Source: Acidobacteriaceae bacterium (lineage in GTDB: Bacteria > Acidobacteriota > Terriglobia > Terriglobales > Acidobacteriaceae). Taken from it: a DNA stretch of 64,000 nucleotides. The notes below the pieces were generated by a model that searched no databases, was not told the DNA's origin, and worked only from the letters and a program-made list of their open reading frames with translations. This document shows positions 1 through 64,000 of the stretch, piece after piece. The DNA lies in NCBI GenBank assembly GCA_025462735.1, contig JAOAPC010000015.1, positions 1 through 64,000 of the forward strand. The letters run 5' to 3'. Numbering within the stretch: the stretch's first letter is position 1; each line of letters opens with the position of its first letter. The position numbers were made by a program, and so were the translations under genes.

Positions 1-268
1 GTTGTGCGCTGCTCTAGCAATCTATCAAGAAGAGGTATCGTGGGCATCGACAGTGGCTATGAAAACATCTCCCATAAAGGAACTCTTCGTTGCGACTAGT
101 GAGACACACAATGACTGGCGAAACATCGCCATTGCACTCATTGAGGAGCGGCCCGTAGCAAGCTCTCAGACCGTAAGCTGCTGAGAAATAAACTCCGTGC
201 TGTCACCGATTAGCAGAAAAGTTCGGAAATCGTTCTCTAGGGCCGACCAATATTTTCTCGCTTCCTCT
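1..268. other. Left edge, no gene recognised
   Basis: I see no convincing gene here. A short open frame at 2-184 (plus strand, TTG start) resembles nothing I know and may be chance or the end of a gene cut by the window edge. The sequence after about 290 is typical low-constraint intergenic DNA. Confidence 0.3.
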
Positions 269-637
269 CTAGAAGGATTCGCGCACGGGTCCGTGGTACC
301 CACCCTTCGCAAAAACGGCGAAGGATGGGGCACCCTCATTTATACTCCGCCCGAAAGGGTGGGCCACCCGCCGTTTCATTTGTTTGGGTCTTTCCGAAGG
401 GCTAGGCAGCGAAAGCAAGATGTACTTGAGGGCGTCCCGCAGGTGGTTGTCTTTGTCGACGATCGCTTCAGTCGGGTTCTTGCGCATCAGTTGTGACGCC
501 GAGAGTTGCTCACGACGGGTCCGCATCAGCTCCCAAAGCAGGTTGGGGCATCCGTTGGGAAAAACCCCATAGCGTTTTCGTGAGTAGTCGTAAGGACAAA
601 CAATCTTTAAGGTTGGCTCGCGGTGATCGAGATTCAG
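269..637 (-). pseudogene. Terminase-like C-terminal fragment (remnant)
   Basis: The minus-strand frame opens immediately after the stop codon of the HEAT-repeat gene (638-640), in the same frame, and reads through about 85 residues without a proper start; the first Met is at 526. The core has the motif NHLRDALKYILLSL preceded by PNLLWELMRTRREQ, the pattern seen near the C-terminus of phage terminase large subunits and related packaging ATPases (the DxxNHxxDALRY motif of the nuclease end). The N-terminal ATPase domain is absent. After the motif the frame runs into intergenic repeat-like DNA, including a 7-bp hairpin at 304-324 (CCTTCGC/GCGAAGG). I read it as a decayed prophage or phage-derived fragment; family assignment is by motif memory only. 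Confidence 0.45.
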
Positions 638-1666
638 TTACTGAACTCCTCGACTCTTCGCCCATTCTTTCCAATGAGCTCCATACTTCTGTTGATGATC
701 ATGAAACTCTGATTCACTCGGGCCTCCCCACCCGACTTTATTGACAATATCCGAGAGACCGCGGACAGCATAGAAGCGGACCTTCTCATCTGGATCGTCC
801 AGGCTTTTGATCAACAAATCAATTGTCGATCGGTCATTAATGTGCCATAGGGCCTGGGTTGCGGCCTCACGCACAGAATCATCCGGCGCCCGAAGGAGAG
901 AGCGAAGCGCCGGAACAGCTTGCGGAGCCTTGATGTGATTTCCTATCGTGTATAGGAGCCACTCTCGACCGCTTTGCGTAGCGGTGCCTTCCAGCAACAG
1001 GTTGGCTACGTTGGGTAGTTCGCTGAAGTCCCCAAAGCGGATCAGTTCGGCCTGCACCTTCTCAGCAAATTCAGGATCATCCCGCGAGGAAGTCAATGCA
1101 CGCCTCAGGGCTCCTACCGTCTTACCGTCAGCGGGAAGTGCATCATCGATCCCGAGAATCTGATATTTGTCTGAGGTAGATGCTTCGGGTGATTCGAGGA
1201 CGCGCAGCATCTCCCCGAGCACCGAGCCCGCAGGATCCAACGACGGAGTTTCTGAGTCCACGGTGTCTGGAACTGCGGGGAAATCCGGATAGTACGGGTC
1301 TGTGAGTCGAAGTGTGTTTCCTTGGCCACTCAGGAACACGATCCTCGTGCCGGTATGTAGACCACGATAACCGTTGTAGACCGTAGGAAGTGTGTAGGTG
1401 ACGGTGATGTGATCCAAGATGGGTCCCTTGATTGTCCTTCTCACGGAAATGTCGGCTGAGTATGAGTTGCCCTGAAGCCACTGGCCTCGAAACTGTAATG
1501 GCCGCGCGACTCCCAGGTCCTTAATTTCCGTGATATCACCCACCAGAATCAGGCTGGCCTCTTCGGTTACGCGTTCAATGGTGAAGTTAGGGACGCCAGT
1601 GGCATAAGACGAGCAACTCATACCAGCGAGCAGTACCACGAACCATATGCTACTTTTTGTTTTCAT
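638..1666 (-). CDS. Exported HEAT-repeat protein
   Basis: 342 residues with an N-terminal signal peptide (charged start, hydrophobic stretch, AGMSCSSYA region around residues 14-24; a lipobox is possible but not canonical). Residues about 25-130 have no family I recognise. Residues about 225-310 contain HEAT/armadillo-like helical repeats, seen in AVPALRSLLRAPDDSVREAA and TIDLLIKSLDDPDEKVRFYA. Such repeats act as protein-binding scaffolds. It lies 15 bp downstream of the 325-residue secreted protein gene on the same strand, so the two are probably co-transcribed. Exact role unknown. Confidence 0.75.
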   Translation of the reverse strand: MKTKSSIWFVVLLAGMSCSSYATGVPNFTIERVTEEASLILVGDITEIKDLGVARPLQFRGQWLQGNSYSADISVRRTIKGPILDHITVTYTLPTVYNGYRGLHTGTRIVFLSGQGNTLRLTDPYYPDFPAVPDTVDSETPSLDPAGSVLGEMLRVLESPEASTSDKYQILGIDDALPADGKTVGALRRALTSSRDDPEFAEKVQAELIRFGDFSELPNVANLLLEGTATQSGREWLLYTIGNHIKAPQAVPALRSLLRAPDDSVREAATQALWHINDRSTIDLLIKSLDDPDEKVRFYAVRGLSDIVNKVGWGGPSESEFHDHQQKYGAHWKEWAKSRGVQ

Positions 1667-1681
1667 ACTGCCTCCATCAGC

Positions 1682-2659
1682 CTATTGCGGCGGCTGAACC
1701 GGAATCTGAATTGAATCGTGCTGTCCGTGGTCGCCGTAATATCCGAGCTGGTCTGACTGCACCTGCACTCCCCCCGAAGTATCGTTTCCAGCATAGATCA
1801 CCTGCGGAATCCAGCGATAGCGGGTTGCTTCTGTTTCCTGACCATTACAAGTCGGCGGTGGCTGGGGTGCTGGAGAGACATTTAGCAGTGGAGGAGCAAG
1901 ACGGTCCGTAAGCGGATTCGTGCTCCCCCCACTTGTGCCAATGCCGTAATTACACCAATTGCTTGAATTCTGGCAATGTGCGGCTTGCAGCGATTCATTC
2001 CAATTTATGTCAGTACCCATTGTGCCGCCCAGGTTATCTAAGAGGTCATACTTTATTTGCGTCTCATAGGTCTCAGGCGAGGGGTTGCAGAAGGTCTGTC
2101 GGGGCCTGGGTTTCAATTTCCATGGAGTTTTCGCCGTCATAGTGAACGGACTCGACCCGAGTCCGTTTGCCGTCGCTGTTATCGAAATGTCTCCGGCTTG
2201 GCCGCTGAAATTTGTTCCGGTACTCGAAACAGTGATTTCTGCGCCTGTTGTAGCCGAAAGCTTTACTTTAGAGTCCGATTGCTGCACAGCCCACGATGTT
2301 GATGCTCCCCCAGTCGAGCTGAGTGTGACAGATGTGGGGTAGGCGGACGAAGCCGGGTTTTGTCCATTGAACCACCACACAGTATTCGACCCGGAAATGA
2401 TAGGAACCGAAATCCCAGAAGCAAGGATGGAAGAAAATATCCCACCCATTACAGAGCATTGGACTGCTCCCGAGACAGTGACCTGACACTCAGGAGAGTT
2501 CGGATCGCCGAATATCGGGTCACAGTCCTCGGTGTCAGCCGTCGCTACGGCATTATAGAGTTGAAGCACTCCGACAGACGATCCGTTTGCAGGATTGCCA
2601 CCGCTACCAAATTCAATTGGGTCGTCGTAACACCTGCGTAACCTGCGCGCCAGCCACAA
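1682..2659 (-). CDS. Hypothetical secreted protein, N-terminus uncertain
   Basis: 325 residues, rich in Ser, Thr, Gly and Asn, with six or more cysteines and a stretch around residues 105-175 (SVTLSSTGGASTSW, TTGAEITVSSTGTNF) resembling bacterial Ig-like beta-sandwich repeats. The C-terminal third has a distinctive RYRWIPQVIYAGNDTSG segment. The assigned start gives an Arg-rich N-terminus (MWLARRLRRC) without a clear signal peptide, so either the true start is elsewhere or the gene has lost its 5-prime end. It is divergent from the NlpC/P60 gene, whose start lies only 19 bp away, and is followed by the HEAT-repeat gene. No function can be assigned. Confidence 0.6.
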   Translation of the reverse strand: MWLARRLRRCYDDPIEFGSGGNPANGSSVGVLQLYNAVATADTEDCDPIFGDPNSPECQVTVSGAVQCSVMGGIFSSILASGISVPIISGSNTVWWFNGQNPASSAYPTSVTLSSTGGASTSWAVQQSDSKVKLSATTGAEITVSSTGTNFSGQAGDISITATANGLGSSPFTMTAKTPWKLKPRPRQTFCNPSPETYETQIKYDLLDNLGGTMGTDINWNESLQAAHCQNSSNWCNYGIGTSGGSTNPLTDRLAPPLLNVSPAPQPPPTCNGQETEATRYRWIPQVIYAGNDTSGGVQVQSDQLGYYGDHGQHDSIQIPVQPPQ

Positions 2660-2678
2660 ACCGCATCACAATGTCGGC

Positions 2679-3191
2679 ATGCTGATCGGTCGAAAACCCG
2701 TGGCGTTGGCTATCGCTCTTTGGGCATTATCGCTCTCCTCGTGTCTAGCTCAGAAAACCGCCTCTGGCGCAGTTCGGCCGGTGCGTACGAGTCGAGAATA
2801 CGCTCCTGATACGTTCACGCTGGACGATGGTCTGTCGGTAATTGCCGCAGCCCTCGACTGGCGCTCCGGTCGTATGCGCGATTGCTCACACCTCGTGCAC
2901 GCAATATATGAGCGGGCGGGCTTCTCTTACCCGTACGCCAGTTCTTCCGACCTTTATCGAGGAACCGACGATTTTCGGCGAGTGGCCGATCCTCAACCAG
3001 GGGATCTGGTGGTCTGGCGTGGGCATGTCGGTATCGTGGTTAATCCAGCGCAGAGCGTTTTCTTCAGCTATCTGCGCCACGGTCCTGGAACCGACAACTA
3101 TGACGCGCAATATTGGAGACGACGGGGCCAGGCCAGATTCTACCGCTACATCAAAAACGGATCAGCAGGAGATGCGGCGAGGTCACAATAA
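2679..3191 (+). CDS. NlpC/P60-type cell-wall peptidase lipoprotein
   Basis: 170 residues. The N-terminus is a lipoprotein signal with lipobox LSSC (Cys22), which predicts a membrane-anchored mature protein. The catalytic pattern of NlpC/P60 cysteine peptidases is visible: RDCSHLVHAIYERAG (nucleophile Cys69) and PGDLVVWRGHVGIVV (His116). These enzymes cleave gamma-D-glutamyl-diaminopimelate or related bonds in peptidoglycan stem peptides. The third catalytic residue is less certain; His134 is a candidate. The domain is compact and lacks SH3 or LysM targeting modules. It stands alone on the plus strand, divergent from a secreted protein gene. Confidence 0.8.
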   Translation: MLIGRKPVALAIALWALSLSSCLAQKTASGAVRPVRTSREYAPDTFTLDDGLSVIAAALDWRSGRMRDCSHLVHAIYERAGFSYPYASSSDLYRGTDDFRRVADPQPGDLVVWRGHVGIVVNPAQSVFFSYLRHGPGTDNYDAQYWRRRGQARFYRYIKNGSAGDAARSQ

Positions 3192-3287
3192 TTACCACCA
3201 CTCTGCATTACCTGAAATTTTGCTGCGGTATTCCAAAATGTGAATCGCTGGGATTTGCGTCTTGAGTGGGATGAAAAACTCAGGAAA

Positions 3288-3309
3288 GGTCGGACCGGAA
3301 GGTCCGACC
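3288..3309 (-). terminator. Hairpin downstream of the Gly/Tyr-rich gene
   Basis: Perfect 9-bp stem GGTCGGACC/GGTCCGACC with a 4-base loop, 12 bp beyond the stop codon of the minus-strand gene at 3322; on that strand it is followed by TTTCC. Probably an intrinsic terminator. Its sequence resembles the GTCGGACA/TGTCCGAC palindromes near 19.6 kb, so it may be a repeat recruited as a terminator. Confidence 0.6.
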
Positions 3310-3321
3310 CTGAGAAAATAG

Positions 3322-3867
3322 TTACCTGCGGCCGCCGTGGCCGCCACCACCGTGGAACCCTCCCCCGCCGTAGCCGCCGTGACCACCACCTGAGTAGCCG
3401 CCGCCGTAGCTGCCACGACCGCCGCCTGAGTAGCTACCTCGATAGTTGTTGCCACCGCGATACCCGCCGCCGTATCCAGAGCGGCCATCGTAAGCACGTC
3501 CGCTATATGCATGCCCGTAGTTTCCGCCTCCGCCGTATCCCGAATGGCCGTAGTAGCGGTTTCGGTAGTAGCGGTATCCACGGTCACCGTAGTAGCTGCG
3601 TCCGTAATAGCCGTGGTACCAAGGACCGGCGCCGATAAATACGCCGCCGACAAAGTAGCTAGGCGCATAGTAACCATAGGGTGCGCAAGCGTACGGGGAG
3701 TAGTCATAGTAGCCATAAGTGCAGACCGGTGGCCCGTAGGCCGAGTAGTCGTAATCGGAGTAACCGTAGTCGCCGCCTACGCCGACGCCAATCGAAACCT
3801 GTGCCGACGCGCTTGCGGCAGCGAGAAACAACACTCCCAACATCGCGATGTATTTTAGATAAGACAT
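3322..3867 (-). CDS. Gly/Tyr-rich exported protein
   Basis: 181 residues. It starts with a clear Sec signal peptide (hydrophobic residues 8-19, cleavage likely after ASASA at about residue 22). The mature part has two low-complexity zones: residues about 30-110 with Tyr-rich YGYYDYSPYA and GPWYHGYYG segments, and residues about 110-181 made of GGGY/GGYGG repeats ending in HGGRR. This resembles glycine/tyrosine-rich surface or cell-wall-associated proteins common in Acidobacteriota; no catalytic motif is present. A role in envelope structure, adhesion or metal binding through the His-rich tail (GGGHGG, GGFHGG) is conceivable but unproven. A hairpin terminator follows. Confidence 0.75.
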   Translation of the reverse strand: MSYLKYIAMLGVLFLAAASASAQVSIGVGVGGDYGYSDYDYSAYGPPVCTYGYYDYSPYACAPYGYYAPSYFVGGVFIGAGPWYHGYYGRSYYGDRGYRYYRNRYYGHSGYGGGGNYGHAYSGRAYDGRSGYGGGYRGGNNYRGSYSGGGRGSYGGGYSGGGHGGYGGGGFHGGGGHGGRR

Positions 3868-4036
3868 TCATTCTCCCCCTCCGAGCTCGCACAACGTCCT
3901 TGGAACAGGCGACCCGGAAGGCTTCCCAGCGGTAAGCCTGGAGAAGCCACACATCAGTTTCAAACCCCAACATGGCCCAATAGTTGCGGTGAGGGCTTCA
4001 CGGCTTGCCGCTGCACGTATTTGCGTGGGGTGATTT

Positions 4037-5374
4037 TTACTGCAGCTTCAGAATGTCTTGCGCGGCACGCTTTCCGCTGGCGATGGCGCCGTGAACAGTC
4101 CCGTTGTGACCAGAAGTATCAGTAGCTTCGCCAGCGAAGAACAGAGTGTTGGCAATCGGCGAGCCGAGAACTTGCTGGCACCCTTCACCTCCGACTTTTA
4201 CGTAGCTATATGCACCGCGCGAGAAGGGATCAGAATCCCAATCGTGAGAGTACGAGGCAACCACTTGCGCTAAGACGCGCGACTTGTCGACGTGCAGCAG
4301 CTGGCTCAGAGATTGGATTGCTTTATCAGTGATTGCATCCTTAGTCATTCCTGCAAGGCCTTCCGCGGACTTAGCAGGCGCCCATCCTGTGATGATCGGC
4401 ACAGGTTCGGGCATCTGCGTCCACCAGGTGGGAAAGAAATTGTCGCGAGAGAAAAGAAAACTTAGGTTACGTGGTGTGGCGGAATCGCATCTTCCGCGCA
4501 GGTCTTGCCAGAAGCGCTCACGAAAACATAGCGTCACGCGAACGACTTTGCCCATGGCGAGCTTTTTGAGTGCAGCTTTCTTCTCGGCCGGCAAGTGAGG
4601 CTCAAAGCCTACGGGCTGTGGCTGCGCCTGGAGCACCCCGAGCGGCAAAGTGATGAGCGCGCGCGAAGCGGAAAAGCTGGTCGCGTGAGAACCGGTCGCG
4701 GCAATCTCCACCGAGCCGAAATTCCATTTGATGGCGTTGACCAACGTGTTCACATGAATCGGAACACGCCGCTCCTTCAGTTCCTTTAAAAAAACGTCGA
4801 GGAGCTTTTGATATCCGCCAGCGATGTGGAAGGCGCGGTCACCTTCAATTTGCTCATCTGCGCGGCGGCTGTCCACGAGCCAGCGGACGCTCACCAAGCC
4901 CGGATCGGCAGCGTTGAATCCGCTGACGTAGCCGGTGGCCCATTGCTTGGCTTCTTCGTGATCTTTTCCAGGGAAGCGGCGCGCAAGAAAATCGAGAAAC
5001 GATTCGTCGCGGCTGCGGCCTCTATTAGCGTCGTCGTAATCGTTATCCATGGCTTCCAGGATTTTGTCGGCCTGAGCAAAGAAATCACATTTTTGAAGGC
5101 GGTCATCGATTGAGCACCACATGTCGCCTTCAACTTCTGTGACCTTGAGTTTGTGCTGCTGTACCGGGCCCCAAATTTCGGGCGGCAAGCCATGAATGAA
5201 TTCAGCTCCGAGCTCGACGGGATGATTGAGCGTCGGGTCCTGTTTAGTAAAAATGCGTCCGCCGATGCGGTCCCGAGCTTCGAGAATTTCAATGTGAAGT
5301 CCGGCGCGACTCAACTCGAGCGCTGCGGAAAGTCCGGCAACTCCGGCGCCGACAATTAAGACATCGGTGGGCAT
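4037..5374 (-). CDS. Flavin-containing amine oxidase family protein
   Basis: 445 residues, usual length for the monoamine oxidase/polyamine oxidase superfamily. The N-terminus carries the FAD dinucleotide-binding fold, VLIVGAGVAGLSAALELSRAG followed by the acidic end of beta-2 (EILEARDRIGGRI). The C-terminus has the second FAD motif FFAGEATDTSGHNGTVHGAIASG, placed as in MAO and spermine oxidases. These enzymes oxidise amines to imines with release of hydrogen peroxide. No signal peptide, so it is probably cytosolic. The substrate cannot be told from sequence. It follows the sod gene on the same strand after a 124-bp gap holding a palindromic repeat. Confidence 0.85.
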   Translation of the reverse strand: MPTDVLIVGAGVAGLSAALELSRAGLHIEILEARDRIGGRIFTKQDPTLNHPVELGAEFIHGLPPEIWGPVQQHKLKVTEVEGDMWCSIDDRLQKCDFFAQADKILEAMDNDYDDANRGRSRDESFLDFLARRFPGKDHEEAKQWATGYVSGFNAADPGLVSVRWLVDSRRADEQIEGDRAFHIAGGYQKLLDVFLKELKERRVPIHVNTLVNAIKWNFGSVEIAATGSHATSFSASRALITLPLGVLQAQPQPVGFEPHLPAEKKAALKKLAMGKVVRVTLCFRERFWQDLRGRCDSATPRNLSFLFSRDNFFPTWWTQMPEPVPIITGWAPAKSAEGLAGMTKDAITDKAIQSLSQLLHVDKSRVLAQVVASYSHDWDSDPFSRGAYSYVKVGGEGCQQVLGSPIANTLFFAGEATDTSGHNGTVHGAIASGKRAAQDILKLQ

Positions 5375-5448
5375 GGCTGAAGTTGGATGCTGAGATTCCT
5401 AAATGGCTGAGTTGCTGGAACTGAAATACGCGCGTCGGGCAAGAGAGA

Positions 5449-5472
5449 AGGGCGGGCGGGGACGCCCGCCCT
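5449..5472. repeat. Palindromic repeat, GC-rich family
   Basis: 10-bp stem (AGGGCGGGCG/CGCCCGCCCT) with loop GGGA; on the minus strand it reads TGGAGGGCGGGCG-TCCC-CGCCCGCC. It matches the elements at 13871-13904 and inside ligA (about 16.55-16.71 kb) in stem core and TCCY loop. It lies 27 bp past the sod stop codon and may also terminate sod transcription. Confidence 0.7.
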
Positions 5473-5498
5473 CCACAAACATTACTCCCACAAACTAA

Positions 5499-6143
5499 TT
5501 AACGAGCGGCCAGTGCAGGTTCTAACTTGCCCGACTTGAACGTTTCGTAACGATGGTTGATTTCTTCCCAGTTCACCACGTTCCACCACGCAGCGAGATA
5601 CTCCGGCCGCCGATTGTTGTACTTGAGGTAATAGGCGTGCTCCCATACGTCGTTGCCGAAGATCGGATACAGGCCCTGGGAGAGCGGATTATCCTGGTTC
5701 GGCGTACCGGTGATCTGCACTTCGCCGCCGGGCTTGCCGGCGAGCCATACCCAGCCGCTGCCGAATTGCTTGACGCCCGCATCGTTGAACTTGGTTTTGA
5801 AATCGTTGAAGTTCCCGAAGCTCTTCTTGATAACTTCTGCAATCGGACCACTCGGATCGCCGCCACCTTTCGGCTTCATGATCTTCCAATACATTGAATG
5901 ATTCACATGTCCGCCGCCGTTGTTGCGAACTGCGACGCGAATGTCCTCAGGGACGGAACTCAGGTCACGAATCAGATCTTCCGCGCTCTTGGACTGCAGG
6001 TTGGGATGCTTCTCCAGCGCGGCATTCAGATTTTTCACGTAAGCGCCGTGATGCATGTCATGGTGAAGTTTCATTGTCTGGGTGTCGATCACGGGCTCCA
6101 GGGCAGAGTAGTCGTACGGCAATGGGGGTACTTCGTGCGCCAT
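5499..6143 (-). CDS. sodA: Superoxide dismutase, Mn-type signature
   Basis: 214 residues, standard length for the Fe/Mn superoxide dismutase family, which converts superoxide to oxygen and hydrogen peroxide. The metal ligands are all visible: His27 (KLHHDMHH), His82 ([11 protein letters not shown]), Asp165 and His169 ([11 protein letters not shown]). Gly-rich GGGH before His82 and Gln150 in PNQDNPL favour manganese or a cambialistic enzyme over a strict iron enzyme; this is family knowledge and not proof. No export signal, so it is cytosolic. The gene appears to stand alone, with a palindromic repeat after it. Confidence 0.95.
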
Positions 6144-6365
6144 AATTCTTCCTCCAAAATGAAAGATGATTTGTTCGGCCGCAAAGATGCAATCAGGCAG
6201 TCGTCAGTGATCAGTGGCTAGTGGTCAGTAAAAACTACGTAAGCCGATAACGATACTGATCGCTGCGCACTGGCTACTTATCTATTGTCCACCAATCAAG
6301 ATAAGTTTGCACGTAGCTGGAACGCTTGCAGTTAAAGAATTGCGAGACGAAGTAGCATTGTGGAA

Positions 6366-6515
6366 CTAATTTGCGAAGAGTCGCCGTTTGATTTCCAGCT
6401 CACGCCGAAGCAGGGTGCGGTTAAGTTCTTCAACCAGCTGAATGAGTTTTTCTGGATCTTGCTCACGGCTTGCGGCTTCAGAGAGCGCACGCCAATCTTG
6501 CGTTTCAGCTCGCAT
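6366..6515 (-). CDS. Conserved-looking 49-residue acidic/basic helical protein
   Basis: A 49-codon frame starting ATG at 6515 and ending TAG at 6366. It has an exceptionally strong ribosome-binding site, GGAGGTGA, 5-8 bp before the start. The product begins MRAETQDWRALSEAASREQD and continues with PEKLIQLVEELNRTLLRREL; it is highly charged and predicted all-helical. Small proteins with a W-R-x-L-x-E-x-A-x-E-x-DP-x-KL pattern are familiar to me from Acidobacteriota, without known function. It has no signal peptide or membrane segment. It lies alone between sod and the TonB-dependent receptor gene, on the same strand as both. Confidence 0.7.
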   Translation of the reverse strand: MRAETQDWRALSEAASREQDPEKLIQLVEELNRTLLRRELEIKRRLFAN

Positions 6516-6683
6516 TAGGTCACCTCCGTAAGATCGATTTCACCTGTTTACCTTGCATTTGCCATGCCAAGGCTGACCGGGGTCGTATTTTCTGTGACTT
6601 AGAGTCATGGCGTTCAGACTCAGCTAAGTAAGAAATTCCGATCAGGTCAGAAGGTTCACGTCAGGAACACTGGATTCTCGGTT

Positions 6684-9233
6684 CTATTTTCTTCCTAAAA
6701 AGCGGATACGTGCAGAGAATGCGCGGCGGTCAAAGTTACTGAAACGCAGGAACTGCGGAGAGCCAAGAACATTATTCACGGTATAAGGGTTTTGACTGTT
6801 CGTAACATTTTCAAAGCCGCCACGGAGCGCCCAATAAAAACCCTTCGCGTGGAAACGTTTCTCAACATGCGGATTAAATGTGAAGTATCTCGGATACCGA
6901 TATGTCCCCGGAGGCACGGCCAATTGTTGTTGCTGGTTGATCGCGGGAAAAGAGAATCCGGTGCGAGCTTCAAGCGAGTAGGCAAAGTCGAAGCCCTTGA
7001 TCAGAGGAACAAATCCCCAGGAGATGAAGCGGTTGGGCGAGTCCCATCCGTATGGACCGGAAACTTGCGCGCTGCTAAGGAGACTGTCGAGAGAATAATC
7101 CAGCACCTGGTTCGAACTAGATCTGGACCGTGTGTAGGAAACGTTCACCGAATAGCGTTCGCGGAAGGTGCGGCGTAAGTCCACTTTGAATGAGTAGTAG
7201 TGATCGTGACGAGTGTCCTGGAGCAGAAAATCTGTGGCACCGCCACCGGCAAAAGTGTTGTAAACAAATCCGTCCTTGCTGTCGCGTTTGAGGAATTCTG
7301 TTTTCAGAAAAACCTGCCCAGGAAGTTTGCGCTCAAGCGCAATGCTCCAGTTGATGTATCGCGGCGCCAGCAGGGTGTTGCGATCGACAGAGAACGTGGT
7401 CAACACCGAGCGGGTCAGGAGTCCGTCTGGACCAAAGAAATAGTCGTGCCTGGAACCCTCCAGCGGGGCTGCGATTAGGGACAAGAGCGTCGATTCGTAC
7501 ATTACGCCGATGCCGGCTGAAATTTTCGTGTTGCCGGAATTATCGAGCACATAGGTTCCGGCAAGCCGCGGCGAGAACAGCGGACGGCGGACTATCTGGT
7601 CCCAATCGAAACGGACACCGGGTTCAATCAGAAGCCGTGATATTGGAGACCAGCGGTCCTGAATGTAGGCGCTGGCTTCGCTGTCGTGGATAGTGGATGG
7701 AGCGGCCCCGATAAACGCAGAATAAAGCGCGCACGGGGACGGTTTGGGCGGAACTGACGGCGGAACTGATGCCGGCCCAAGGCAAGTTGTATTCGGTGCC
7801 AGAGTCTCGTCTTGACGCAAAGTTGAGATCGGCGATCTGTCGAATAACTGTTCGTATGACAAACGCTCCAAATCAGTGCCAAAAATCAAATCATGGCGGC
7901 CGTGCCACTGCTGTGGGACATAGAAATTTGCCAGTACCTGCGAGCGCCGGGCCGTGTTGTCGGCGCGAAGATAATAGTTTCCTTCAACGCCCTCCGTAGT
8001 AATCGCATACGGCTCCCTTCCGATCGGCGCTTGCTGCAATCCATACTGGTCGAAGGCAAAGCCGACCTCCAATAGGGTATCTCCCGAAAAAGTATGCTGC
8101 TCTTTCAGCGATGCAACGTAAACATTTTCACTGACCTTAGGGCGGGTTGAGGGCGGTGCGAGGGGAGAAACCCCCTGATGATCATCGTGCAACCAGTCAA
8201 CTAGAAAACTGCCGGTGATGATGTCATGCGTGGTCACGTTAGCTTGCACTTTTGCGAGGTTGCCTCCGCGCCACACTATGTCGCTGTAGTCGCTATTTGC
8301 ATTCGGTGGAAGTTGACGAGTAATCACCTTGTCGTATTCGCCATCCAAACCGTCGAAGAACCATAGCTTCCCTTTTACAATCGGTCCGGACGCTGTGAAC
8401 CGCGGATTGACTTTGTCGAATGCCCAACCGTTTTTGTGCTGAAATGAAGGCACAAAATTCGTGGCCGCGAATCGGTAATGATCATCCCCAATACCAGTCT
8501 GAAGCGAGAGGACACCGGCTGGGCCCTTTCCGTATTCAGCTGAGACGCGACTTGTTTCCACCGTTACCTGGCGCAAGGAGTCGGTGCTTGGGCGCACCAG
8601 CAGTCGGCCGTTTGCAGGCTGGGTGACGTTAAATCCGTCGAGCAGCACCAGGGTCTCGTAGGTTTCCGATCCTGCGACGTGCGGCTGCGCGTTCTGGTCC
8701 AGCACAACTCCGGGAATGTAATTCAGCGCGTAACGATAGTCGCGGGTGTTCGGATAAGGCAGATCTAGAATGTCTATGCCACTAAGCTTTTCTTGCGAAG
8801 AAACCTGCGCGGGATCGATGGCAGGAACCGATTCCACGACGTTGACGTTCTCCTGCACTTCCTGTTGGTGATGCAACTCGATTTCAAGCGCGCCCGAATT
8901 CTGGACATCCTTCAAATAAAAAGCGTAAAAACCTTCTTTATCAACCCGGAGCTGCCAAGGCTCTCCCGTAACATTGGCAAATTTACAATGACCGGCAAGA
9001 TCGGTTTCGCACTGCAAGGTTTTGGATGGACCTTCCAAGCGGACGCGCGCCTCGGGGACCGCAACGCTGTTTTCATCGAGCACCACAATGGTGAATGATC
9101 GCGTATCGGAGGGGCGCCCCGGTGGCGAAGTCTGGGCTGGCGAAGAAATCGACAAAGCAAGCAGGAAGCATACGCGGCGTGTCCCAGATATTCTCAAGGC
9201 AAGGTGGAAAATGGAACGACGCGTTAGATGCAT
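6684..9233 (-). CDS. TonB-dependent receptor with carboxypeptidase-like N-terminal domain
   Basis: 849 residues. Order: signal peptide (about 1-33), a carboxypeptidase regulatory-like (CarboxypepD_reg/SdrD-like beta-sandwich) domain at about 45-120 (FTIVVLDENSVAVPEARVRL), a plug domain at about 140-250 (LLDGFNVTQPANG, VETSRVSAEYGKGPAGVLSL), and an outer-membrane beta-barrel to the end (C-terminal RRAFSARIRFLGRK with a positively charged last strand). This is the Oar-like receptor type expanded in Acidobacteriota, thought to import oligosaccharides or other large substrates using TonB-ExbBD energy. The substrate is not evident. No TonB or ExbB gene is nearby. Confidence 0.88.
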   Translation of the reverse strand: MHLTRRSIFHLALRISGTRRVCFLLALSISSPAQTSPPGRPSDTRSFTIVVLDENSVAVPEARVRLEGPSKTLQCETDLAGHCKFANVTGEPWQLRVDKEGFYAFYLKDVQNSGALEIELHHQQEVQENVNVVESVPAIDPAQVSSQEKLSGIDILDLPYPNTRDYRYALNYIPGVVLDQNAQPHVAGSETYETLVLLDGFNVTQPANGRLLVRPSTDSLRQVTVETSRVSAEYGKGPAGVLSLQTGIGDDHYRFAATNFVPSFQHKNGWAFDKVNPRFTASGPIVKGKLWFFDGLDGEYDKVITRQLPPNANSDYSDIVWRGGNLAKVQANVTTHDIITGSFLVDWLHDDHQGVSPLAPPSTRPKVSENVYVASLKEQHTFSGDTLLEVGFAFDQYGLQQAPIGREPYAITTEGVEGNYYLRADNTARRSQVLANFYVPQQWHGRHDLIFGTDLERLSYEQLFDRSPISTLRQDETLAPNTTCLGPASVPPSVPPKPSPCALYSAFIGAAPSTIHDSEASAYIQDRWSPISRLLIEPGVRFDWDQIVRRPLFSPRLAGTYVLDNSGNTKISAGIGVMYESTLLSLIAAPLEGSRHDYFFGPDGLLTRSVLTTFSVDRNTLLAPRYINWSIALERKLPGQVFLKTEFLKRDSKDGFVYNTFAGGGATDFLLQDTRHDHYYSFKVDLRRTFRERYSVNVSYTRSRSSSNQVLDYSLDSLLSSAQVSGPYGWDSPNRFISWGFVPLIKGFDFAYSLEARTGFSFPAINQQQQLAVPPGTYRYPRYFTFNPHVEKRFHAKGFYWALRGGFENVTNSQNPYTVNNVLGSPQFLRFSNFDRRAFSARIRFLGRK

Positions 9234-9312
9234 TCTGGGCTGCTGCTGCTCACCTTACCATGCAGGACGGTCACAGCTGCAGCAGATCAGAGCCAGCTTA
9301 GTTACTTCTGGC

Positions 9313-9792
9313 TCAGGCTTGTGACATCCGATCGTATTCAGCCGCGGCGTCAGCGGGGAGCAAAACCCACAATGTGTAGATGCCGAGGGCGGTTCCAAAT
9401 GGCGGATGGAAAATCGCCAGAATTCCAAGCACGATAGCTGTCATCCGCGCCCAGCGTTCGTGGTTCATCAACCCCCAGCCGACAAGAATCCCGCCCGCGG
9501 CGATAGCCAGGAAAACTGCACCCATCGAGAGAAGCATTGGCGGCATAAAGGCGTGCGTAAACATCTCGTCTCCCATCATGATGTGCGGAGCATGGCTAAG
9601 CCCCATGAGCACGAGCGACGGGATGATCCAAAGCACGCCCACCACAATCCACAAAATGCCAAGCGTGCGCAGATGACGCTGCAGCCTTCCGATCGGAACC
9701 GCAGGAGCCGTACTGGTGCCCACTGCCGCGCCGCATTTTGGGCAGAGATTGAAATTAGGTTGTAATTGAGTTCCGCAACGATTGCAAAACAT
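9313..9792 (-). CDS. Zinc-ribbon integral membrane protein
   Basis: 159 residues. The N-terminus is a zinc ribbon with two CxxC pairs (MFCNRCGTQ, NLCPKCGAA). It is followed by three or four hydrophobic segments (LGILWIVVGVLWIIPSLVLM, MLLSMGAVFLAIAAGGILVG, AIVLGILAIFHPPFGTALGI). The start is supported by a GGAGG sequence just upstream on the minus strand. Proteins of this plan are widespread and uncharacterised; the ribbon probably sits in the cytoplasm as a structural or regulatory element. A second zinc-ribbon membrane protein of different design is at 50970-51650. Confidence 0.75.
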   Translation of the reverse strand: MFCNRCGTQLQPNFNLCPKCGAAVGTSTAPAVPIGRLQRHLRTLGILWIVVGVLWIIPSLVLMGLSHAPHIMMGDEMFTHAFMPPMLLSMGAVFLAIAAGGILVGWGLMNHERWARMTAIVLGILAIFHPPFGTALGIYTLWVLLPADAAAEYDRMSQA

Positions 9793-10027
9793 ATGCGTCC
9801 TCCACTTAGGATACGCCAGCCGCAGGCCGGAAGTTCAACCATCTGTGTCCGGCTTGAAACGGCAGAGTTCGGCGCATCCCTGTATATTTCTCAGGGCAGC
9901 GCCAGCTGCAGCGGCCATTACTCTGCTGGTGCCAAGGCTTGAGGTGCCAACTCCCGATCATTATCGTAGAACGTAAGAGTGGTTCTTGAGGTCTGCGGTC
10001 GAGTTCTTGAAAAGAGACGCCGAGCCG

Positions 10028-10375
10028 ATGAGCACTGACCGGTCTGACCCGAAGAAGCTTCGCCGATACCCGCGCTATTCGTTAGACGTACGGGTGTCGG
10101 TAAGGGTATTTCGCCCAGGCGCTCCCATCGAGCTTTGGGGACGATCGATAGAACTGGGGCAGGATGGTATCGGGGTAACGCTTACCGGTCAATTAGAGGC
10201 GGGAGAGGTCGCTACTCTAGAGCTTACTCTGCCCGGCGGCACAACTCCGCTCAAACTGCGCGGGCTGGTCCGGTACCGTGACGGGTTGCGTCACGGTTTT
10301 GAGTTTCTGGCCCGCGATACCGCGCAGCAGGAGTTGATTCAGAGGAGCTGCGAACTACTCAGTCTTGGGCAATGA
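10028..10375 (+). CDS. PilZ domain protein
   Basis: 115 residues from ATG 10028 (a TTG at 9986 in frame would add 14 residues). It shows the PilZ c-di-GMP-binding signature: an RRYPRY segment near the N-terminus (RxxxR box) and a later DGIGVTL stretch in place of the D/NxSxxG box, followed by a beta-barrel pattern (VATLELTLPG, LRGLVRYRDGLRHGFEF). In the canonical second motif a Ser follows the acidic residue; here it reads LGQDGIGV, so ligand affinity might be altered. Stand-alone PilZ proteins transmit c-di-GMP signals to motility or envelope systems; the pilus operon at 45-51 kb is a possible target but is not linked. Confidence 0.8.
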   Translation: MSTDRSDPKKLRRYPRYSLDVRVSVRVFRPGAPIELWGRSIELGQDGIGVTLTGQLEAGEVATLELTLPGGTTPLKLRGLVRYRDGLRHGFEFLARDTAQQELIQRSCELLSLGQ

Positions 10376-10506
10376 AGCGCAACCCCCGCTTAACCTTTCT
10401 GGCCGTAGACTTTCGTCTGGGCAGAAATGTAACTTTTTAGTATTCCGCGAATCTCAGAAATCTAAATGAGGCTGAGCATCGTCTTTACTAATAGGAGTGC
10501 TTTGCG

Positions 10507-11457
10507 ATGCTAATCAAACAATCCGCCGATATCCCGTCGTCCGAGATTACCCCAAGAGATCTTTATCTGAACCGGCGCAGGTTTCTGGCGGGTATCGGGC
10601 TGAGCGCTGTCGTCGCCGGCCTTGGAATTAAGGAACTTGTTTCCCCATCTTCCGAGGCTCTCGCAACTGAGAAGATCGATGGCATCCAAAAGAGCGCCTT
10701 TTCCACCACGGAAAAGGTCACGCCCATAAATGACGTGAGCCATTACAACAACTACTACGAGTTTTCGACGGAGAAAGAAGATCCGGCGAAACTAGCGAAG
10801 GATTTTAAGACCCGGCCATGGTCGGTCACCGTCGATGGCCTGGTAGCGAAGAAGCAGAAGTGGGACATCGATGCAATCATGAAGTTCGCCTCGCCGGAAG
10901 AGCGCATTTATCGCCACCGCTGTGTGGAAGGATGGTCGATCGTCGTGCCATGGGTGGGATTCTCGCTGAGCGAGTTGATCAAACGCGCAGAGCCCCTAGG
11001 CAAGGCAAAATTCGTGGAGTTCACGTCGATTCACGATCCTGCGCAGATGCCGGGACAGAGGCAGCAAATCCTCAATTGGCCTTACGTCGAAGGTTTGCGC
11101 ATGGATGAAGCCATGCATCCGTTGACACTGCTTTGCTTCGGGATGTACGGCGCATCACTGCCCAACCAGGACGGCGCTCCGCTTCGCCTGGTGGTTCCGT
11201 GGAAGTATGGATTCAAGAGCGCGAAAGCCATCGTAAAGATCAGCTTCACAGACCGCCAGCCGTCGACCACATGGAACGAAGCGAACCCCCATGACTTCGG
11301 GTTCTATTCCAACGTGAACCCTAACGTGAATCGCTACCACAGTCAGGCCCACGAGCGCCGGTTGGGTGAGTTCCGGCCCCGTCCGACCCTGATGTTTAAT
11401 GGTTACGATCAGGTCGCAGGGCTGTATTCCGGACTGGACTTGGCAAAAAACTACTAA
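10507..11457 (+). CDS. msrP: Protein-methionine-sulfoxide reductase catalytic subunit MsrP
   Basis: 316 residues, usual length for MsrP (YedY). The N-terminus has a Tat signal with RRRFLAGIGL at residues 23-32, so the folded molybdoenzyme is exported. The molybdenum-ligating cysteine is Cys139 in RHRCVEGWSIVVPW, the hallmark of the family. MsrP reduces oxidised methionine in periplasmic proteins using electrons from MsrQ and the quinone pool. The msrQ gene begins 33 bp downstream, giving the standard msrPQ operon. Molybdopterin synthesis genes (moeA, moaC, mogA) lie elsewhere in the window. Confidence 0.95.
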   Translation: MLIKQSADIPSSEITPRDLYLNRRRFLAGIGLSAVVAGLGIKELVSPSSEALATEKIDGIQKSAFSTTEKVTPINDVSHYNNYYEFSTEKEDPAKLAKDFKTRPWSVTVDGLVAKKQKWDIDAIMKFASPEERIYRHRCVEGWSIVVPWVGFSLSELIKRAEPLGKAKFVEFTSIHDPAQMPGQRQQILNWPYVEGLRMDEAMHPLTLLCFGMYGASLPNQDGAPLRLVVPWKYGFKSAKAIVKISFTDRQPSTTWNEANPHDFGFYSNVNPNVNRYHSQAHERRLGEFRPRPTLMFNGYDQVAGLYSGLDLAKNY

Positions 11458-11490
11458 CGAGCATCGTCACGCCGGCTCAGGTTTTCCCGA

Positions 11491-12153
11491 ATGATTCGTT
11501 TCATCAAAATCCTGGTTTTTGTTTCCTGCCTGGTTCCGCTGGGCTTGCTGGCGTGGAGGTTCTTTGGCGCCCATCCCTCGGACATGAGCACCTGGGGCGC
11601 CGGCCTGGGTGCCAATCCAGTTGAGGCGCTCGAACATAAAACCGGCGACTGGACACTGCGGTTTCTGCTGATCACGCTGAGTATTACTCCGCTGCGAAAA
11701 CTACTGCGGGTGCCCGTGCTGATCAAGTTCCGGCGCATGTTCGGTCTGTTTGCGTTTTTCTACGGATGCCTGCATTTCAGCACATATGTTTGGGTGGATA
11801 AATTCTTCAACCTGCATGAAATATTGGCCGATGTAGTAAAGCGTAAGTACATCACGGTTGGATTTACCGCTTTTGTGTTGCTGATTCCACTGGCCGTTAC
11901 CTCAACCACTGGTTGGATTCGGCGGCTAGGCGGGAAACGCTGGCAGGCGCTGCACCGCTTGATTTACGTTAGCGCGATCGCCGGCGTGATTCATTACCTG
12001 TGGCTGGTGAAGGCCGATATCCATGAGCCATTGGAATATGGAGCCGTGCTGGCCGCGTTGTTGGCCTACCGTGTGGTCGTATGGCTGCGACCATCCTCGG
12101 CAATGCGATCTCGCGCAGTAGCACCAATGCGCGGAAAAGTAGCCATCGAGTAG
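11491..12153 (+). CDS. msrQ: Heme-binding membrane subunit MsrQ
   Basis: 220 residues, six predicted hydrophobic segments of the ferric-reductase-like transmembrane family. MsrQ (YedZ) carries heme b and passes electrons from quinones to MsrP. Conserved histidines expected for heme binding are visible in FYGCLHFSTYVWVD, in WQALHRLIYVSAIAGVIHYLW. The gene follows msrP with the same orientation and short spacing, so function is secure by both sequence and context. Confidence 0.93.
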   Translation: MIRFIKILVFVSCLVPLGLLAWRFFGAHPSDMSTWGAGLGANPVEALEHKTGDWTLRFLLITLSITPLRKLLRVPVLIKFRRMFGLFAFFYGCLHFSTYVWVDKFFNLHEILADVVKRKYITVGFTAFVLLIPLAVTSTTGWIRRLGGKRWQALHRLIYVSAIAGVIHYLWLVKADIHEPLEYGAVLAALLAYRVVVWLRPSSAMRSRAVAPMRGKVAIE

Positions 12154-12314
12154 TCTTTTTATCTTTCTTCTTATGCAGATGACTTCGGTTATCAATTAAC
12201 TTCCTGGCAACAACTTTCCTGTAAATCGAGGGTTAGAATTCGAAGTAGATCCTCATCTCTGCGATTTCGCGCTCTTGCGTCGCGGGAGTTGTGCGAATTT
12301 AGAAGGAGCTGTGC

Positions 12315-13856
12315 TTGCTTATATCGAGACCTCTTTACAAATTGTGCTTTCTCGCTGGAGTTGCTTCACTGATCGGCGCCGCCGGATGCGGCGGCGGCAG
12401 TGGAGTGGTTATTCCCCACCCAACCGGAAACTTCTCGAATGCGAGCTTTCAAGGCTCCTACGTGTATCAGATTCACGGCTTTTTGGCGGACGCAAACAAT
12501 AGCCCCTACCGCGAAACCGGAGTAATAATCGCGGATGGGGCGGGGCACATTGTTTCTGGTGAAGATGCCTTCACCAGTAGCCTCTCCGCCGCTGTCACCC
12601 AGAGCACCTCGGTGACGGGCACCTACACAATTGCGAGCGACGGAACCGGGCAGATACTCCTCAGTTCCACAGGTTTGGGCACGGCTGCTGGTGCGCCGCA
12701 AATAAGCCTGGCAATAACTCTTGCGAGTACTTCGAAAGCCGAATTGATGGAGGCAGATGCTTTTGCAGCAGGAACCGGCACTGCGGAGCTGCAGGATTCG
12801 ACGGCAATCAGCGCCGCCCCGAGCGGCACGTTCGTCTTCCGGCTGCATCAGGAGGTCGAGACGAATACGTTGCAGCCAGCCTCAGAGGTGGGATTTTTCA
12901 CCTTTTCCGGCGGCAGTCTCAGCAACGGCAGCATGGATCAAAACATTTTTTCTGTCGGCAACACTTCGCTGACTCTAACTAATGGAACTTTGAGCACTCC
13001 TACAGCATCGGGCACTGGAACCGGCAGCTTTACGGACAGTTCGGGATTCACCACCGATTTCCTCTACTACATAATCCGCAACGGAAAATTTGTTCTTCTG
13101 GTAAGCGATTCGAACTCCGTAGGATCAGGCAGCGCCGAAGTCCAAACTGGTGCGGTGAGTAATGGCCTCGCCGGCAATTACGCCTTCGGCAGCCGTGGTG
13201 ACGACTCCAACTTCTATGCTGGAGTTGCCACGGTGGGGGAGTTTTCCGGCACCGGCGCAACCATCAGTTCAGGCGCTTTTGATTCGTTACAGGACGGAAC
13301 GAACTACTTGCAAGATGTGGCCTTCACAGGAAGTCCGACAACCACCACCACTAACCCGTCGCCGCAAGGACGCGTCGAAGTGACGCTGGATCAGGGAGCG
13401 CCGATGATCTTCTGGATGGTCAATCCTTCGCGTGCTTTCTTCCTGGACGACAGTACTGCCAAAACTGAAGACGGCGCCGCAGACCTGCAAACGGCAACTT
13501 CGTTTTCTGCCGCAAGTTTAAAGGGACAGTTCGCGATCCTAATGGATGGGGTCGAGGTCTTACCGACACTAGTTGAGGGCCTTGCCCGCATTGGTACGTT
13601 GCAGTTTGACGGCGCAAGCAGGTTGACGCTGGTTGAGCTGGCGAATGTTTCAAATCCCCAAACTGGCGGAGCTACGAGTCCAGGCGCATTGGCAGGAACC
13701 TATCAAGTCGGAAGCGGCGGACGCGTAACGGGAAGCGTGAGCAACGGCGGGGGCGCCCTGGATGTGGTGATGTATGGGGTTTCCGGATCACAGGCTTACG
13801 TGTTGCAGGTCGACTCGGGCACGAACACATCGGGTATGGTGCAACTGCAGCAGTAG
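12315..13856 (+). CDS. Acidobacterial surface lipoprotein, function unknown
   Basis: 513 residues from a TTG start at 12315 supported by an AGGAG sequence 8 bp upstream. A lipoprotein signal with lipobox GAAGC near residue 25 is followed by a Gly-rich linker. The mature part has repeated beta-rich units of about 120-150 residues, each opening with a motif like SFQGSYVYQIHG, GLAGNYAFGSRG or SLKGQFAILMDG and containing ADGAGHIVSGEDA-type turns. This architecture is very common in Acidobacteriota and uncharacterised. It ends before a convergent bcp gene, with a perfect 15-bp palindrome in the gap. Confidence 0.8.
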   Translation: MLISRPLYKLCFLAGVASLIGAAGCGGGSGVVIPHPTGNFSNASFQGSYVYQIHGFLADANNSPYRETGVIIADGAGHIVSGEDAFTSSLSAAVTQSTSVTGTYTIASDGTGQILLSSTGLGTAAGAPQISLAITLASTSKAELMEADAFAAGTGTAELQDSTAISAAPSGTFVFRLHQEVETNTLQPASEVGFFTFSGGSLSNGSMDQNIFSVGNTSLTLTNGTLSTPTASGTGTGSFTDSSGFTTDFLYYIIRNGKFVLLVSDSNSVGSGSAEVQTGAVSNGLAGNYAFGSRGDDSNFYAGVATVGEFSGTGATISSGAFDSLQDGTNYLQDVAFTGSPTTTTTNPSPQGRVEVTLDQGAPMIFWMVNPSRAFFLDDSTAKTEDGAADLQTATSFSAASLKGQFAILMDGVEVLPTLVEGLARIGTLQFDGASRLTLVELANVSNPQTGGATSPGALAGTYQVGSGGRVTGSVSNGGGALDVVMYGVSGSQAYVLQVDSGTNTSGMVQLQQ

Positions 13857-13870
13857 TGCTCTGCCAGAGT

Positions 13871-13904
13871 TTGGAGGTACGGGCGTCCTCGCCCGTACCT
13901 CCAA
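13871..13904. repeat. Perfect 15-bp palindrome between convergent genes
   Basis: Arms 13871-13885 and 13890-13904 are exact inverted copies (core GGAGGTACGGGCG) around a TCCT loop. It belongs to the GC-rich palindrome family also found at 5449-5472 and in frame in ligA. Position between convergent ends suggests it may also stop transcription from both sides, although no T-run follows. Confidence 0.8.
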
Positions 13905-13937
13905 TCCCGGGATGCTGACTTGACGCGACCGGAAACT

Positions 13938-14423
13938 TTACGCCGCGCTCTTTTGCGCTTCTTTTAAATACTCGATCACTTCGTCCGCGTGGCCTTCCGG
14001 TTTCACTTTGTGGAAGATATGCCGGATATTGCCCTCTGGGCCGATGATGAACGTAGTTCGCGCCACGCCCATCACCTTCTTCCCGTACATGTTCTTCTCC
14101 TGGATCACTCCGTAGGCATTGCAGATGGTCTTGTCGGCATCGGCAACCAGCGTGAACGGTAGATCGTACTTTTCTTCAAATTTCTTTTGGGCTTTAGGTT
14201 GATCCGGAGAAACGCCCAGCACGACTGCGCCCGTCTGCTCAAGCTTCCGGAACGAATCGCGAAAGCCGCACGCTTGAATGGTGCATCCGGGAGTATCGGC
14301 GCGGGGATAGAAATAAAGCACGACCCACTTGCCTTTGTAATTTTTTAGCGAGACCTTCTCGCCGTTCTGATCAAGCGAAGTAAACTCTGGGGCTTTATCA
14401 TTAATTTCTATGGGGATTTCCAT
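13938..14423 (-). CDS. bcp: Thioredoxin-dependent peroxiredoxin (Bcp/PrxQ)
   Basis: 161 residues from ATG at 14423. The motif TPGCTIQACGFRD gives peroxidatic Cys47 and a second Cys52 five residues later, the pattern of Bcp/PrxQ peroxiredoxins, which reduce hydrogen and organic peroxides and are recycled by thioredoxin. The start at 14423 has a GAGAGG ribosome-binding site and matches family N-termini (APEFTSLDQNGEKVSL); an upstream in-frame ATG at 14501 would add 26 atypical residues. The start codon overlaps the start codon of the divergent gene within CCATGG. Confidence 0.93.
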   Translation of the reverse strand: MEIPIEINDKAPEFTSLDQNGEKVSLKNYKGKWVVLYFYPRADTPGCTIQACGFRDSFRKLEQTGAVVLGVSPDQPKAQKKFEEKYDLPFTLVADADKTICNAYGVIQEKNMYGKKVMGVARTTFIIGPEGNIRHIFHKVKPEGHADEVIEYLKEAQKSAA

Positions 14424-15720
14424 GGGAGCCTCTCGACTGACTTGTCGCACACGGTTATACCGCAAAGCCGTGATCGCCGTCATCCCCGCGCTGGTCTTCA
14501 CGCTTGCGGTATGGGCGCCGGGCTTTGCTCAATACGCCAAGCGCCGCCAAGTCAGCAAAGGTCCGCGCGCGCTGGGACTGCTCGAACTCGCCGCGAATGG
14601 CAAAGCACATCTGCTGCCGGTAACGATCATGATCGACGGCAAGTTCTATGACGCTGGAGCTTATAAGGCGAATCCCGTGCCCATGGCGCTCGATCCAGAG
14701 ACCGTTTACCAGGGATTGAAATCCGGCGTTTCTCAGGGACTGTTTACAGTTTCCGGGGCTCTAAGCGAGCAGGGTTCGTGGGTGGCTGATGGAAAATGGC
14801 GCAGCACGGCCGATATCCAAGCAGACAAAGCTCGCGCCAAAGCCGAGTCAGCAAAGAAGGCTCAAAAAGCACCTGAAGAAGCCGGCGGGCCTCCGAAACT
14901 GCGGAGGGCCCAGCAGGCAAGTGATCGACCTTCTTCCGCCCCGCCGCAGCCTGCGCCGCCGCCGAACAGCGCGCCACCGGCTACTCCTAAAGACTCCCCC
15001 AGCGCCTCAGATGCGGGAAACGCTGCGAGTACGTCCAACGCGCCGGCTTTCCCTAAGGCTCCCGAAGCTCCCGTGCTTCGCCATCGCGCGCCGTCTGAAA
15101 GCCCGCACGAGCAAACGAAATCAGGCACGGACGAGCATCCACTCAAGGGGCCGATTCAGTTGCTTCCGGCAATCTCCGACAGTGACGGCGCCGAGCCGCG
15201 CCCGTACACGTATCAGCTAAAGCCTGAAGAAGAGCAGAAGTTCTTGAAAACCATGACAAGCATGGCCGCGGATGAAGTGAAAGCCAGAGCAACACAGTTG
15301 TTAGCGGAATCGGAGCCAGTCGCAAAGCCGACTAGAAAGAGCGCTCGGCCCGCGCTGTTTCCGCAGCTGCAGGATGTGCAGATGCACATCTTCGACCTCA
15401 CGAGCAGCAACGAGCCGGTGCTGGTGCTGACGGCCAATGCCACGATTCCGAACGCGCGCATTGCCCTGCAATACACGATTGCTCTCGTCACGCGCGAAGA
15501 TATCTACGGCGAGCTGCACAAGGTTTTTGCCCAGACCACCGACAACCTGCACTTGGACGTCATTCCAAGATATGAATTCATCGATGCCGTCGACGCGGAC
15601 GGCGATGGACGCGGGGAGTTGCTGTTTCGCAGGACGCAGGACAGTGGATCGGCTTTCAATATCTATGCCGTCATCGGGGACCGGCTCTGGCCGTTGTTCG
15701 AGGGAAAGCCGGGAAGATAA
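14422..15720 (+). CDS. Exported Pro/Ala-rich protein, unknown function
   Basis: 432 residues from ATG 14422 (436 from an alternative ATG at 14410). Signal peptide: basic start then a hydrophobic run ending WAPGFAQ. An N-terminal conserved-looking domain (residues about 45-120, LGLLELAANGKAHLLPVTI, ...FYDAGAYKANPVPMALDPET) is followed by a Lys/Ala-rich coil and a long Pro/Ala/Ser linker to about residue 230. The C-terminal 130 residues include DAVDADGDGRGELLFRR, a calcium-loop-like or FG-GAP-like segment. No family recognised. It is divergent from bcp with overlapping start codons, so its promoter must lie within bcp coding DNA or the start must be different. Confidence 0.72.
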   Translation: MGASRLTCRTRLYRKAVIAVIPALVFTLAVWAPGFAQYAKRRQVSKGPRALGLLELAANGKAHLLPVTIMIDGKFYDAGAYKANPVPMALDPETVYQGLKSGVSQGLFTVSGALSEQGSWVADGKWRSTADIQADKARAKAESAKKAQKAPEEAGGPPKLRRAQQASDRPSSAPPQPAPPPNSAPPATPKDSPSASDAGNAASTSNAPAFPKAPEAPVLRHRAPSESPHEQTKSGTDEHPLKGPIQLLPAISDSDGAEPRPYTYQLKPEEEQKFLKTMTSMAADEVKARATQLLAESEPVAKPTRKSARPALFPQLQDVQMHIFDLTSSNEPVLVLTANATIPNARIALQYTIALVTREDIYGELHKVFAQTTDNLHLDVIPRYEFIDAVDADGDGRGELLFRRTQDSGSAFNIYAVIGDRLWPLFEGKPGR

Positions 15721-15721
15721 G

Positions 15722-18014
<2,293 letters not shown>

Positions 18015-18021
18015 TTCAACC

Positions 18022-19050
18022 ATGCAGACTCACCTCTTTCCAATATTCGTGCGCGACGGGAAGAGCAGGACCCGGTGCAAAGTTGGCTACATGAGCGGCG
18101 AGGGCAACATTGTCATTGATCCTGCCTTTAGTGACGGCACTGCATTTCGCGAAGGTCTAGCGGCAGTGAAGGTCGGGAGCCGATGGGGCGTCATTAACCC
18201 TCAAGGTGAGTTCGTGATTCAGGCCCGACTGCCGGACTTCTGCAACTTTCGGGAGGGACTCGCTTCACTGTCGGTTAGAAAGGGGCGAGGTTGGAGCTGT
18301 GCAATCATCGATACAAGGGGCACGGTTGTGGTACCTCCAAAATATAACTTCGTGGGCGGATTTAGGGACGGATTTGCATTGTTCAGAATCGGCGAGATGG
18401 AGAGTGCTCGTTTTGGATTCATCGACAAACGAGGCCTAGAGGTCGTCCCACCGAAATTCCGCGGCGCGAACAATTTTTCGGAGGGTCTGGCTGCCGCCAG
18501 GGTAGGGAATCTCTGGGGTTACATTAGTCCTAGTGGCTTCTTCAAAATTACTCCGCGTTTCGAAAACACAAGGCTGACATCGAAGGGCGCGCGGGACACA
18601 CGTGTTGGCTATTTTGCGGACGGGTTTGCGTCAGCGTGGTCAAATGCAGGGTATGGTTTCATCGACACAACCGGAGACTTCGTAATTGCTGGTCAATTTG
18701 ATGAGGCAAGTGATTTCCGTGAAGGCCGCGCGCAAATCGAGACACGTGGACTTATTGGTTTCATCGACAAGAGTGGCAATATGGCAGTTAAACCTTCGTT
18801 TACATTTGGACGGGATTTTTCAGAAGGGCTCGCCGTCATAAGAGAAAAGGAAGTGCGGGCGAACTTCGTTCCCCCGTGTGGCTTTATCGATACCGCTGGT
18901 AATATCGTCATTTCGCCGCGTTTCCGAACGGCCGGATCCTTCCGCAACGGCTTAGCCTTCGTCGAGACTGAAGATTCGATTGGCTACATCGACAGGTCTG
19001 GAAGATTCGTCTGGCAGGCCCCTTACGTGGAATGTCGAGCAGACTACTGA
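18022..19050 (+). CDS. WG-repeat protein
   Basis: 342 residues from ATG 18022; an in-frame ATG at 17971 would overlap ligA and is less likely. The protein consists of about nine WG/KWG repeats of 30-45 residues, each with a G-[FY]-I-D-x-x-G core (GVINPQGEF, GFIDKRGLE, GFIDTTGDF, GFIDKSGNM, GFIDTAGNI, GYIDRSGRF) and an F-x-E-G-L-A turn. Such repeats form beta structures and are found in many bacteria without clear function; no signal peptide or catalytic motif is visible. It sits 7 bp after ligA and may be co-transcribed with it. Confidence 0.85.
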   Translation: MQTHLFPIFVRDGKSRTRCKVGYMSGEGNIVIDPAFSDGTAFREGLAAVKVGSRWGVINPQGEFVIQARLPDFCNFREGLASLSVRKGRGWSCAIIDTRGTVVVPPKYNFVGGFRDGFALFRIGEMESARFGFIDKRGLEVVPPKFRGANNFSEGLAAARVGNLWGYISPSGFFKITPRFENTRLTSKGARDTRVGYFADGFASAWSNAGYGFIDTTGDFVIAGQFDEASDFREGRAQIETRGLIGFIDKSGNMAVKPSFTFGRDFSEGLAVIREKEVRANFVPPCGFIDTAGNIVISPRFRTAGSFRNGLAFVETEDSIGYIDRSGRFVWQAPYVECRADY

Positions 19051-19080
19051 TTGATCTTCCTCGTCGATGCGTATGTCCGA

Positions 19081-19566
19081 TTACATTGCGCTCCTGAGTT
19101 TTTCGTAAGTCTCTTCCAGCGCCTCCGGGAGCACCCGGCTCTCTCCTGTCACCGTCATGAAGTTTGTGTCTCCGACCCAGCGCGGTAGAACATGCATATG
19201 GACGTGGCCGGCCACTCCGGCTCCGGCAGCGCGGCCGATGTTCATGCCTAGATTGACACCGTCCGGAGAGTAAATGTTGCGCAGCACGCCTTCCGTCTTC
19301 TGTGACAAGCTCATCATTTCGTTAGCCGCGGCTTCAGGCAGCTTTTGCAGTTCGTCCAGGTGCGCGAATGGCACCACCATCACATGCCCCGAAGTATAGG
19401 GAAAGCTATTCAGAATGATGAAACAGTGCTTCCCGCGATAGACGATTTTAGCTTCAGCATCCGACAGCTTGGGCAGCTCGCAGAAGATGCAGTCGCTTGA
19501 TTTGCCTTCGTTCTTCGAGGCAGCTGAAATGTAGGCGTAGCGCCAAGGGGTCCAGAGGTAATCCAT
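19081..19566 (-). CDS. HIT family nucleotide hydrolase/phosphorylase
   Basis: 161 residues with the histidine-triad motif GHVHMHVLPRW (HxHxH) near residues 120-130. The N-terminus MDYLWTPWRYAYI with CIFCELP (CxxC) is typical of the HIT subgroup close to Ap4A phosphorylases and AP4A hydrolases, which act on nucleotide phosphoanhydrides or phosphoramidates. Cytosolic. Substrate is not defined by sequence alone. It is convergent with the WG-repeat gene, 30 bp away. Confidence 0.88.
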   Translation of the reverse strand: MDYLWTPWRYAYISAASKNEGKSSDCIFCELPKLSDAEAKIVYRGKHCFIILNSFPYTSGHVMVVPFAHLDELQKLPEAAANEMMSLSQKTEGVLRNIYSPDGVNLGMNIGRAAGAGVAGHVHMHVLPRWVGDTNFMTVTGESRVLPEALEETYEKLRSAM

Positions 19567-19617
19567 GCAAGCGAGAGTAGCAGAGACCGTGTGGAGCTTG
19601 CCCTAAGCGAAGTCGAA

Positions 19618-19753
19618 GGGTCGGACATTCTTGTCCGACAAGGTCGCCTAAAACTTGAGCATTTGAGGAACCCCGGAATGAAGATTTTCGAGTGGGACCA
19701 CTTCTTCGCATCTGGCAAAGACCAGCAATTTGTCGGACAAGAATGTCCGACCC
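19618..19753. repeat. 24-bp inverted repeat pair, each arm itself a hairpin
   Basis: Arms 19618-19641 and 19730-19753 are exact inverted copies separated by 88 bp. Each contains a palindrome, GTCGGACA-TTCT-TGTCCGAC (19620-19639) and its complement (19732-19751). The spacing and terminal inversion resemble a small non-autonomous mobile element. Related palindromes: the hairpin at 3288-3309 and one inside moeA at 59783-59802. Confidence 0.75.
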
Positions 19754-19806
19754 ACACAGCCAATGTGCGCCAAACTTCCGATTTGTTAATAAACATCTTC
19801 GTCGAT

Positions 19807-19836
19807 TGACACCTTTTCCGAGCGGTTGCTATAGTC
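19807..19836 (+). promoter_or_regulatory. Sigma-70 type promoter for rpsA
   Basis: TTGACA (19807-19812) and TATAGT (19831-19836) separated by 18 bp, close to consensus, about 150 bp upstream of the S1 gene. Leaves a leader of about 145 nt, long enough for post-transcriptional control; I did not recognise a specific fold. Confidence 0.65.
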
Positions 19837-19988
19837 GAAGTGTTCCCTTTGGGATTCGGGTTCGATCTTTACGCACCGCTGGCTTAAGTCCATCCGCCAG
19901 GATTGGGCTCAACATAAACTGGGCAACATAACAAGACCCAACCAGCAGTTCGCTAACCAGCCCGCATCTCGGACACCGCTGAGAGGCA

Positions 19989-21827
19989 ATGACTTTGTTC
20001 GACGACACCAACAACAACTATTCCGACTCCACCACCACAACATTAACCGAGCAGCAATCAGCCACCGAAGTGCATCCTCATTCTCATTCTCAGTCTGAAG
20101 ACGCGCAGTCCGAGCAATCCGCGCAGACAGAAGAGCAAAAGCATGCTGCAGCCGATGACTTTGCTTCCGCGCTCGAAAGCTTCACCACCGAAAGCGAAGA
20201 ACTCGAAGGTGCAGACCATGTGCTGAAGGGCACGGTGGTCAAGCTCACGTCCACGCACGTTGTGGTGGATATTGGCGCCAAGTCTGAGGGCATGGTGCCG
20301 ATCGCTCAAGTGCTGGACCACGACGGCAAGCCGAAGTTCCAGCCCGGTGACGAGATCCACGTGGTCCGCGACAAGGGTGAGACGGAAGAGGGATACATCA
20401 ATCTCTCCTTTCAGAAAGCGCAAAAACTGCGCTCCTGGGATGAGATCGAAAAAGCCTACAGCGAAAACCAGCCGATCAAAGCCACGGTGGTTGAGCGCAC
20501 AAAGGGCGGAGTCACCGTCGACATACTGGGTGCCAGCGCGTTCCTTCCGGGATCGCAGATTGACCTGCGCCCGGTACGTAACCTCGATGCGCTGAAGGGC
20601 CAGACGTTCGAAGTGGCCATCGTTAAGCTGAACAAGAAGCGCGGCAACGTTGTGGTTTCACGCAAGCAACTTCTGGAGCAGGAGCAGACCGAGAAACGGT
20701 CCAAGCTGCTCGACCACCTGCAAGAAGGCACGATCCTCACTGGCGTCGTAAAGAACCTGACCGAGTATGGCGCGTTTGTTGACCTCGGCGGGATCGACGG
20801 CTTGCTGCACATTACCGACATGTCGTGGGGACGCCTTACGCACCCGCGCGATCTGGTAAATGTCGGCGACCAAATTCAGGTCAAAGTCCTGAAATTTGAT
20901 TCTGACAAGCAGCGCGTGTCGCTTGGATTCAAGCAGCTCACACCCGATCCGTGGCTCGATGCCGAGCATCGCTATCCCGTGGGCGCGCACGTGAACGGAC
21001 GCGTCATCAGCGTGACCGACTACGGAGCATTTGTTGAGCTGGAACAGGGAATCGAAGGGCTGGTTCACGTCAGCGAGATGACATGGTCGAAGCGGGCCAA
21101 GCATCCCTCGAAGCTGGTAGGCGTGAACGACCAGGTCGAGTGCGTAGTATTGAACGTGAATCCCACCGAGCGCCGGATTTCGCTGGGAATGCGGCAACTG
21201 GCTACGAACCCTTGGGACTCGCTCATTGAGAAATATCCTGTGGGCGCGACGGTTGAAGGCCGCGTGCGCAACCTGACCGATTTCGGCGCATTCATCGAAA
21301 TTGAAGAAGGTATCGACGGCCTGGTGCACGTGAGCAATTTGAGCTGGACCAAGCGGGTGAAGCACCCCTCAGAAGTGCTGAAAAAAGGCGACCGCGTGAA
21401 AGCTGTCGTCCTTGCGATCGACTCAGAGAAGCGACGCTTGTCGCTCGGCGTGAAACAGCTTCAGCCGGATGTTTGGGAATCATTCTTCGCTCAGCATCGG
21501 GTGGGCGATATTGTTCACGGGAAAGTTCTGCGGGTTGCAGCCTTTGGCGCGTTCGTGGAAATCGCTGAAGGCGTCGAGGGTCTTTGCCACAACTCCGAAG
21601 CCGTGGATGGCAACGGCCAGCCGTTGCATCTGGAGCCGGGCGTGGAACACGATTTCAAGATCATCAAGATGAGCCCGGAAGAAAAGAAGGTCGGGCTCAG
21701 CATCCGCGCGGCTGGGGAAGAGGCTTCGCGCACGGAAGTAGAAAGTTACAAGCAGCCATCTTCGAGCACCGGATCCACCATTGGCGAACTTGTTTCCTGG
21801 AAACGCGCGGGGAACGAGAACGGGTAA
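19989..21827 (+). CDS. rpsA: Ribosomal protein S1 (S1 RNA-binding repeats)
   Basis: 612 residues with six S1 OB-fold repeats spanning about 72-585. Repeats three to five are the clearest, each with the G-x-V-x-x-[LV]-T-[ED]-[YF]-GAFV-[DE]-[LI] pattern (VVKNLTEYGAFVDLGG, VISVTDYGAFVELEQG, VRNLTDFGAFIEIEEG). S1 binds mRNA leaders and brings them to the 30S subunit. An N-terminal extension of about 70 residues, rich in Thr, Gln, Ser, His and Glu, precedes the first repeat. Single-gene unit with its own promoter. Confidence 0.93.
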   Translation: MTLFDDTNNNYSDSTTTTLTEQQSATEVHPHSHSQSEDAQSEQSAQTEEQKHAAADDFASALESFTTESEELEGADHVLKGTVVKLTSTHVVVDIGAKSEGMVPIAQVLDHDGKPKFQPGDEIHVVRDKGETEEGYINLSFQKAQKLRSWDEIEKAYSENQPIKATVVERTKGGVTVDILGASAFLPGSQIDLRPVRNLDALKGQTFEVAIVKLNKKRGNVVVSRKQLLEQEQTEKRSKLLDHLQEGTILTGVVKNLTEYGAFVDLGGIDGLLHITDMSWGRLTHPRDLVNVGDQIQVKVLKFDSDKQRVSLGFKQLTPDPWLDAEHRYPVGAHVNGRVISVTDYGAFVELEQGIEGLVHVSEMTWSKRAKHPSKLVGVNDQVECVVLNVNPTERRISLGMRQLATNPWDSLIEKYPVGATVEGRVRNLTDFGAFIEIEEGIDGLVHVSNLSWTKRVKHPSEVLKKGDRVKAVVLAIDSEKRRLSLGVKQLQPDVWESFFAQHRVGDIVHGKVLRVAAFGAFVEIAEGVEGLCHNSEAVDGNGQPLHLEPGVEHDFKIIKMSPEEKKVGLSIRAAGEEASRTEVESYKQPSSSTGSTIGELVSWKRAGNENG

Positions 21828-22104
21828 CGAAGGGACCGCTATCCTTCAGCTGTTGTTTTCGTACGAACCTACCCGATTCTTCTGAACAAAACCGCTGTCA
21901 TCCCGAACTCGCCCGCTCAGGGCGATTTGCCGAGGACGTCGTCAGGACAGATCCGACAGCCTCCACCTAGCGGTTAGTACGTCAAAATTATTACTATTCC
22001 CGCAAACGCCGCTGCTGATGCACGCGCTTCCTACGGTCCCTCCCCTGCCCACACCGGCGGGCAGGTTCGGGATGACACTCAAATTGCAAGTGACCTTACG
22101 AAAG
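21828..22104. other. Intergenic spacer with short inverted repeat
   Basis: No gene seen. TGTCATCCCGAAC (about 21897-21909) recurs inverted as GTTCGGGATGACA (about 22062-22074). The sequence between resembles degenerate dispersed repeat DNA. No T-run terminator was identified. Confidence 0.4.
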
Positions 22105-22797
22105 CTACTTGCTGGCAATCTTCGCCCACTTCGCTAACCCCTGAAGAAACGGAAGCGATCCATGGAGCGAGGTCACACTTTGCAGTGACGTAGCAAACGG
22201 TTGCATGCTTCCGTAGAACTCGCGAGTGCTCTCGCGGTCCTGTTTAACTACAGCGCCGTTCAGCTCCAGTCCCGCGAACACACCTCGCGCACGCGAGTAA
22301 CTGAGCACCTGGGCGCGCATCTTCCAGTCGGTATCCGCAGCGGCGTGACGGCCAACCGGGCCCCCGGCCACGGTGGCATCAGCGCCCAGCTTGAACTTGC
22401 TGTTGAGCAGGTTCTCCATTCCTTTGTGGTTCATGATCAGCATGACTAGGTCCACGGCCTGTCCGCCGATCTGCAGGCCGAAGCTGCCGCCCTGGACGGT
22501 GAAGAAGGCGGGATCACTCCAGCCTTTCGGGGTGCGGCAACTCGCGACACCTCTTCCATACTGGGCGCCAAATACAAATCCGCCCTTAAGCATGGAGGGC
22601 ACCACAGCCACACAATCCGCAGATCCCATGACTTCATCAGGAATGCCGGTATCAGGAGCGCCTTGGATTTCCTCAAGGACGATGGCGGCGGCCTTCATTC
22701 GGTCTGCGGCACGGTTGTCCTCGTCGGAGGCAGCAAAGCAGGACCCGGCCAGACCTAGCAACAGAAACAGAACTGACAGTTTTTTCATAGTTTTCAC
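22105..22797 (-). CDS. Exported SYLF (Ysc84-type) domain protein
   Basis: 230 residues. Signal peptide at 1-22 (LSVLFLLLGLAGSCFAAS). The rest matches the SYLF/Ysc84 domain, a phosphoinositide or lipid-binding fold: PSMLKGGFVFGAQYGRGVASCRT, WSDPAFFTVQGGSFGLQIGGQAVDLVMLIMN, and GAVVKQDRESTREFYG near the end. Bacterial members are periplasmic or outer-membrane-associated and poorly characterised. Length and motif order are typical. It appears to be a single-gene unit. Confidence 0.88.
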   Translation of the reverse strand: MKTMKKLSVLFLLLGLAGSCFAASDEDNRAADRMKAAAIVLEEIQGAPDTGIPDEVMGSADCVAVVPSMLKGGFVFGAQYGRGVASCRTPKGWSDPAFFTVQGGSFGLQIGGQAVDLVMLIMNHKGMENLLNSKFKLGADATVAGGPVGRHAAADTDWKMRAQVLSYSRARGVFAGLELNGAVVKQDRESTREFYGSMQPFATSLQSVTSLHGSLPFLQGLAKWAKIASK

Positions 22798-22957
22798 GCT
22801 TTCGTTTTCAGGCGTTCGTCTTCACGCATTTCCGAGCTGATTGATTATCGTGAACACCTGATTGTAGGAAATTACTCTGTGGATCAGGCCAGAGATATGC
22901 GGAAGTAGCCGGAAAACTATTGACCATTCCGGTACAGGCCACAAAGACGTAGCGGGC

Positions 22958-23006
22958 AAAAAAATTCGGGGTCAGCAATAGCGGCTAAGCCGCCACTTCT
23001 AACCCC
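22958..23006 (-). terminator. Intrinsic terminator of the GAF/dehydratase operon
   Basis: On the minus strand GGGGTTAG pairs with CTGACCCC around an inner GCGGC-TTA-GCCGC hairpin, followed by GAATTTTTTT. The run of seven T is at 22958-22964. It lies about 135 bp past the end of the gene at 23142. Confidence 0.65.
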
Positions 23007-23141
23007 GTCTCCCAGGTTCTGTGGTAGGTGAACCGAGTATGGGCTAGCGTTGCCGAATCAACAAGATTACCGAGGTCATTGTCCTTTGGTAACCGATGGT
23101 GAAACCCTGGAATTTGAGGGTCCGAACTGCGGCGAGAAGCT

Positions 23142-24206
23142 TTATGGGATCGTCATTCGCATGTACTGGTGAAGCTGATCTTCGGTGGTCCGTAAAGTTG
23201 AGGACGGATCGGCGTAGAAGCCGCGATACCATTCAACCGTCCAGGCGAGCGCTTCATCAGGGGACAAAACAGGTGACCAGCCGAGTTCAGCCTGCGCCTT
23301 ATTAGCGATTGATTTTGGACCTCGCGAGGGTTGTGGTGGAGTCTTTTGTCTGGCTGCTGCGCCTTCCTCCACTTGCCACAGTTCCCCGAAGGATTTTGAG
23401 AGTTGGGCCGCTGAAATCAGGGCTTTATCCTCCGGCCCGAAAGCCCACACACCCGAATATTGCTGACCGCACTCAAACAACTTTTGCGCAAGGAGCAAGT
23501 AAGCACGAGCAGGTTCAAGCACGTGCCAGAGTCGCACAGCTTGTCCGCTGCCGGCGAGTACCGGGCCGCCGGATGTAACGGCGCGCACTAAATCCGGAAT
23601 TGCACGGCCTTCTCTCCAATCACCCCCGCCAATGACATCTACCGACCGCGCGGTTGCGACGCCCGTGCTGGTTTTCTGAAAAAACGAATTGTTGAAAGCT
23701 GAGCTCGCCAGCTCGGCAGAAGCGACGCTTGCGCTGTGAAGATCGTGTGCGCCGAGCCCACCGCGCTCCTCGAGGGGCCGTGCCCCCAGCTCTGAGCACG
23801 AATCGATGCTGACCAGCACCAATGCACGCACTGAATGAGTGAGCCGCGCCTCTTCCAGAATGTGCACTGCTCCCATGACGTTTGTGGAAAAGGCATCCAC
23901 TGGCTCGCGATCCCAGGCTTGACGGCTGGTCGGGGCGGCGCAATGGATAACTATTTCCGGCTGAAACTCTGTAAACATGTTTGCAAGAGAATTGCGGTCA
24001 CGAATATCGCCAAAAATCGAAGTTATGCCGCGATCCAGAAGGGTAGCGTCAAAGAAATTTGGCCTGCTGGCAGGAGGCAACCCATATCCACAGACCTGCG
24101 CGCCGAGCAGTTTCAGCCAGGCCACGACCCAACCGCCTTGAAAGCCGGTATGGCCTGTAACAACGACCCTTTTACCTTTGTAGAAATCAGCCAGAGGGTG
24201 CGACAT
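23142..24206 (-). CDS. CDP-glucose 4,6-dehydratase homologue lacking catalytic residues
   Basis: 354 residues of the extended short-chain dehydrogenase family. The N-terminal GKRVVVTGHTGFQGGWVVAWL (glycines 18, 21, 24) and GYGLPP are hallmarks of RfbG-type CDP-glucose 4,6-dehydratases, as are FSTNVMGAVHILE, VIGGGDWREGRAIPDLVRA and WHVLEPARAYLLLAQ. However the active site is altered: the usual YSxSK reads HSASV (His157 for Tyr, Val161 for Lys), and the usual TSDKCY reads SIDSCS. It therefore probably cannot carry out the normal NAD-dependent reaction. Its start overlaps the stop of the GAF gene by one base (TGATG), so translation is coupled. It might be a nucleotide-sugar or NAD-binding regulator, or a decaying enzyme. 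Confidence 0.8.
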   Translation of the reverse strand: MSHPLADFYKGKRVVVTGHTGFQGGWVVAWLKLLGAQVCGYGLPPASRPNFFDATLLDRGITSIFGDIRDRNSLANMFTEFQPEIVIHCAAPTSRQAWDREPVDAFSTNVMGAVHILEEARLTHSVRALVLVSIDSCSELGARPLEERGGLGAHDLHSASVASAELASSAFNNSFFQKTSTGVATARSVDVIGGGDWREGRAIPDLVRAVTSGGPVLAGSGQAVRLWHVLEPARAYLLLAQKLFECGQQYSGVWAFGPEDKALISAAQLSKSFGELWQVEEGAAARQKTPPQPSRGPKSIANKAQAELGWSPVLSPDEALAWTVEWYRGFYADPSSTLRTTEDQLHQYMRMTIP

Positions 24207-25027
24207 CAGCGTAGCCAGTAAATGATGGCGACAGCCAGAGCCGAGACCAGCACGCTGGCGATGGTGTATCCGTGAGCGCTGAACCAGCCTTCCTGTTGTT
24301 TATCGCTGGCGCTGAACAGTCGCGCCATGCTGGTGGGGCTGCCGCGTTCTTCGCAATCCACGCAAATGGTGTGCTCGCGTGACACGGGGAAACCGCAGGA
24401 TTCACAAGCATAGACGCTGACTGAAGTCTCGGGGCCGACGGAAGACTTACCAGAAAAACCTGGCGGCACGCCATCGGGCGCATGCCACAAAACGGGTGGT
24501 GCGGGCTTCTGCGTGCTCTCAATGACGGCCGGGATGACTTGTGCCGATACCGCGACGATAACCGGCCTCGACTGTGCAGCTATCGAATGCTCTTCCGCTT
24601 CCATGTTATCGATGGCAGTGCCGACCATTTCGGCGAGACGGGTAATCGATTGCACGTCATAATCGCTAAATTGGGCTGCGTCTGAAACCAGCTGAAAAAA
24701 TCCGGCCGTTTTCGAGTCTCGAGTTACCGCGACGACTAAAATTTTCCCATCCCCGCCAATCGATTTGTTAGGTTGCAAAACCTTAATATCAGCCGCTGAG
24801 CCGATCACCGGCGCCGAACTTCCAGCCGCAGCGCAATAGACAAACTCCTTGTTTTCAAAAAGCGCAATAGCTGCCCAGGTCGCGCCCGTGATGAAGCGCG
24901 CTCGGTCCGCAAGCAATTGCAGGCAAGCGTAGAGCTCCACCCTGACGCTCAGGACCAAATCGGCCGAGCCAAGGGGACCGGAGGACTCCTCGGTGACAGC
25001 CATCTGAGTTGCGGCGCTATGAGCCAT
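24206..25027 (-). CDS. GAF domain, zinc-ribbon and C-terminal membrane anchor protein
   Basis: 273 residues. Residues about 25-160 form a GAF-like sensor domain (LQLLADRARFITGATWAAIALFE ... AQFSDYDVQSITRLAEMVGTAIDNME). Residues about 165-205 are a linker. A four-Cys zinc ribbon follows (YACESCGFPVS, TICVDCEERG, about 208-229), then a single transmembrane helix at the extreme C-terminus (TIASVLVSALAVAIIYWLR), predicting a tail-anchored cytoplasmic sensor. No output domain is present. It is translationally coupled to the downstream dehydratase homologue, suggesting they act together. Confidence 0.75.
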   Translation of the reverse strand: MAHSAATQMAVTEESSGPLGSADLVLSVRVELYACLQLLADRARFITGATWAAIALFENKEFVYCAAAGSSAPVIGSAADIKVLQPNKSIGGDGKILVVAVTRDSKTAGFFQLVSDAAQFSDYDVQSITRLAEMVGTAIDNMEAEEHSIAAQSRPVIVAVSAQVIPAVIESTQKPAPPVLWHAPDGVPPGFSGKSSVGPETSVSVYACESCGFPVSREHTICVDCEERGSPTSMARLFSASDKQQEGWFSAHGYTIASVLVSALAVAIIYWLR

Positions 25028-25276
25028 GTATACCTAGTTTGAAGTGTCGCCGTCGGTTTTTATCAGTGTCAAGAACCAATCGGAAGTCGCACACCCGAAA
25101 GTCACTTACTGTCCCGATTTTGCACGCATAACGGGCTCCCTCGACCTGCACATTTAGCCGCCTTCCTCAACCGAACTACTCCCAATCCGGCACTCAGGAT
25201 TCATTTTGAAACGCACGCGTGGCGCCTTTTCTGAAGCCGATGGGCTTTTTTGTCCGATTGATCACAGGAGAGAATT

Positions 25277-26893
25277 ATGCAGCGTTTGAGAGCAGCGAAG
25301 CCCGAAAACCTCGCCGCCCGACAATATCGAAAAAAATCCAGCGCGCTGCGGACCTTGCGCCGCGTCATGGACCACTCCCAGGAACTGGTGTTCGTCACCG
25401 ACGAGTCCGGCGTCGTCCAATATGCAAATCCAGCCTGCAAGACTCTTTGCGGCTACAGCGCGCACGAGCTAACCGAAAAGAGTCTGAGTTGGATTGGGGC
25501 CGCGGTTCCCAAGGGCGACAGCTGGGACTCAATGCGCGATCAAGCGCTTCGAAAGGGAGCTTCCCGGGGTGTCACCGGCCTGCGCTGTAAACAGGGCGGC
25601 GTTGTTGAACTGGACGTCGTCGTGACCGTGGTTCGAGATCCACGAACCGAAGTGGCGAGTCTGGCCTGGACAGGGCGGGTGGTGGCACAACAGCATGCCA
25701 TCAAGGCGGAGATCGAGCGTTCAAGAAAAATGGACGCGATCGGCACCTTCGCCGGGGGCATAGTCCATGATTTCAATAACCTGCTTATGGTGATTGGCGC
25801 GTACGCCGACATGGGACTCACTTCGGTTCCCGCCGAGCACGCGGTTCGCCGCAACTTACGCGAGATTCTGGAGGCAGTACGGCGGGCGTCCGATCTCACC
25901 CGGCGATTGCTAACGTTCGGTCGTCCTCAGGCGGGAGGCCAGCAGCTGACTTCACTCAACTGGATCATCGAAGACGCGGTGGGAATGCTTTCGCGGCTCA
26001 TAGAAGAAGACATTGAGATTCGCGTGTCTCTAGGCGAGGACGTGTCACTGATACGCGCCGACCCCGGTGAGATCGAACAGGTGCTGCTGAACCTGGCAGT
26101 CAATGCACGCGACGCTATGCCGAACGGCGGCGAGCTGGTCATCGAAACCCGGCTCGTCCGGCTGAGTCATGGTTTCGCGCGGTATCATCCGGGTATTACG
26201 GAAGGCGACCATGTGCTGTTAATGGTGACTGATTCGGGTCACGGAATGCGCAGCGAAGAACTGACGCGAATTTTTGAGCCCTTCTACACAACAAAAGCCG
26301 AGGGCAAAGGCACCGGCCTCGGGCTGGCGATCGTGCAATCGATAGTGCAACAGAACCGGGGCATCGTGTCAGCAGCTAGTGAGCCGGGGATGGGAACCTC
26401 GTTCAATATCTATCTCCCGATTGCTGCGCCGTGGACTGAGAAAAAGCGTTCTAGTTCGCGGAGTAACGTGGTCCCCACGCTGCATGGCAATGAGGCGCTG
26501 CTGGTGGTGGAAGATGCCGATTCGCTGCGCCATTCCACCGCAGAATTTCTCACCTCGCTCGGATACCAGGTACGATCCGCAGCGAACGGCCAGGAAGCTC
26601 TCAACACATTGAAGAACGAAGCCGGTGACATCGCGCTGGTTATCACCGACGTTGTTATGCCCAGGATGAGCGGGCCGGGTTTCGCCCAAGCCGTCGCCGG
26701 CCTCCAACTTCCAATCAGAGTTTTGTTTATGTCCGGCCATGTCGAGAATGTAGTGCGCCGCAAGGGAGTGCAGGCTCTGGAGGGAAATTTTCTGCAGAAG
26801 CCATTCTCGCTAAAATCATTGGCACTGAAAATTCGTGAAGTGCTGGATGAACCTGTGCCCGCCCACACCGCTGCCACCGCAACGGCAAGATAG
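25277..26893 (+). CDS. Hybrid histidine kinase (PAS-HisKA-HATPase-REC)
   Basis: 538 residues, no membrane segment. PAS domain at about 28-140 (QELVFVTDESGVVQYANPAC). HisKA with phospho-accepting His164 in AGGIVHDFNNLLMVI, the HxxN subtype. HATPase at about 255-385 with N box NLAVNARDAMPNGG, G1 DSGHGM, F box FEPFYTTK and G2 GKGTGLGLAIV. Receiver domain at about 405-520 with Asp458 (VITDVVMPRMSG) and QKPFS. The protein probably senses a cytoplasmic signal through PAS and tunes output through its own receiver. No separate response regulator is adjacent, so its partner is unknown. Confidence 0.93.
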   Translation: MQRLRAAKPENLAARQYRKKSSALRTLRRVMDHSQELVFVTDESGVVQYANPACKTLCGYSAHELTEKSLSWIGAAVPKGDSWDSMRDQALRKGASRGVTGLRCKQGGVVELDVVVTVVRDPRTEVASLAWTGRVVAQQHAIKAEIERSRKMDAIGTFAGGIVHDFNNLLMVIGAYADMGLTSVPAEHAVRRNLREILEAVRRASDLTRRLLTFGRPQAGGQQLTSLNWIIEDAVGMLSRLIEEDIEIRVSLGEDVSLIRADPGEIEQVLLNLAVNARDAMPNGGELVIETRLVRLSHGFARYHPGITEGDHVLLMVTDSGHGMRSEELTRIFEPFYTTKAEGKGTGLGLAIVQSIVQQNRGIVSAASEPGMGTSFNIYLPIAAPWTEKKRSSSRSNVVPTLHGNEALLVVEDADSLRHSTAEFLTSLGYQVRSAANGQEALNTLKNEAGDIALVITDVVMPRMSGPGFAQAVAGLQLPIRVLFMSGHVENVVRRKGVQALEGNFLQKPFSLKSLALKIREVLDEPVPAHTAATATAR

Positions 26894-26922
26894 CCAAACG
26901 GCTCCCGTATAATTTCCCAAGC

Positions 26923-28836
26923 ATGGGAATCTCAGTTTCCCGCCAGGATGTTGGCGAAAACGAACCTTATCTTGTCGCATCCCGCGGCGATTCACGCCTT
27001 CCCTACTTCTCCTTATCGGTCGTTTTGGTTTTGTGGGGCGCGATTTATTTAGCGGGAATTTTTACTCCGGCACTGCTTGACGACGTTGACACCGTCCATG
27101 CGGAGGCGGCCCGGGAAATGGTGCTCCGCCACGATTGGGTCACGCTTTATACCGATGGAATCCGTTATTTGGAAAAAGCGCCGTTCATGTATTGGGGTGT
27201 GGCCGCGAGTTATGAACTGTTCGGAGTAAGCGAATGGAGCACGCGTCTGCCGCTTATGCTCGGCGTCCTTGCGCTGCTTTTGGTCACCTACGCTCTGGGC
27301 AGGTTTTCTTACGGCGAGCAGGGAGGACTGTATGCATCAGTGGTCTTGGCCACTTCGCTAGGGCCATATATTTTCACCCGATTTCAGATCCCCGACATTA
27401 TCGTTGGCCTCTGGCTGGCATCCAGCGCATATTTTTTCTTGCTGTCCCTGGACCAGGAGAAGCCCTCGCGATGGGTGTGCTGGGGCTTCGCTGCAACTTG
27501 TGCGCTGAACGTACTGACCAAGAGCCTGATCGGGCTTGTGCTCCCGCTCGCTTCCGTCTTCTTATACCTGCTCGTTACCCGTAATCTGCGGCACCTTCTA
27601 AAAATGCGTCCGCTTTCGAGCACGCTTGTGTTCCTTGCCATCGCAGCCCCTTGGCACATTTTGGCCGCGTTACGCAATCCGAGCCAAGGCGCAGTCAAGG
27701 GTTTTCTATGGTTTTACTTTGTGAACGAGCAGTTCATGAGGTATTTGGGTAAGCGCGTTCCTCCCGGGTACGATACCGTGCCGCTGTTCATTTTCTGGGG
27801 ACTGACGATTCTCTGGCTGGCGCCATGGATGATTTTCCTGCCGCAGGCACTTAAACAAGTTCCGTTGCGCTTGAGTCAGTGGCATTCTCAGCTCAGCCGC
27901 AGCCAGCGTGCGAGCCTCTTCTTTGCAATCTGGGCAGTGGTTGAGGTTGGCTTCTTCACTTTTTCGACGCGGCAGGAGTATTACACGATTCCTGCAATCC
28001 CCGCGCTGGCACTCTTGATTGGCGGATGGCTGGCGAAAGAAGCTGCTTCTCCGGAGTCAGAATCAAAATCCGGCAGAATTTCTTCGTGGGTGCTTTTCGC
28101 AATCGTGGCGGTGGGCTCGATTATTGGAATCGCACTGCTTGTCTCATCGAAGTCTCCCGCTGCGGGCGCTGACCTTGCCGATCTGCTGAAGAAAAATCCG
28201 CAGGATTACGATTTCTCCCTGGGTCATTTTCTCGATCTCACGCCTGAAGCTCTGGGATTGTTCCGCCCACAACTAATCGGCGCCATCGCATCGTTGCTCA
28301 TTGGCGCCGGTCTCAATCTATGGCTGCGTTACCGCCGCAAGCCGCAATACGCAAACATCGCGCTCGCAGCCATGATGGTCGCTCTGCTCACGTGTGTTCA
28401 CGCAGCGTTCGTTACCTTCTCTCCGGTGCTTTCCTCGAAGCAACTGGCTCTTGCGATCCAAAAGCACTACCAACCCGGCGACCTGATCGTAGTTGTCGGA
28501 GAATATGATCAGGCCTCAACCCTTAATTTCTACCTGGGTACTCGGGTTCGCGTCTTGCACGAGCCTAGCGGAAATCTTTGGTATGGCGTGAAATTTCCCG
28601 ACGCTCCGCGAGTCTTTGAAACGAGTGCCTCATTCGCCCAGCTTTGGGCCAGCCCTTCGACGGTTTTTATGTGGACAGACCAGGACTCGCCTAAGGAATT
28701 GGCGGGGCTGCCGCATTTCTTTCTCGCGCGCAGTGGCGGGAAATCTATCTTCACCAACCGGGACCTGGGTCATCAGCAACTGAGTCACCAGGGACTGGAT
28801 CGCCATGAAGTGACTCACGCGGAGCTCGCTCCGTGA
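26923..28836 (+). CDS. GT39/ArnT-like membrane glycosyltransferase
   Basis: 637 residues with an N-terminal membrane helix, a large first periplasmic loop containing the acidic pair typical of GT-C enzymes (TPALLDDVDTVHAEAAREM) and YLEKAPFMYWGVA, then about ten further hydrophobic segments and a C-terminal soluble part (LIVVVGEYDQASTLNFYLGTRVRV). This is the PMT/ArnT family, which moves a sugar from a polyprenyl-phosphate donor to a lipid or protein on the outer face of the inner membrane. The acceptor is unknown. The GT21 gene starts inside its stop codon (GTGA overlap), so the two are coupled. Confidence 0.87.
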   Translation: MGISVSRQDVGENEPYLVASRGDSRLPYFSLSVVLVLWGAIYLAGIFTPALLDDVDTVHAEAAREMVLRHDWVTLYTDGIRYLEKAPFMYWGVAASYELFGVSEWSTRLPLMLGVLALLLVTYALGRFSYGEQGGLYASVVLATSLGPYIFTRFQIPDIIVGLWLASSAYFFLLSLDQEKPSRWVCWGFAATCALNVLTKSLIGLVLPLASVFLYLLVTRNLRHLLKMRPLSSTLVFLAIAAPWHILAALRNPSQGAVKGFLWFYFVNEQFMRYLGKRVPPGYDTVPLFIFWGLTILWLAPWMIFLPQALKQVPLRLSQWHSQLSRSQRASLFFAIWAVVEVGFFTFSTRQEYYTIPAIPALALLIGGWLAKEAASPESESKSGRISSWVLFAIVAVGSIIGIALLVSSKSPAAGADLADLLKKNPQDYDFSLGHFLDLTPEALGLFRPQLIGAIASLLIGAGLNLWLRYRRKPQYANIALAAMMVALLTCVHAAFVTFSPVLSSKQLALAIQKHYQPGDLIVVVGEYDQASTLNFYLGTRVRVLHEPSGNLWYGVKFPDAPRVFETSASFAQLWASPSTVFMWTDQDSPKELAGLPHFFLARSGGKSIFTNRDLGHQQLSHQGLDRHEVTHAELAP

Positions 28837-30014
28837 CTTGGGTGCTCTTCTGCCTGACTGCAGGTGCTCTGGTCTACACTCTGCTTTCAATTATTGCCGC
28901 GTGGCGATATCGCTCGGTGGTTCCGCCGAAGCTCCTGTCCCCGGAACCTATTAGCATCCTGAAACCGCTCTCCGGGCTCGATGATCTGCTCGAATCCAAT
29001 CTGCGTACGTTCTTTCTGCAGGACTATCCAAATTTCGAAATTCTTTTTGCGGTGCGAGAGGCTCACGATCCTGCGGTTACGGTGGTCGAAAAACTGCGGA
29101 ATGAATTTCCAAACGTGCCGGCGCGCCTCTTTGTAACCGGCGACCCCCCTTATGCAAACGCGAAAGTATTCAGTCTCGACCGCATGCTGAAGGAAGCCGC
29201 CAACGACCTTGTGGTCATGAGCGACAGCGACGTTCGTGTTACTCCGGATTTACTGCGGGTGGTCGCTGGCGAATTCCAGGACGCCACCGTGGGCGTCGCG
29301 ACTTGCCCCTACCGCGCAGTTCCGGGCGAGAGTTTCTGGTCCCGGTTGGAATCGACCGGAATGAACACGGATTTCATCGCTGGCATTCTCGTGGCCCGGA
29401 TGCTGGAAGGCATGAAATTCGCCGTCGGCCCTACGATTGTTGCGCGGCGGCACGTCTTGCAGGCGATAGGCGGCTTCGACCGGTTCAAGGATTATCTGGC
29501 TGAAGATTTCGTCATCGGCAAATTCGCCGCCGAGGCGGGTTACGGAGTCATTCTTTCTTCCTATGTCATCGAACACCACATCGGCAACTCGAATCTTTCC
29601 CAGAACGCCGCCCACCGCCTTCGCTGGGTGCGCAGCACGCGGCGATCGCGCCCGGCTGGCTATCTCGGCCAACTTTTCACCATGCCGTTGCCGTTGGCGC
29701 TCACGCTTGTGGCCTGGAACCACGCGTGGTGGCCAGTGCTGGCTGTGACGGTGTGCTTGCGAGCTCTGGCTGCCTATGTGATTTCGGTACAGGTGCTCAA
29801 GGTCAGTATCAACTGGCTACTGCTTCCGGTCGAAGACTGTGTGAACTTCTTCTTTTGGCTGGCAGGCTTTTTCGGAAACACAATCGAGTGGCGTGGCCGC
29901 AGGTACGAGTTGTTTCGTGACGGACGTTTTGCGTTGCTATCGCCGCATTCCTCCACCGAAAAGTCCGGGCGCCACCTCGCCGAAACAGGAGTGGGTGGTC
30001 GTCAAGGCAAATGA
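28833..30014 (+). CDS. GT21-type membrane glycosyltransferase (HpnI/ceramide glucosyltransferase-like)
   Basis: 393 residues from a GTG start overlapping the upstream TGA by three bases. N-terminal membrane helix, then a GT2-fold catalytic domain: ISILKPLSGLDD, VVMSDSDVRV (D1/D2), AEDFVIG (acid-base region) and RLRWVRSTRRSRP (the (Q/R)xxRW product-binding motif), followed by two or three C-terminal helices. The family includes ceramide glucosyltransferase and HpnI, which adds N-acetylglucosamine to bacteriohopanetetrol. Coupling with a GT39 enzyme suggests a two-sugar modification of one lipid. A second, more HpnI-like gene is at 30470-31618 on the other strand. Confidence 0.85.
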   Translation: MTWVLFCLTAGALVYTLLSIIAAWRYRSVVPPKLLSPEPISILKPLSGLDDLLESNLRTFFLQDYPNFEILFAVREAHDPAVTVVEKLRNEFPNVPARLFVTGDPPYANAKVFSLDRMLKEAANDLVVMSDSDVRVTPDLLRVVAGEFQDATVGVATCPYRAVPGESFWSRLESTGMNTDFIAGILVARMLEGMKFAVGPTIVARRHVLQAIGGFDRFKDYLAEDFVIGKFAAEAGYGVILSSYVIEHHIGNSNLSQNAAHRLRWVRSTRRSRPAGYLGQLFTMPLPLALTLVAWNHAWWPVLAVTVCLRALAAYVISVQVLKVSINWLLLPVEDCVNFFFWLAGFFGNTIEWRGRRYELFRDGRFALLSPHSSTEKSGRHLAETGVGGRQGK

Positions 30015-30030
30015 CAACTTCGGTAATGGG

Positions 30031-30255
30031 CTACTTTGAATTTGAGCGACGAAATTCCCAAAAGAACGCGGCTAGAAAAATCGCAAGAGCAATAAGCCAA
30101 AAGAAAGGCCTATTGACCGAAACGGGGTCCCACTGTACAGGTCCGCTGTATGGTTTGGACGTGAGAGACAGATAACCTACAACGCACACAAACAGCACGA
30201 AGCACGACAGGAAGACGGCCGCAATTCCCGCCATTGCGCTCTTAACGAAAATCAT
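30031..30255 (-). CDS. Small two-helix membrane protein
   Basis: 74 residues, two predicted transmembrane helices (AGIAAVFLSCFVLFVCVVGYLSL and FFWLIALAIFLAAFFWEF) joined by a short polar loop, and a basic C-terminus. No family recognised. Its ATG overlaps the stop of the transposase remnant by four bases (ATGA), so its translation may have been captured by reading into the insertion-sequence fragment. It is convergent with the GT21 gene. Confidence 0.5.
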   Translation of the reverse strand: MIFVKSAMAGIAAVFLSCFVLFVCVVGYLSLTSKPYSGPVQWDPVSVNRPFFWLIALAIFLAAFFWEFRRSNSK

Positions 30256-30443
30256 GGTGCTGCTCTTTCCTCCCTCCGTTCGTAAGCTTCCCAGAGGGCC
30301 ACAAGATCATTCATATCCCACAGTCGATCTGTAACGCCAGCGGCCATTGCTGGACTCATGCGAAGTGTACGATGAATTTTGACGAAGTTGTATGCGAAAT
30401 AATTTAGCGCCGTTCGCAGCTGAATGGTCAGGTTCAAATTCAA
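30252..30443 (-). pseudogene. Insertion-sequence transposase C-terminal fragment
   Basis: 63 residues corresponding to the last part of a DDE transposase. The stretch YFAYNFVKIHRTLRMSPAMA followed by AGVTDRLWDMNDLV is a well-known C-terminal pattern of IS1-like transposases found fragmented in many bacterial genomes. The catalytic domain is absent, and no terminal inverted repeats are seen, so this is a remnant. It lies 26 bp past the end of the HpnI-like gene, same strand. Confidence 0.7.
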
Positions 30444-30469
30444 AGTAGCTCACTACCGACGTCAGCGCA

Positions 30470-31618
30470 CTATTTCGCCCCCCTCAGTTTCCCGCGATCC
30501 AAGTAGAATTCTTCGCCCCTCCAGACGATCTTCTTACCGACCAGCCCTCCGACCCACACGATAACCGCCAGAATGTCGCGAGTCGGCAGCAGCCACAGCG
30601 AGCGCATCACCTTTTTATCGTGCAAAACCGAGACTCCGGTCACCAGAGCCATCACCAGCCGCAGAAATACGGCTCCAGCCAGCAATGCCCACGCCCACGT
30701 CGCGCCGCGCGCCAGCAGAAGACAAAGAATCGCCCAAGGCAGGGTGTAGGTGACAAGCAAACCCGCATAGCCTCCGGGACGTGAAGCCCGAATGGTGCGC
30801 GCCCACCGCAGTTGATGCGAGAAGAATCCTGAGAAGCTGTAGTCCGGCAGGAACGTGTCGACGATTGAGTTTGAGAGTTCCACTTTCAACCCGAGGTCAG
30901 CAATTCTTTTCCCCAATTCATAATCATCGGCCAGGTAGTCCACGATTGATTCGAATCCTCCAATTGCGTCGAGGTCTTTTCGGCGCAAAACGAGCGTTGA
31001 TCCCAATCCGAAATGCAAGCCTCCTTCGATCTGCCGTGCGGCCAGAACTCCAGGTACGAAATCCGTGCTGATGCCCAGCGACTCCAACCGCGACGCAATT
31101 GTGTCCGCCGCAATGCCGCGGTACAGGCAAGTGACCAAGCCAGTATTCGGCACTTGCAATTCCGCGATTACGGTCCGCAAGTAATTGGGTGCGACACGAA
31201 TGTCGCTGTCATTCACCAGAATGAAATCGTATTTGGCCGCCGCTGCAAGCTGAACCAGAGTGCTGACCTTCCCGTTCGCGCCGAGATTCTTTTCGCATCG
31301 CACAAGGCGAATCGCGCGGCTGGGAAACTCCCGTTGTAACTTTTCAACCAGCACGGCGGCAGGGTCGTTCGCATCGCTGATACCGAACAGAATTTCGTAC
31401 TCCGGATAATCCTGAAGGCAATGCGAGCGGAAGCTCTCATACATTTCGGGATCAGTCCCCTTGAGTGGCTTGAGGATCGAGACCGGCGGCAGGTCACCAA
31501 CTTGCGCCGAACCGCGCTTAGACTGTGAGGCAAACCGCACGGTCGCCCAAATACACAGGACGCAGTAGCCCATGCTCGCCCCGGTGATCACGGCGCTGAT
31601 TACGGCCAGTTTGTTCAA
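30470..31618 (-). CDS. hpnI: HpnI-like hopanoid glycosyltransferase
   Basis: 382 residues. Membrane helix near the N-terminus, GT2-fold domain with VSILKPLKGTDPEMYE, ILVNDSDIRV, DYLADDYELGKRI and QLRWARTIRASRPGGY, then C-terminal helices. The LKPLKG...LQDYPEYEILFG and (Q)LRWARTIR patterns are those of HpnI, which links N-acetylglucosamine to bacteriohopanetetrol in hopanoid synthesis. No other hpn gene is next to it, so hpnI is a likely but not proven assignment. The gene is divergent from the acyl-AMP ligase/acyltransferase fusion 388 bp away. Confidence 0.8.
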   Translation of the reverse strand: MNKLAVISAVITGASMGYCVLCIWATVRFASQSKRGSAQVGDLPPVSILKPLKGTDPEMYESFRSHCLQDYPEYEILFGISDANDPAAVLVEKLQREFPSRAIRLVRCEKNLGANGKVSTLVQLAAAAKYDFILVNDSDIRVAPNYLRTVIAELQVPNTGLVTCLYRGIAADTIASRLESLGISTDFVPGVLAARQIEGGLHFGLGSTLVLRRKDLDAIGGFESIVDYLADDYELGKRIADLGLKVELSNSIVDTFLPDYSFSGFFSHQLRWARTIRASRPGGYAGLLVTYTLPWAILCLLLARGATWAWALLAGAVFLRLVMALVTGVSVLHDKKVMRSLWLLPTRDILAVIVWVGGLVGKKIVWRGEEFYLDRGKLRGAK

Positions 31619-32006
31619 ACGAACTTTGTACAGGAAGAATTAAAGAAAGACAAAGCCCAGCGGGAAGTTACCCGGAAGGATCCATCGAAATTGCCGTGTT
31701 GAACCCTCAGGCGCGCGCAGCCGAGACTAACAAAAACACCACGCCAACCCGAAGCAGCGACCTCGGCAGCTTCCGTAAGATTTTCCATGCCACAAAACTC
31801 ATTGACGATCCTTCCGCGCGGGGAGAACCCGCGAATGAATCTGTAGGCCCGAAAAACGGCTGGATGGTTAACTGAGAACTTCCGGAATGGCTGAATTCTA
31901 GGTGAAGACTCGGCTGTGCTGCAAGTGCGTTGGGATGCGAGCACAAGGACGGACAAAGGGGCTACCACCTGCTCGCCCAGGTACTTAAATACGTTACGCT
32001 TAGATC
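31619..32006. other. Divergent intergenic region, hpnI-like / acyl ligase
   Basis: 388 bp between divergent genes. It should hold both promoters, but I see no strong -35/-10 pair or operator palindrome that I would defend, and no convincing small gene. Confidence 0.4.
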
Positions 32007-34523
32007 ATGCGCACGAGCGTCGCCGATTACCTGGCGGATTTCCAGCGTCTTGGCGATGAACCGGCCTATGCCGAACGCGTCGGATGTCGACTTGTTCGCT
32101 CCACCTATGGGAACGTAGCCGCGCTTTCCTACCGATTCGCCCGCGAGCTTACGGCGCGTGGCATTCACAAGGACGATCGGGTAGTGCTTTGGGGACCGAA
32201 CTCAGCCGCTTGGCTCGCGACATTTTTCGGATGCGCAAATCGTGGGGTGATTGCCGTCCCGATGGACGACGCCGCCTCCCCCGATTTTGTGGTTCGGGTC
32301 TTTGAGCAGGTCCAAGCGCGGATACTCGTCTGCTCGCGAGATCACGTGCAGCCCGGGCTGCCGATGCTGTTCTTCGAAGACCTCCAAAGCATTCTTCAAT
32401 CACACTCGCGAGATATATTAGCGCCGGAAAAAATCAACCCCGAAGACCCATTGCAGATTGTGTTTACGTCTGGCACTACCGCCGAGCCCAAGGGCGTGGT
32501 AATTTCACACGGAAATGTGTTGGCCAATGTCGCGCCGCTCGAAGCGCAGATCAAGCCATATTTGAAATATGAACGCTTCGTGCATCCCCTGCGCTTTCTG
32601 AATTTGCTTCCGCTTAGCCATGTATTCGGACAATTCCTGGGTATGTACCTGCCTCCGCTGCTGCGTGGGACAGTTTTCTTTCAGAAAACACTCAAGCCAG
32701 CCGACATCATTCACACTATTCGACGCGAGCGGATTTCAGTGCTAGTCGCGGTCCCGCGCATGCTGCAATCTTTAAAAGAAAAGATTGAACGGGACTTGGG
32801 GGATTCAGGTGAACTCGAGAAATTCCGTGAACAGTACGCAGCCGCCGCAGGCAAACACTTTCTCCGCCGCTGGTGGATCTTTCGCAGCATTCACAGGCAG
32901 TTCGGATGGAAATTCTGGGCCTTCATCTCCGGCGGCGCAGCCCTTGATCGCGAGACCGAAGAATTCTGGGCGCGTCTCGGCTTCGCAGTCATTCAAGGCT
33001 ACGGCCTGACCGAAACCACTTCCGTTATCAGCGTCAACCATCCGTTCAAAGTTGGCCGCGGCTCGATCGGGAAGGTGCTCGAAGGTCGCGAGGTAAAGCT
33101 GGCGCCGGACGGCGAAATTCTGGTGCGGGGCAGCGGAGTCGCATCCGGCTACTGGAACGCTGGCGAGTTACGGTCTGTAGCTTCTGGCGAAGGCTGGTAT
33201 CACACTGGTGACATCGGCCAGCTCGACTCCGAGGGCAATCTGTTCTTTAAAGGCCGCAAGAAGGATGTGATTGTCACTCCGGCCGGGATGAATGTCTATC
33301 CCGAAGATCTGGAGAATGCACTCAAGAGCCAGACTGAGGTAAAAGACAGCGTTGTCGTCCCACTTGCTCTGAACGGAAATGCCGAGCCTTGCGCGGTCTT
33401 AATTCTGAAAACTGTGGACGCCAATGCCGCCGGAATCATTGACCGCGCAAACCAAAGCCTGGCCGAGTACCAGCGCATCCATCGTTGGGTTCTCTGGCCA
33501 GCAGAAGACTTCCCCCGCACCTCGACCCAAAAACCGCGCCGCGCCGAAATCGCAGAAGCTGCTCAAAAGATGATTAGTGGCAACGGCGCCGGTACTCCTC
33601 GAAATGTTCCTCTCTCGGACCTAATTTCGCAAATCACCAAACGTTCCGCGGAAAGTGTCGGCGAAGATGCCCGCCTCGATTCTGACCTGAATCTCAGCTC
33701 GCTCGACCGAGTAGAGCTGCTGAGCGCGCTGGAGGACCGTTACCAGATCGATCTAAGCGAAACCCGGTTCTCTGCCGTAAACACGGTCGGCGATCTGCAA
33801 CGAATGCTGAAGGGCGAGACTCCGGCGCGAGTGGTGTACCACTACCCCGCATGGGTGCAGCGCTGGCCAGTGACATGGGTTCGCTTTATGGTCCATTACT
33901 TATTGCTGCTGCCGTCGGTATTCGTGCTCGGCTGGCCGCGTATTGTGGGTCGCGAGAATTTGCGTGGCGTGAAGGGTCCAGTACTGGTCGTGTGCAACCA
34001 CATCGGAGACGTGGATGTAGGCTTTATTCTGGCTGCATTGCCCGCGCGCCTGCGTCACAAACTCGCAACCGCGGCGGGAGGAGAGGCGCTCGAAGCGCTT
34101 CGTACTCCGCCGGCAACCCGTAATCTGTTTGCCCGAATTTTCGACCGCATTGAATGGTTCCTGGGTGTGTCCCTGCTCAATCTTTTCCCGCTGCCCCGCG
34201 AGGCCGGCTTTCGCGACAGCTTTGCCTTTGCCGGAGAGTCGGTTGACCGCGGCTACAGTGTCCTCGTATTCCCCGAGGGCCATCACACTACAGACGGCAA
34301 GATGAGACCATTCCGCTCAGGCGTCGGCCTGCTGGTGAATGATCTGAACATTCCAGTCGTTCCTATGCGTATCGACGGACTTTTCGAAATCAAACAGGCG
34401 GGCAAGAGGATGGCACGCCCTTTCCAGATAAAGGTGCGAATCGGCGCACCGATTGAATTCCCTCGCGGTGCAGACCCGCAGCGCATCGCAACCGAACTAC
34501 AATCGAAAGTCGGGCAACTCTGA
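32007..34523 (+). CDS. Tri-domain acyl-AMP ligase / acyl carrier / acyltransferase
   Basis: 838 residues in three modules. Residues 1-510: AMP-forming fatty-acyl ligase (P-loop VFTSGTTAEPKG at 152-163, GYGLTE at 331-336, YHTGDIG, KGRKKDVIVTPAGMNVYPED). Residues about 530-605: acyl carrier domain with phosphopantetheine Ser565 in LNLSSLDRVEL. Residues about 620-838: PlsC-type lysophospholipid acyltransferase with NHIGDVD (664-670) and FPEGHHTTDG (755-764). The protein could activate a free fatty acid, load it on its own carrier domain and transfer it to a lysolipid or other hydroxyl acceptor. It lacks the transporter of the classic Aas fusion. Neighbouring genes act on membrane lipids. Confidence 0.9.
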   Translation: MRTSVADYLADFQRLGDEPAYAERVGCRLVRSTYGNVAALSYRFARELTARGIHKDDRVVLWGPNSAAWLATFFGCANRGVIAVPMDDAASPDFVVRVFEQVQARILVCSRDHVQPGLPMLFFEDLQSILQSHSRDILAPEKINPEDPLQIVFTSGTTAEPKGVVISHGNVLANVAPLEAQIKPYLKYERFVHPLRFLNLLPLSHVFGQFLGMYLPPLLRGTVFFQKTLKPADIIHTIRRERISVLVAVPRMLQSLKEKIERDLGDSGELEKFREQYAAAAGKHFLRRWWIFRSIHRQFGWKFWAFISGGAALDRETEEFWARLGFAVIQGYGLTETTSVISVNHPFKVGRGSIGKVLEGREVKLAPDGEILVRGSGVASGYWNAGELRSVASGEGWYHTGDIGQLDSEGNLFFKGRKKDVIVTPAGMNVYPEDLENALKSQTEVKDSVVVPLALNGNAEPCAVLILKTVDANAAGIIDRANQSLAEYQRIHRWVLWPAEDFPRTSTQKPRRAEIAEAAQKMISGNGAGTPRNVPLSDLISQITKRSAESVGEDARLDSDLNLSSLDRVELLSALEDRYQIDLSETRFSAVNTVGDLQRMLKGETPARVVYHYPAWVQRWPVTWVRFMVHYLLLLPSVFVLGWPRIVGRENLRGVKGPVLVVCNHIGDVDVGFILAALPARLRHKLATAAGGEALEALRTPPATRNLFARIFDRIEWFLGVSLLNLFPLPREAGFRDSFAFAGESVDRGYSVLVFPEGHHTTDGKMRPFRSGVGLLVNDLNIPVVPMRIDGLFEIKQAGKRMARPFQIKVRIGAPIEFPRGADPQRIATELQSKVGQL

Positions 34524-34931
34524 GCACAACTTCCACAGTTTCAACAACTTATTCACAGGCCGCCCGGAAAAACCTACAGCCTCCACTGTATGGACTGCTA
34601 CCTCCGCCGCGCATCACGGTCAACCAGCAACTCCGGCTCCGGCGACATGACGAGTTCACGCCACTTCACATTTTGCTGAGCAAACGCCAGCGAACGATTC
34701 ACTTCCCGTCCTGATCTGCCACTAAACCGGGTAGCCAATGCAAGGAAATCCTGATTGAGTTCTCGGCAGCACAGCCGAGTATTCCGTTCAAATTGAGGGC
34801 GCGAGCAAGCGACTAATCGAAGTCGATTTCTCCACGTGATGCGCGCATGAGGTGCATATGCCACCTGCGGTTGAGGCCACGCATCCTAGTGTTACCCGTA
34901 ACCGCAGAAATTTCCCCAAAGGAGTAGAGCT
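34524..34931. other. Intergenic, with a doubtful minus-strand frame
   Basis: 408 bp. A minus-strand open frame at 34598-34864 (88 residues, ATG) is free of stops, but its composition (many Arg, Cys, scattered hydrophobics) and lack of a recognisable domain do not convince me. A ribosome-binding AGGAG sits at 34919-34923 for the next gene. Otherwise nothing identified. Confidence 0.35.
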
Positions 34932-35750
34932 ATGGCACGCACTTCAGCATCCTCCAGAGTCCTTACCGATCACGATGAAATTCGCCGCTGGGCAGAAGAG
35001 CGCGGCGCCAAGCCTGCTCGGGTGCGCGGAACCGGAGATGGTGACGACGTGGGCATCATTCGCCTCGACTTCCCTGGTTACACGGGCGAGGACAAGCTGG
35101 AACCAATCTCTTGGGACGACTGGTTCAGAAAATTTGACGAGAGTGGTCTCGCGTTGCTGGTCCAGGACAAGACCGCGAAGGGGCAACGAAGCAACTTCAA
35201 CAAATTAGTGAGCAGAGAAACTGTGGGGATTTCGGAGGGCAGCGGGTCATCGTCTTCGCGCTCGCGCAATCAACAGCATCGACAAGGCGCATCAAAGGAA
35301 GAATTCTTGCGTGAGGAAGAGAAAGAGGGTTACGAGGTCTCGGCGAACTACAGCGACGATGACATCGAGCCTTCGGAAGATATGGAAGACGATGTAGAAA
35401 TAGAGATCAATACAGAAGAAGAAATGGAAGAAGACTCTGATGTCGAGGAGTTGCGCCCTGGCCGCGTGAGCGGCGCCGGAAATTCACGGAATCGGAAGCC
35501 GCAGGGCCGAGCCACCGGCAGTAAAGGCACTCGCAGCGCTCGCAGTTCTGCGACGGCCAAGCGAACTAGTCCCCAAATGGGCCGCAGTCGGAATGAAAGA
35601 AGCATCAAAGCACGTACCCCCTCGAGCAAACGCGGCCAAGCTACTGGCGGCTCACGATCGAGCGCGAAGAAAGCCCCAGCACGTGCCAAGAGCTCCGGTT
35701 CACGAACGTCTCGCGGCCGGAGCAGTAGCTCGCGAAAACGCGCTGCCTAA
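34932..35750 (+). CDS. Conserved DUF with acidic linker and histone-H1-like basic tail
   Basis: 272 residues. Residues 1-95 match a small bacterial domain often misannotated as 1,4-alpha-glucan branching enzyme (TDHDEIRRWAEERGAKPARV ... GIIRLDFPGYTGEDKLEPISW ... ALLVQD); its true function is unknown to me. Residues about 130-185 are strongly acidic (many Glu/Asp), and residues about 185-272 are basic with repeated SSAKK, RSSS, SGSRTSRG units resembling histone H1-like tails. This suggests a nucleic-acid-binding protein. An AGGAG lies just upstream of ATG 34932. It stands alone before lepA. Confidence 0.75.
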   Translation: MARTSASSRVLTDHDEIRRWAEERGAKPARVRGTGDGDDVGIIRLDFPGYTGEDKLEPISWDDWFRKFDESGLALLVQDKTAKGQRSNFNKLVSRETVGISEGSGSSSSRSRNQQHRQGASKEEFLREEEKEGYEVSANYSDDDIEPSEDMEDDVEIEINTEEEMEEDSDVEELRPGRVSGAGNSRNRKPQGRATGSKGTRSARSSATAKRTSPQMGRSRNERSIKARTPSSKRGQATGGSRSSAKKAPARAKSSGSRTSRGRSSSSRKRAA

Positions 35751-35893
35751 AAAAGCCGGATGCCTAAGTACTGATTCAGTTGTCATGTTGCCGATAACGT
35801 CTTAGCGCTCTGCGCCGAACTCCCCTTAGTGTGTCTCCTGTCAGAATCAGGCCCATTGTCGCCTGCTAGAATCAACGTTTACCCGCTCCCCTT

Positions 35894-37699
35894 ATGGATT
35901 CCCAGCACATTCGCAATTTTGCGATCATCGCGCACATCGACCACGGCAAATCCACACTGGCCGACCGGTTGCTGGAGCTGACCGGCTCGCTCACTGCGCG
36001 TGAGATGCAGGCGCAGGTGCTCGACTCGATGGATCTGGAGCGGGAGCGCGGCATCACCATCAAGGCCCACGCCGTTCGCATGGCATACATCGGGCGCGAC
36101 GGCGAGACCTATCAGCTGAACTTGATCGATACGCCCGGGCACGTGGATTTTTCTTACGAAGTTTCGCGGTCGCTGGCGGCGTGCGAAGGCGCGCTGCTGA
36201 TCGTCGATGCCTCGCAAGGCGTGGAGGCGCAGACGCTCGCGAATTCGTATCTGGCCATCAATCACGGCCTCGAAATTATTCCGGTCATCAACAAGATTGA
36301 CCTGCCCAGCGCCGACGTCGCACGTACCAAAGAAATGATCGAAGGCGCAGTAGGCCTCGACGCGTCCGATGCCCTGCTCATTAGCGCCAAAACTGGCGAG
36401 GGCGTGCCAGACGTGCTCGAAGCCATCGTTAAGCGCATTCATCCGCCGAAGGGTGACCCCGATCAGCCTCTACGGGCGTTGTTGTTTGATTCCTGGTTCG
36501 ACCCGTATCGGGGCGTAATTGTGCTGGTGCGCGTCTTTGAAGGCACCATGCGCAAGGGACAGAAAATCCGCTTCTGGTGGAACAATCGCGTGTTCGATGT
36601 GGAAGCACTGGGAGTGCTCACGCCCAAGCCGGTTGAAATTGGGGAGCTGCGCGCGGGCGAGGTTGGCTTCCTGATTGCAAATATCAAGAACGTTGCCGAC
36701 ACCAAAATCGGCGACACCATCGTCGACGATGCCAATCCCGCGATCGAGCCGCTGCCCGGTTTTGAAGACATCAAGCCTATGGTCTTCGCCGGGCTCTACA
36801 CCGTGGACGCGCACGAGCACACGCAACTGCGCGAGGCGCTCGACAAACTTCGCTTGAACGATTCGTCATTCTTTTTTGAACCCGAAAGCTCGGTGGCGCT
36901 AGGCTTCGGCTTCCGCTGCGGCTTTCTCGGCCTGCTGCACATGGAAATCATTCAGGAGCGTTTGGAGCGCGAGTTCAACCTTGAGCTGATCACCACCGCT
37001 CCGGGCGTGCGTTACCAAATTACGAAGACGGATGGGGAGAAAATTGAAGTCGATAACCCTTCACGCTGGCCCGATCCCAGCGAAATTAACAAGATCGATG
37101 AGCCGGTGATTCTCGCCACCATTCTGACCAATGAAGAATACGTCGGCGGCATTCTGGCGCTGGTCGAGGAAAAGCGCGGCAAGCAGAAGAGCTTCGAATA
37201 CGTGACCTCGAACCGGGTCATGCTGCAATACGAGCTGCCGCTGAACGAAATCGTGCTCGATTTTTATGACCGGCTGAAGTCAGTCTCCCGCGGGTACGCC
37301 TCGCTCGACTACCACCTTGCCGGACACTGGGAATCGCCGATGGTAAAGCTCGACATTCTGGTCGCAGGCGAGCCAGTGGACGCGCTCTCGATCATTGTGC
37401 ACCGTGACTTCGCCTACGAACGCGGCAAGGCACTGGTCTCAAAGATGCGCGAACTGATTCCTCGACAAATGTTCGAGGTCCCCATCCAGGCTTCAATCGG
37501 CGCAAAGATCATCGCCCGCGAAACGGTGCACGCCATCCGCAAAAACGTTCTCGCTAAATGTTATGGCGGTGACATCAGCCGAAAACGCAAGCTGCTCGAA
37601 AAGCAGAAGGAAGGCAAGAAGCGCATGAAGCGCATCGGCCGGGTAGATATTCCTCAGGAAGCGTTTTTGGCCGTGCTAAAAGTGGGCGAGGGGCAGTGA
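35894..37699 (+). CDS. lepA: Elongation factor 4 (LepA)
   Basis: 601 residues, canonical length. The G domain carries [14 protein letters not shown] (G1), DTPGHVDF (G3) and NKIDLPSAD (G4). The C-terminal part has the EF4-specific domain ending in [21 protein letters not shown]4 back-translocates or remodels stalled ribosomes and affects initiation and assembly. The stop codon (37697-37699) is overlapped by the operator of the following toxin-antitoxin operon. Confidence 0.97.
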
Positions 37700-37721
37700 C
37701 CATGGTATAATAACCATGGTC
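37698..37721 (+). promoter_or_regulatory. Operator-promoter of the Phd/VapC operon
   Basis: Perfect palindrome GACCATGGT-ATAATA-ACCATGGTC (9-bp arms, 6-bp centre). The centre contains a consensus -10 TATAAT at 37706-37711. A repressor sitting on the palindrome would cover the -10 directly. It is 17 bp upstream of the antitoxin start, as expected for autoregulated Phd/YefM operons. The -35 would fall in the end of lepA (weak match). Confidence 0.75.
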
Positions 37722-37737
37722 GTCCGGAACTCCGACA

Positions 37738-37971
37738 ATGAAAACCATACCCGCGGGCGCTTTCAAAACCAACTGTCTCGCCATCATGGACCAGGTCAAG
37801 GCCAAGCGCGAGACTGTGGTCATTACCAAACACGGCGAACCGGTGGCGAAGCTTGTGCCTGTCGAAACCGCTAGTGATGAAATTTTTGGGTTTTTCCAGG
37901 GCAAAGGCAGCGTCACCGGCGACGTGGTTTCCCCGGCACTGTCTACGGAAGAGTGGGGCAACCTTTTATAA
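37738..37971 (+). CDS. Phd/YefM-family antitoxin
   Basis: 77 residues. N-terminal part MKTIPAGAFKTNCLAIMDQV followed by VVITKHGEPVAKLVP is the Phd/YefM DNA-binding and dimerisation domain; the C-terminal 30 residues are the toxin-neutralising tail (EIFGFFQGKG). It should repress its own operon at the palindrome upstream and neutralise the PIN toxin encoded 21 bp downstream. Confidence 0.9.
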   Translation: MKTIPAGAFKTNCLAIMDQVKAKRETVVITKHGEPVAKLVPVETASDEIFGFFQGKGSVTGDVVSPALSTEEWGNLL

Positions 37972-37992
37972 AATTCTAGATAGGAAACTCTG

Positions 37993-38385
37993 GTGATTCT
38001 GCTGGACACCCATGTCGTGATCTGGCTGGCTCTCGAACCGGGGAGGATTTCAAAGAGGGCCCGAGCAGCAATTGAGGAAGCTCGTCAGCGCGGCGAAGGG
38101 CTTGCGGTGTCCGACATCACATTGCTCGAAATCGCCACGCTTGAGAACAAAGATCGTATCAAGTTGAACGCCAGCCTGGAAGTTTTTCTCGCCGAGGTCG
38201 AAACCAGATTCATTGTTCTGCCTATGACTGGCCAAATCTGCGTGCGATCAATGTCATTTCCAGCCGCCTATCCGAAGGACCCCGCGGACCGAGTCATTGG
38301 AGCAACCGCAATCGTCGAGGGACTTCCTCTGATTACAATCGATGATGGAATCCGGCGATCCAAAGCACTCAATACGATTTGGTAA
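37993..38385 (+). CDS. PIN-domain toxin (VapC-type ribonuclease)
   Basis: 130 residues from a GTG start with an AGGAAA sequence upstream. PIN-domain acidic residues are in place: Asp5 (MILLDTHVVIW), Glu46 (TLLEIA), Asp96/Asp99 (PKDPADRVI) and Asp117/118 (LITIDDGI). Such toxins cut tRNA or rRNA with magnesium and slow growth when freed from antitoxin. The pairing with a Phd/YefM antitoxin is a known mixed combination. Active-site completeness suggests it is functional. Confidence 0.9.
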   Translation: MILLDTHVVIWLALEPGRISKRARAAIEEARQRGEGLAVSDITLLEIATLENKDRIKLNASLEVFLAEVETRFIVLPMTGQICVRSMSFPAAYPKDPADRVIGATAIVEGLPLITIDDGIRRSKALNTIW

Positions 38386-38397
38386 GGTGGCCAAACA

Positions 38398-38844
38398 CTA
38401 CCTTGCTTCAGCCATCCACAGCTGCATGAAATCGTTTGCGCCGACCAAACCGAGTATTACGCGCACGGGAAATGGGAACCGCCGCCGGGTAGGGTCGTAC
38501 ACAATTGTTGGTGAAGAGAGCTGATACTGCCGGCCACGGGTCTCGAGCTGGCATCCGTTAGCCGCAAGTACATTCTTGGCCCATTCACTCTGGGTGCCAT
38601 AGGTGAGCGCGATCAGGAATCCATTCGGAGCCCGAAACACGTTCACGGGCGTGCGATACACCTTGCCTGACTTCCGACCCACGTGGCTGATAATCCCGAA
38701 GCCGGGCAGCCAAGCAGCGAACCGGCTGGTGATGCGGTTCGTTACCGCGAGATTAAACGCCGCCAGCCATCTTTTGCGGAAACGCATCAGGAGCATTCCT
38801 GACAAAGCAACTACCAGGATCGAGATGAGTATTGCGATTGCCAT
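38398..38844 (-). CDS. Nitroreductase/deazaflavin-dependent family protein (DUF385)
   Basis: 148 residues with an N-terminal hydrophobic helix (AIAILISILVVALSGMLLM) that may anchor it to the membrane. The core FGIISHVGRKSGKVYRTPVNVFRAPNG and ALTYGTQSEWAKNVLAANGC match the deazaflavin (F420)-dependent nitroreductase/Ddn family fold. Whether this organism makes F420 is not shown here; some family members use FMN or other cofactors. The gene is convergent with the PIN toxin gene, 12 bp apart. Confidence 0.78.
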   Translation of the reverse strand: MAIAILISILVVALSGMLLMRFRKRWLAAFNLAVTNRITSRFAAWLPGFGIISHVGRKSGKVYRTPVNVFRAPNGFLIALTYGTQSEWAKNVLAANGCQLETRGRQYQLSSPTIVYDPTRRRFPFPVRVILGLVGANDFMQLWMAEAR

Positions 38845-39179
38845 TTCGGAACTTCGAAGACGGGTTGATGCTATCGCATCGTCGCAAGATGTCGCTAGCT
38901 GCGGCCTGGACTTCGAAGCAGTTCTGGAAGATCCGGGCCGAGGGCTTCTATTCAGCGCTGGTCACTTCTAGGGTAAAAAAATCCACCGCCTGAAACTCCG
39001 GCAGCGGAAGTCGTCAGAAAGGTGCCGAGCAGTCCAATGGACATGAGCAATTCGCAGTTGCCTCCGTACCGACATTCGCTTTGCCGACTCTCTTCAGCAA
39101 CATCGAGTGACTTCCGTCACTTTCATTGCGTTTGGTTCCCTGCGAACATAGCGGGCGTGTTTGGAGGCGAAAACCTAAA
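38845..39179. other. Divergent intergenic region
   Basis: 335 bp between the DUF385 gene and a secreted-protein gene. It contains a GGAGG (39160-39164) serving the gene at 39180. I found no palindrome or promoter strong enough to name, and no small gene. Confidence 0.4.
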
Positions 39180-39605
39180 ATGAAAAAGTTCGGATTGATA
39201 GTCACCTTGCTGTTGAGTTCCGTTGCAAGTTTCGCGCAACTCAGTCGGCCCGCCGTCTACATCGAAGCGCAGAACGGTTTCGAGACCTATCTAGCGGCAG
39301 CAATGTCAAAGAAAAATGTCCCTGTTGATGTAGTGATGGATCGAACCAAAGCAACGTATGTTCTCAAGTCTGCACCTGTTGAGATTAAGACCGAATCGAC
39401 GGGTGGAAAAATAGCGCGGTGCTTGTTCGCGTACTGCGCCGGAATCGAAGATAAGGGCACCGTGTCTGTCCAGCTCATCGACGCAACTTCGACGAAGATG
39501 GTGTGGGCTTACTCCGTTAACAAACAAAAAGGCGGCAGCAAGAACCAACAATCAATGGCGGAAGCGGTTGCCAAGCACCTCAAGGAATTTGTCGAGCACA
39601 AATAA
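39180..39605 (+). CDS. Small exported protein, unknown function
   Basis: 141 residues from ATG 39180, chosen because GGAGG lies 16 bp upstream and the start gives a perfect Sec signal peptide (MKKFGLIVTLLLSSVASFAQ). The mature part has alternating beta-strand and helix pattern (VDVVMDRTKATYVLKSAPVEI ... TVSVQLIDATSTKMVWAYSV), ending in a helix with KHLKEFVEHK. A single conserved-looking Cys pair (CLFAYC) may form a disulfide. Resembles small DUF4136-like periplasmic proteins only in plan; family not identified. A strong terminator follows. Confidence 0.75.
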   Translation: MKKFGLIVTLLLSSVASFAQLSRPAVYIEAQNGFETYLAAAMSKKNVPVDVVMDRTKATYVLKSAPVEIKTESTGGKIARCLFAYCAGIEDKGTVSVQLIDATSTKMVWAYSVNKQKGGSKNQQSMAEAVAKHLKEFVEHK

Positions 39606-39651
39606 CGCATCGTGCTTGGTCCTGAATTAAGTCAAAACCCGCTTCTTTCCC

Positions 39652-39678
39652 AAGCCCTGCCATTCGGTGGGGCTTTTT
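39652..39678 (+). terminator. Intrinsic terminator between convergent genes
   Basis: 10-bp stem AAGCCCTGCC/GGTGGGGCTT (two G-T pairs) with loop ATTC, followed by TTT. It lies 47 bp after the exported-protein stop codon. Confidence 0.75.
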
Positions 39679-39770
39679 AATCGCTAGAAGAGGATTTAGG
39701 ATAATCTGTCGCTTTAATCTTCTCCGCGCAATCGACGAGAACCGCTGTTTAATGGACGGCGAATCGCGTG

Positions 39771-40748
39771 TCAAAGCCTTCGCACTAGGTCGGGAAGAGA
39801 CTTAGCAGCAGCGTCGTTCAACGCATCTCTGTTCATTCGGTAGAAGCGGACGAGTCGGACGCAGGCCGCGAATGCACGCCGGACTTTGGACAATACTTCC
39901 TCGCTCGGTTCGGTGACCTTGAAACCCTCGACTTCAATGCGAATTGCTGCCGATCTTCCGGTTTGGTGTACTGTCATATCGCCTTCCAAGAGCTGCTTCA
40001 CGAGCGGAACGAATAGACGCGCCACGGTAGCCGTGAACGTCAGATCCATGAAACCGCGATCACCTTTGAAGGAAATGTAAATGCGCCTGGGGCTGGTGGG
40101 CATATCCAGCGGACGGATGTTTATCCAGGTCGAATCCTTCGTGAGTTCCAGAGGTTTCATTTCGAGATCCGGATATTCTTTTATAGCGATGTCGTCCGCC
40201 GCTTTCCAAAAGGCGTTTGTGACTGCGTCATCGACTCTCGTCCAAGTGTTGCCACCTCTTCTTGTGGCAGTGGCTACGAAATTAGCCCGGTAAATGCTTC
40301 GGCGATCGTTGGGATCGCGATCCCTAAGAAAAGTGTAAACCGCTTCGTACGATACGTAGCTATCGAACGAAGCCGTTTCAGGGTGTGAATCTCGATATTC
40401 GTTTGGCGAGCAAAACACCACTTCGTAGTCGGAGTAGTCTTCCCGGAGGATTTCCGCATCGCCGCGAAGCCTATAGCGAATCTCCTGTTCTGGCTGAAGT
40501 GGCGCGTCGATTTTGTCCTCGATAAGCAACGCAAATCGGCTATTGCCCCCGGCTTTATCAAAGACCACGACCAAGTCTGACTCACCCGTCACATCGCTCT
40601 TAGAGACGTAAACATCGAATACATTCGCTCGAATATCGGTGAATTTTTTGGTGTGTTGGAGAAACCAAGCCGCAAACGGAGGCGATACCGCGAATTCCTC
40701 GGCCAGCAGAAGATCAATGTCACGTTCATACTTGCGCTCGATAGCCAT
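39771..40748 (-). CDS. PD-(D/E)XK nuclease-like protein
   Basis: 325 residues from ATG 40748 (a GGGAGA ribosome-binding site precedes it; a longer 367-residue frame from 40874 is less plausible). Residues about 25-110 carry a PD-(D/E)XK-like core: ESDLVVVFDKAGGNSRFALLIEDKID, where an Asp and an E-x-K sit on consecutive strands, followed by an QEIRYR helix. The rest has no domain I recognise. PD-(D/E)XK folds occur in restriction, repair and defence enzymes; the partner genes of a restriction system are missing here. Confidence 0.7.
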   Translation of the reverse strand: MAIERKYERDIDLLLAEEFAVSPPFAAWFLQHTKKFTDIRANVFDVYVSKSDVTGESDLVVVFDKAGGNSRFALLIEDKIDAPLQPEQEIRYRLRGDAEILREDYSDYEVVFCSPNEYRDSHPETASFDSYVSYEAVYTFLRDRDPNDRRSIYRANFVATATRRGGNTWTRVDDAVTNAFWKAADDIAIKEYPDLEMKPLELTKDSTWINIRPLDMPTSPRRIYISFKGDRGFMDLTFTATVARLFVPLVKQLLEGDMTVHQTGRSAAIRIEVEGFKVTEPSEEVLSKVRRAFAACVRLVRFYRMNRDALNDAAAKSLPDLVRRL

Positions 40749-40910
40749 GATGGCAGGTTCTCCCAATTGCGGTTTTCTTGGTGAGCAAGTGTATTCCCAG
40801 GATGCGATGCCCGCATCTTGTGCAGGATAGGCCACAACTACCTTACTGAATTCGACAGTATTAGGGACGGGCAACTGACCAAGGTTTATGCCCTGCGGGG
40901 GCAGTGGGAA

Positions 40911-41306
40911 TCATTCGGCAGCCTGAGTCGCAAGCGCTTCAATCACGCGAACGTTTTGCATTAGATCTTGTGGCAAGCCATGGCGCTCCCGTAAGAATTC
41001 GGGACTGTTATAAGTGACCCACACTTTTCCGTTCTCATCTTCCCAGATCAAAATCTTAAGAGGCAGATCGATCGCAATGCTTGGAGCCGCCAGCATAAGC
41101 GGAGTGCCAGCCTTTGGACTTCCAAATATCAGGAGCTTGGTGGGACGCATTTTCATCCCAACTTTTTCTGCTTCTCCGCTGTGGTCGATCAGGGCAAACA
41201 GAGCGACGCCTTTGGACTGCAGAATATTCTTTAGCTTTTCGACCGTCTGTTCAACCGAATGATGGCTGGGCTTGTCAATGAGTCCCTTGTCTGCGGTCGA
41301 TGGCAT
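40911..41306 (-). CDS. DUF302 family protein
   Basis: 131 residues from ATG 41306 (AGAGG upstream; longer starts overlap purM). The pattern VEQTVEKLKNILQSKGVALFALIDHSGEA ... RPTKLLIFGSPKAGTPLM ... DLPLKILIWEDENGKVWVTYNSPEFL is that of DUF302 proteins, small cytosolic or periplasmic alpha/beta proteins of unknown function. It follows purM after 28 bp on the same strand and is probably co-transcribed with it. Confidence 0.85.
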   Translation of the reverse strand: MPSTADKGLIDKPSHHSVEQTVEKLKNILQSKGVALFALIDHSGEAEKVGMKMRPTKLLIFGSPKAGTPLMLAAPSIAIDLPLKILIWEDENGKVWVTYNSPEFLRERHGLPQDLMQNVRVIEALATQAAE

Positions 41307-41334
41307 GGGCGTGCCTCTTTCCTGTTCGTCAAGG

Positions 41335-42381
41335 CTAGCTATAACTGACTTTACGCTCGCCTTTGACAATGCGTCCGACCGCATAGTATTTCTCTCCCGC
41401 GCGGTCGAGAACGCTTTCGACCTTCTTGAACTTTTTGGAAGGAACAACCAGCAGCATGCCGATGCCCATGTTGAAGGTGCGCATCATTTCATCTTGCAGA
41501 ACATTTCCTAATGCTTGTAGGTGAGTAAAAATCGGCAGCACCGGCCACGAGCCGTACTCGATAATGGCCGCGGTTCCCCGAGGCAGAACGCGCGGAAGGT
41601 TTTCGGTTATCCCACCGCCGGTGATGTGCGCCATGGCGGAGACGCACTCGGCTGCCACCAGCTTCTTGATGATGGGCCAGTAGCTGCGATGGGTCAGCAT
41701 GAGCTCGTTGCCGACTTTGCCCTTGATCTCGTTGACGTAAGTTTCAGGTTCGTACCTTGCGATTTCGAATAGCAGCTTGCGGGCGAGCGAATATCCGTTG
41801 GTGTGCAGGCCGGTAGAAGGCAATCCTATAAGGATGTCCCCGGGTTCAACCGTTTTGCCGGTGACGATGCGATCACGCTCCACCACGCCGACTATGAATC
41901 CGGCTAGATCGTATTCGCCCTCGGGATAGAAGCCAGGCATCTCCGCCGTCTCGCCGCCGATCAAGGCACAGCCGTTGTGCTTGCAGGCCTCGGCGACGCC
42001 TTCCACAACTTTTTCTGCAACTCCGGGGTCGAGTTGACCCGTGGCCAGGTAGTCCATGAAAAACATCGGAGCTGCGCCCTGCACCGCGATGTCGTTAACA
42101 CAATGATTCACCAGGTCCGCGCCGATGGTATGGTGCACCTTCATTTCGAAGGCAAGCTTTAGTTTGGTTCCGACGCCATCCACGCTGGAGACGAGGATGG
42201 GATCGATGTACTTCGTCTTATCGATGGCGAACAGTCCGCCAAAGCCGCCGATTTCGCTGAGCACGCCTTTGGTGAAGGTCTTATGCGCGAGATACTTGAT
42301 GCGCTGTTTGGTGCGATTGGCCTGGTCGATGTTGACGCCGGCATCTGCGTAGGTAATGGGTTTGGAAGAATTGGGAGCCAC
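41335..42381 (-). CDS. purM: Phosphoribosylformylglycinamidine cyclo-ligase (AIR synthetase)
   Basis: 348 residues, canonical PurM length. It makes aminoimidazole ribotide from FGAM with ATP in purine synthesis. Visible motifs: SSVDGVGTKLKLAFEM (nucleotide binding and catalytic), HCVNDIAVQGA, CALIGGETAEMPGFY, GLPSTGLHTNGYSLAR, AHITGGGITENLPRVLP. All family signatures are present. The gene is transcribed away from recA; no other pur gene is adjacent. Confidence 0.96.
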   Translation of the reverse strand: MAPNSSKPITYADAGVNIDQANRTKQRIKYLAHKTFTKGVLSEIGGFGGLFAIDKTKYIDPILVSSVDGVGTKLKLAFEMKVHHTIGADLVNHCVNDIAVQGAAPMFFMDYLATGQLDPGVAEKVVEGVAEACKHNGCALIGGETAEMPGFYPEGEYDLAGFIVGVVERDRIVTGKTVEPGDILIGLPSTGLHTNGYSLARKLLFEIARYEPETYVNEIKGKVGNELMLTHRSYWPIIKKLVAAECVSAMAHITGGGITENLPRVLPRGTAAIIEYGSWPVLPIFTHLQALGNVLQDEMMRTFNMGIGMLLVVPSKKFKKVESVLDRAGEKYYAVGRIVKGERKVSYS

Positions 42382-42729
42382 GATAATCAGTTTACTTGCG
42401 GGGATCGTATGAGACCGACCTCTGGGTTCCCTGAGCTAAAAAGTAGCAACCATAGAGCACACAGAGGAAAGAAAACCTGTAAGAGTCGCTCATTGTAGCA
42501 CGGTTAGTAGGTGAGGAATTCGCTGCTGACCTCATTGCGACGGAGTAGAAGGCCTGGCAAACGATGTCTGATTTTCTGAGTCATCTGCGAAGGAGCTTGT
42601 AAAGGCACGTGCAGTTCATTTTCGGGAACTTTTCCACTAAAATGTTTAGATTCGCCTTTTATTCGCTTCGCTTAAGCTGTATACTCCACCCGTAATCTCA
42701 ATATTATTGTTCTCACCAGGAGAGGCATA
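42382..42729. other. Divergent purM / recA regulatory region
   Basis: 348 bp. A possible -10 TATACT (42680-42685) precedes recA by about 45 bp, but its -35 is weak. I did not find a GAAC-N4-GTTC or other SOS box that I could defend. The recA ribosome-binding site is AGGAGAGG at 42718-42725. Confidence 0.4.
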
Positions 42730-43848
42730 ATGGCCGACGAGCGGACCCGGGCGATTGATCTCGCATTTGCGCAAATCGAAAAGCAGTTTGGAAAAGGCTC
42801 CATCATGCGGTTGGGGTCGAAGGAGGCGATTGTCCCAATTGCCGTGATTCCGACCGGCGCGATTTCATTTGATGCCGCACTCGGCGTCGGCGGGGTCCCA
42901 CGCGGGCGCGTGGTAGAAATCTTCGGACCTGAATCCTCGGGCAAGACGACAATTGCGCTGCAGGTCATCGCGCAGGCGCAGGCGCAGGGTGGCATGGCGG
43001 CCTTCGTGGACGCTGAGCACGCGCTCGATCCCGGCTATGCCAAGAAACTCGGTGTAGATGTAGATAACCTTCTGGTCTCGCAGCCCGATTACGGTGAACA
43101 GGCGCTCGAAATCACCGAACAATTGGTCCGCTCAGGAGCGATTGACGTATTGGTAGTGGACTCGGTGGCCGCGCTCGTTCCTAAGGCCGAACTCGATGGC
43201 GAAATGGGCGACAGTCATATGGGCCTGCAGGCACGGTTGATGTCGCAGGCGCTGCGCAAGCTGACCGGGACGGTTTCAAAGTCTCGCACTTGTCTGATCT
43301 TCATTAACCAGATTCGCGAAAAAATCGGCGTCATGTTCGGCAATCCGGAAACGACCACCGGAGGCCGTGCGCTCAAGTTTTATGCCTCTGTGCGCATTGA
43401 CATTCGTCGTATCGCCGCAATCAAAGAAGGCGACGTGGTTACCGGGTCGCGTACCAGGGTTAAGATCGTGAAAAACAAAGTCGCCGCGCCCTTCCGCGAA
43501 TCGGAATTCGACATACTATATGGCGAGGGCATTTCGCGCGAGGGCGATCTGCTTGATCTTGCGGCGAACAACAACATCGTAGAGAAATCCGGCTCCTGGT
43601 ATAGCTACAAAGGCGAACGCATTGGCCAGGGCCGCGAGAATGCCCGCCAGTTCCTCAAAGACAATAAAGATGTCATGGCCAAGCTGGAAACCGAGGTTCG
43701 CAAAGCGCTGGGTCTGATTCCCGCTCAACCTGCGGCCGCAGCTCAAGCGCAAAGTGCGGCGCAGGCAGCAGGCCAAAGCACCGGTCAGGGTGCGAGAGTA
43801 ACGACCATGCCAACTGGAACCGACGGGAAGGCAGCGGCGCGGCGGTAA
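42730..43848 (+). CDS. recA: Recombinase RecA
   Basis: 372 residues. Walker [28 protein letters not shown], Walker B region LVVDSVAAL, and L2 loop [30 protein letters not shown] are canonical. RecA promotes homologous recombination and activates the SOS response. The C-terminus has an unusual Ala/Gln-rich tail (about residues 335-372, repeated AQ/AAQ units) in place of the acidic tail of E. coli. Confidence 0.98.
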
Positions 43849-44011
43849 CTTGCCGAATGATTTACGCCCTAAGCAAAAGTACTTGCTTTCAGCTCTGCTT
43901 CGGCTGTATCCCGCTCTAATGCCGAAAATCTACGGCCAACCCTGAAGGTAGTCGAGTCACTCATAGTTCCGGCTAACGTTAAAAACGAGCTACTCACTTG
44001 CCGGAGGAACT

Positions 44012-44710
44012 ATGAAAAAGTTTTTTGGAAGTCTGATTGTGCTGGCCGCGATGGCATTGCCCGCGCTGGCGCAGCAACAGATGAGCATAGACGATCAACA
44101 GAAGTTCGACAGCTACTACTCACGCTGGGTTCAGGACAAGCAAAACAGTGATCGCGATGACATGGTCAGCATGGAACATCACATGCAGGACCTGATGAAT
44201 AAGTATGCGATTCCCGCGGACAGACCTTACGAACAAGTCGTGTCGCAAAATGCCCCGGGCTACGACAACCGTGCTTATGACAACCGCGCCTATGGAAACG
44301 GTTGGCAAGGAAGGCTGACGCCGGACGATCAAAATAAGTTCAACAAGGAATACACAAAGTGGCAGGATTCGAACGCCAAGAACGACCGGGACGACATCGC
44401 CAAGCATGCGCGTAACATGGGGGAAATTATGCAGCGCAACGGTGTCCCTCCCAATACGCCGTTTGACGTAATCGCGAGCACGAATGGGTATTCGCGTCAC
44501 TCCGACTTTCGGCAGTATCAGGGACGGCTTTCGCCTGACGATCAGAAGAGGTTCGATAAGGTTTACGAGAAGTTCCAGAAAGACCGAGCAAAGCACGACC
44601 GCGATGACATCGCCAAGGACGAACAAAAGATGAACGAAATCCTGGCGAGATACAACATTCCTCGCGATGTACCATATGACGTGTTGGCCTCGGGAAATCG
44701 GGGATACTAG
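44012..44710 (+). CDS. Periplasmic protein with three tandem 55-residue repeats
   Basis: 232 residues with a signal peptide (LIVLAAMALPALAQ). The mature protein is three copies of one unit separated by Tyr/Asn/Arg-rich linkers (YDNRAYDNRAYGN): SIDDQQKFDSYYSRWVQDKQ..., LTPDDQNKFNKEYTKWQDSN... and LSPDDQKRFDKVYEKFQKDR.... Each unit has a conserved DRDD, an IPxxxPY/F-D/E-x-[VL] tail and many charged residues. The repeats are helical and look like small EF-like or coiled modules, but no calcium loop is proven. Function unknown. A strong terminator follows, so it is a single-gene unit. Confidence 0.8.
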   Translation: MKKFFGSLIVLAAMALPALAQQQMSIDDQQKFDSYYSRWVQDKQNSDRDDMVSMEHHMQDLMNKYAIPADRPYEQVVSQNAPGYDNRAYDNRAYGNGWQGRLTPDDQNKFNKEYTKWQDSNAKNDRDDIAKHARNMGEIMQRNGVPPNTPFDVIASTNGYSRHSDFRQYQGRLSPDDQKRFDKVYEKFQKDRAKHDRDDIAKDEQKMNEILARYNIPRDVPYDVLASGNRGY

Positions 44711-44725
44711 AAAGCTCTCAGCTTT

Positions 44726-44776
44726 CAGCCATCAGCCTTCAGCAAAACCGCTGGAGCTGATGGCTGATTTGTTTTT
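44726..44776 (+). terminator. Intrinsic terminator
   Basis: 11-bp perfect outer stem CAGCCATCAGC/GCTGATGGCTG (44726-44736 with 44756-44766), a 4-bp inner stem and loop AAAACC, then ATTTGTTTTT. It lies 15 bp after the three-repeat gene. Confidence 0.8.
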
Positions 44777-44922
44777 CTACGCATGAAAAAAAGCACGTGA
44801 ACTCTGCCTTTCGCCTATCTGCTTTGCAAATAACGGGCGTTACCCATCCAGCACACCTTAGTACCGTCTGTTGTACTTCGGTTACGTATCCAGGGAGTTC
44901 GGAGCACCTTGGCCGTTAACTA

Positions 44923-44953
44923 CGCTAGAAATAGCGTCCATCTCTACTATAAT
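44923..44953 (+). promoter_or_regulatory. Candidate promoter and inverted repeat upstream of the pil operon
   Basis: CGCTA-GAAA-TAGCG inverted repeat (44923-44936) followed 11 bp later by a consensus TATAAT (44948-44953), 227 bp before the HTH gene that opens the pil cluster. The -35 is not convincing, so an activator bound to the repeat is possible. Confidence 0.35.
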
Positions 44954-45179
44954 CACAACATATGGGTATGATCTGCAACTGCACAGACGGCACTTTCCAG
45001 AAAACCCGCATAAAACCCGCAAAAACACGGAATTCGGCCCTGACCTCGCCTGATTCGAGGTTGATATATGCTCAGTCCACTTCAAATTCACTCGAAGCGG
45101 GTTTCGAGCGGATTCTCTCCCAATATCGTCCGGCATGAGTAGGCATGCCATAGACGAACCTCTGTGGAACGAGACAACT

Positions 45180-45407
45180 ATGGCAGATTCGCGCGAAGTC
45201 ATGAACATTCGCCAAGCGTCGCAGTACCTGGGTGTAAGCCCGGACACGCTTTACAAATACGTCAACGAGCAGAAGATTCCGGCGTTCAAGCTGGGAAACC
45301 GGTGGCGTTTCAAGAAGACGAAGCTGGACCAATGGATGGAAGAGAAGTCCAGCGAGTCGGAAGCTAAGAGCAGGAAAGCGAAGGCGGCCGGACAGGCTGC
45401 CACATAA
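45180..45407 (+). CDS. Excisionase-type HTH DNA-binding protein
   Basis: 75 residues from ATG 45180 (a longer start at 45135 is less likely). It is almost entirely a winged helix-turn-helix of the excisionase/MerR-like (HTH_17) class: MNIRQASQYLGVSPDTLYKY followed by NEQKIPAFKLGNRWRFKKTKLDQWM, then a Lys/Ala-rich tail. It is separated from pilM by only 10 bp and faces the same way, so it is the first gene of the pil operon and a candidate regulator of it. The name excisionase reflects homology and does not imply a phage. Confidence 0.88.
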   Translation: MADSREVMNIRQASQYLGVSPDTLYKYVNEQKIPAFKLGNRWRFKKTKLDQWMEEKSSESEAKSRKAKAAGQAAT

Positions 45408-45417
45408 AGGCGGGCAC

Positions 45418-46473
45418 ATGTTTGGATTTGGATCGAGATCAATCGTTGGCCTGGATGTGGGCTCCTCGAGCATTAAAGCCGTTGAGCTAAAGAAAGGCCG
45501 GGGCGGCATTGAAGTGGCGCACCTCGGGTTGGAGCATCTCGCGCCAGATATCGTCGTGGACTCGATGATCGTCGACTCGGGCACGGTGTCGAGCGCAATC
45601 TCGAAACTGTTCTCTGACAACGGCATCAAGACCAAAAACGTGGCCACGGCGGTAAGCGGGCACTCGGTGATTGTGAAGAAGATTTCGCTGCCCTCGATTA
45701 GCGACGCCGAATTGGCGGATACGATCCAGAAAGAAGCTGCGCAGCATATTCCTTTCGACCTGGCGGACGTGAACCTCGACTACCAGATCCTCTCCGAGGA
45801 TGAAGGTCAGCCGCAGATGGACGTTCTCCTGGTAGCGGTGAAGAAGGACAAGATCCTGAACTACACCAACGTACTCTCGATGGCCGGCAAAACCCCGGCT
45901 ATTGTGGACATTGACGCGTTGGCCCTGCAGAACTGTTACGAGTACAACTACGAGCCCTCGCCGAACCAAGTAGTCGCGCTGCTCAACCTGGGCGCAAGCG
46001 TAATGAACATCAACATCGTGAAAGGGACCACGCCGTTGTTTCCTCGTGATGTGAGCGTGGGCGGGCACCAGTACACCGACTCGCTGCAGAAAGAGCTGGA
46101 TTTGAACTTCGAGGACGCAGAGGCTCTGAAGCTGGGCAAGAAGGTCGGCACCGTGAGCGAAGACGCGAAGACGCCGATTTTGCAGCAGGTGACCGAAATC
46201 ATTGTGCTCGAAATTCAGAAGACGTTTGACTTCTTCCGGGCGAGTGCTGCGGGAGAGCACATTGAAAAAATTCTAGTCGCAGGTGGTTCGTCGAAAGTTC
46301 CGGGATTGCTGGAAGCGCTGCGGCAGGAATTCTCAATGCCGGTGGAGATCTTGAATCCGTTTCAGAAGATCTCGCCTCCGGCGAGTGGTTTGGGAATGGA
46401 CTTGATTGAAGGCAACGCCGGCCAGTTGGCGGTAGCGGTCGGCTTGGCCTTGAGGAGTTTTGAAGAACTATGA
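45418..46473 (+). CDS. pilM: Type IV pilus assembly protein PilM
   Basis: 351 residues with the actin-like ATPase fold of PilM: SIVGLDVGSSSIKAVEL at the N-terminus, HIPFDLADVNLDYQILSED, LLNLGASVMNINIVKG, and ILVAGGSSKVPGLLEAL near the C-terminus. PilM binds the cytoplasmic tail of PilN at the inner membrane and anchors the pilus machine. Its stop overlaps the pilN start by four bases. Confidence 0.95.
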   Translation: MFGFGSRSIVGLDVGSSSIKAVELKKGRGGIEVAHLGLEHLAPDIVVDSMIVDSGTVSSAISKLFSDNGIKTKNVATAVSGHSVIVKKISLPSISDAELADTIQKEAAQHIPFDLADVNLDYQILSEDEGQPQMDVLLVAVKKDKILNYTNVLSMAGKTPAIVDIDALALQNCYEYNYEPSPNQVVALLNLGASVMNINIVKGTTPLFPRDVSVGGHQYTDSLQKELDLNFEDAEALKLGKKVGTVSEDAKTPILQQVTEIIVLEIQKTFDFFRASAAGEHIEKILVAGGSSKVPGLLEALRQEFSMPVEILNPFQKISPPASGLGMDLIEGNAGQLAVAVGLALRSFEEL

Positions 46474-47060
46474 TCCGAATCAATCTGCTGGGGACGCCCA
46501 AACCGAAGAATAAGCGCTCGCGAGCAGCCATCGCGGCGCCCGCTATAGAGCTCGGCGAAATTGGTTCGCCGGCAATGAAGATTCTCGTCGCCCTGGTGCT
46601 GGCGGCGGGCTTCAACGGACTCTATTGGTATCGCCTGGACCACCAGTCGATCGAAATCGCCGCCAACATGAAAGTGGCGGAGCAAAAGAATCGTGAGCTG
46701 GCAGGGGTCAAGGCCAAGTATCTCGAGCGCCAGAAGCAAGCCGACAATTACAAGCACCGCGTGGACGTCATCGATCAGTTGCGCAAAGGCCAGATCGGGC
46801 CGGTGAACTTGCTCAATACCATCGGCGCAACCGTCAACGGCACGGAAGCAGTCTGGCTCAACAGCATGAAGGACCAAGGCGCGAATATCTCGATTCAGGG
46901 GACGGCGCTCAGCGCGGATGCTGTTGCGAACCTGATAGCGAACCTGCAGAAGACCGGGTATTTCAAGAACATCGAGATCAAAGAAACGTTCCAGGACGAG
47001 GGTGTAAAGGATATGCAAGCGTTTCAGTTCGAGCTGACTTGCGAAAAGGGGAAGTCCTAA
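46470..47060 (+). CDS. pilN: Type IV pilus assembly protein PilN
   Basis: 196 residues. Starts with the conserved PilM-binding tail MIRINLLGTPKPK, then a single transmembrane helix (MKILVALVLAAGFNGLYWY, about residues 34-52) and a periplasmic domain with a coiled-coil segment and a ferredoxin-like fold. The ATGA overlap with pilM indicates translational coupling. Confidence 0.92.
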   Translation: MIRINLLGTPKPKNKRSRAAIAAPAIELGEIGSPAMKILVALVLAAGFNGLYWYRLDHQSIEIAANMKVAEQKNRELAGVKAKYLERQKQADNYKHRVDVIDQLRKGQIGPVNLLNTIGATVNGTEAVWLNSMKDQGANISIQGTALSADAVANLIANLQKTGYFKNIEIKETFQDEGVKDMQAFQFELTCEKGKS

Positions 47061-47071
47061 GGACAGTGGCC

Positions 47072-47698
47072 ATGAATCTTAACGACATGTCGGGCATGAA
47101 ACAGTGGGGATTAGTGCTTGCTGTGGCTGGGTTATTGACCGCAACACTTTATTTCACCTACTTCAAGACCCAGCGCGAAGCCAACGAGAGCGCGCAGAAA
47201 TCACTCGATGCCAAGCTGCAGGAAAACCGCGAGCTCGAGCCTTACAAGAGCAAGCTGGCGGAAATCGACCGGCAGTTGGCCAGCCTGGAACAGCAGATGG
47301 AAATCGAGAAGCGGATCGTTCCCGATGAAAAAGAGGTCGATACCTTCATGAAGCTGCTGGATGGCGAAGCGGCCAAGGCCGGCGTCGAGTTGCGGCGCTA
47401 TACGGCGCAGCCGACTTCCAGCAAGGAGTTTTATACCGAGGTGCCGTTCGAGATCGAGCTCGATGGCTCCTACTACTCGATGATGAACTTTTTTGATCGC
47501 GTGGCCAAGCTGGAAAGAATTGTGAACGTATCGGGCCTTCTGGTGGCAAACACCAAGAAGCCCAGCGATGCGAAAGCCAAGCACGTTTACCAATATGCTA
47601 CGACCGAAAGCGTAGTGGCAACTTGTTTGGCGACCACATTCTTCAGCCATGACAATCAGCCGGCAGCAACTCCGGCGACGGCCAAAGGCAGGACATAA
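47072..47698 (+). CDS. pilO: Type IV pilus assembly protein PilO
   Basis: 208 residues from ATG 47072, 11 bp after pilN. Membrane helix at about 10-28 (GLVLAVAGLLTATLYFTYF), a coiled coil (about 35-80, KLAEIDRQLASLEQQMEIE) and the PilO periplasmic domain (VPFEIELDGSYYSMMNFFDRVAKLERIVNVS). PilO pairs with PilN to align the pilus base. A further frame upstream (47039) overlaps pilN and is not the start. Confidence 0.92.
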   Translation: MNLNDMSGMKQWGLVLAVAGLLTATLYFTYFKTQREANESAQKSLDAKLQENRELEPYKSKLAEIDRQLASLEQQMEIEKRIVPDEKEVDTFMKLLDGEAAKAGVELRRYTAQPTSSKEFYTEVPFEIELDGSYYSMMNFFDRVAKLERIVNVSGLLVANTKKPSDAKAKHVYQYATTESVVATCLATTFFSHDNQPAATPATAKGRT

Positions 47699-47701
47699 AT
47701 T

Positions 47702-48712
47702 ATGCGGAACCTGGGCATACTCATAGTTCTATCGGTAGCTGCGCTCGCGCAGACTCCCACAACAGGACAGAATTCGGCCCAGCCGGCATCTGTCAGTGTG
47801 AAGCCACCGACGACGCAAACGGCGCAGGGAGGCAAGCCCTCTCCGAGTGGCGCCAAGGTGAGCGCTGCGAGCGTTGCCGCGACCAAGGCGAAAGCAGTTT
47901 CAGTCCGGCCAGCAGCGTCGGCGGGCAAGACCGGGTCGACATCACAGACGAAAGCGGTTTCTGTGCAGTCGGCTTCGGCAGGCAAAGCCGCACCGTCTAC
48001 GTCACAGACAAAAGCGGTTTCCGTGCAGGCGACAGCAGCCGCCGGAAAACCCACCAGTTCATCGCCGAAGACGACTCCCGCAGCGAAGACCGCCGCGGCA
48101 CCCTCGGGTTCAGCGAAGCCCACCGTGGTTGCGATTCCGAAAGCGGCATCACAGCCAACTGCAGTCTCAGTTAAGAGTGGTAATGCAAATGCGAAATCTG
48201 GGGTTAAGGGCGTTCAAGTAAAGCCGGTCACAGTTAAAGCCGTCACTGTTAAACCCGTTATCGGTAAAGTGGCGCGACCGAATGCCAAGGTGGCTCGCAC
48301 TAAACCAATAGCCGCTGGATCCGGACCGGCGCCTTCAGTTCAAGAAAGTAACCCGGCAACAGAAAGCAAGCAGGCTTCCCAGGAAATTCACACCGCAGGA
48401 CGGCGCGATCCATTCGTCAGCCCGGTGGTGGCCATGGGGGTCGGAGGTTCAGGCTGCAGCGCCGGCAAGCGCTGCTTGACCATTGACCAAATCGCGCTCA
48501 AAGGCGTTGTGAAATCAGAAGCCGGAATGATCGCGGTCGTGGTCAATGCAGTGGATAAGGCTTACTTCCTCCGGGAGAACGATCCCGTGTTTAACGGTTA
48601 CGTGGTGAAGATCACGGGCGACTCAATCATCTTTAAAGAAACGTTCCATGACAGGCTTGGCAAGACGCTGACGCGGGACGTAACGAAAACGATCACGCGC
48701 CCGGTTGCATAA
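47702..48712 (+). CDS. pilP: PilP-like pilus lipoprotein or periplasmic protein with long repetitive linker
   Basis: 336 residues. A short signal peptide-like start (LGILIVLSVAALAQT) is followed by about 200 residues of Ala/Ser/Thr/Lys/Val low complexity, with repeats such as SQTKAVSVQ and VKPVTVKAVTVKPV. The PilP domain is at about 229-336 (HTAGRRDPFVSPVV ... LKGVVKSEAGMIAVVVNAVDKAYFLRENDPV), which connects PilNO with the PilQ secretin. No lipobox Cys is present, unlike typical PilP lipoproteins. The position between pilO and pilQ confirms the role. Confidence 0.82.
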   Translation: MRNLGILIVLSVAALAQTPTTGQNSAQPASVSVKPPTTQTAQGGKPSPSGAKVSAASVAATKAKAVSVRPAASAGKTGSTSQTKAVSVQSASAGKAAPSTSQTKAVSVQATAAAGKPTSSSPKTTPAAKTAAAPSGSAKPTVVAIPKAASQPTAVSVKSGNANAKSGVKGVQVKPVTVKAVTVKPVIGKVARPNAKVARTKPIAAGSGPAPSVQESNPATESKQASQEIHTAGRRDPFVSPVVAMGVGGSGCSAGKRCLTIDQIALKGVVKSEAGMIAVVVNAVDKAYFLRENDPVFNGYVVKITGDSIIFKETFHDRLGKTLTRDVTKTITRPVA

Positions 48713-48776
48713 GCGGGCGACAATTAGAACGGCACGAAAAATAAGTTTGAGCAGATCAGAGGCGGGGAGAGGCGAA

Positions 48777-50819
48777 ATGCGAAAGCAACTTCTGGGAACA
48801 ACTTGGGCGCTACTGGCAATCGTAGTGATGGCCAGCGCGCAGACTCCGGGCACGGAGGCGGCGAGTCATGCCGCGCTGCAAAAAATCGGCGTGTCGCGCG
48901 GAGACGGCGGCATCACCATCGAGATGACGGCCAAGGGGGCGGTGACGCCCACGGTGGAAACACTCTCTTCCCCGGCCCGCATTGTCGTCGACCTGCCCAA
49001 CACGGTCGTCGCGACCTCGCTTAGCCGCATTCATATCGGACGCGACGGCGTCACCGGGCTGCGCGTCGGCACGGACGCCAGCAAGACCACTCGAGTGGTA
49101 GTCGATCTCGAGCGGCTTTGCAAGTATGAGCTCGTGCCCGGTCCCGGCGAGAAGTTTACGCTGAAGCTCGAAACCGGCGCTGCTGTTGCGACTACGGTGA
49201 CGCATACGCCGAATGTTGCGGCTCCTGCAAAGACTAAGACCGAGATCGCGAAGAATACGGCGAGCGACTTTCTGTTTGTCGAACCGACGTTTTCTCCAAA
49301 GAAAGACGCTCCCCAGGTGAATCCTCCGGCTCGGACGGTAGAAGCCGCTTCAAAATTCGTGGAGAGGCCGCAAGGCAATCTGCTTCCCACTGTACGCGCG
49401 GCCATGGATCCACAAGCCCAGACGGCCGCCGCAACTCCAGTTCCGGTCCCTGTGCCAGAGCAGGGTTCTGCTCCGGCGCAGAGTTCTTCTCCGACAACCG
49501 AGCAGCGCCCAGTGCCGGCCGCTCAGCCAGCAGTGAACATGGCGGCGGAGCAGAAAGCACACCCCCAACCCGCAGTTTCGAATCCGAAGTACACCGGCGA
49601 ACCTGTTTCGGTGAATCTGAAGGATGTTGACCTGAAAGATTTCTTCCGCCTGGTCCATGAAATCAGCGGACTCAACGTAGTGCTCGATCCTGATGTTCAC
49701 GGTTCGCTGACGATTGTTCTCGACGACGTACCGTGGGACCAGGCATTGGACATTGTTCTCAAAAACAACAACCTATCACGCCAGCTGGACGGAAATGTCC
49801 TTCGCATCGCCACAGTTGATACGCTGCGGCGCGAGGCAGAAGGACGCCACGCTCAGCAGGAAGCTGAAGCTATGGCAGTGGATAAAGTCACCGTCACCCG
49901 CTTCCTTAGCTATGCCCACTCGAAAGATGTGGTTACCACGGTCAAAAAATTTCTCAGCTCGCGCGGCGACATTGTTGCGGATGACCGGACCAATGCGATC
50001 ATTATCTCGGATATTCCTTCGACGATTCCGGCGGTTGATCGGCTCATTCAGCAACTCGACCGCAAGACGCAGGAAGTCGAGATCGAAGCCCGGGTGGTTG
50101 CAGCTACCCGCAGCTTCGCGCGCGACATCGGTACTCAGCTGGGTATTGGGTGGGAAAACAGGGCAACTGCGATAGGAGGAACTAACGCCACTGCGGGGAC
50201 CACCGCTACATCGACAACTATCGGGAATGTGATGAACACTATCCCGTTATTCTCAAACCTGGCAGCAACCGGGCCGACGAGCGCCATTGGTATTTCAAAC
50301 ATCAGCAAGAGTCTGCAGCTAGATGCGATTCTCACCATGGCGGAATCACGTGGCTTGCTGAAGATACTTTCCCGCCCACGGGTAGTGACCCAAAACAACA
50401 TTCAGGCGATCGTAAAACAGGGCGTGCGTATTCCAGTTGAGAGCGCAGCCACCCTTGGCGCGCCGGCAACGATTACCTATGTGGACGCGTTCCTCAAACT
50501 GACCGTGACTCCGCAAATTACGGTCGAAAACACCATCTTCCTGAATGTGGATGTTGAAAACACCACGCCTGACTTTGGGCACCAGATTAACGGCAACCCA
50601 ACCCTGATCACCCAGCAAGCCACCACCCAAGTACTGGTCACTGACGGTGGAACGGTGGTGATCGGTGGCGTGATCCAAACTAATAACTCGGTCAGCATTG
50701 CTCAAGTTCCGCTCCTCGGAAGCATTCCGTGGCTTGGCAACCTGTTCAAGCACCAGACGGTGAACAGCTCGAACCAGGAGCTGATCTTCTTCATCACGCC
50801 ACGCGTGATTGAAACATAG
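48777..50819 (+). CDS. pilQ: Type IV pilus secretin PilQ
   Basis: 680 residues from ATG 48777, with GGGGAGAGG upstream; the frame opens earlier (48705) but overlaps pilP. Signal peptide (LLGTTWALLAIVVMASAQ), an AMIN domain at about 30-125, a Pro/Ala/Gln linker, an STN/N0 region with NLKDVDLKDFFRLVHEISGLN, N1 domain (VTRFLSYAHSKDVVTTVKKF) and the secretin beta domain (about 450-680, LLKILSRPRVVTQNNIQAIV ... DGGTVVIGGVIQTN ... QVPLLGSIPWLGNLFKHQ). It forms the outer-membrane channel for the pilus. Last gene of pilMNOPQ. Confidence 0.95.
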   Translation: MRKQLLGTTWALLAIVVMASAQTPGTEAASHAALQKIGVSRGDGGITIEMTAKGAVTPTVETLSSPARIVVDLPNTVVATSLSRIHIGRDGVTGLRVGTDASKTTRVVVDLERLCKYELVPGPGEKFTLKLETGAAVATTVTHTPNVAAPAKTKTEIAKNTASDFLFVEPTFSPKKDAPQVNPPARTVEAASKFVERPQGNLLPTVRAAMDPQAQTAAATPVPVPVPEQGSAPAQSSSPTTEQRPVPAAQPAVNMAAEQKAHPQPAVSNPKYTGEPVSVNLKDVDLKDFFRLVHEISGLNVVLDPDVHGSLTIVLDDVPWDQALDIVLKNNNLSRQLDGNVLRIATVDTLRREAEGRHAQQEAEAMAVDKVTVTRFLSYAHSKDVVTTVKKFLSSRGDIVADDRTNAIIISDIPSTIPAVDRLIQQLDRKTQEVEIEARVVAATRSFARDIGTQLGIGWENRATAIGGTNATAGTTATSTTIGNVMNTIPLFSNLAATGPTSAIGISNISKSLQLDAILTMAESRGLLKILSRPRVVTQNNIQAIVKQGVRIPVESAATLGAPATITYVDAFLKLTVTPQITVENTIFLNVDVENTTPDFGHQINGNPTLITQQATTQVLVTDGGTVVIGGVIQTNNSVSIAQVPLLGSIPWLGNLFKHQTVNSSNQELIFFITPRVIET

Positions 50820-50969
50820 TTCACTGGCCAAGTTAGCAGCAAGCAGCCGCCGGAACCTGAGACATGCCAGGTCCGGCGGATTGTTTTTGCCCGCTACGTC
50901 GGTCCGCTCCCTCCAGCAATGATTGAGCTCTCTTCCATGCAGTCGGGCCCCTCAATCAAAATGAGATAA

Positions 50970-51650
50970 TTGAAAGCAGTGGAACACCCCTGCCCCCGCT
51001 GCAACGCCTCGGTCGACGACAGTTCTCCGTTTTGCCCTACTTGCGAGGCCGCCCAGATACGCGCAACAACGAGGGAATATTCCCGCGCTCCGGTCAGCGT
51101 AGCCTCGGCTGGGAGCAGTACCATGGTGTTTGCGGACACTAGCCCCGTTCTTTCCAGAACCTCAGCAACAACTGCTCACGCCGAACTCCGTTCGGCGCTG
51201 TACGCTGGCATTGTTGCGGCCGTCCTCAGCATGATTCAGCCAGCGAGCTTCATCCTAGCGATGCCCCTAGGCGGTTTTTTGGCAGTTTTGTTACACCGTC
51301 GTCGCAGCATGGGCGAGGACCCTGGCCCTCGAGCTGGCTTCCGGCTGGGTGCCTTTGCAGGACTATTCGCCTTCGGCTTGTCAGTCGTGCTCGCTGCTGT
51401 GGCAACGCTGGCGTTCCATGACCAGGGCAAGATCCATGCCAGCATGGTACAGAGCGTTCAGCAGGCCCAGGCCCGCAGCACCGATCCGCAAGCAAGACAG
51501 GTGTTCGATTACTTCCTGACCCCGCACGGGATGGCGTTGATGATGATTTTTGGTTTTGTCTTCATGTGCATCCTCTTTGTCCTGCTCTCTGGGATTGGGG
51601 GTGTGATCTCCGCTTCGCTTTTGCGCCGAAAAGGGCCGCCCGAGCCGTAA
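50970..51650 (+). CDS. Zinc-ribbon membrane protein, unknown
   Basis: 226 residues from a TTG at 50970 (a GTG at 50979 is an alternative). Zinc ribbon at the start (CPRCNASVDDSSPFCPTC), a short linker, and four hydrophobic segments (ALYAGIVAAVLSMIQPASFILAMPLGGFLAVLL, LGAFAGLFAFGLSVVLAAVATLAF, ALMMIFGFVFMCILFVLLSGIGGVISASLL). The C-terminus is basic and short. No family recognised. It may be co-transcribed after pilQ (150 bp away) but has its own context before pyrR. Confidence 0.72.
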   Translation: MKAVEHPCPRCNASVDDSSPFCPTCEAAQIRATTREYSRAPVSVASAGSSTMVFADTSPVLSRTSATTAHAELRSALYAGIVAAVLSMIQPASFILAMPLGGFLAVLLHRRRSMGEDPGPRAGFRLGAFAGLFAFGLSVVLAAVATLAFHDQGKIHASMVQSVQQAQARSTDPQARQVFDYFLTPHGMALMMIFGFVFMCILFVLLSGIGGVISASLLRRKGPPEP

Positions 51651-51710
51651 GTCTGGTCATTCCTCGCAGTCTTGCCGATACATGCCTCGCCCAAGTATGA
51701 TGCAGCGTTC

Positions 51711-52280
51711 ATGACTTCGAAGAGCTCTCACCAGCCCGGGTTGCGCCAGAAGGCGCAGATCATGGCGCCATCGGAAATCGAGCGCACGCTGGTCCGCTTG
51801 GTGCATGAAATTATCGAGAAAAACGATGGTGCCAAAAACCTGGGATTAGTCGGAATTCGCCGCAGAGGGGTATATCTGGCTCAGCGTATCGGGCAAATGA
51901 TCTCCCGGATTGAAAAGACGCCGGTGCCCGTAGGCACTCTCGACATTACCTCGTACCGTGACGATCTTTCGCCTTTGGCCAAGCCGGTGGTTCACAAGAG
52001 CGACATCGGTTTTCCCATCACCGGCAAGAAAATTGTGCTGGTCGATGATGTTTTGTATACGGGCAGAACCACTCGCGCGGCAATGGACGCCCTGTTTCGG
52101 CAAGGACGCCCGAAGCAGGTACAGCTTTGCGTTTTGATCGATCGCGGCCACCGCGAACTTCCGATCGATGCCACTTTCGTCGGTCGCAGAGTGCAGACTA
52201 CCGACCGGGAAAGCATTGAGCTGCTTCTCCGCGAAGTGGACGAGAATGAAAAAGTTCTCCTGATGGAAAAGCCGGACTGA
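51711..52280 (+). CDS. pyrR: Bifunctional pyrimidine operon regulator/uracil phosphoribosyltransferase PyrR
   Basis: 189 residues from ATG 51711 (in-frame upstream starts are less likely). PyrR signatures: LGLVGIRRRGVYLAQRI, TLDITSYRDDL, the PRPP loop VLVDDVLYTGRTTRAA and CVLIDRGHRELPIDATFVG. PyrR binds pyr leader RNA in response to uridine nucleotides and can attenuate transcription; some homologues have weak UPRTase activity. First gene of pyrR-pyrB-pyrC. Confidence 0.95.
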   Translation: MTSKSSHQPGLRQKAQIMAPSEIERTLVRLVHEIIEKNDGAKNLGLVGIRRRGVYLAQRIGQMISRIEKTPVPVGTLDITSYRDDLSPLAKPVVHKSDIGFPITGKKIVLVDDVLYTGRTTRAAMDALFRQGRPKQVQLCVLIDRGHRELPIDATFVGRRVQTTDRESIELLLREVDENEKVLLMEKPD

Positions 52281-52289
52281 AACTGCATC

Positions 52290-53231
52290 ATGCCATCCGC
52301 CGGACGACAAGTCGCAAGTAGAGGGTCGGCCCGTGGGTCGCTGCTGGGCATTGAAGGAGTGTCGACAGCGGAAATCGCTAAGCTCCTGCAGCTCGCCCGC
52401 AAAATGAATCCGCAAAGGCCGCGGCCCTTGTTGCGCGGAAAGCGCGTGCTGCTGCTTTTCTACGAAGCCTCAACTCGTACCCGAGTGTCGTTTGAAATAG
52501 CGGCCAAGGCGCTCGGAGCCACGACCACCCTGGTTCTATCGAGCGGATCCAGTATTGAGAAAGGCGAGTCGCTGCTCGACACTGCCTATACGCTGCGCGC
52601 GGTTGGTGCGGACTTGATGGTGGTAAGACATCCAAATGCGGGCGCTCCGCATTTAATGGCAGCTCACGTGGATATTCCGGTGATCAATGCCGGAGATGGC
52701 ATGCACGAGCACCCCACGCAAGCCTTGCTGGATGCTTACACCATCTTGCGACATAAGAGAAAGCTCGAAGGCCTGCAAGTTGCAATCATTGGCGACATTT
52801 ATCACAGCCGGGTCGCGCGCTCGGCGATTCATCTGCTGAGTAAGTTCGGTGCGAAGGTGGTCTTGTGCGGACCGCAGGAGCTCTTGCCAGAACTCGCAAC
52901 CACGCTGGCGCCGGGGTTGCGCATTACTCGCAGTTGCGAAGATGCAGTTCGCGGGGCAGATGTGGTCATGGTTCTGAGAGTGCAGCGCGAGCGGCTGGCC
53001 GGATTAAAAGTAAATTTGCAAGATTACATTTCGCGTTACCAGATGACCATGACCCGGCTGCGCCTCGCCAAGAACGACGCGCTGCTTATGCATCCAGGGC
53101 CGATCATTCGCGGGCTGGAGCTGACATGGGACGTTGCGGATTGTCCGCAGTCGGCGATCGTGGAAGAAGTAAGAAACGGCGTTCCGGTTCGCATGGCAGT
53201 TTTAGCGAGGGCACTGGGAAAGGCAAAATGA
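52290..53231 (+). CDS. pyrB: Aspartate carbamoyltransferase catalytic chain
   Basis: 313 residues. Key motifs: YEASTRTRVSFE (carbamoyl-phosphate binding), HEHPTQALLDAYTI and LMHPGPIIRGLEL. It forms carbamoyl-aspartate from aspartate and carbamoyl phosphate, the committed step of pyrimidine synthesis. The start is 9 bp after pyrR, so they form one operon. No separate regulatory pyrI gene is present. Confidence 0.96.
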   Translation: MPSAGRQVASRGSARGSLLGIEGVSTAEIAKLLQLARKMNPQRPRPLLRGKRVLLLFYEASTRTRVSFEIAAKALGATTTLVLSSGSSIEKGESLLDTAYTLRAVGADLMVVRHPNAGAPHLMAAHVDIPVINAGDGMHEHPTQALLDAYTILRHKRKLEGLQVAIIGDIYHSRVARSAIHLLSKFGAKVVLCGPQELLPELATTLAPGLRITRSCEDAVRGADVVMVLRVQRERLAGLKVNLQDYISRYQMTMTRLRLAKNDALLMHPGPIIRGLELTWDVADCPQSAIVEEVRNGVPVRMAVLARALGKAK

Positions 53232-53307
53232 CGCACACTGGCCACGGATCGACACCGATCAGCACGGATTAATCAGGGGACCGGAAATTGATCGTATACA
53301 TACTTAG

Positions 53308-54615
53308 ATGAAGCAATCTTCGCAATCTCACAGTCTTCTGATTCATGGTGGGCGTGTCATTGACCCAGCCGCTAAGGTTGACGCGCTGATGGATGTTCTT
53401 GTGCGTGACGGTCAGGTCGCGGAAGTTGCTCTACCCAATAAGATCCGCGCTGGAGCCGATGAAAAATTGGACGCACGAGGTTTGATTGTCGCTCCCGGAT
53501 TCATCGATCTGCACGTGCATCTTCGGGAGCCGGGTCAAGGATACAAAGAGACGATCGCCTCCGGGACTGCAGCAGCGGCGGCGGGAGGCTTCACCTCTGT
53601 GTGTTGCATGCCAAATACTACGCCCGTGCTCGATTCTCCAGAGTGGGTGACGTGGCTACGGCAGCCGCAGCGCGGGGCGATCGTGAATGTGTTTCCCATC
53701 GCGGCCGCCACGCAGGCGGGAAAAGGCGCGGTTCTGACCGATTTCCGCGCGCTGCAGCGCACCGGGGCGGTCGCTGTCAGTGACGATGGCAAGCCCATAC
53801 TGAGCGAAACCACCATGCGCGAAGCCATGCGCGCCTCGGCGGAGATCAATTTTCCGGTCGTCCAGCATGCGGAAGATACTCGGCTCACCCAGGGTTGCTC
53901 GATGAATGAAAGCCCAACATCGTTTCGGTTGGGATTGCGGGGGATGACTGACTTGGCTGAGGCCGCGATCGTGGATCGCGACGTTCAGCTTGCGCAGCAA
54001 TTCAATGGCGCACGCCTGCACGTGGCCCACGTATCCACCGCGGAGGCGCTGAAAGCAGTCCGCCGCGGGAAACACAACCGCGCCCGTGTGACTTGTGAAG
54101 TTACGCCCCACCACTTCACCCTGACCGACGCGGACGTTCGCGACTACGATACCAATTTCAAGATGAACCCGCCGTTGCGTTCAGCTTCGGACCGCGAGGC
54201 TATGCTGGCAGCGCTCGCCGACGGCACGGTTGACGCCATCGCCACCGACCACGCTCCCCATGCCCCGCACGAAAAAATTATTGAATTCGAGCGCGCCATG
54301 TTCGGAATTACGGGGCTCGAAACTGCGTTAGGATTGGCGATCACGGTGTTGCATCTGCGGCAAAAAATTTCTCTCGCCCGAATCGTGGAATTGTTTACTG
54401 CTGGGCCGGCGCGAGTAGTGGATCTCCGTGGTCGCGGAACGCTGATGCGCGGGAGCCATGGCGACTTGACCATTTTCGACCCGAAAAAACGCTGGACCTT
54501 CGACGCGTCGAAGTCCAAATCCAAGTCCCACAACACACCATTCGATGGATGGGCGCTTACGGGGAAGGTCGTGGCGACGGTTGTGGGTGGGAGAGTTGTT
54601 TACCGCACGGGGTAG
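53308..54615 (+). CDS. pyrC: Dihydroorotase
   Basis: 435 residues, type I (amidohydrolase-like, Bacillus-type) dihydroorotase. Zinc-binding signature HVHLREPG (GFIDLHVHLREPGQG), later histidines in VVQHAED, VAHVSTAEAL and ATDHAPHAPHEK, the family positions. It closes carbamoyl-aspartate to dihydroorotate. The gene follows pyrB after 76 bp on the same strand; the operon ends in REP-like DNA. Confidence 0.96.
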   Translation: MKQSSQSHSLLIHGGRVIDPAAKVDALMDVLVRDGQVAEVALPNKIRAGADEKLDARGLIVAPGFIDLHVHLREPGQGYKETIASGTAAAAAGGFTSVCCMPNTTPVLDSPEWVTWLRQPQRGAIVNVFPIAAATQAGKGAVLTDFRALQRTGAVAVSDDGKPILSETTMREAMRASAEINFPVVQHAEDTRLTQGCSMNESPTSFRLGLRGMTDLAEAAIVDRDVQLAQQFNGARLHVAHVSTAEALKAVRRGKHNRARVTCEVTPHHFTLTDADVRDYDTNFKMNPPLRSASDREAMLAALADGTVDAIATDHAPHAPHEKIIEFERAMFGITGLETALGLAITVLHLRQKISLARIVELFTAGPARVVDLRGRGTLMRGSHGDLTIFDPKKRWTFDASKSKSKSHNTPFDGWALTGKVVATVVGGRVVYRTG

Positions 54616-54619
54616 TGCC

Positions 54620-54928
54620 GTCCCTGGCGGGACTCGGGCTTCGGGTACCTGGTGTCCCAGCACTCACGTGCTGGGCTATTCAAATGTCGTCGCGTTGCGA
54701 CTTTGGTCAATCAACTTTTGTCGTTGATTTGCAACCCGTGGGCGCGTCACGACGTGTCCGGGCGACCGACGCAGTCGCGTAACCACGTAGTTCATTTTGG
54801 CCAAACCTGAGGGTCGGGAAAGCCTCGACGAAGTATCCAATCCACAGTCGCGCAGCGACGAAATCTAATTAGCCCAGCACGTAAGTGCTGGGAGACGTTT
54901 GAAGTCCAAGCCGAGTCCCTTCAGGGAC
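54620..54928. repeat. REP-like palindromes upstream of the RAYT gene
   Basis: Palindromes CCCAGCAC-TCAC-GTGCTGGG (54656-54675) and CCCAGCAC-GTAA-GTGCTGGG (54873-54892), plus smaller GTCCC-TGGC-GGGAC (54620-54633) and GTCCCT-TC-AGGGAC (54915-54928), and GTCGC-GCA-GCGAC (54847-54859). The same units recur downstream of the transposase. This is the layout of REP/BIME elements. Confidence 0.8.
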
Positions 54929-55010
54929 GATACTCCATAAAAGATTTCCACAGCTCCGACGACAACGCCCCTCACAGACAAATCTTTTCCAACATGCTCA
55001 ACTCGCCAAG

Positions 55011-55454
55011 ATGTCTCACGCCCATGTCGCTAATTTCGTCCACTGCGTCTTTTCAACAAAAGATCGCCGAAATTTGATCTCGTCAGAAATACCAAAGCTC
55101 TGCGCGTACCTGATTGGAATAGCTAGAAATTTGCACATCACAGTAATTGCTGTCGGCGGTATGCCGAACCACATCCATCTCCTGATCGCTACGCCGCCTG
55201 CTATGGCGCTGGCTGTTGCCGTCCAAAAGTTAAAGGCGAATTCATCGCGCTGGTTGGGAGATCAGGGATTGAGCTTTGAGTGGCAAAAGGGATATGCGGC
55301 GTTCAGCGTCAGCCCCTCCTCGGTGGAAACGGTGACGAATTACATTCGCAATCAGGAACGCCATCATCAGTCGCGAACGTTTGAAGAGGAGTTTCTCAGT
55401 TTTCTAAGGAAGGCTGGGGTTCATTTTGATGCCGACCATCTATTCGCCGCGTAG
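55011..55454 (+). mobile_element. REP-associated tyrosine transposase (RAYT, IS200-like Y1)
   Basis: 147 residues of the HUH Y1 transposase family. HUH motif is HIH (His54, His56 in MPNHIHLLI); the nucleophile is Tyr111 in TNYIRNQERHH. RAYTs are single-copy IS200/IS605 relatives that cut and move REP hairpins. It is flanked by matching palindromes at 54620-54928 and 55460-55552. Both key motifs are intact, so it may still be active. I do not see the stable IS605 end structures. Confidence 0.9.
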
Positions 55455-55459
55455 GTGTC

Positions 55460-55552
55460 GTCCCTGAAGGGACTCTGGTGGCGGGCACCAGTTTTCCCAG
55501 CACTCACGTGCTGGGAGACGTGAAACCAAGCGGGCGGAGTCCCTTCAGGGAC
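55460..55552. repeat. REP-like palindromes downstream of the RAYT gene
   Basis: GTCCCT-GA-AGGGAC (55460-55473), CCCAGCAC-TCAC-GTGCTGGG (55496-55515) and GTCCCT-TC-AGGGAC (55539-55552). The big hairpin is identical to the one at 54656-54675, and the GTCCCT/AGGGAC units enclose it, so the RAYT gene is bracketed. Confidence 0.8.
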
Positions 55553-55571
55553 GGCACTCACGCGGCAGACA

Positions 55572-56786
55572 TCAATTTAAAATCCCCATCCTCTTGCCGA
55601 CCTTCCCCAGCACGTTTAACGCGTGGTCCAATTCGTCCCGGGTGTGCGTAGCCGTCATGATCGTGCGTATGCGGGCTTTGCCCTCTGGTACGGTCGGAAA
55701 GGTGATGCCTGTTCCGAGGACACCTTCTTTGAACAACTCGCGGGAAAACTCCAGGGTACGCTTTCCGTCACCGATGATGATTGGAGTGATCGGAGTCTCG
55801 CTGGCGGGCGTCGTTTTTCCGCCAATATCGAAGCCGAGCAGGGCGAGTTCTTTTTTCCAGAAGCGGGTGTTCTCCCAAAGTTTCTCGATTCGTTGCGGTT
55901 CTTCTTCTAGGACCTCGAAAGCAGCAATACAAGTTGCTGCGACTGAGGGAGGATGCGACGTGGAAAACAGAAATGGCCGGGCGCGGTGATATAGAAATTC
56001 GATCAGATCGCGTGATCCGCAAACGTACCCGCCGAGCGCACCGATTGCCTTCGACAATGTTCCCACTTGAATATCAACCCGGCCATGGACGTTAAAGTGA
56101 TCAACGGTGCCGCGGCCGTTTCGCCCGAGCACGCCTGAGGCATGCGCATCGTCGACCATCATGATTGCACCGTACTTCTCGGCAAGGTCGCATAATGCGG
56201 GCAGTGGCCCGATGTCGCCGTCCATGGAGAAGACGCCGTCGGTAATCAGCAGTTTCTTCCCCGACTGATCGGCAATGCTGGCCAGCTTGGCTTCCGCATC
56301 GGCGATGTTCTTGTGCTCGAACACCAGGATCTTTGCCCGCGAGAGCCGCGCCCCATCAATGATTGAGGCGTGATTGAGCTGGTCGGAGATGATGAAATCG
56401 TCTTTACCGAGCACCGCCGAAACCGTTCCCGCATTGGCGGCGAAGCCGGATTGAAAAACAACGCAGGCTTCCACGTTCTTGAACCGCGCGATCTTCTCCT
56501 CCAACTGCATGTGAATTCTCATGGTGCCGGCAATGGTGCGCACCGCACCGGACCCGACCCCGTATTTGCGCGTTGCCTCGAGCGCCGCTTCGCGCAGCTT
56601 GGGGTGCGTGGTCAATCCGAGATAATTGTTCGACGCGAGATTGATTACCCGTTTGCCGTCGAACGTGCATTCCGGGGCCTGTTCGTCCTCGAGCACACGC
56701 AAATGGAAATAGGTGCCCTTGGTCTTGAGGTCGTTTAATTGCTCGGTGAGATAAGAAAGAGGATTGGTTCGGGTAGCGGTCGCCAT
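55572..56786 (-). CDS. kbl: Alpha-oxoamine synthase, probably glycine C-acetyltransferase (Kbl)
   Basis: 404 residues, PLP-dependent. The PLP lysine lies in VGTLSKAIGALGGYVCGS and the Asp/His of the cofactor pocket in MMVDDAHASGVLG. Motifs NLASNNYLGLTTHPKL, GVGSGAVRTIAGT and DQLNHASIIDGARLS are standard for the Kbl/BioF/SPT family. Kbl makes 2-amino-3-oxobutyrate from glycine and acetyl-CoA in threonine turnover. Without a neighbouring tdh gene, a lipid-synthesis role (serine palmitoyltransferase-like) remains possible. Confidence 0.85.
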   Translation of the reverse strand: MATATRTNPLSYLTEQLNDLKTKGTYFHLRVLEDEQAPECTFDGKRVINLASNNYLGLTTHPKLREAALEATRKYGVGSGAVRTIAGTMRIHMQLEEKIARFKNVEACVVFQSGFAANAGTVSAVLGKDDFIISDQLNHASIIDGARLSRAKILVFEHKNIADAEAKLASIADQSGKKLLITDGVFSMDGDIGPLPALCDLAEKYGAIMMVDDAHASGVLGRNGRGTVDHFNVHGRVDIQVGTLSKAIGALGGYVCGSRDLIEFLYHRARPFLFSTSHPPSVAATCIAAFEVLEEEPQRIEKLWENTRFWKKELALLGFDIGGKTTPASETPITPIIIGDGKRTLEFSRELFKEGVLGTGITFPTVPEGKARIRTIMTATHTRDELDHALNVLGKVGKRMGILN

Positions 56787-56875
56787 GAAGCTCTCCGTGC
56801 GGAAATCAGTTTAACCGACGCAAGCGTGGGTGATGCTGCCAGAGCTGGCGAATCCATTCGACATAGAAGCACAGT

Positions 56876-57508
56876 TCAGCTCGGCTCCAACAGTTTGGTA
56901 CTTCGCCGCTTGGCTTTTCTTCTCGCAAAAAACCAGGTCAGTATCGCGACCGCCACAAACACCAGAACCCAATGAAAATGATGACTGAAGAATATTCGCA
57001 CCACGTGAACAGCATCCTGACCGAAATACAAAACGACAACTGCGAGAGCCAGAAACCGCACCATGCGGCCGAGAAAAATTGCCAGCACAAAATGGCTGAT
57101 GCTCATTTCCGCGACCGCTGCTCCCAGCGCGAATGCTTTGAATGGCATCGGTGGCGGCAGCATCGCCGGAAACATGAGGCTCCAGAACGGATGCTTTTCA
57201 AAAGCATTGTGCAATTTTGCGAAGCGTGCGGGCGAAACCCGCTTGCGTAATAGTTCTTCACCCCCAACGTACCCGATCGCGTAAATGACCAGGCTGCCTA
57301 GCGCCGATCCGGTAGCGGCCATCACGACATAGAGCAGCCATCGCCCATGGTTTTGGGAGACGTATCCGCCGACTACGACATCCATGGGCAGCCCGACCGC
57401 GGCGCCATCCAAGGCCGCAACCGCAAATACTCCCCAGACGCCGAGTGGCTTGAGTATCGCCCATAAGAATGCGGTGTAGCGGGTGAGGATATGTTTGATC
57501 GCATTCAT
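56876..57508 (-). CDS. DedA/YqaA-like membrane protein
   Basis: 210 residues with four or five hydrophobic segments. The region LDGAAVGLPMDVVVGGYVSQN followed by GSALGSLVIYAIGYVGGEEL and MFPAMLPPPMPFKAFALGAA is typical of the DedA/SNARE-associated (VTT) family; members help membrane homeostasis and, in some cases, lipid-carrier flipping. The gene sits on the minus strand between the Kbl gene and mogA. Confidence 0.85.
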   Translation of the reverse strand: MNAIKHILTRYTAFLWAILKPLGVWGVFAVAALDGAAVGLPMDVVVGGYVSQNHGRWLLYVVMAATGSALGSLVIYAIGYVGGEELLRKRVSPARFAKLHNAFEKHPFWSLMFPAMLPPPMPFKAFALGAAVAEMSISHFVLAIFLGRMVRFLALAVVVLYFGQDAVHVVRIFFSHHFHWVLVFVAVAILTWFFARRKAKRRSTKLLEPS

Positions 57509-57640
57509 CGCAGATTCAATTCACAGCGGAAACATCGCGACACAGAAGAATGTACAGTTGTGCGCAGAATTTTAGCAGTGACCCTTTCGCAAGTGCGCCT
57601 TAGAGTTTAGGCGAAAGTTGCACTCACCAGAGCGGAAGCC

Positions 57641-58144
57641 TCAGTTCGTCATGTGCTCAGTTTTTCCCGCGAGGATCTGGATCGCGTGCGGCAGAACATC
57701 GATTACGGCTTGGAGCGACTCTACTGCCCCAGCAGGGCTTCCGGGCAAATTCAACACGACAGAGGCACCGTAGATGCCGCACACGCCACGGCTCAGAACC
57801 GCAAATGTCGTCTTTTTTTCACCCTCGCGCCGCATCCGTTCTGCGACCCCGTCCAGTATTCGACCGCACACGGCAAGCGTCGCTTCGGGCGTTACGTCAC
57901 GAGCAGAAATTCCGGTTCCACCTGTAGTAACGACCAGTCGCGATTTGCGCGCGAGTTCGACAATCGCCTTCTGAATTGCAGCGTGATCGTCAGCAACCAC
58001 GCGCGATTCGATCACGGAAAAATGATGCTGCTGAAGCACCTCAGTTACCGCCGGTCCGGAGAGATCGTTGCGCTCCCCGCGGGCGCAGGAATCGCTGATG
58101 GTAAGCACGGCGGCGCGAAATGTTTCAGGAATCGAGGAGGACAT
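57641..58144 (-). CDS. mogA: Molybdopterin adenylyltransferase MogA/MoaB
   Basis: 167 residues from ATG 58144 (a longer start at 58174 is inside the response regulator gene). Motifs AVLTISDSCARGERNDLSGP and LVVTTGGTGISARDVTPEA (GGTG loop, AMP binding) are diagnostic. It adenylates molybdopterin before MoeA inserts molybdate. The start overlaps the end of the response regulator gene by 20 bp; the gene is part of the moeA-moaC-regulator-mogA block on the minus strand. Confidence 0.92.
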   Translation of the reverse strand: MSSSIPETFRAAVLTISDSCARGERNDLSGPAVTEVLQQHHFSVIESRVVADDHAAIQKAIVELARKSRLVVTTGGTGISARDVTPEATLAVCGRILDGVAERMRREGEKKTTFAVLSRGVCGIYGASVVLNLPGSPAGAVESLQAVIDVLPHAIQILAGKTEHMTN

Positions 58145-58895
58145 CTTCTTCTTCCTCGCTTTGGCCGCCCCCATCGCGGCGCGATTCGTCCAGCTTTCGC
58201 AGGCCTTCCATGAGCAGGCCCTGCGTGTTCAGGGTAGTGGTTTGCTGCTTGGTCTTGCCTTCGAAGTTGATTTGGAAATTGCCACCCGTCCAGCTCAGGA
58301 CCTTGAATACAGCGGCATCACCCTTGAGCGCGCCATAGGCCGCATGCGGCACCTGGCCTTCGGTGAAATACATCTCGCACTTTTCCTTCTCGCGAGTTAA
58401 CGTGAGCAAACAGCTCTTGCGCCCCATCTCAAGCGACTGCACCAGATCGATCACATTCATCTGCGAGAGATTGCCGCGAACCACTCCGTCCGAGGACGAC
58501 GCCTTGGCCATTTTCTCAAGCGCGATCTTATCTATGACGCGTTTAATTCGCTGCACCGCCTCTTTCAAATAGAAAGGCTTTTCGACAAAGTCGTCCGCAG
58601 GATGATCCTGCATTGCCAGTTTTTCGGAAATGTCCGCCTTGGTCGCCAGCAGGACCACAAAAATCCCTGAAGTCGTAGACCGGCTTTTCAGCTTGTCGAC
58701 CAGTTGACGTCCATCCATGCCCGGCATGCGGAAGTCGCTGACCACCAGATCAGGCGCGTCATCCACTGCTTTCAGCAACGCGTCGGCGCCGTCACCTGCA
58801 GTGGTGATCTTGGCCAGCGGCGCAAGCGCATCGCGCAACATGGCCAGCACCATCGGGTTGTCGTCCACTAGCAAGACCTTTACATCGCTCTGCAT
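58125..58895 (-). CDS. Response regulator with DUF4388/PATAN output domain
   Basis: 256 residues. Receiver domain 1-125 with phospho-Asp54 (LVVSDFRMPGMDG) and FVEKPFY (switch Lys). A DUF4388 (PATAN) domain at about 140-225 (GNLSQMNVIDLVQSLEMGRKSCLL, VPHAAYGALKGDAAVFKVLSW) follows; these regulators are frequent in Acidobacteriota and Myxococcota and take part in protein-protein signalling and not DNA binding. The C-terminal tail is acidic. It lies between moaC and mogA; no kinase is beside it. Confidence 0.88.
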   Translation of the reverse strand: MQSDVKVLLVDDNPMVLAMLRDALAPLAKITTAGDGADALLKAVDDAPDLVVSDFRMPGMDGRQLVDKLKSRSTTSGIFVVLLATKADISEKLAMQDHPADDFVEKPFYLKEAVQRIKRVIDKIALEKMAKASSSDGVVRGNLSQMNVIDLVQSLEMGRKSCLLTLTREKEKCEMYFTEGQVPHAAYGALKGDAAVFKVLSWTGGNFQINFEGKTKQQTTTLNTQGLLMEGLRKLDESRRDGGGQSEEEEDVLLDS

Positions 58896-58938
58896 AGATA
58901 GCTATCAGCTTTCAGCCGTCGGCTCTCAGCTAAAAAAA

Positions 58939-59409
58939 CTACTTGTTGCGGACATAATCGCCGCTTTTGCCGCCCGATTTTCGCTGCAGCACAACCTCCC
59001 GAATCTCGATTCCTTTATCCAGCGCCTTGCACATGTCGTAAACGGTGAGCGCGGCAACACTCGCGGCCACCAACGCTTCCATTTCCACCCCGGTTTCCGC
59101 CGTCGTCCGCACTTTTGTGGAGATCGCAATTCCATTCTCGCATTGACGCAATTCGACATCAATGTGCGAAAGGGGCAGGGGGTGACAAAGAGGAATCAAC
59201 TCCGACGTTTTCTTTGCGGCCATAATCCCCGCCAGCCGCGCAGTTTCCAAGGGATCTCCTTTGGGATTGCTACCGAGCGCACCCAGCACCTGGGCGGTCA
59301 TAGCCACGAACGCGCTGGCCTCGGCCTCGCGTACGTTGGCAGTTTTCGCCGACACGTCCACCATGCGCGGGCGCCCGGCATCGTCATAGTGAGAAAGCTT
59401 AGGGGACAA
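58939..59409 (-). CDS. moaC: Cyclic pyranopterin monophosphate synthase MoaC
   Basis: 156 residues from a TTG start, 20 bp after moeA. Motifs [60 protein letters not shown] are canonical for MoaC, which converts the MoaA product to cyclic pyranopterin monophosphate in molybdopterin synthesis. moaA is not in the window. Confidence 0.95.
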
Positions 59410-59429
59410 ATTCGATTACCCGAAGAAAA

Positions 59430-60698
59430 TCATCTTAGCAGCACTGGGACCCACTCACCGGTCTCGATTCGTTCGCGGTCCGGGGGAATAACAACGTAGC
59501 AATTGGAACGCGCAATTGAGGCAATATCGCCCGAACCTTGCCAGCGCACCAGTTCCACCTCGCAGCGCTCAAATTCTCCGGAGAGAACAGCGGGGAGAAA
59601 ACGCTTCAACCCGATCCGAGTGCGAATTTCAGATTTTAACTTCGCATGCGTAAAAACCAGTTTGCGCGGTGGCATTCCGGCCAATGCTTCCAGCATTGGC
59701 TTGGCGAAGAGTTCGAATGTAACCATGGTGGAAACGGGGTTGCCGGGAAGGCCGAAGAAATACTTGGCAACAGAATCTGTTTCGCGGACAAGAGTGTCCG
59801 CGCCACACGGCATGCGACCAAATACCACCGGCTTTCCCGGCTGGATTTGCGCTCCGGTAAAAACAAATTCTGCTTTGAGTTCCGCGAGCACCTGTTCAAC
59901 CAGGTCATACTTCCCCATCGACACGCCGCCCGCGATAAGGAGCAAATCCGCCTCCAGACCCTCCAGCAGCAGTTCGCGCAGCCGTGCTGGCTCATCGGGT
60001 GCGATGGGCAGCAACACGGGATCGCCGCCGGCGTCCTGAATCTGGGCAGCAAGCGAGTAAGTGTTTGAGTTGCGGATCTGATTTGGACCGGGCGGCACAT
60101 CGATATCCACTATCTCATCGCCCGTGGAAAGCACTGCCACGCGCGGTTTCGCATAAGCGACCAGACGGGGACGGCCCACCGAAGCGGCGACGGCAATTTC
60201 TGCGTAGCCGATCCGAACGCCGGGTGAAAGCAGCTTGTCGCCACGTTTGGCTTCGGCGCCGGCGGCAACAATGTTCTCATTGGCGGCGACACGCCTGGTT
60301 ACCTGCACGTGGTCCCCCGCGTGCTTCGTGTGTTCTAACATCACTACCGCGTCGGCCCCATCAGGCACCGGCGCACCCGTCATAATCGAGACGCCTTGGC
60401 CCGATTGAACTGCTAAACCGGTCGGTGTTCCGCCGGCCTTGATCTCGCCAACAATTTGCAAGTCGGTCGGCAAATTCTCGAGGTCAGACGCCCTGATTGC
60501 GTACCCATCGCGAGTCGCCCGTGGGAACGGCGGGAAGTCGCGATCGGCGTGAATAGGCTCGGCAAGCACTCGCCCTTGCGCGTCCAGAACAGCTAGCAGT
60601 TCCCTGCCTCTGGGCTGCAGGTGGGAAGCATGGTCCTCGACCACCGCGCGCGCTTCCTCAAAGCTCAGAATGCTTGCTTGCTCCGGCTGGGCGGCCAT
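59430..60698 (-). CDS. moeA: Molybdopterin molybdotransferase MoeA with in-frame palindrome
   Basis: 422 residues, slightly longer than usual. MoeA inserts molybdate into adenylated molybdopterin. Motifs FPRATRDGYAI, GEIKAGGTPTG, VAVLSTGDEI, LLLIAGGVSMGKYDLVEQVL and GLPGNPVSTMVTFEL are present. Residues about 297-312 (MPCGADTLVRETDSVA), between FGR and the GLPGNP motif, have no counterpart in ordinary MoeA that I recall and are encoded by a palindromic repeat (59783-59802). The active-site regions are intact. Confidence 0.95.
   Translation of the reverse strand: MAAQPEQASILSFEEARAVVEDHASHLQPRGRELLAVLDAQGRVLAEPIHADRDFPPFPRATRDGYAIRASDLENLPTDLQIVGEIKAGGTPTGLAVQSGQGVSIMTGAPVPDGADAVVMLEHTKHAGDHVQVTRRVAANENIVAAGAEAKRGDKLLSPGVRIGYAEIAVAASVGRPRLVAYAKPRVAVLSTGDEIVDIDVPPGPNQIRNSNTYSLAAQIQDAGGDPVLLPIAPDEPARLRELLLEGLEADLLLIAGGVSMGKYDLVEQVLAELKAEFVFTGAQIQPGKPVVFGRMPCGADTLVRETDSVAKYFFGLPGNPVSTMVTFELFAKPMLEALAGMPPRKLVFTHAKLKSEIRTRIGLKRFLPAVLSGEFERCEVELVRWQGSGDIASIARSNCYVVIPPDRERIETGEWVPVLLR
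59783..59802. repeat. Palindrome in frame inside moeA
   Basis: Stem CGCGGACA/TGTCCGCG with loop AGAG on the plus strand (CTCT on the coding strand). It resembles the GTCGGACA-TTCT-TGTCCGAC elements near 19.6 kb. It encodes the extra residues of MoeA without breaking the frame. Confidence 0.65.
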
Positions 60699-60827
60699 GC
60701 CGAAATGATAGGAGGGAAGCGGCGCAAAAGCGAATTTGGAGTGCCATTTGGCCTAATTCGTCTGTCGCTTAGAGCCGTTTCGACAGGTTGCGAATCAAAA
60801 GGAGCTGGCGTTCTTGTGGAGGACAGT

Positions 60828-61622
60828 GTGGACCTGAAACTCAACGGAAAAGTTGCTCTGGTAACGGGATCGACGGCAGGGATCGGCTTTGCGATCGCCG
60901 AATCGCTTGCGAGAGAAGGCGCACATGTCTACGTGAATGGACGCACGCAGCAGCGCGTGGATACGGCGATTGCGGCAATCCGGTCGCGTGCCGCTGCCGC
61001 CAGGGTAGATGGCATTGCGGCGGACTTTTCGAGTTCCAGCGGCGCTGAGACTGTGATTGCGAAACTCCCTGCAGTAGATGTGCTGGTGAATAATGTGGGG
61101 ATTTTTGAACCTAAGCCATTTGCCGAGATCCCCGATGCGGACTGGTTCCGTTTTTTCGAGATCAACGTCATGAGCGGAGTACGACTATCGCGACACTATC
61201 TGACAGGGATGCTGAAGAAAAACTGGGGCCGTATCCTTTTTGTTTCGAGCGAGTCGGCGGTGCAGATCCCGGCCGAAATGGTTCACTACGGAATGACAAA
61301 AACAGCCCAGATTGCCGTAGCACGCGGGATTGCGGAGTCGGTGGCCGGAACCGGGGTCACTTCGAACAGCATTCTTGCCGGACCGACTGAGTCCGAAGGT
61401 GTAGGCGCCTTTGTCGACGCTATGGCGAAGCAGCAGAAAAAGTCGACGGCAGAGTTCGAGAAAGACTTCTTTGAGCATGCGCGGCCTTCGTCCCTGCTCG
61501 AACGCTTTGCTACCGTGGATGAAGTCGCAGCGATGGCGACCTACATAGCCAGCGAACTTTCTTCAGCGACCAATGGAGCGCCACTGCGAGTGGATGGAGG
61601 CGTAATCAGGGCCATCCTTTGA
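60828..61622 (+). CDS. SDR-family oxidoreductase
   Basis: 264 residues from GTG 60828, chosen because GGAGG lies 6 bp upstream and the protein then starts exactly before the beta-1 strand (VDLKLNGKVALVTGSTAGIGFAIAESLARE). Classical short-chain dehydrogenase: NAD(P)-binding GSTAGIGF, NNVGIF, catalytic Ser in FVSSESAVQ, Tyr-x-x-x-Lys as YGMTK. Typical reactions are NAD(P)-dependent oxidation or reduction of alcohols/ketones; substrate unknown. It is divergent from moeA with a short spacer, so moeA and this gene share an upstream region. Confidence 0.88.
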   Translation: MDLKLNGKVALVTGSTAGIGFAIAESLAREGAHVYVNGRTQQRVDTAIAAIRSRAAAARVDGIAADFSSSSGAETVIAKLPAVDVLVNNVGIFEPKPFAEIPDADWFRFFEINVMSGVRLSRHYLTGMLKKNWGRILFVSSESAVQIPAEMVHYGMTKTAQIAVARGIAESVAGTGVTSNSILAGPTESEGVGAFVDAMAKQQKKSTAEFEKDFFEHARPSSLLERFATVDEVAAMATYIASELSSATNGAPLRVDGGVIRAIL

Positions 61623-61662
61623 GGGAGGGACGTAAGGCTTACCCGTGGAGTACTCAATTGAA

Positions 61663-62787
61663 TCAGCGTTCCCGAATTCCCAGCCTCTGGGCTAAGGCGC
61701 GAGGATCCATGGCGTAGGTCACGGCAATCTCTGGAGTCACGATGCCGGCGCGAACCAGGTCCTCAATTTGCGAGTCAATGCTGGAGTCACTGTTCTGTTC
61801 GGGGTGGAGATGTGCTTCATTCCGGAGCAGCCGGTCCAGTGACTCGGAGCCGGAATTCCAGACTTCGAATACCGCCACTCTTTCCTCATCCTGCTTCCTG
61901 GGAACCAGCCGCTGCGAGATCACATAGCGGAGCATTCTCGCCAGCCGATGACGGGCGGGCCGCTGCTCTCCTGTGGGCAACGCGCTCACAAATCTCTCAA
62001 CCGCCTGTTGCGCGCTGATCGTGTTCATGGTCGAGAGCACAAGGTGCCCGGTCTCAGCGGCTTCAAGTGCTAATTCCATCGTCTCTGCGTCCTTAAGTTC
62101 GCCTACCGCAATCACGTTCGGTGCCTGGCGCAATGCGGCCCTCAAGGCCTGCAGAACGCTAGGGGTATCACTGTGCAGTTCGCGCTGGTGCACGGTTGAA
62201 CGCTTGTGATTGTGAAGAAACTCGATTGGGTCCTCAATGGTTATAATGTGGCAAATCTGGGTTTCATTGATGTAGTCGAGCAGCGCCGCCAGAGTCGAAG
62301 ACTTGCCTGAGCCCCGCGGTCCTGTGATCAGCACCAAACCGTCATGGAGTCGAGCTACGTTGCGCAGTTGGTCGGGCAGGTGAAGGCCCTCGAAATCCGG
62401 CACCGCCGTCGGAATGACTCGCATCACCACGGCGCAGCTGCCTCTTTGAATGAAAATGTTTACGCGGAAGCGCGCTACGCCGGGCAGCGCGTAGGAAATG
62501 TCACAGTAGCCCTGCTCGCGTAACATGCTGATCGTCGGCTTGTTGCTTCCAATCAGGTCAGCAGCGACGCGGCGAGTATCGTCGGCGGTGAGCACTGCCA
62601 TTCCGGGCATCTCGACTGAGACAAACTCCCCATTGATCTGAAGCTGGAAGTTCTTGCCCGGAGAAAAAATCAAATCACTGACACGCGGATTCGCATGCAG
62701 GATTGCCGCCAGCAACTCATCGGTTGTGGCTCCCGGGGAAAGCGGGTCAAGCGTGACTTGGATACGGGCCGTGCCGGTTGCGGCCAT
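61663..62787 (-). CDS. PilT/PilU-like type IV pilus ATPase, altered His box
   Basis: 374 residues, usual length for PilT. Walker A GPRGSGKSST (156-165), Asp box ITIEDPIEF, Walker B region VIAVGELKDAETMELALEAAETGH. The second half of the His box normally reads TLHT; here it reads TMNT (Asn255), so one catalytic-ring histidine is lost. The first His248 remains. It may be a specialised or weakened retraction ATPase, or a PilU-like accessory. The gene is far from pilMNOPQ and stands alone, with a terminator 100 bp upstream of its start belonging to the TPR gene. Confidence 0.82.
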   Translation of the reverse strand: MAATGTARIQVTLDPLSPGATTDELLAAILHANPRVSDLIFSPGKNFQLQINGEFVSVEMPGMAVLTADDTRRVAADLIGSNKPTISMLREQGYCDISYALPGVARFRVNIFIQRGSCAVVMRVIPTAVPDFEGLHLPDQLRNVARLHDGLVLITGPRGSGKSSTLAALLDYINETQICHIITIEDPIEFLHNHKRSTVHQRELHSDTPSVLQALRAALRQAPNVIAVGELKDAETMELALEAAETGHLVLSTMNTISAQQAVERFVSALPTGEQRPARHRLARMLRYVISQRLVPRKQDEERVAVFEVWNSGSESLDRLLRNEAHLHPEQNSDSSIDSQIEDLVRAGIVTPEIAVTYAMDPRALAQRLGIRER

Positions 62788-62903
62788 TGTAAGCCTGATG
62801 CCTCAAGAAACAAGTATTCAGGCTCAACTCTAGCGAACTTGCCCAAGCGCTTCTACAAAGAACAGCTCGTTCATAGACCTTCGTAACATCCTCTTTGGGA
62901 CAT

Positions 62904-62926
62904 AAAAAGGGCGGCTCCGGCCGCCC
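62904..62926 (-). terminator. Intrinsic terminator of the TPR gene
   Basis: Stem GGGCGGC/GCCGCCC with a four-base loop; on the minus strand it is followed by five T (62904-62908). It lies 27 bp past the stop of the TPR gene. Confidence 0.85.
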
Positions 62927-62952
62927 TTCGTACGCTGAGATGTTCCGGAGCG

Positions 62953-64000
62953 CTACTTTTTCTTCGTGCTCTTTTTGCCGTAGGTAGTCTCAACCGTGGC
63001 ATTCAGAGCAGCCAGCATCTGCTTGGTTTCCTCGGCATGCGGGCCGCTAGGCTGAAGCTCCAGATACTTCTGGTAAGCATCGGTCGTACCCTCTGGAGCA
63101 ATAATCTTGCCACTGGGGTCGGTGGTAGCCATTCCAACCAGGTTCTGGGCCTTCCAGAAATACGCGTCGGCACGGTTGGGATCGGCGGCAATGGCTTTGT
63201 CGAACGCTTCAATAGCCTGCTTGCGGATCTTCACGTCGTTGGTGGCATTGGAATTGGTGAGTACGGCGCCAAGATTGTAGTAGTACTGACCACCGTGCGC
63301 GGGATCGAGTTCTGCGGCATGCTGGTAGGCGCTTACGGCTTCGTCAGACTTCCCGACCCTGGCTGCGGCGGCGGCGAAATTATCGTAGTACGCCGCCATC
63401 CTTTGGTTATCCATCGCGGACTGAACTGCGGGCTTACCGCCCTGGGCAGGCGGGGCATTCCCCTGCGCACCCTGAGCGTTTCCCTGCGCAAGCTGCCCAT
63501 TCGCGGCGGCGGCACCGGACGCTCCCGTCTCCGGAGTTTTGGACTTCTTCAGATCGATCGCCTTTTGCAAGTCGTTATAAGCTTCTGTGTACCGCTTCGT
63601 CTTCTCAGCGGGATCCGTTTGGGTTTTGGCGGAATCCAGATAGGCTCCGCCCAGGCGGAACCATACCAGGTCTTCATTCGGCGCCATCTGCGCTGCCTCA
63701 TTCAGGGAGGCGATAGCGACATCATAGTTAGGAGGGGTCGCCTGCTCGGCGGCAGTTGCAGCTTTCAGCTTTTCGTTCACCGCGCCTATACTCTTGTTGT
63801 AATTCTCGACCTTGGCCTGCTGCTCCTGCATCTGTTTCACTTGCTCGGGGGTGAGGCCTTTTTGTTTGGCGGTTTCCTGCACCGCCTGTTCCTGTGACTT
63901 CTTCAAGTCGAAGTCAAGCGTCATTTCGTCGGCGCCTACTTTATAGTTCGTGGCTTTGTCCAATTCTTTGCCGTCTTTGCTTAAGGTGACGGTGTAGGTA
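62953..64000 (-). CDS. TPR-repeat protein, 5-prime end outside window
   Basis: Open frame continues past the window edge: codons upstream of 63963 read ...TYTVTLSKDGKEL into the visible DKATNYKVGADEM, so at least 349 residues are seen and the start is missing. TPR-like helical repeats are at about residues 75-130 and 190-310 (NEDLVWFRLGGAYLDSAKTQ, AVSAYQHAAELDPAHGGQYYYNLGAVL, AIEAFDKAIAADPNRADAYFWKA), separated by a Gln/Gly/Ala-rich linker. The upstream strand resembles the carboxypeptidase-regulatory-like domain often fused to such TPR proteins in Acidobacteriota. Likely exported; function unknown. Confidence 0.82.
   Translation of the reverse strand, partial: TYTVTLSKDGKELDKATNYKVGADEMTLDFDLKKSQEQAVQETAKQKGLTPEQVKQMQEQQAKVENYNKSIGAVNEKLKAATAAEQATPPNYDVAIASLNEAAQMAPNEDLVWFRLGGAYLDSAKTQTDPAEKTKRYTEAYNDLQKAIDLKKSKTPETGASGAAAANGQLAQGNAQGAQGNAPPAQGGKPAVQSAMDNQRMAAYYDNFAAAAARVGKSDEAVSAYQHAAELDPAHGGQYYYNLGAVLTNSNATNDVKIRKQAIEAFDKAIAADPNRADAYFWKAQNLVGMATTDPSGKIIAPEGTTDAYQKYLELQPSGPHAEETKQMLAALNATVETTYGKKSTKKK

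Follow-up and report, generated by a model that had tools for sequence, protein, structure and literature searches.

The moeA gene of an Acidobacteriaceae genome (G000) carries a 26-base palindromic repeat within its reading frame. This palindrome is very probably a REP element which was spread by a RAYT transposase, inserted in frame into a permissive loop of MoeA, and kept there, as other copies are kept in loops and linkers of other proteins. It belongs to a repeat family dispersed over the genome and has the anatomy of a REP, the MoeA loop that holds it turns over among relatives, and in relatives copies of the family are found close to RAYT genes.

The palindrome in moeA and its repeat family

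The window, i.e. the whole stretch of DNA that was analysed, has a length of 64,000 nt. It contains the following features of relevance to the moeA element (evidence in parentheses):

59430..60698, minus strand: moeA, molybdopterin molybdotransferase, 422 aa, open frame (ORF; comparison with E. coli MoeA; NCBIfam)
59783..59808, minus strand: REP element of family A, GTGTGG leader followed by an 8-bp stem CGCGGACA/TGTCCGCG with a 4-nt loop CTCT (sequence; genome copies of the core; aligned flanks)
59781..59807, minus strand: net insertion as best estimated, nine codons (CGADTLVRE, MoeA residues 298-306) (loop length in relatives; gap in E. coli)
19732..19757, minus strand: family A copy, one half of an inverted intergenic pair (pattern match; genome copies)
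19621..19638, plus strand: family A hairpin, the other half of this pair, its 5' leader replaced by another short repeat (aligned flanks)

The NCBIfam domain model TIGR00177 matches the MoeA protein above its cut-off, and the whole-protein MoeA models stay under theirs. On the minus strand, which is the coding strand of moeA, positions 59783-59808 read GTGTGGCGCGGACACTCTTGTCCGCG, 26 bases which consist of GTGTGG and then CGCGGACA-CTCT-TGTCCGCG. REPs are described in PMC6006769 by GTAG or GTGG at 0-2 nt before a hairpin, by a stem of 7-20 nt, and by a loop of 2-5 nt, plus further conditions. The moeA element fits this published description: GTGG is found directly at the foot of the hairpin, and the stem of 8 bp and the loop of 4 nt are inside the respective ranges. 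Assignment as a CGTC-tagged REP or as a Rickettsia palindromic element was considered and rejected; there is no CGTC (or TGTC or CCTC) tag, and column counts, judged by eye, show GTGTGG conserved on one side and no conserved tag on the other.

The translated element, CGADTLVRE, stands between FGRMP and TDSVAKYFFGLPGNP. According to the alignment, E. coli MoeA has 13 residues fewer than the G000 protein at this site. When CGADTLVRE is removed, a 12-residue loop remains, which is the loop length found in some members of the family (L104, L129, and L192). We thus take nine residues as the best estimate of the net gain. The site had been pointed out in a sequence-only reading, which proposed about 15 extra residues (297-312); extra residues are indeed present, and their span is probably a little narrower (298-306). 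A single-sequence AlphaFold2 model of MoeA reached a mean pLDDT of 33.5, and no statement on the exposure of the loop rests on it. Judging from the open frames, the element is located wholly within the conserved coding frame, both in moeA and in the other genes named below.

The core sequence GGACAYTCYTGTCC has 67 copies in the 4.36-Mb genome, compared to 0 for the reversed control. In 53 of these, a [GA]TGTGG leader is found at the foot of the hairpin. Besides this 5' leader, the aligned copies share a 4-nt loop on a stem of about 8 bp; their likeness drops fast on the 3' side. The outer stem pairs covary, and the changes are compensatory: the second pair is T-A in 50 copies and G-C in 13 (4 being unpaired), and the third is G-C in 50 and C-G in 12. 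In addition to the dispersed copies there are inverted neighbours (C7:19623/19735, C11:348141/348207, C23:36446/36496, and C24:59637/59694), as is typical of REPs. The proposed resemblance between the moeA palindrome and the repeats near 19.6 kb is confirmed by the genome-wide core search, as both belong to family A. A second short repeat, like cctgccctgagcgaagtcgaaggg, is located at 19594-19618 of the window, and it is fused to some family A hairpins at the place where the leader would be.

Of 120 genomes from the same family of bacteria, 42 contain matches to a pattern that takes in family A together with its sister family B (CGGGCGCCCYCGCCCG); the rows of the reversed control have 0. A sample of 149 genomes from the phylum includes 15 of the same family (3 with A/B matches) and 134 from other families, four of which have one or two copies each; none of the 134 is marked as belonging to the same order or class, so that the sample covers genomes more distant than the nearest neighbours of the family. 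The exact family A pattern occurs in at least 114 stretches from named genomes, and the 80 that were listed all have Acidobacteriota titles (Terriglobia, Acidobacteriaceae, Sulfotelmatobacter, etc.).

The MoeA loop in relatives and in-frame copies in other genes

From the genus and the family, 115 moeA sequences were gathered, including the one from G000; one of them (L199) has no loop and was dropped. Among the remaining 114, the loop between FGR and GLPGNP has a length of 8 to 39 residues (median 14), and its sequence differs widely between genera. Some species have a short form, FGRVxxKYFFGLPGNP. The extra residues are thus not conserved among close relatives, which have palindromes of several families or none, and the distant MoeA from E. 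coli does not have them either. The condition named beforehand as speaking against an insertion, residues conserved in distant MoeA proteins that have no palindrome, is not what was found.

When typed by eye, the loop contains family A in G000 and G007, family B or a B-like element in G016 and G090, and reversed B in G001 and G034. It contains B nested in a remnant of A in G004, GGCACGGCTTCAGCCGTGCC types in G055 and G092, and another palindrome in G110. In the loop of G088, a further repeat is nested inside a REP, again by eye; a repeat similar to cctgccctgagcgaagtcgaaggg is seen nested within the REP of this loop (L113). Both G007 and G004 have PCGAD at the place of the insert.

The moeA sequences were scanned with a simplified form of the published REP definition (perfect stem of at least 7). 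This resulted in six REPs in 5,307 nt of loop sequence versus none in the remaining 131,574 nt of these 114 genes, with p about 3e-9 if placement is random and independent; the six are not fully independent, G016 and G090 being sisters. Perfect hairpins of at least 7 bp are centred in loops in 14 cases and elsewhere in moeA in 42, a density ratio of 8.3. Within the loops alone, 13 were counted versus a mean of 1.4 and a maximum of 5 in 200 shuffles; one or two of the loop hairpins are not REP-like, e.g. an AT-rich one in L110.

Loop length was also related to the A/B repeats in the respective genome, for the 108 moeA sequences that have an A/B count. A loop of at least 19 residues is present in 18 of the 37 genomes that have A/B REPs, compared to 10 of the 71 that have none (Fisher p 0.0002, kinship being ignored); the Spearman coefficient, 0.26, indicates a weak correlation. 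The proportion with a loop of at most 9 residues is not lower among genomes with REPs (11 of 37 versus 14 of 71). A tree of 57 rows that was built without the loop implies that insert type changed at least 13 times, and presence or absence at least 10 times, on labels set by hand and with 28 of 54 inner branches weakly supported. Sequences with less than 330 aa, with less than 57% identity, or with a stop were left out, by which two REP-like loops (L092 and L188) were lost. The tree sisters G055 and G110 hold different palindromes.

The window contains a second conserved gene with in-frame repeats:

15837..18014, plus strand: ligA, 725 aa, with about 50 extra residues (about 237-290) (comparison with relatives)
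16558..16581, minus strand: TGGAG-type REP in frame inside ligA (60 genome copies, control 0)
16667..16690, plus strand: second TGGAG-type REP in frame inside ligA (60 genome copies, control 0)

The ligA inserts belong to a family with TGGAG and a CGGGCG hairpin (TGGAGNNNCGGGCG), which has 60 copies in the genome and 0 in the control. The LigA insert is missing in G001, G002, G005, and G012, and it is shorter in G007, with one TGGAGG REP. The claim that ligA and moeA both carry repeats in frame thus stands; a single shared family does not, as these are two REP families. Several families therefore take part.

A screen of the 67 core copies, as had been proposed, placed 14 in frame in genes at a loose setting and 10 at a strict one, the two lists having nine in common. 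In-frame status was taken from our own codon-score ORF caller and not from annotation. In the loose set, 11 have an NCBIfam match. The curated cut-off is reached for ParB (domain), DNA polymerase I (PolA), PrmC, MutS2, LeuS, and MnmE, as well as for MoeA by the domain model alone, and matches below cut-off are to a formate-dehydrogenase-like oxidoreductase, an Lhr-like helicase, a 23S rRNA methyltransferase, and PcrA. In the loose list, L008 and L059 are N-terminal and doubtful, L055 has no NCBIfam match at the threshold, and L010 is a candidate. In the named genomes, 17 of 152 family A copies are in frame, and seven of these hit five proteins that also have a copy in G000, three being in PcrA and one each in LeuS, PrmC, MnmE, and the formate-dehydrogenase-like protein. 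The LeuS copy among them has the peptide of G003 and probably is G003 itself.

In other genomes, five of the hit genes carry copies in a loop or linker that is also occupied in G000, as judged from the sequence contexts. Common descent may explain most of the other same-site copies. In the formate-dehydrogenase-like gene, two genomes have copies at one loop which are opposite in orientation and frame, and these are therefore separate insertions. LeuS provides a series: A alone (G003), A plus B (G000 and G004), an inverted A pair (G007), and another palindrome (G001); no clear insert is seen by eye in G006 and G005. The leuS gene of G007 (L347) has a whole REP doublet, the inverted family A pair, in frame in its coding sequence. 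In alignments with proteins of solved structure, the LeuS site coincides with gaps and the PrmC site with a domain boundary. Altogether, a general process which tolerates protein insertions by repeats, suggested at first from moeA and ligA, finds support, with several conserved genes and several families involved.

The element is free of stop codons in all six frames, which is nothing special, since the same holds for 44% of shuffled 26-mers. Use of the frames by 27 in-frame copies is uneven (12, 6, 5, 3, 1, and 0; simulated p 0.001), and it is still uneven after likely shared insertions were merged by hand (10, 3, 4, 2, 1, and 0; p 0.002). The favoured frame reads ADKSVRAT/SDKNVRPT. The two least-used frames read ECP or SCP, and the one SCP case (L008) is N-terminal and on the loose list only. 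Uneven frame use is consistent with a filter at the peptide level. Most of a bacterial genome is coding, and the proportion of copies that fall in genes, 10-14 of 67, likewise agrees with such a filter.

RAYT transposases and the origin of the insertions

Nine of the at least 114 named family A stretches hold a match to a Y1 transposase. In L210, L227, L242, and L301, the Y1 gene is at most 250 bp from a family A copy, and all four best match one RAYT type. L227 has an exact family A copy just downstream of the RAYT and a near-copy upstream, the gene being interrupted in the contig, and the RAYT of L225 has close variants of the family A hairpin on either side. RAYT genes flanked by the same element are thus found in relatives, whereas G000 has a broken remnant only.

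A search with the L225 protein gave some match, mostly a distant one, in 98 of the 120 genomes of the family. A GT[AG]G hairpin is found within about 600 nt of the gene at 27 of 30 fetched loci (raw count). The RAYTs nearest to the query (L404 and L405-L407) have GGACA...TGTCC hairpins, and more distant ones have other hairpins; L404 is probably the gene of the query itself, i.e. the same as L225. Over L404-L433, the REP stem seems, by eye, to shift with RAYT identity (GGACA, GGGCA, CAGCCG, and CAGACG types), and these pairs of stem and RAYT are a possible data set for RAYT-REP recognition. Among 42 Y1 loci obtained with Pfam from six genomes, a similar scan detected no GT[AG]G hairpin at 27, and 8 of the 12 loci in G000 are among these. 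The association of REPs with RAYTs is therefore limited to some RAYT types.

In the 97% complete draft of G000, an intact cognate RAYT for family A was not found, and the exact family A core is absent from about 1.5 kb on either side of all 12 Pfam Y1 transposases. Two further RAYT loci were detected only when the protein of a relative was used as query. One is a remnant at C12:5228-5612 (L072, which covers C12:3600-10000; positions 1629-2013 therein). It is in two pieces that are in different frames, the last approximately 25 query residues were not found, and five family A copies are beside it. As the matching RAYT is a broken remnant, family A may no longer be mobile in this genome; the frame break might possibly be a sequencing error. 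The other locus is at C3 (L434, G000 C3:41500-44500, about 1285-1779). This RAYT is flanked by family B, and its own gene includes an in-frame family B REP, which accounts for 16 residues between HCLRESG and RIHLHA. REP insertions within RAYT genes are described for RAYT subclass 2.4 in PMC6006769. The window itself has one Y1 gene:

55038-55355, plus strand: Y1 (RAYT/IS200-like) transposase, within unit 54614-55566

In this unit, inverted palindromes (CCCAGCAC..GTGCTGGG and GTCCCT..AGGGAC) are found on both sides of the Y1 gene; it is a separate transposase-repeat unit.

We propose that a REP, a short non-autonomous hairpin spread by a RAYT (a HuH/Y1 single-strand transposase), landed in frame in the variable loop that separates FGR from GLPGNP. 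This might have happened in an ancestor within the genus, because G007 and G004 share PCGAD there. The element would have added about nine residues. As it brings no stop and the loop tolerates changes of length, the enzyme presumably works and the insertion persists. We infer that a RAYT moved the element, that the insert is neutral, and that MoeA works with it. More generally, insertion would occur at many places, harmful insertions being removed and the survivors found in permissive loops and linkers; the same filter could account for the repeated colonisation of loops in MoeA, LeuS, PrmC, MnmE, PcrA, and others.

It seems unlikely that RAYTs instead target these loops actively, by a preferred target sequence, rather than by wide insertion with later loss. 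The same loops are struck repeatedly, and, according to PMC8266576, one RAYT cuts at CC (and still at CA) once its guide has been altered to GTGG; CC precedes 33 of 53 leaders in G000. In other genomes, however, CC stands before just 27 of 148 leaders (background about 7.5%), and copies in opposite orientation occur at one site. As a target dinucleotide, CC was rejected, since it held in G000 and hardly in the other genomes.

The palindrome might have been kept for a role in the moeA mRNA or DNA, such as ribosome pausing, transcript stability, or binding of a host protein, which we regard as improbable. Such roles have been proposed for REPs between genes, and the moeA RNA around the element has a computed stability of -32.7 kcal/mol (z -3.9), not equalled in any of 200 shuffles. 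A REP folds well at any location, however, relatives have short hairpin-free loops or different palindromes in either orientation, and copies are scattered over unrelated genes. It is even more doubtful that the loop itself has a function in MoeA of this clade, e.g. contact to a partner, with the palindrome being incidental. The loop adjoins the conserved GLPGNP motif, and some longer loops are common to close species (e.g. L094/L096), but the wide range of lengths and the divergence between genera argue against a function, as does the fact that the DNA at this place is a multicopy repeat. A chance palindrome in a GC-rich loop can practically be dismissed: a loose pattern (up to 3 mismatches) has 5 matches in the window with 4.5 expected, which is chance level, so that chance was tested genome-wide, where 67 exact-core copies versus none in the control, the conserved 5' leader, and the enrichment in loops contradict it.

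REP insertion followed by a filter thus is our preferred explanation for the moeA element. A far wider interpretation is offered tentatively, as one that may well prove incorrect: in this family of Acidobacteriota, RAYT-borne REPs might cause a continuing natural insertion mutagenesis of the proteome, with permissive loops (MoeA, LeuS, PrmC, MnmE, PcrA, LigA, and others) being recolonised by different families, nested and in both orientations, so that length and sequence of the loops would evolve largely by decay of mobile DNA. Related species show one and the same loop in filled, empty, nested, and decayed states, which is a natural data set of insertions tolerated by conserved enzymes. It connects indels of protein loops with one particular mobile element and the transposase belonging to it, a link open to an in vitro test. 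Annotators should be aware that odd short peptides in such genomes (ADKSVRAT, VARTLLSA, CGADTLVR) can be translated REPs.

Comparison with known systems

The closest known system is that of the GTAG/GTGG REPs and their RAYT (TnpA-REP). As described in the passages of PMC6006769 compared here, it agrees in the tetranucleotide at the foot, the sizes of stem and loop, the copy number, the inverted pairs, and the RAYT which adjoins the element in relatives. Families A and B differ from it in sequence family and host. The GTGG tetranucleotide is not new, as PMC3733652 reports it in most GTAG-20 elements of Opitutus terrae.

Repeats linked to Y1 transposases are known from the same phylum, namely the Koribacter TIR repeats (PMC3733652) and the Solibacter class 3 Y1 structures, for which PMC6006769 gives a CnGA foot and about 600 copies. 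These have another foot and structure, and insertion into host protein genes is not described in the passages compared. Rickettsia palindromic elements resemble the moeA element in being palindromic repeats in frame in conserved proteins (PMC2229807; PMC3733652). They differ by a length of 105-146 bp or a CGTC tag, the moeA element having 26 nt and a GTGG tag.

A literature search found no paper on intragenic REPs of Acidobacteriota or on REPs in MoeA, as judged from titles and the starts of abstracts and with subscription journals mostly outside its scope. The terms moeA and molybd are absent from the main text of PMC3733652. In that paper, Di Nocera et al. (2013) report in-frame GTAG/CGTC REPs in genes for DNA repair, tRNA, and other functions, among them DNA polymerase I, UvrD, DNA ligase, and tRNA synthetases, and suggest that they are located in loops or linkers. 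The acidobacterial copies are likewise in frame, and the gene classes overlap. Intragenic in-frame REPs (PMC3733652) and the Rickettsia elements (PMC2229807) are thus already known from the passages compared. The present analysis adds GTGG families from Acidobacteriota and the RAYT type that goes with them, as well as the finding that different REP families have used the same loops repeatedly. In the passages compared, PMC3733652 gives one same-site case, recB in two Xanthomonas species with REPs at about the same site, whereas here MoeA and several other loops have been struck repeatedly, and by different families.
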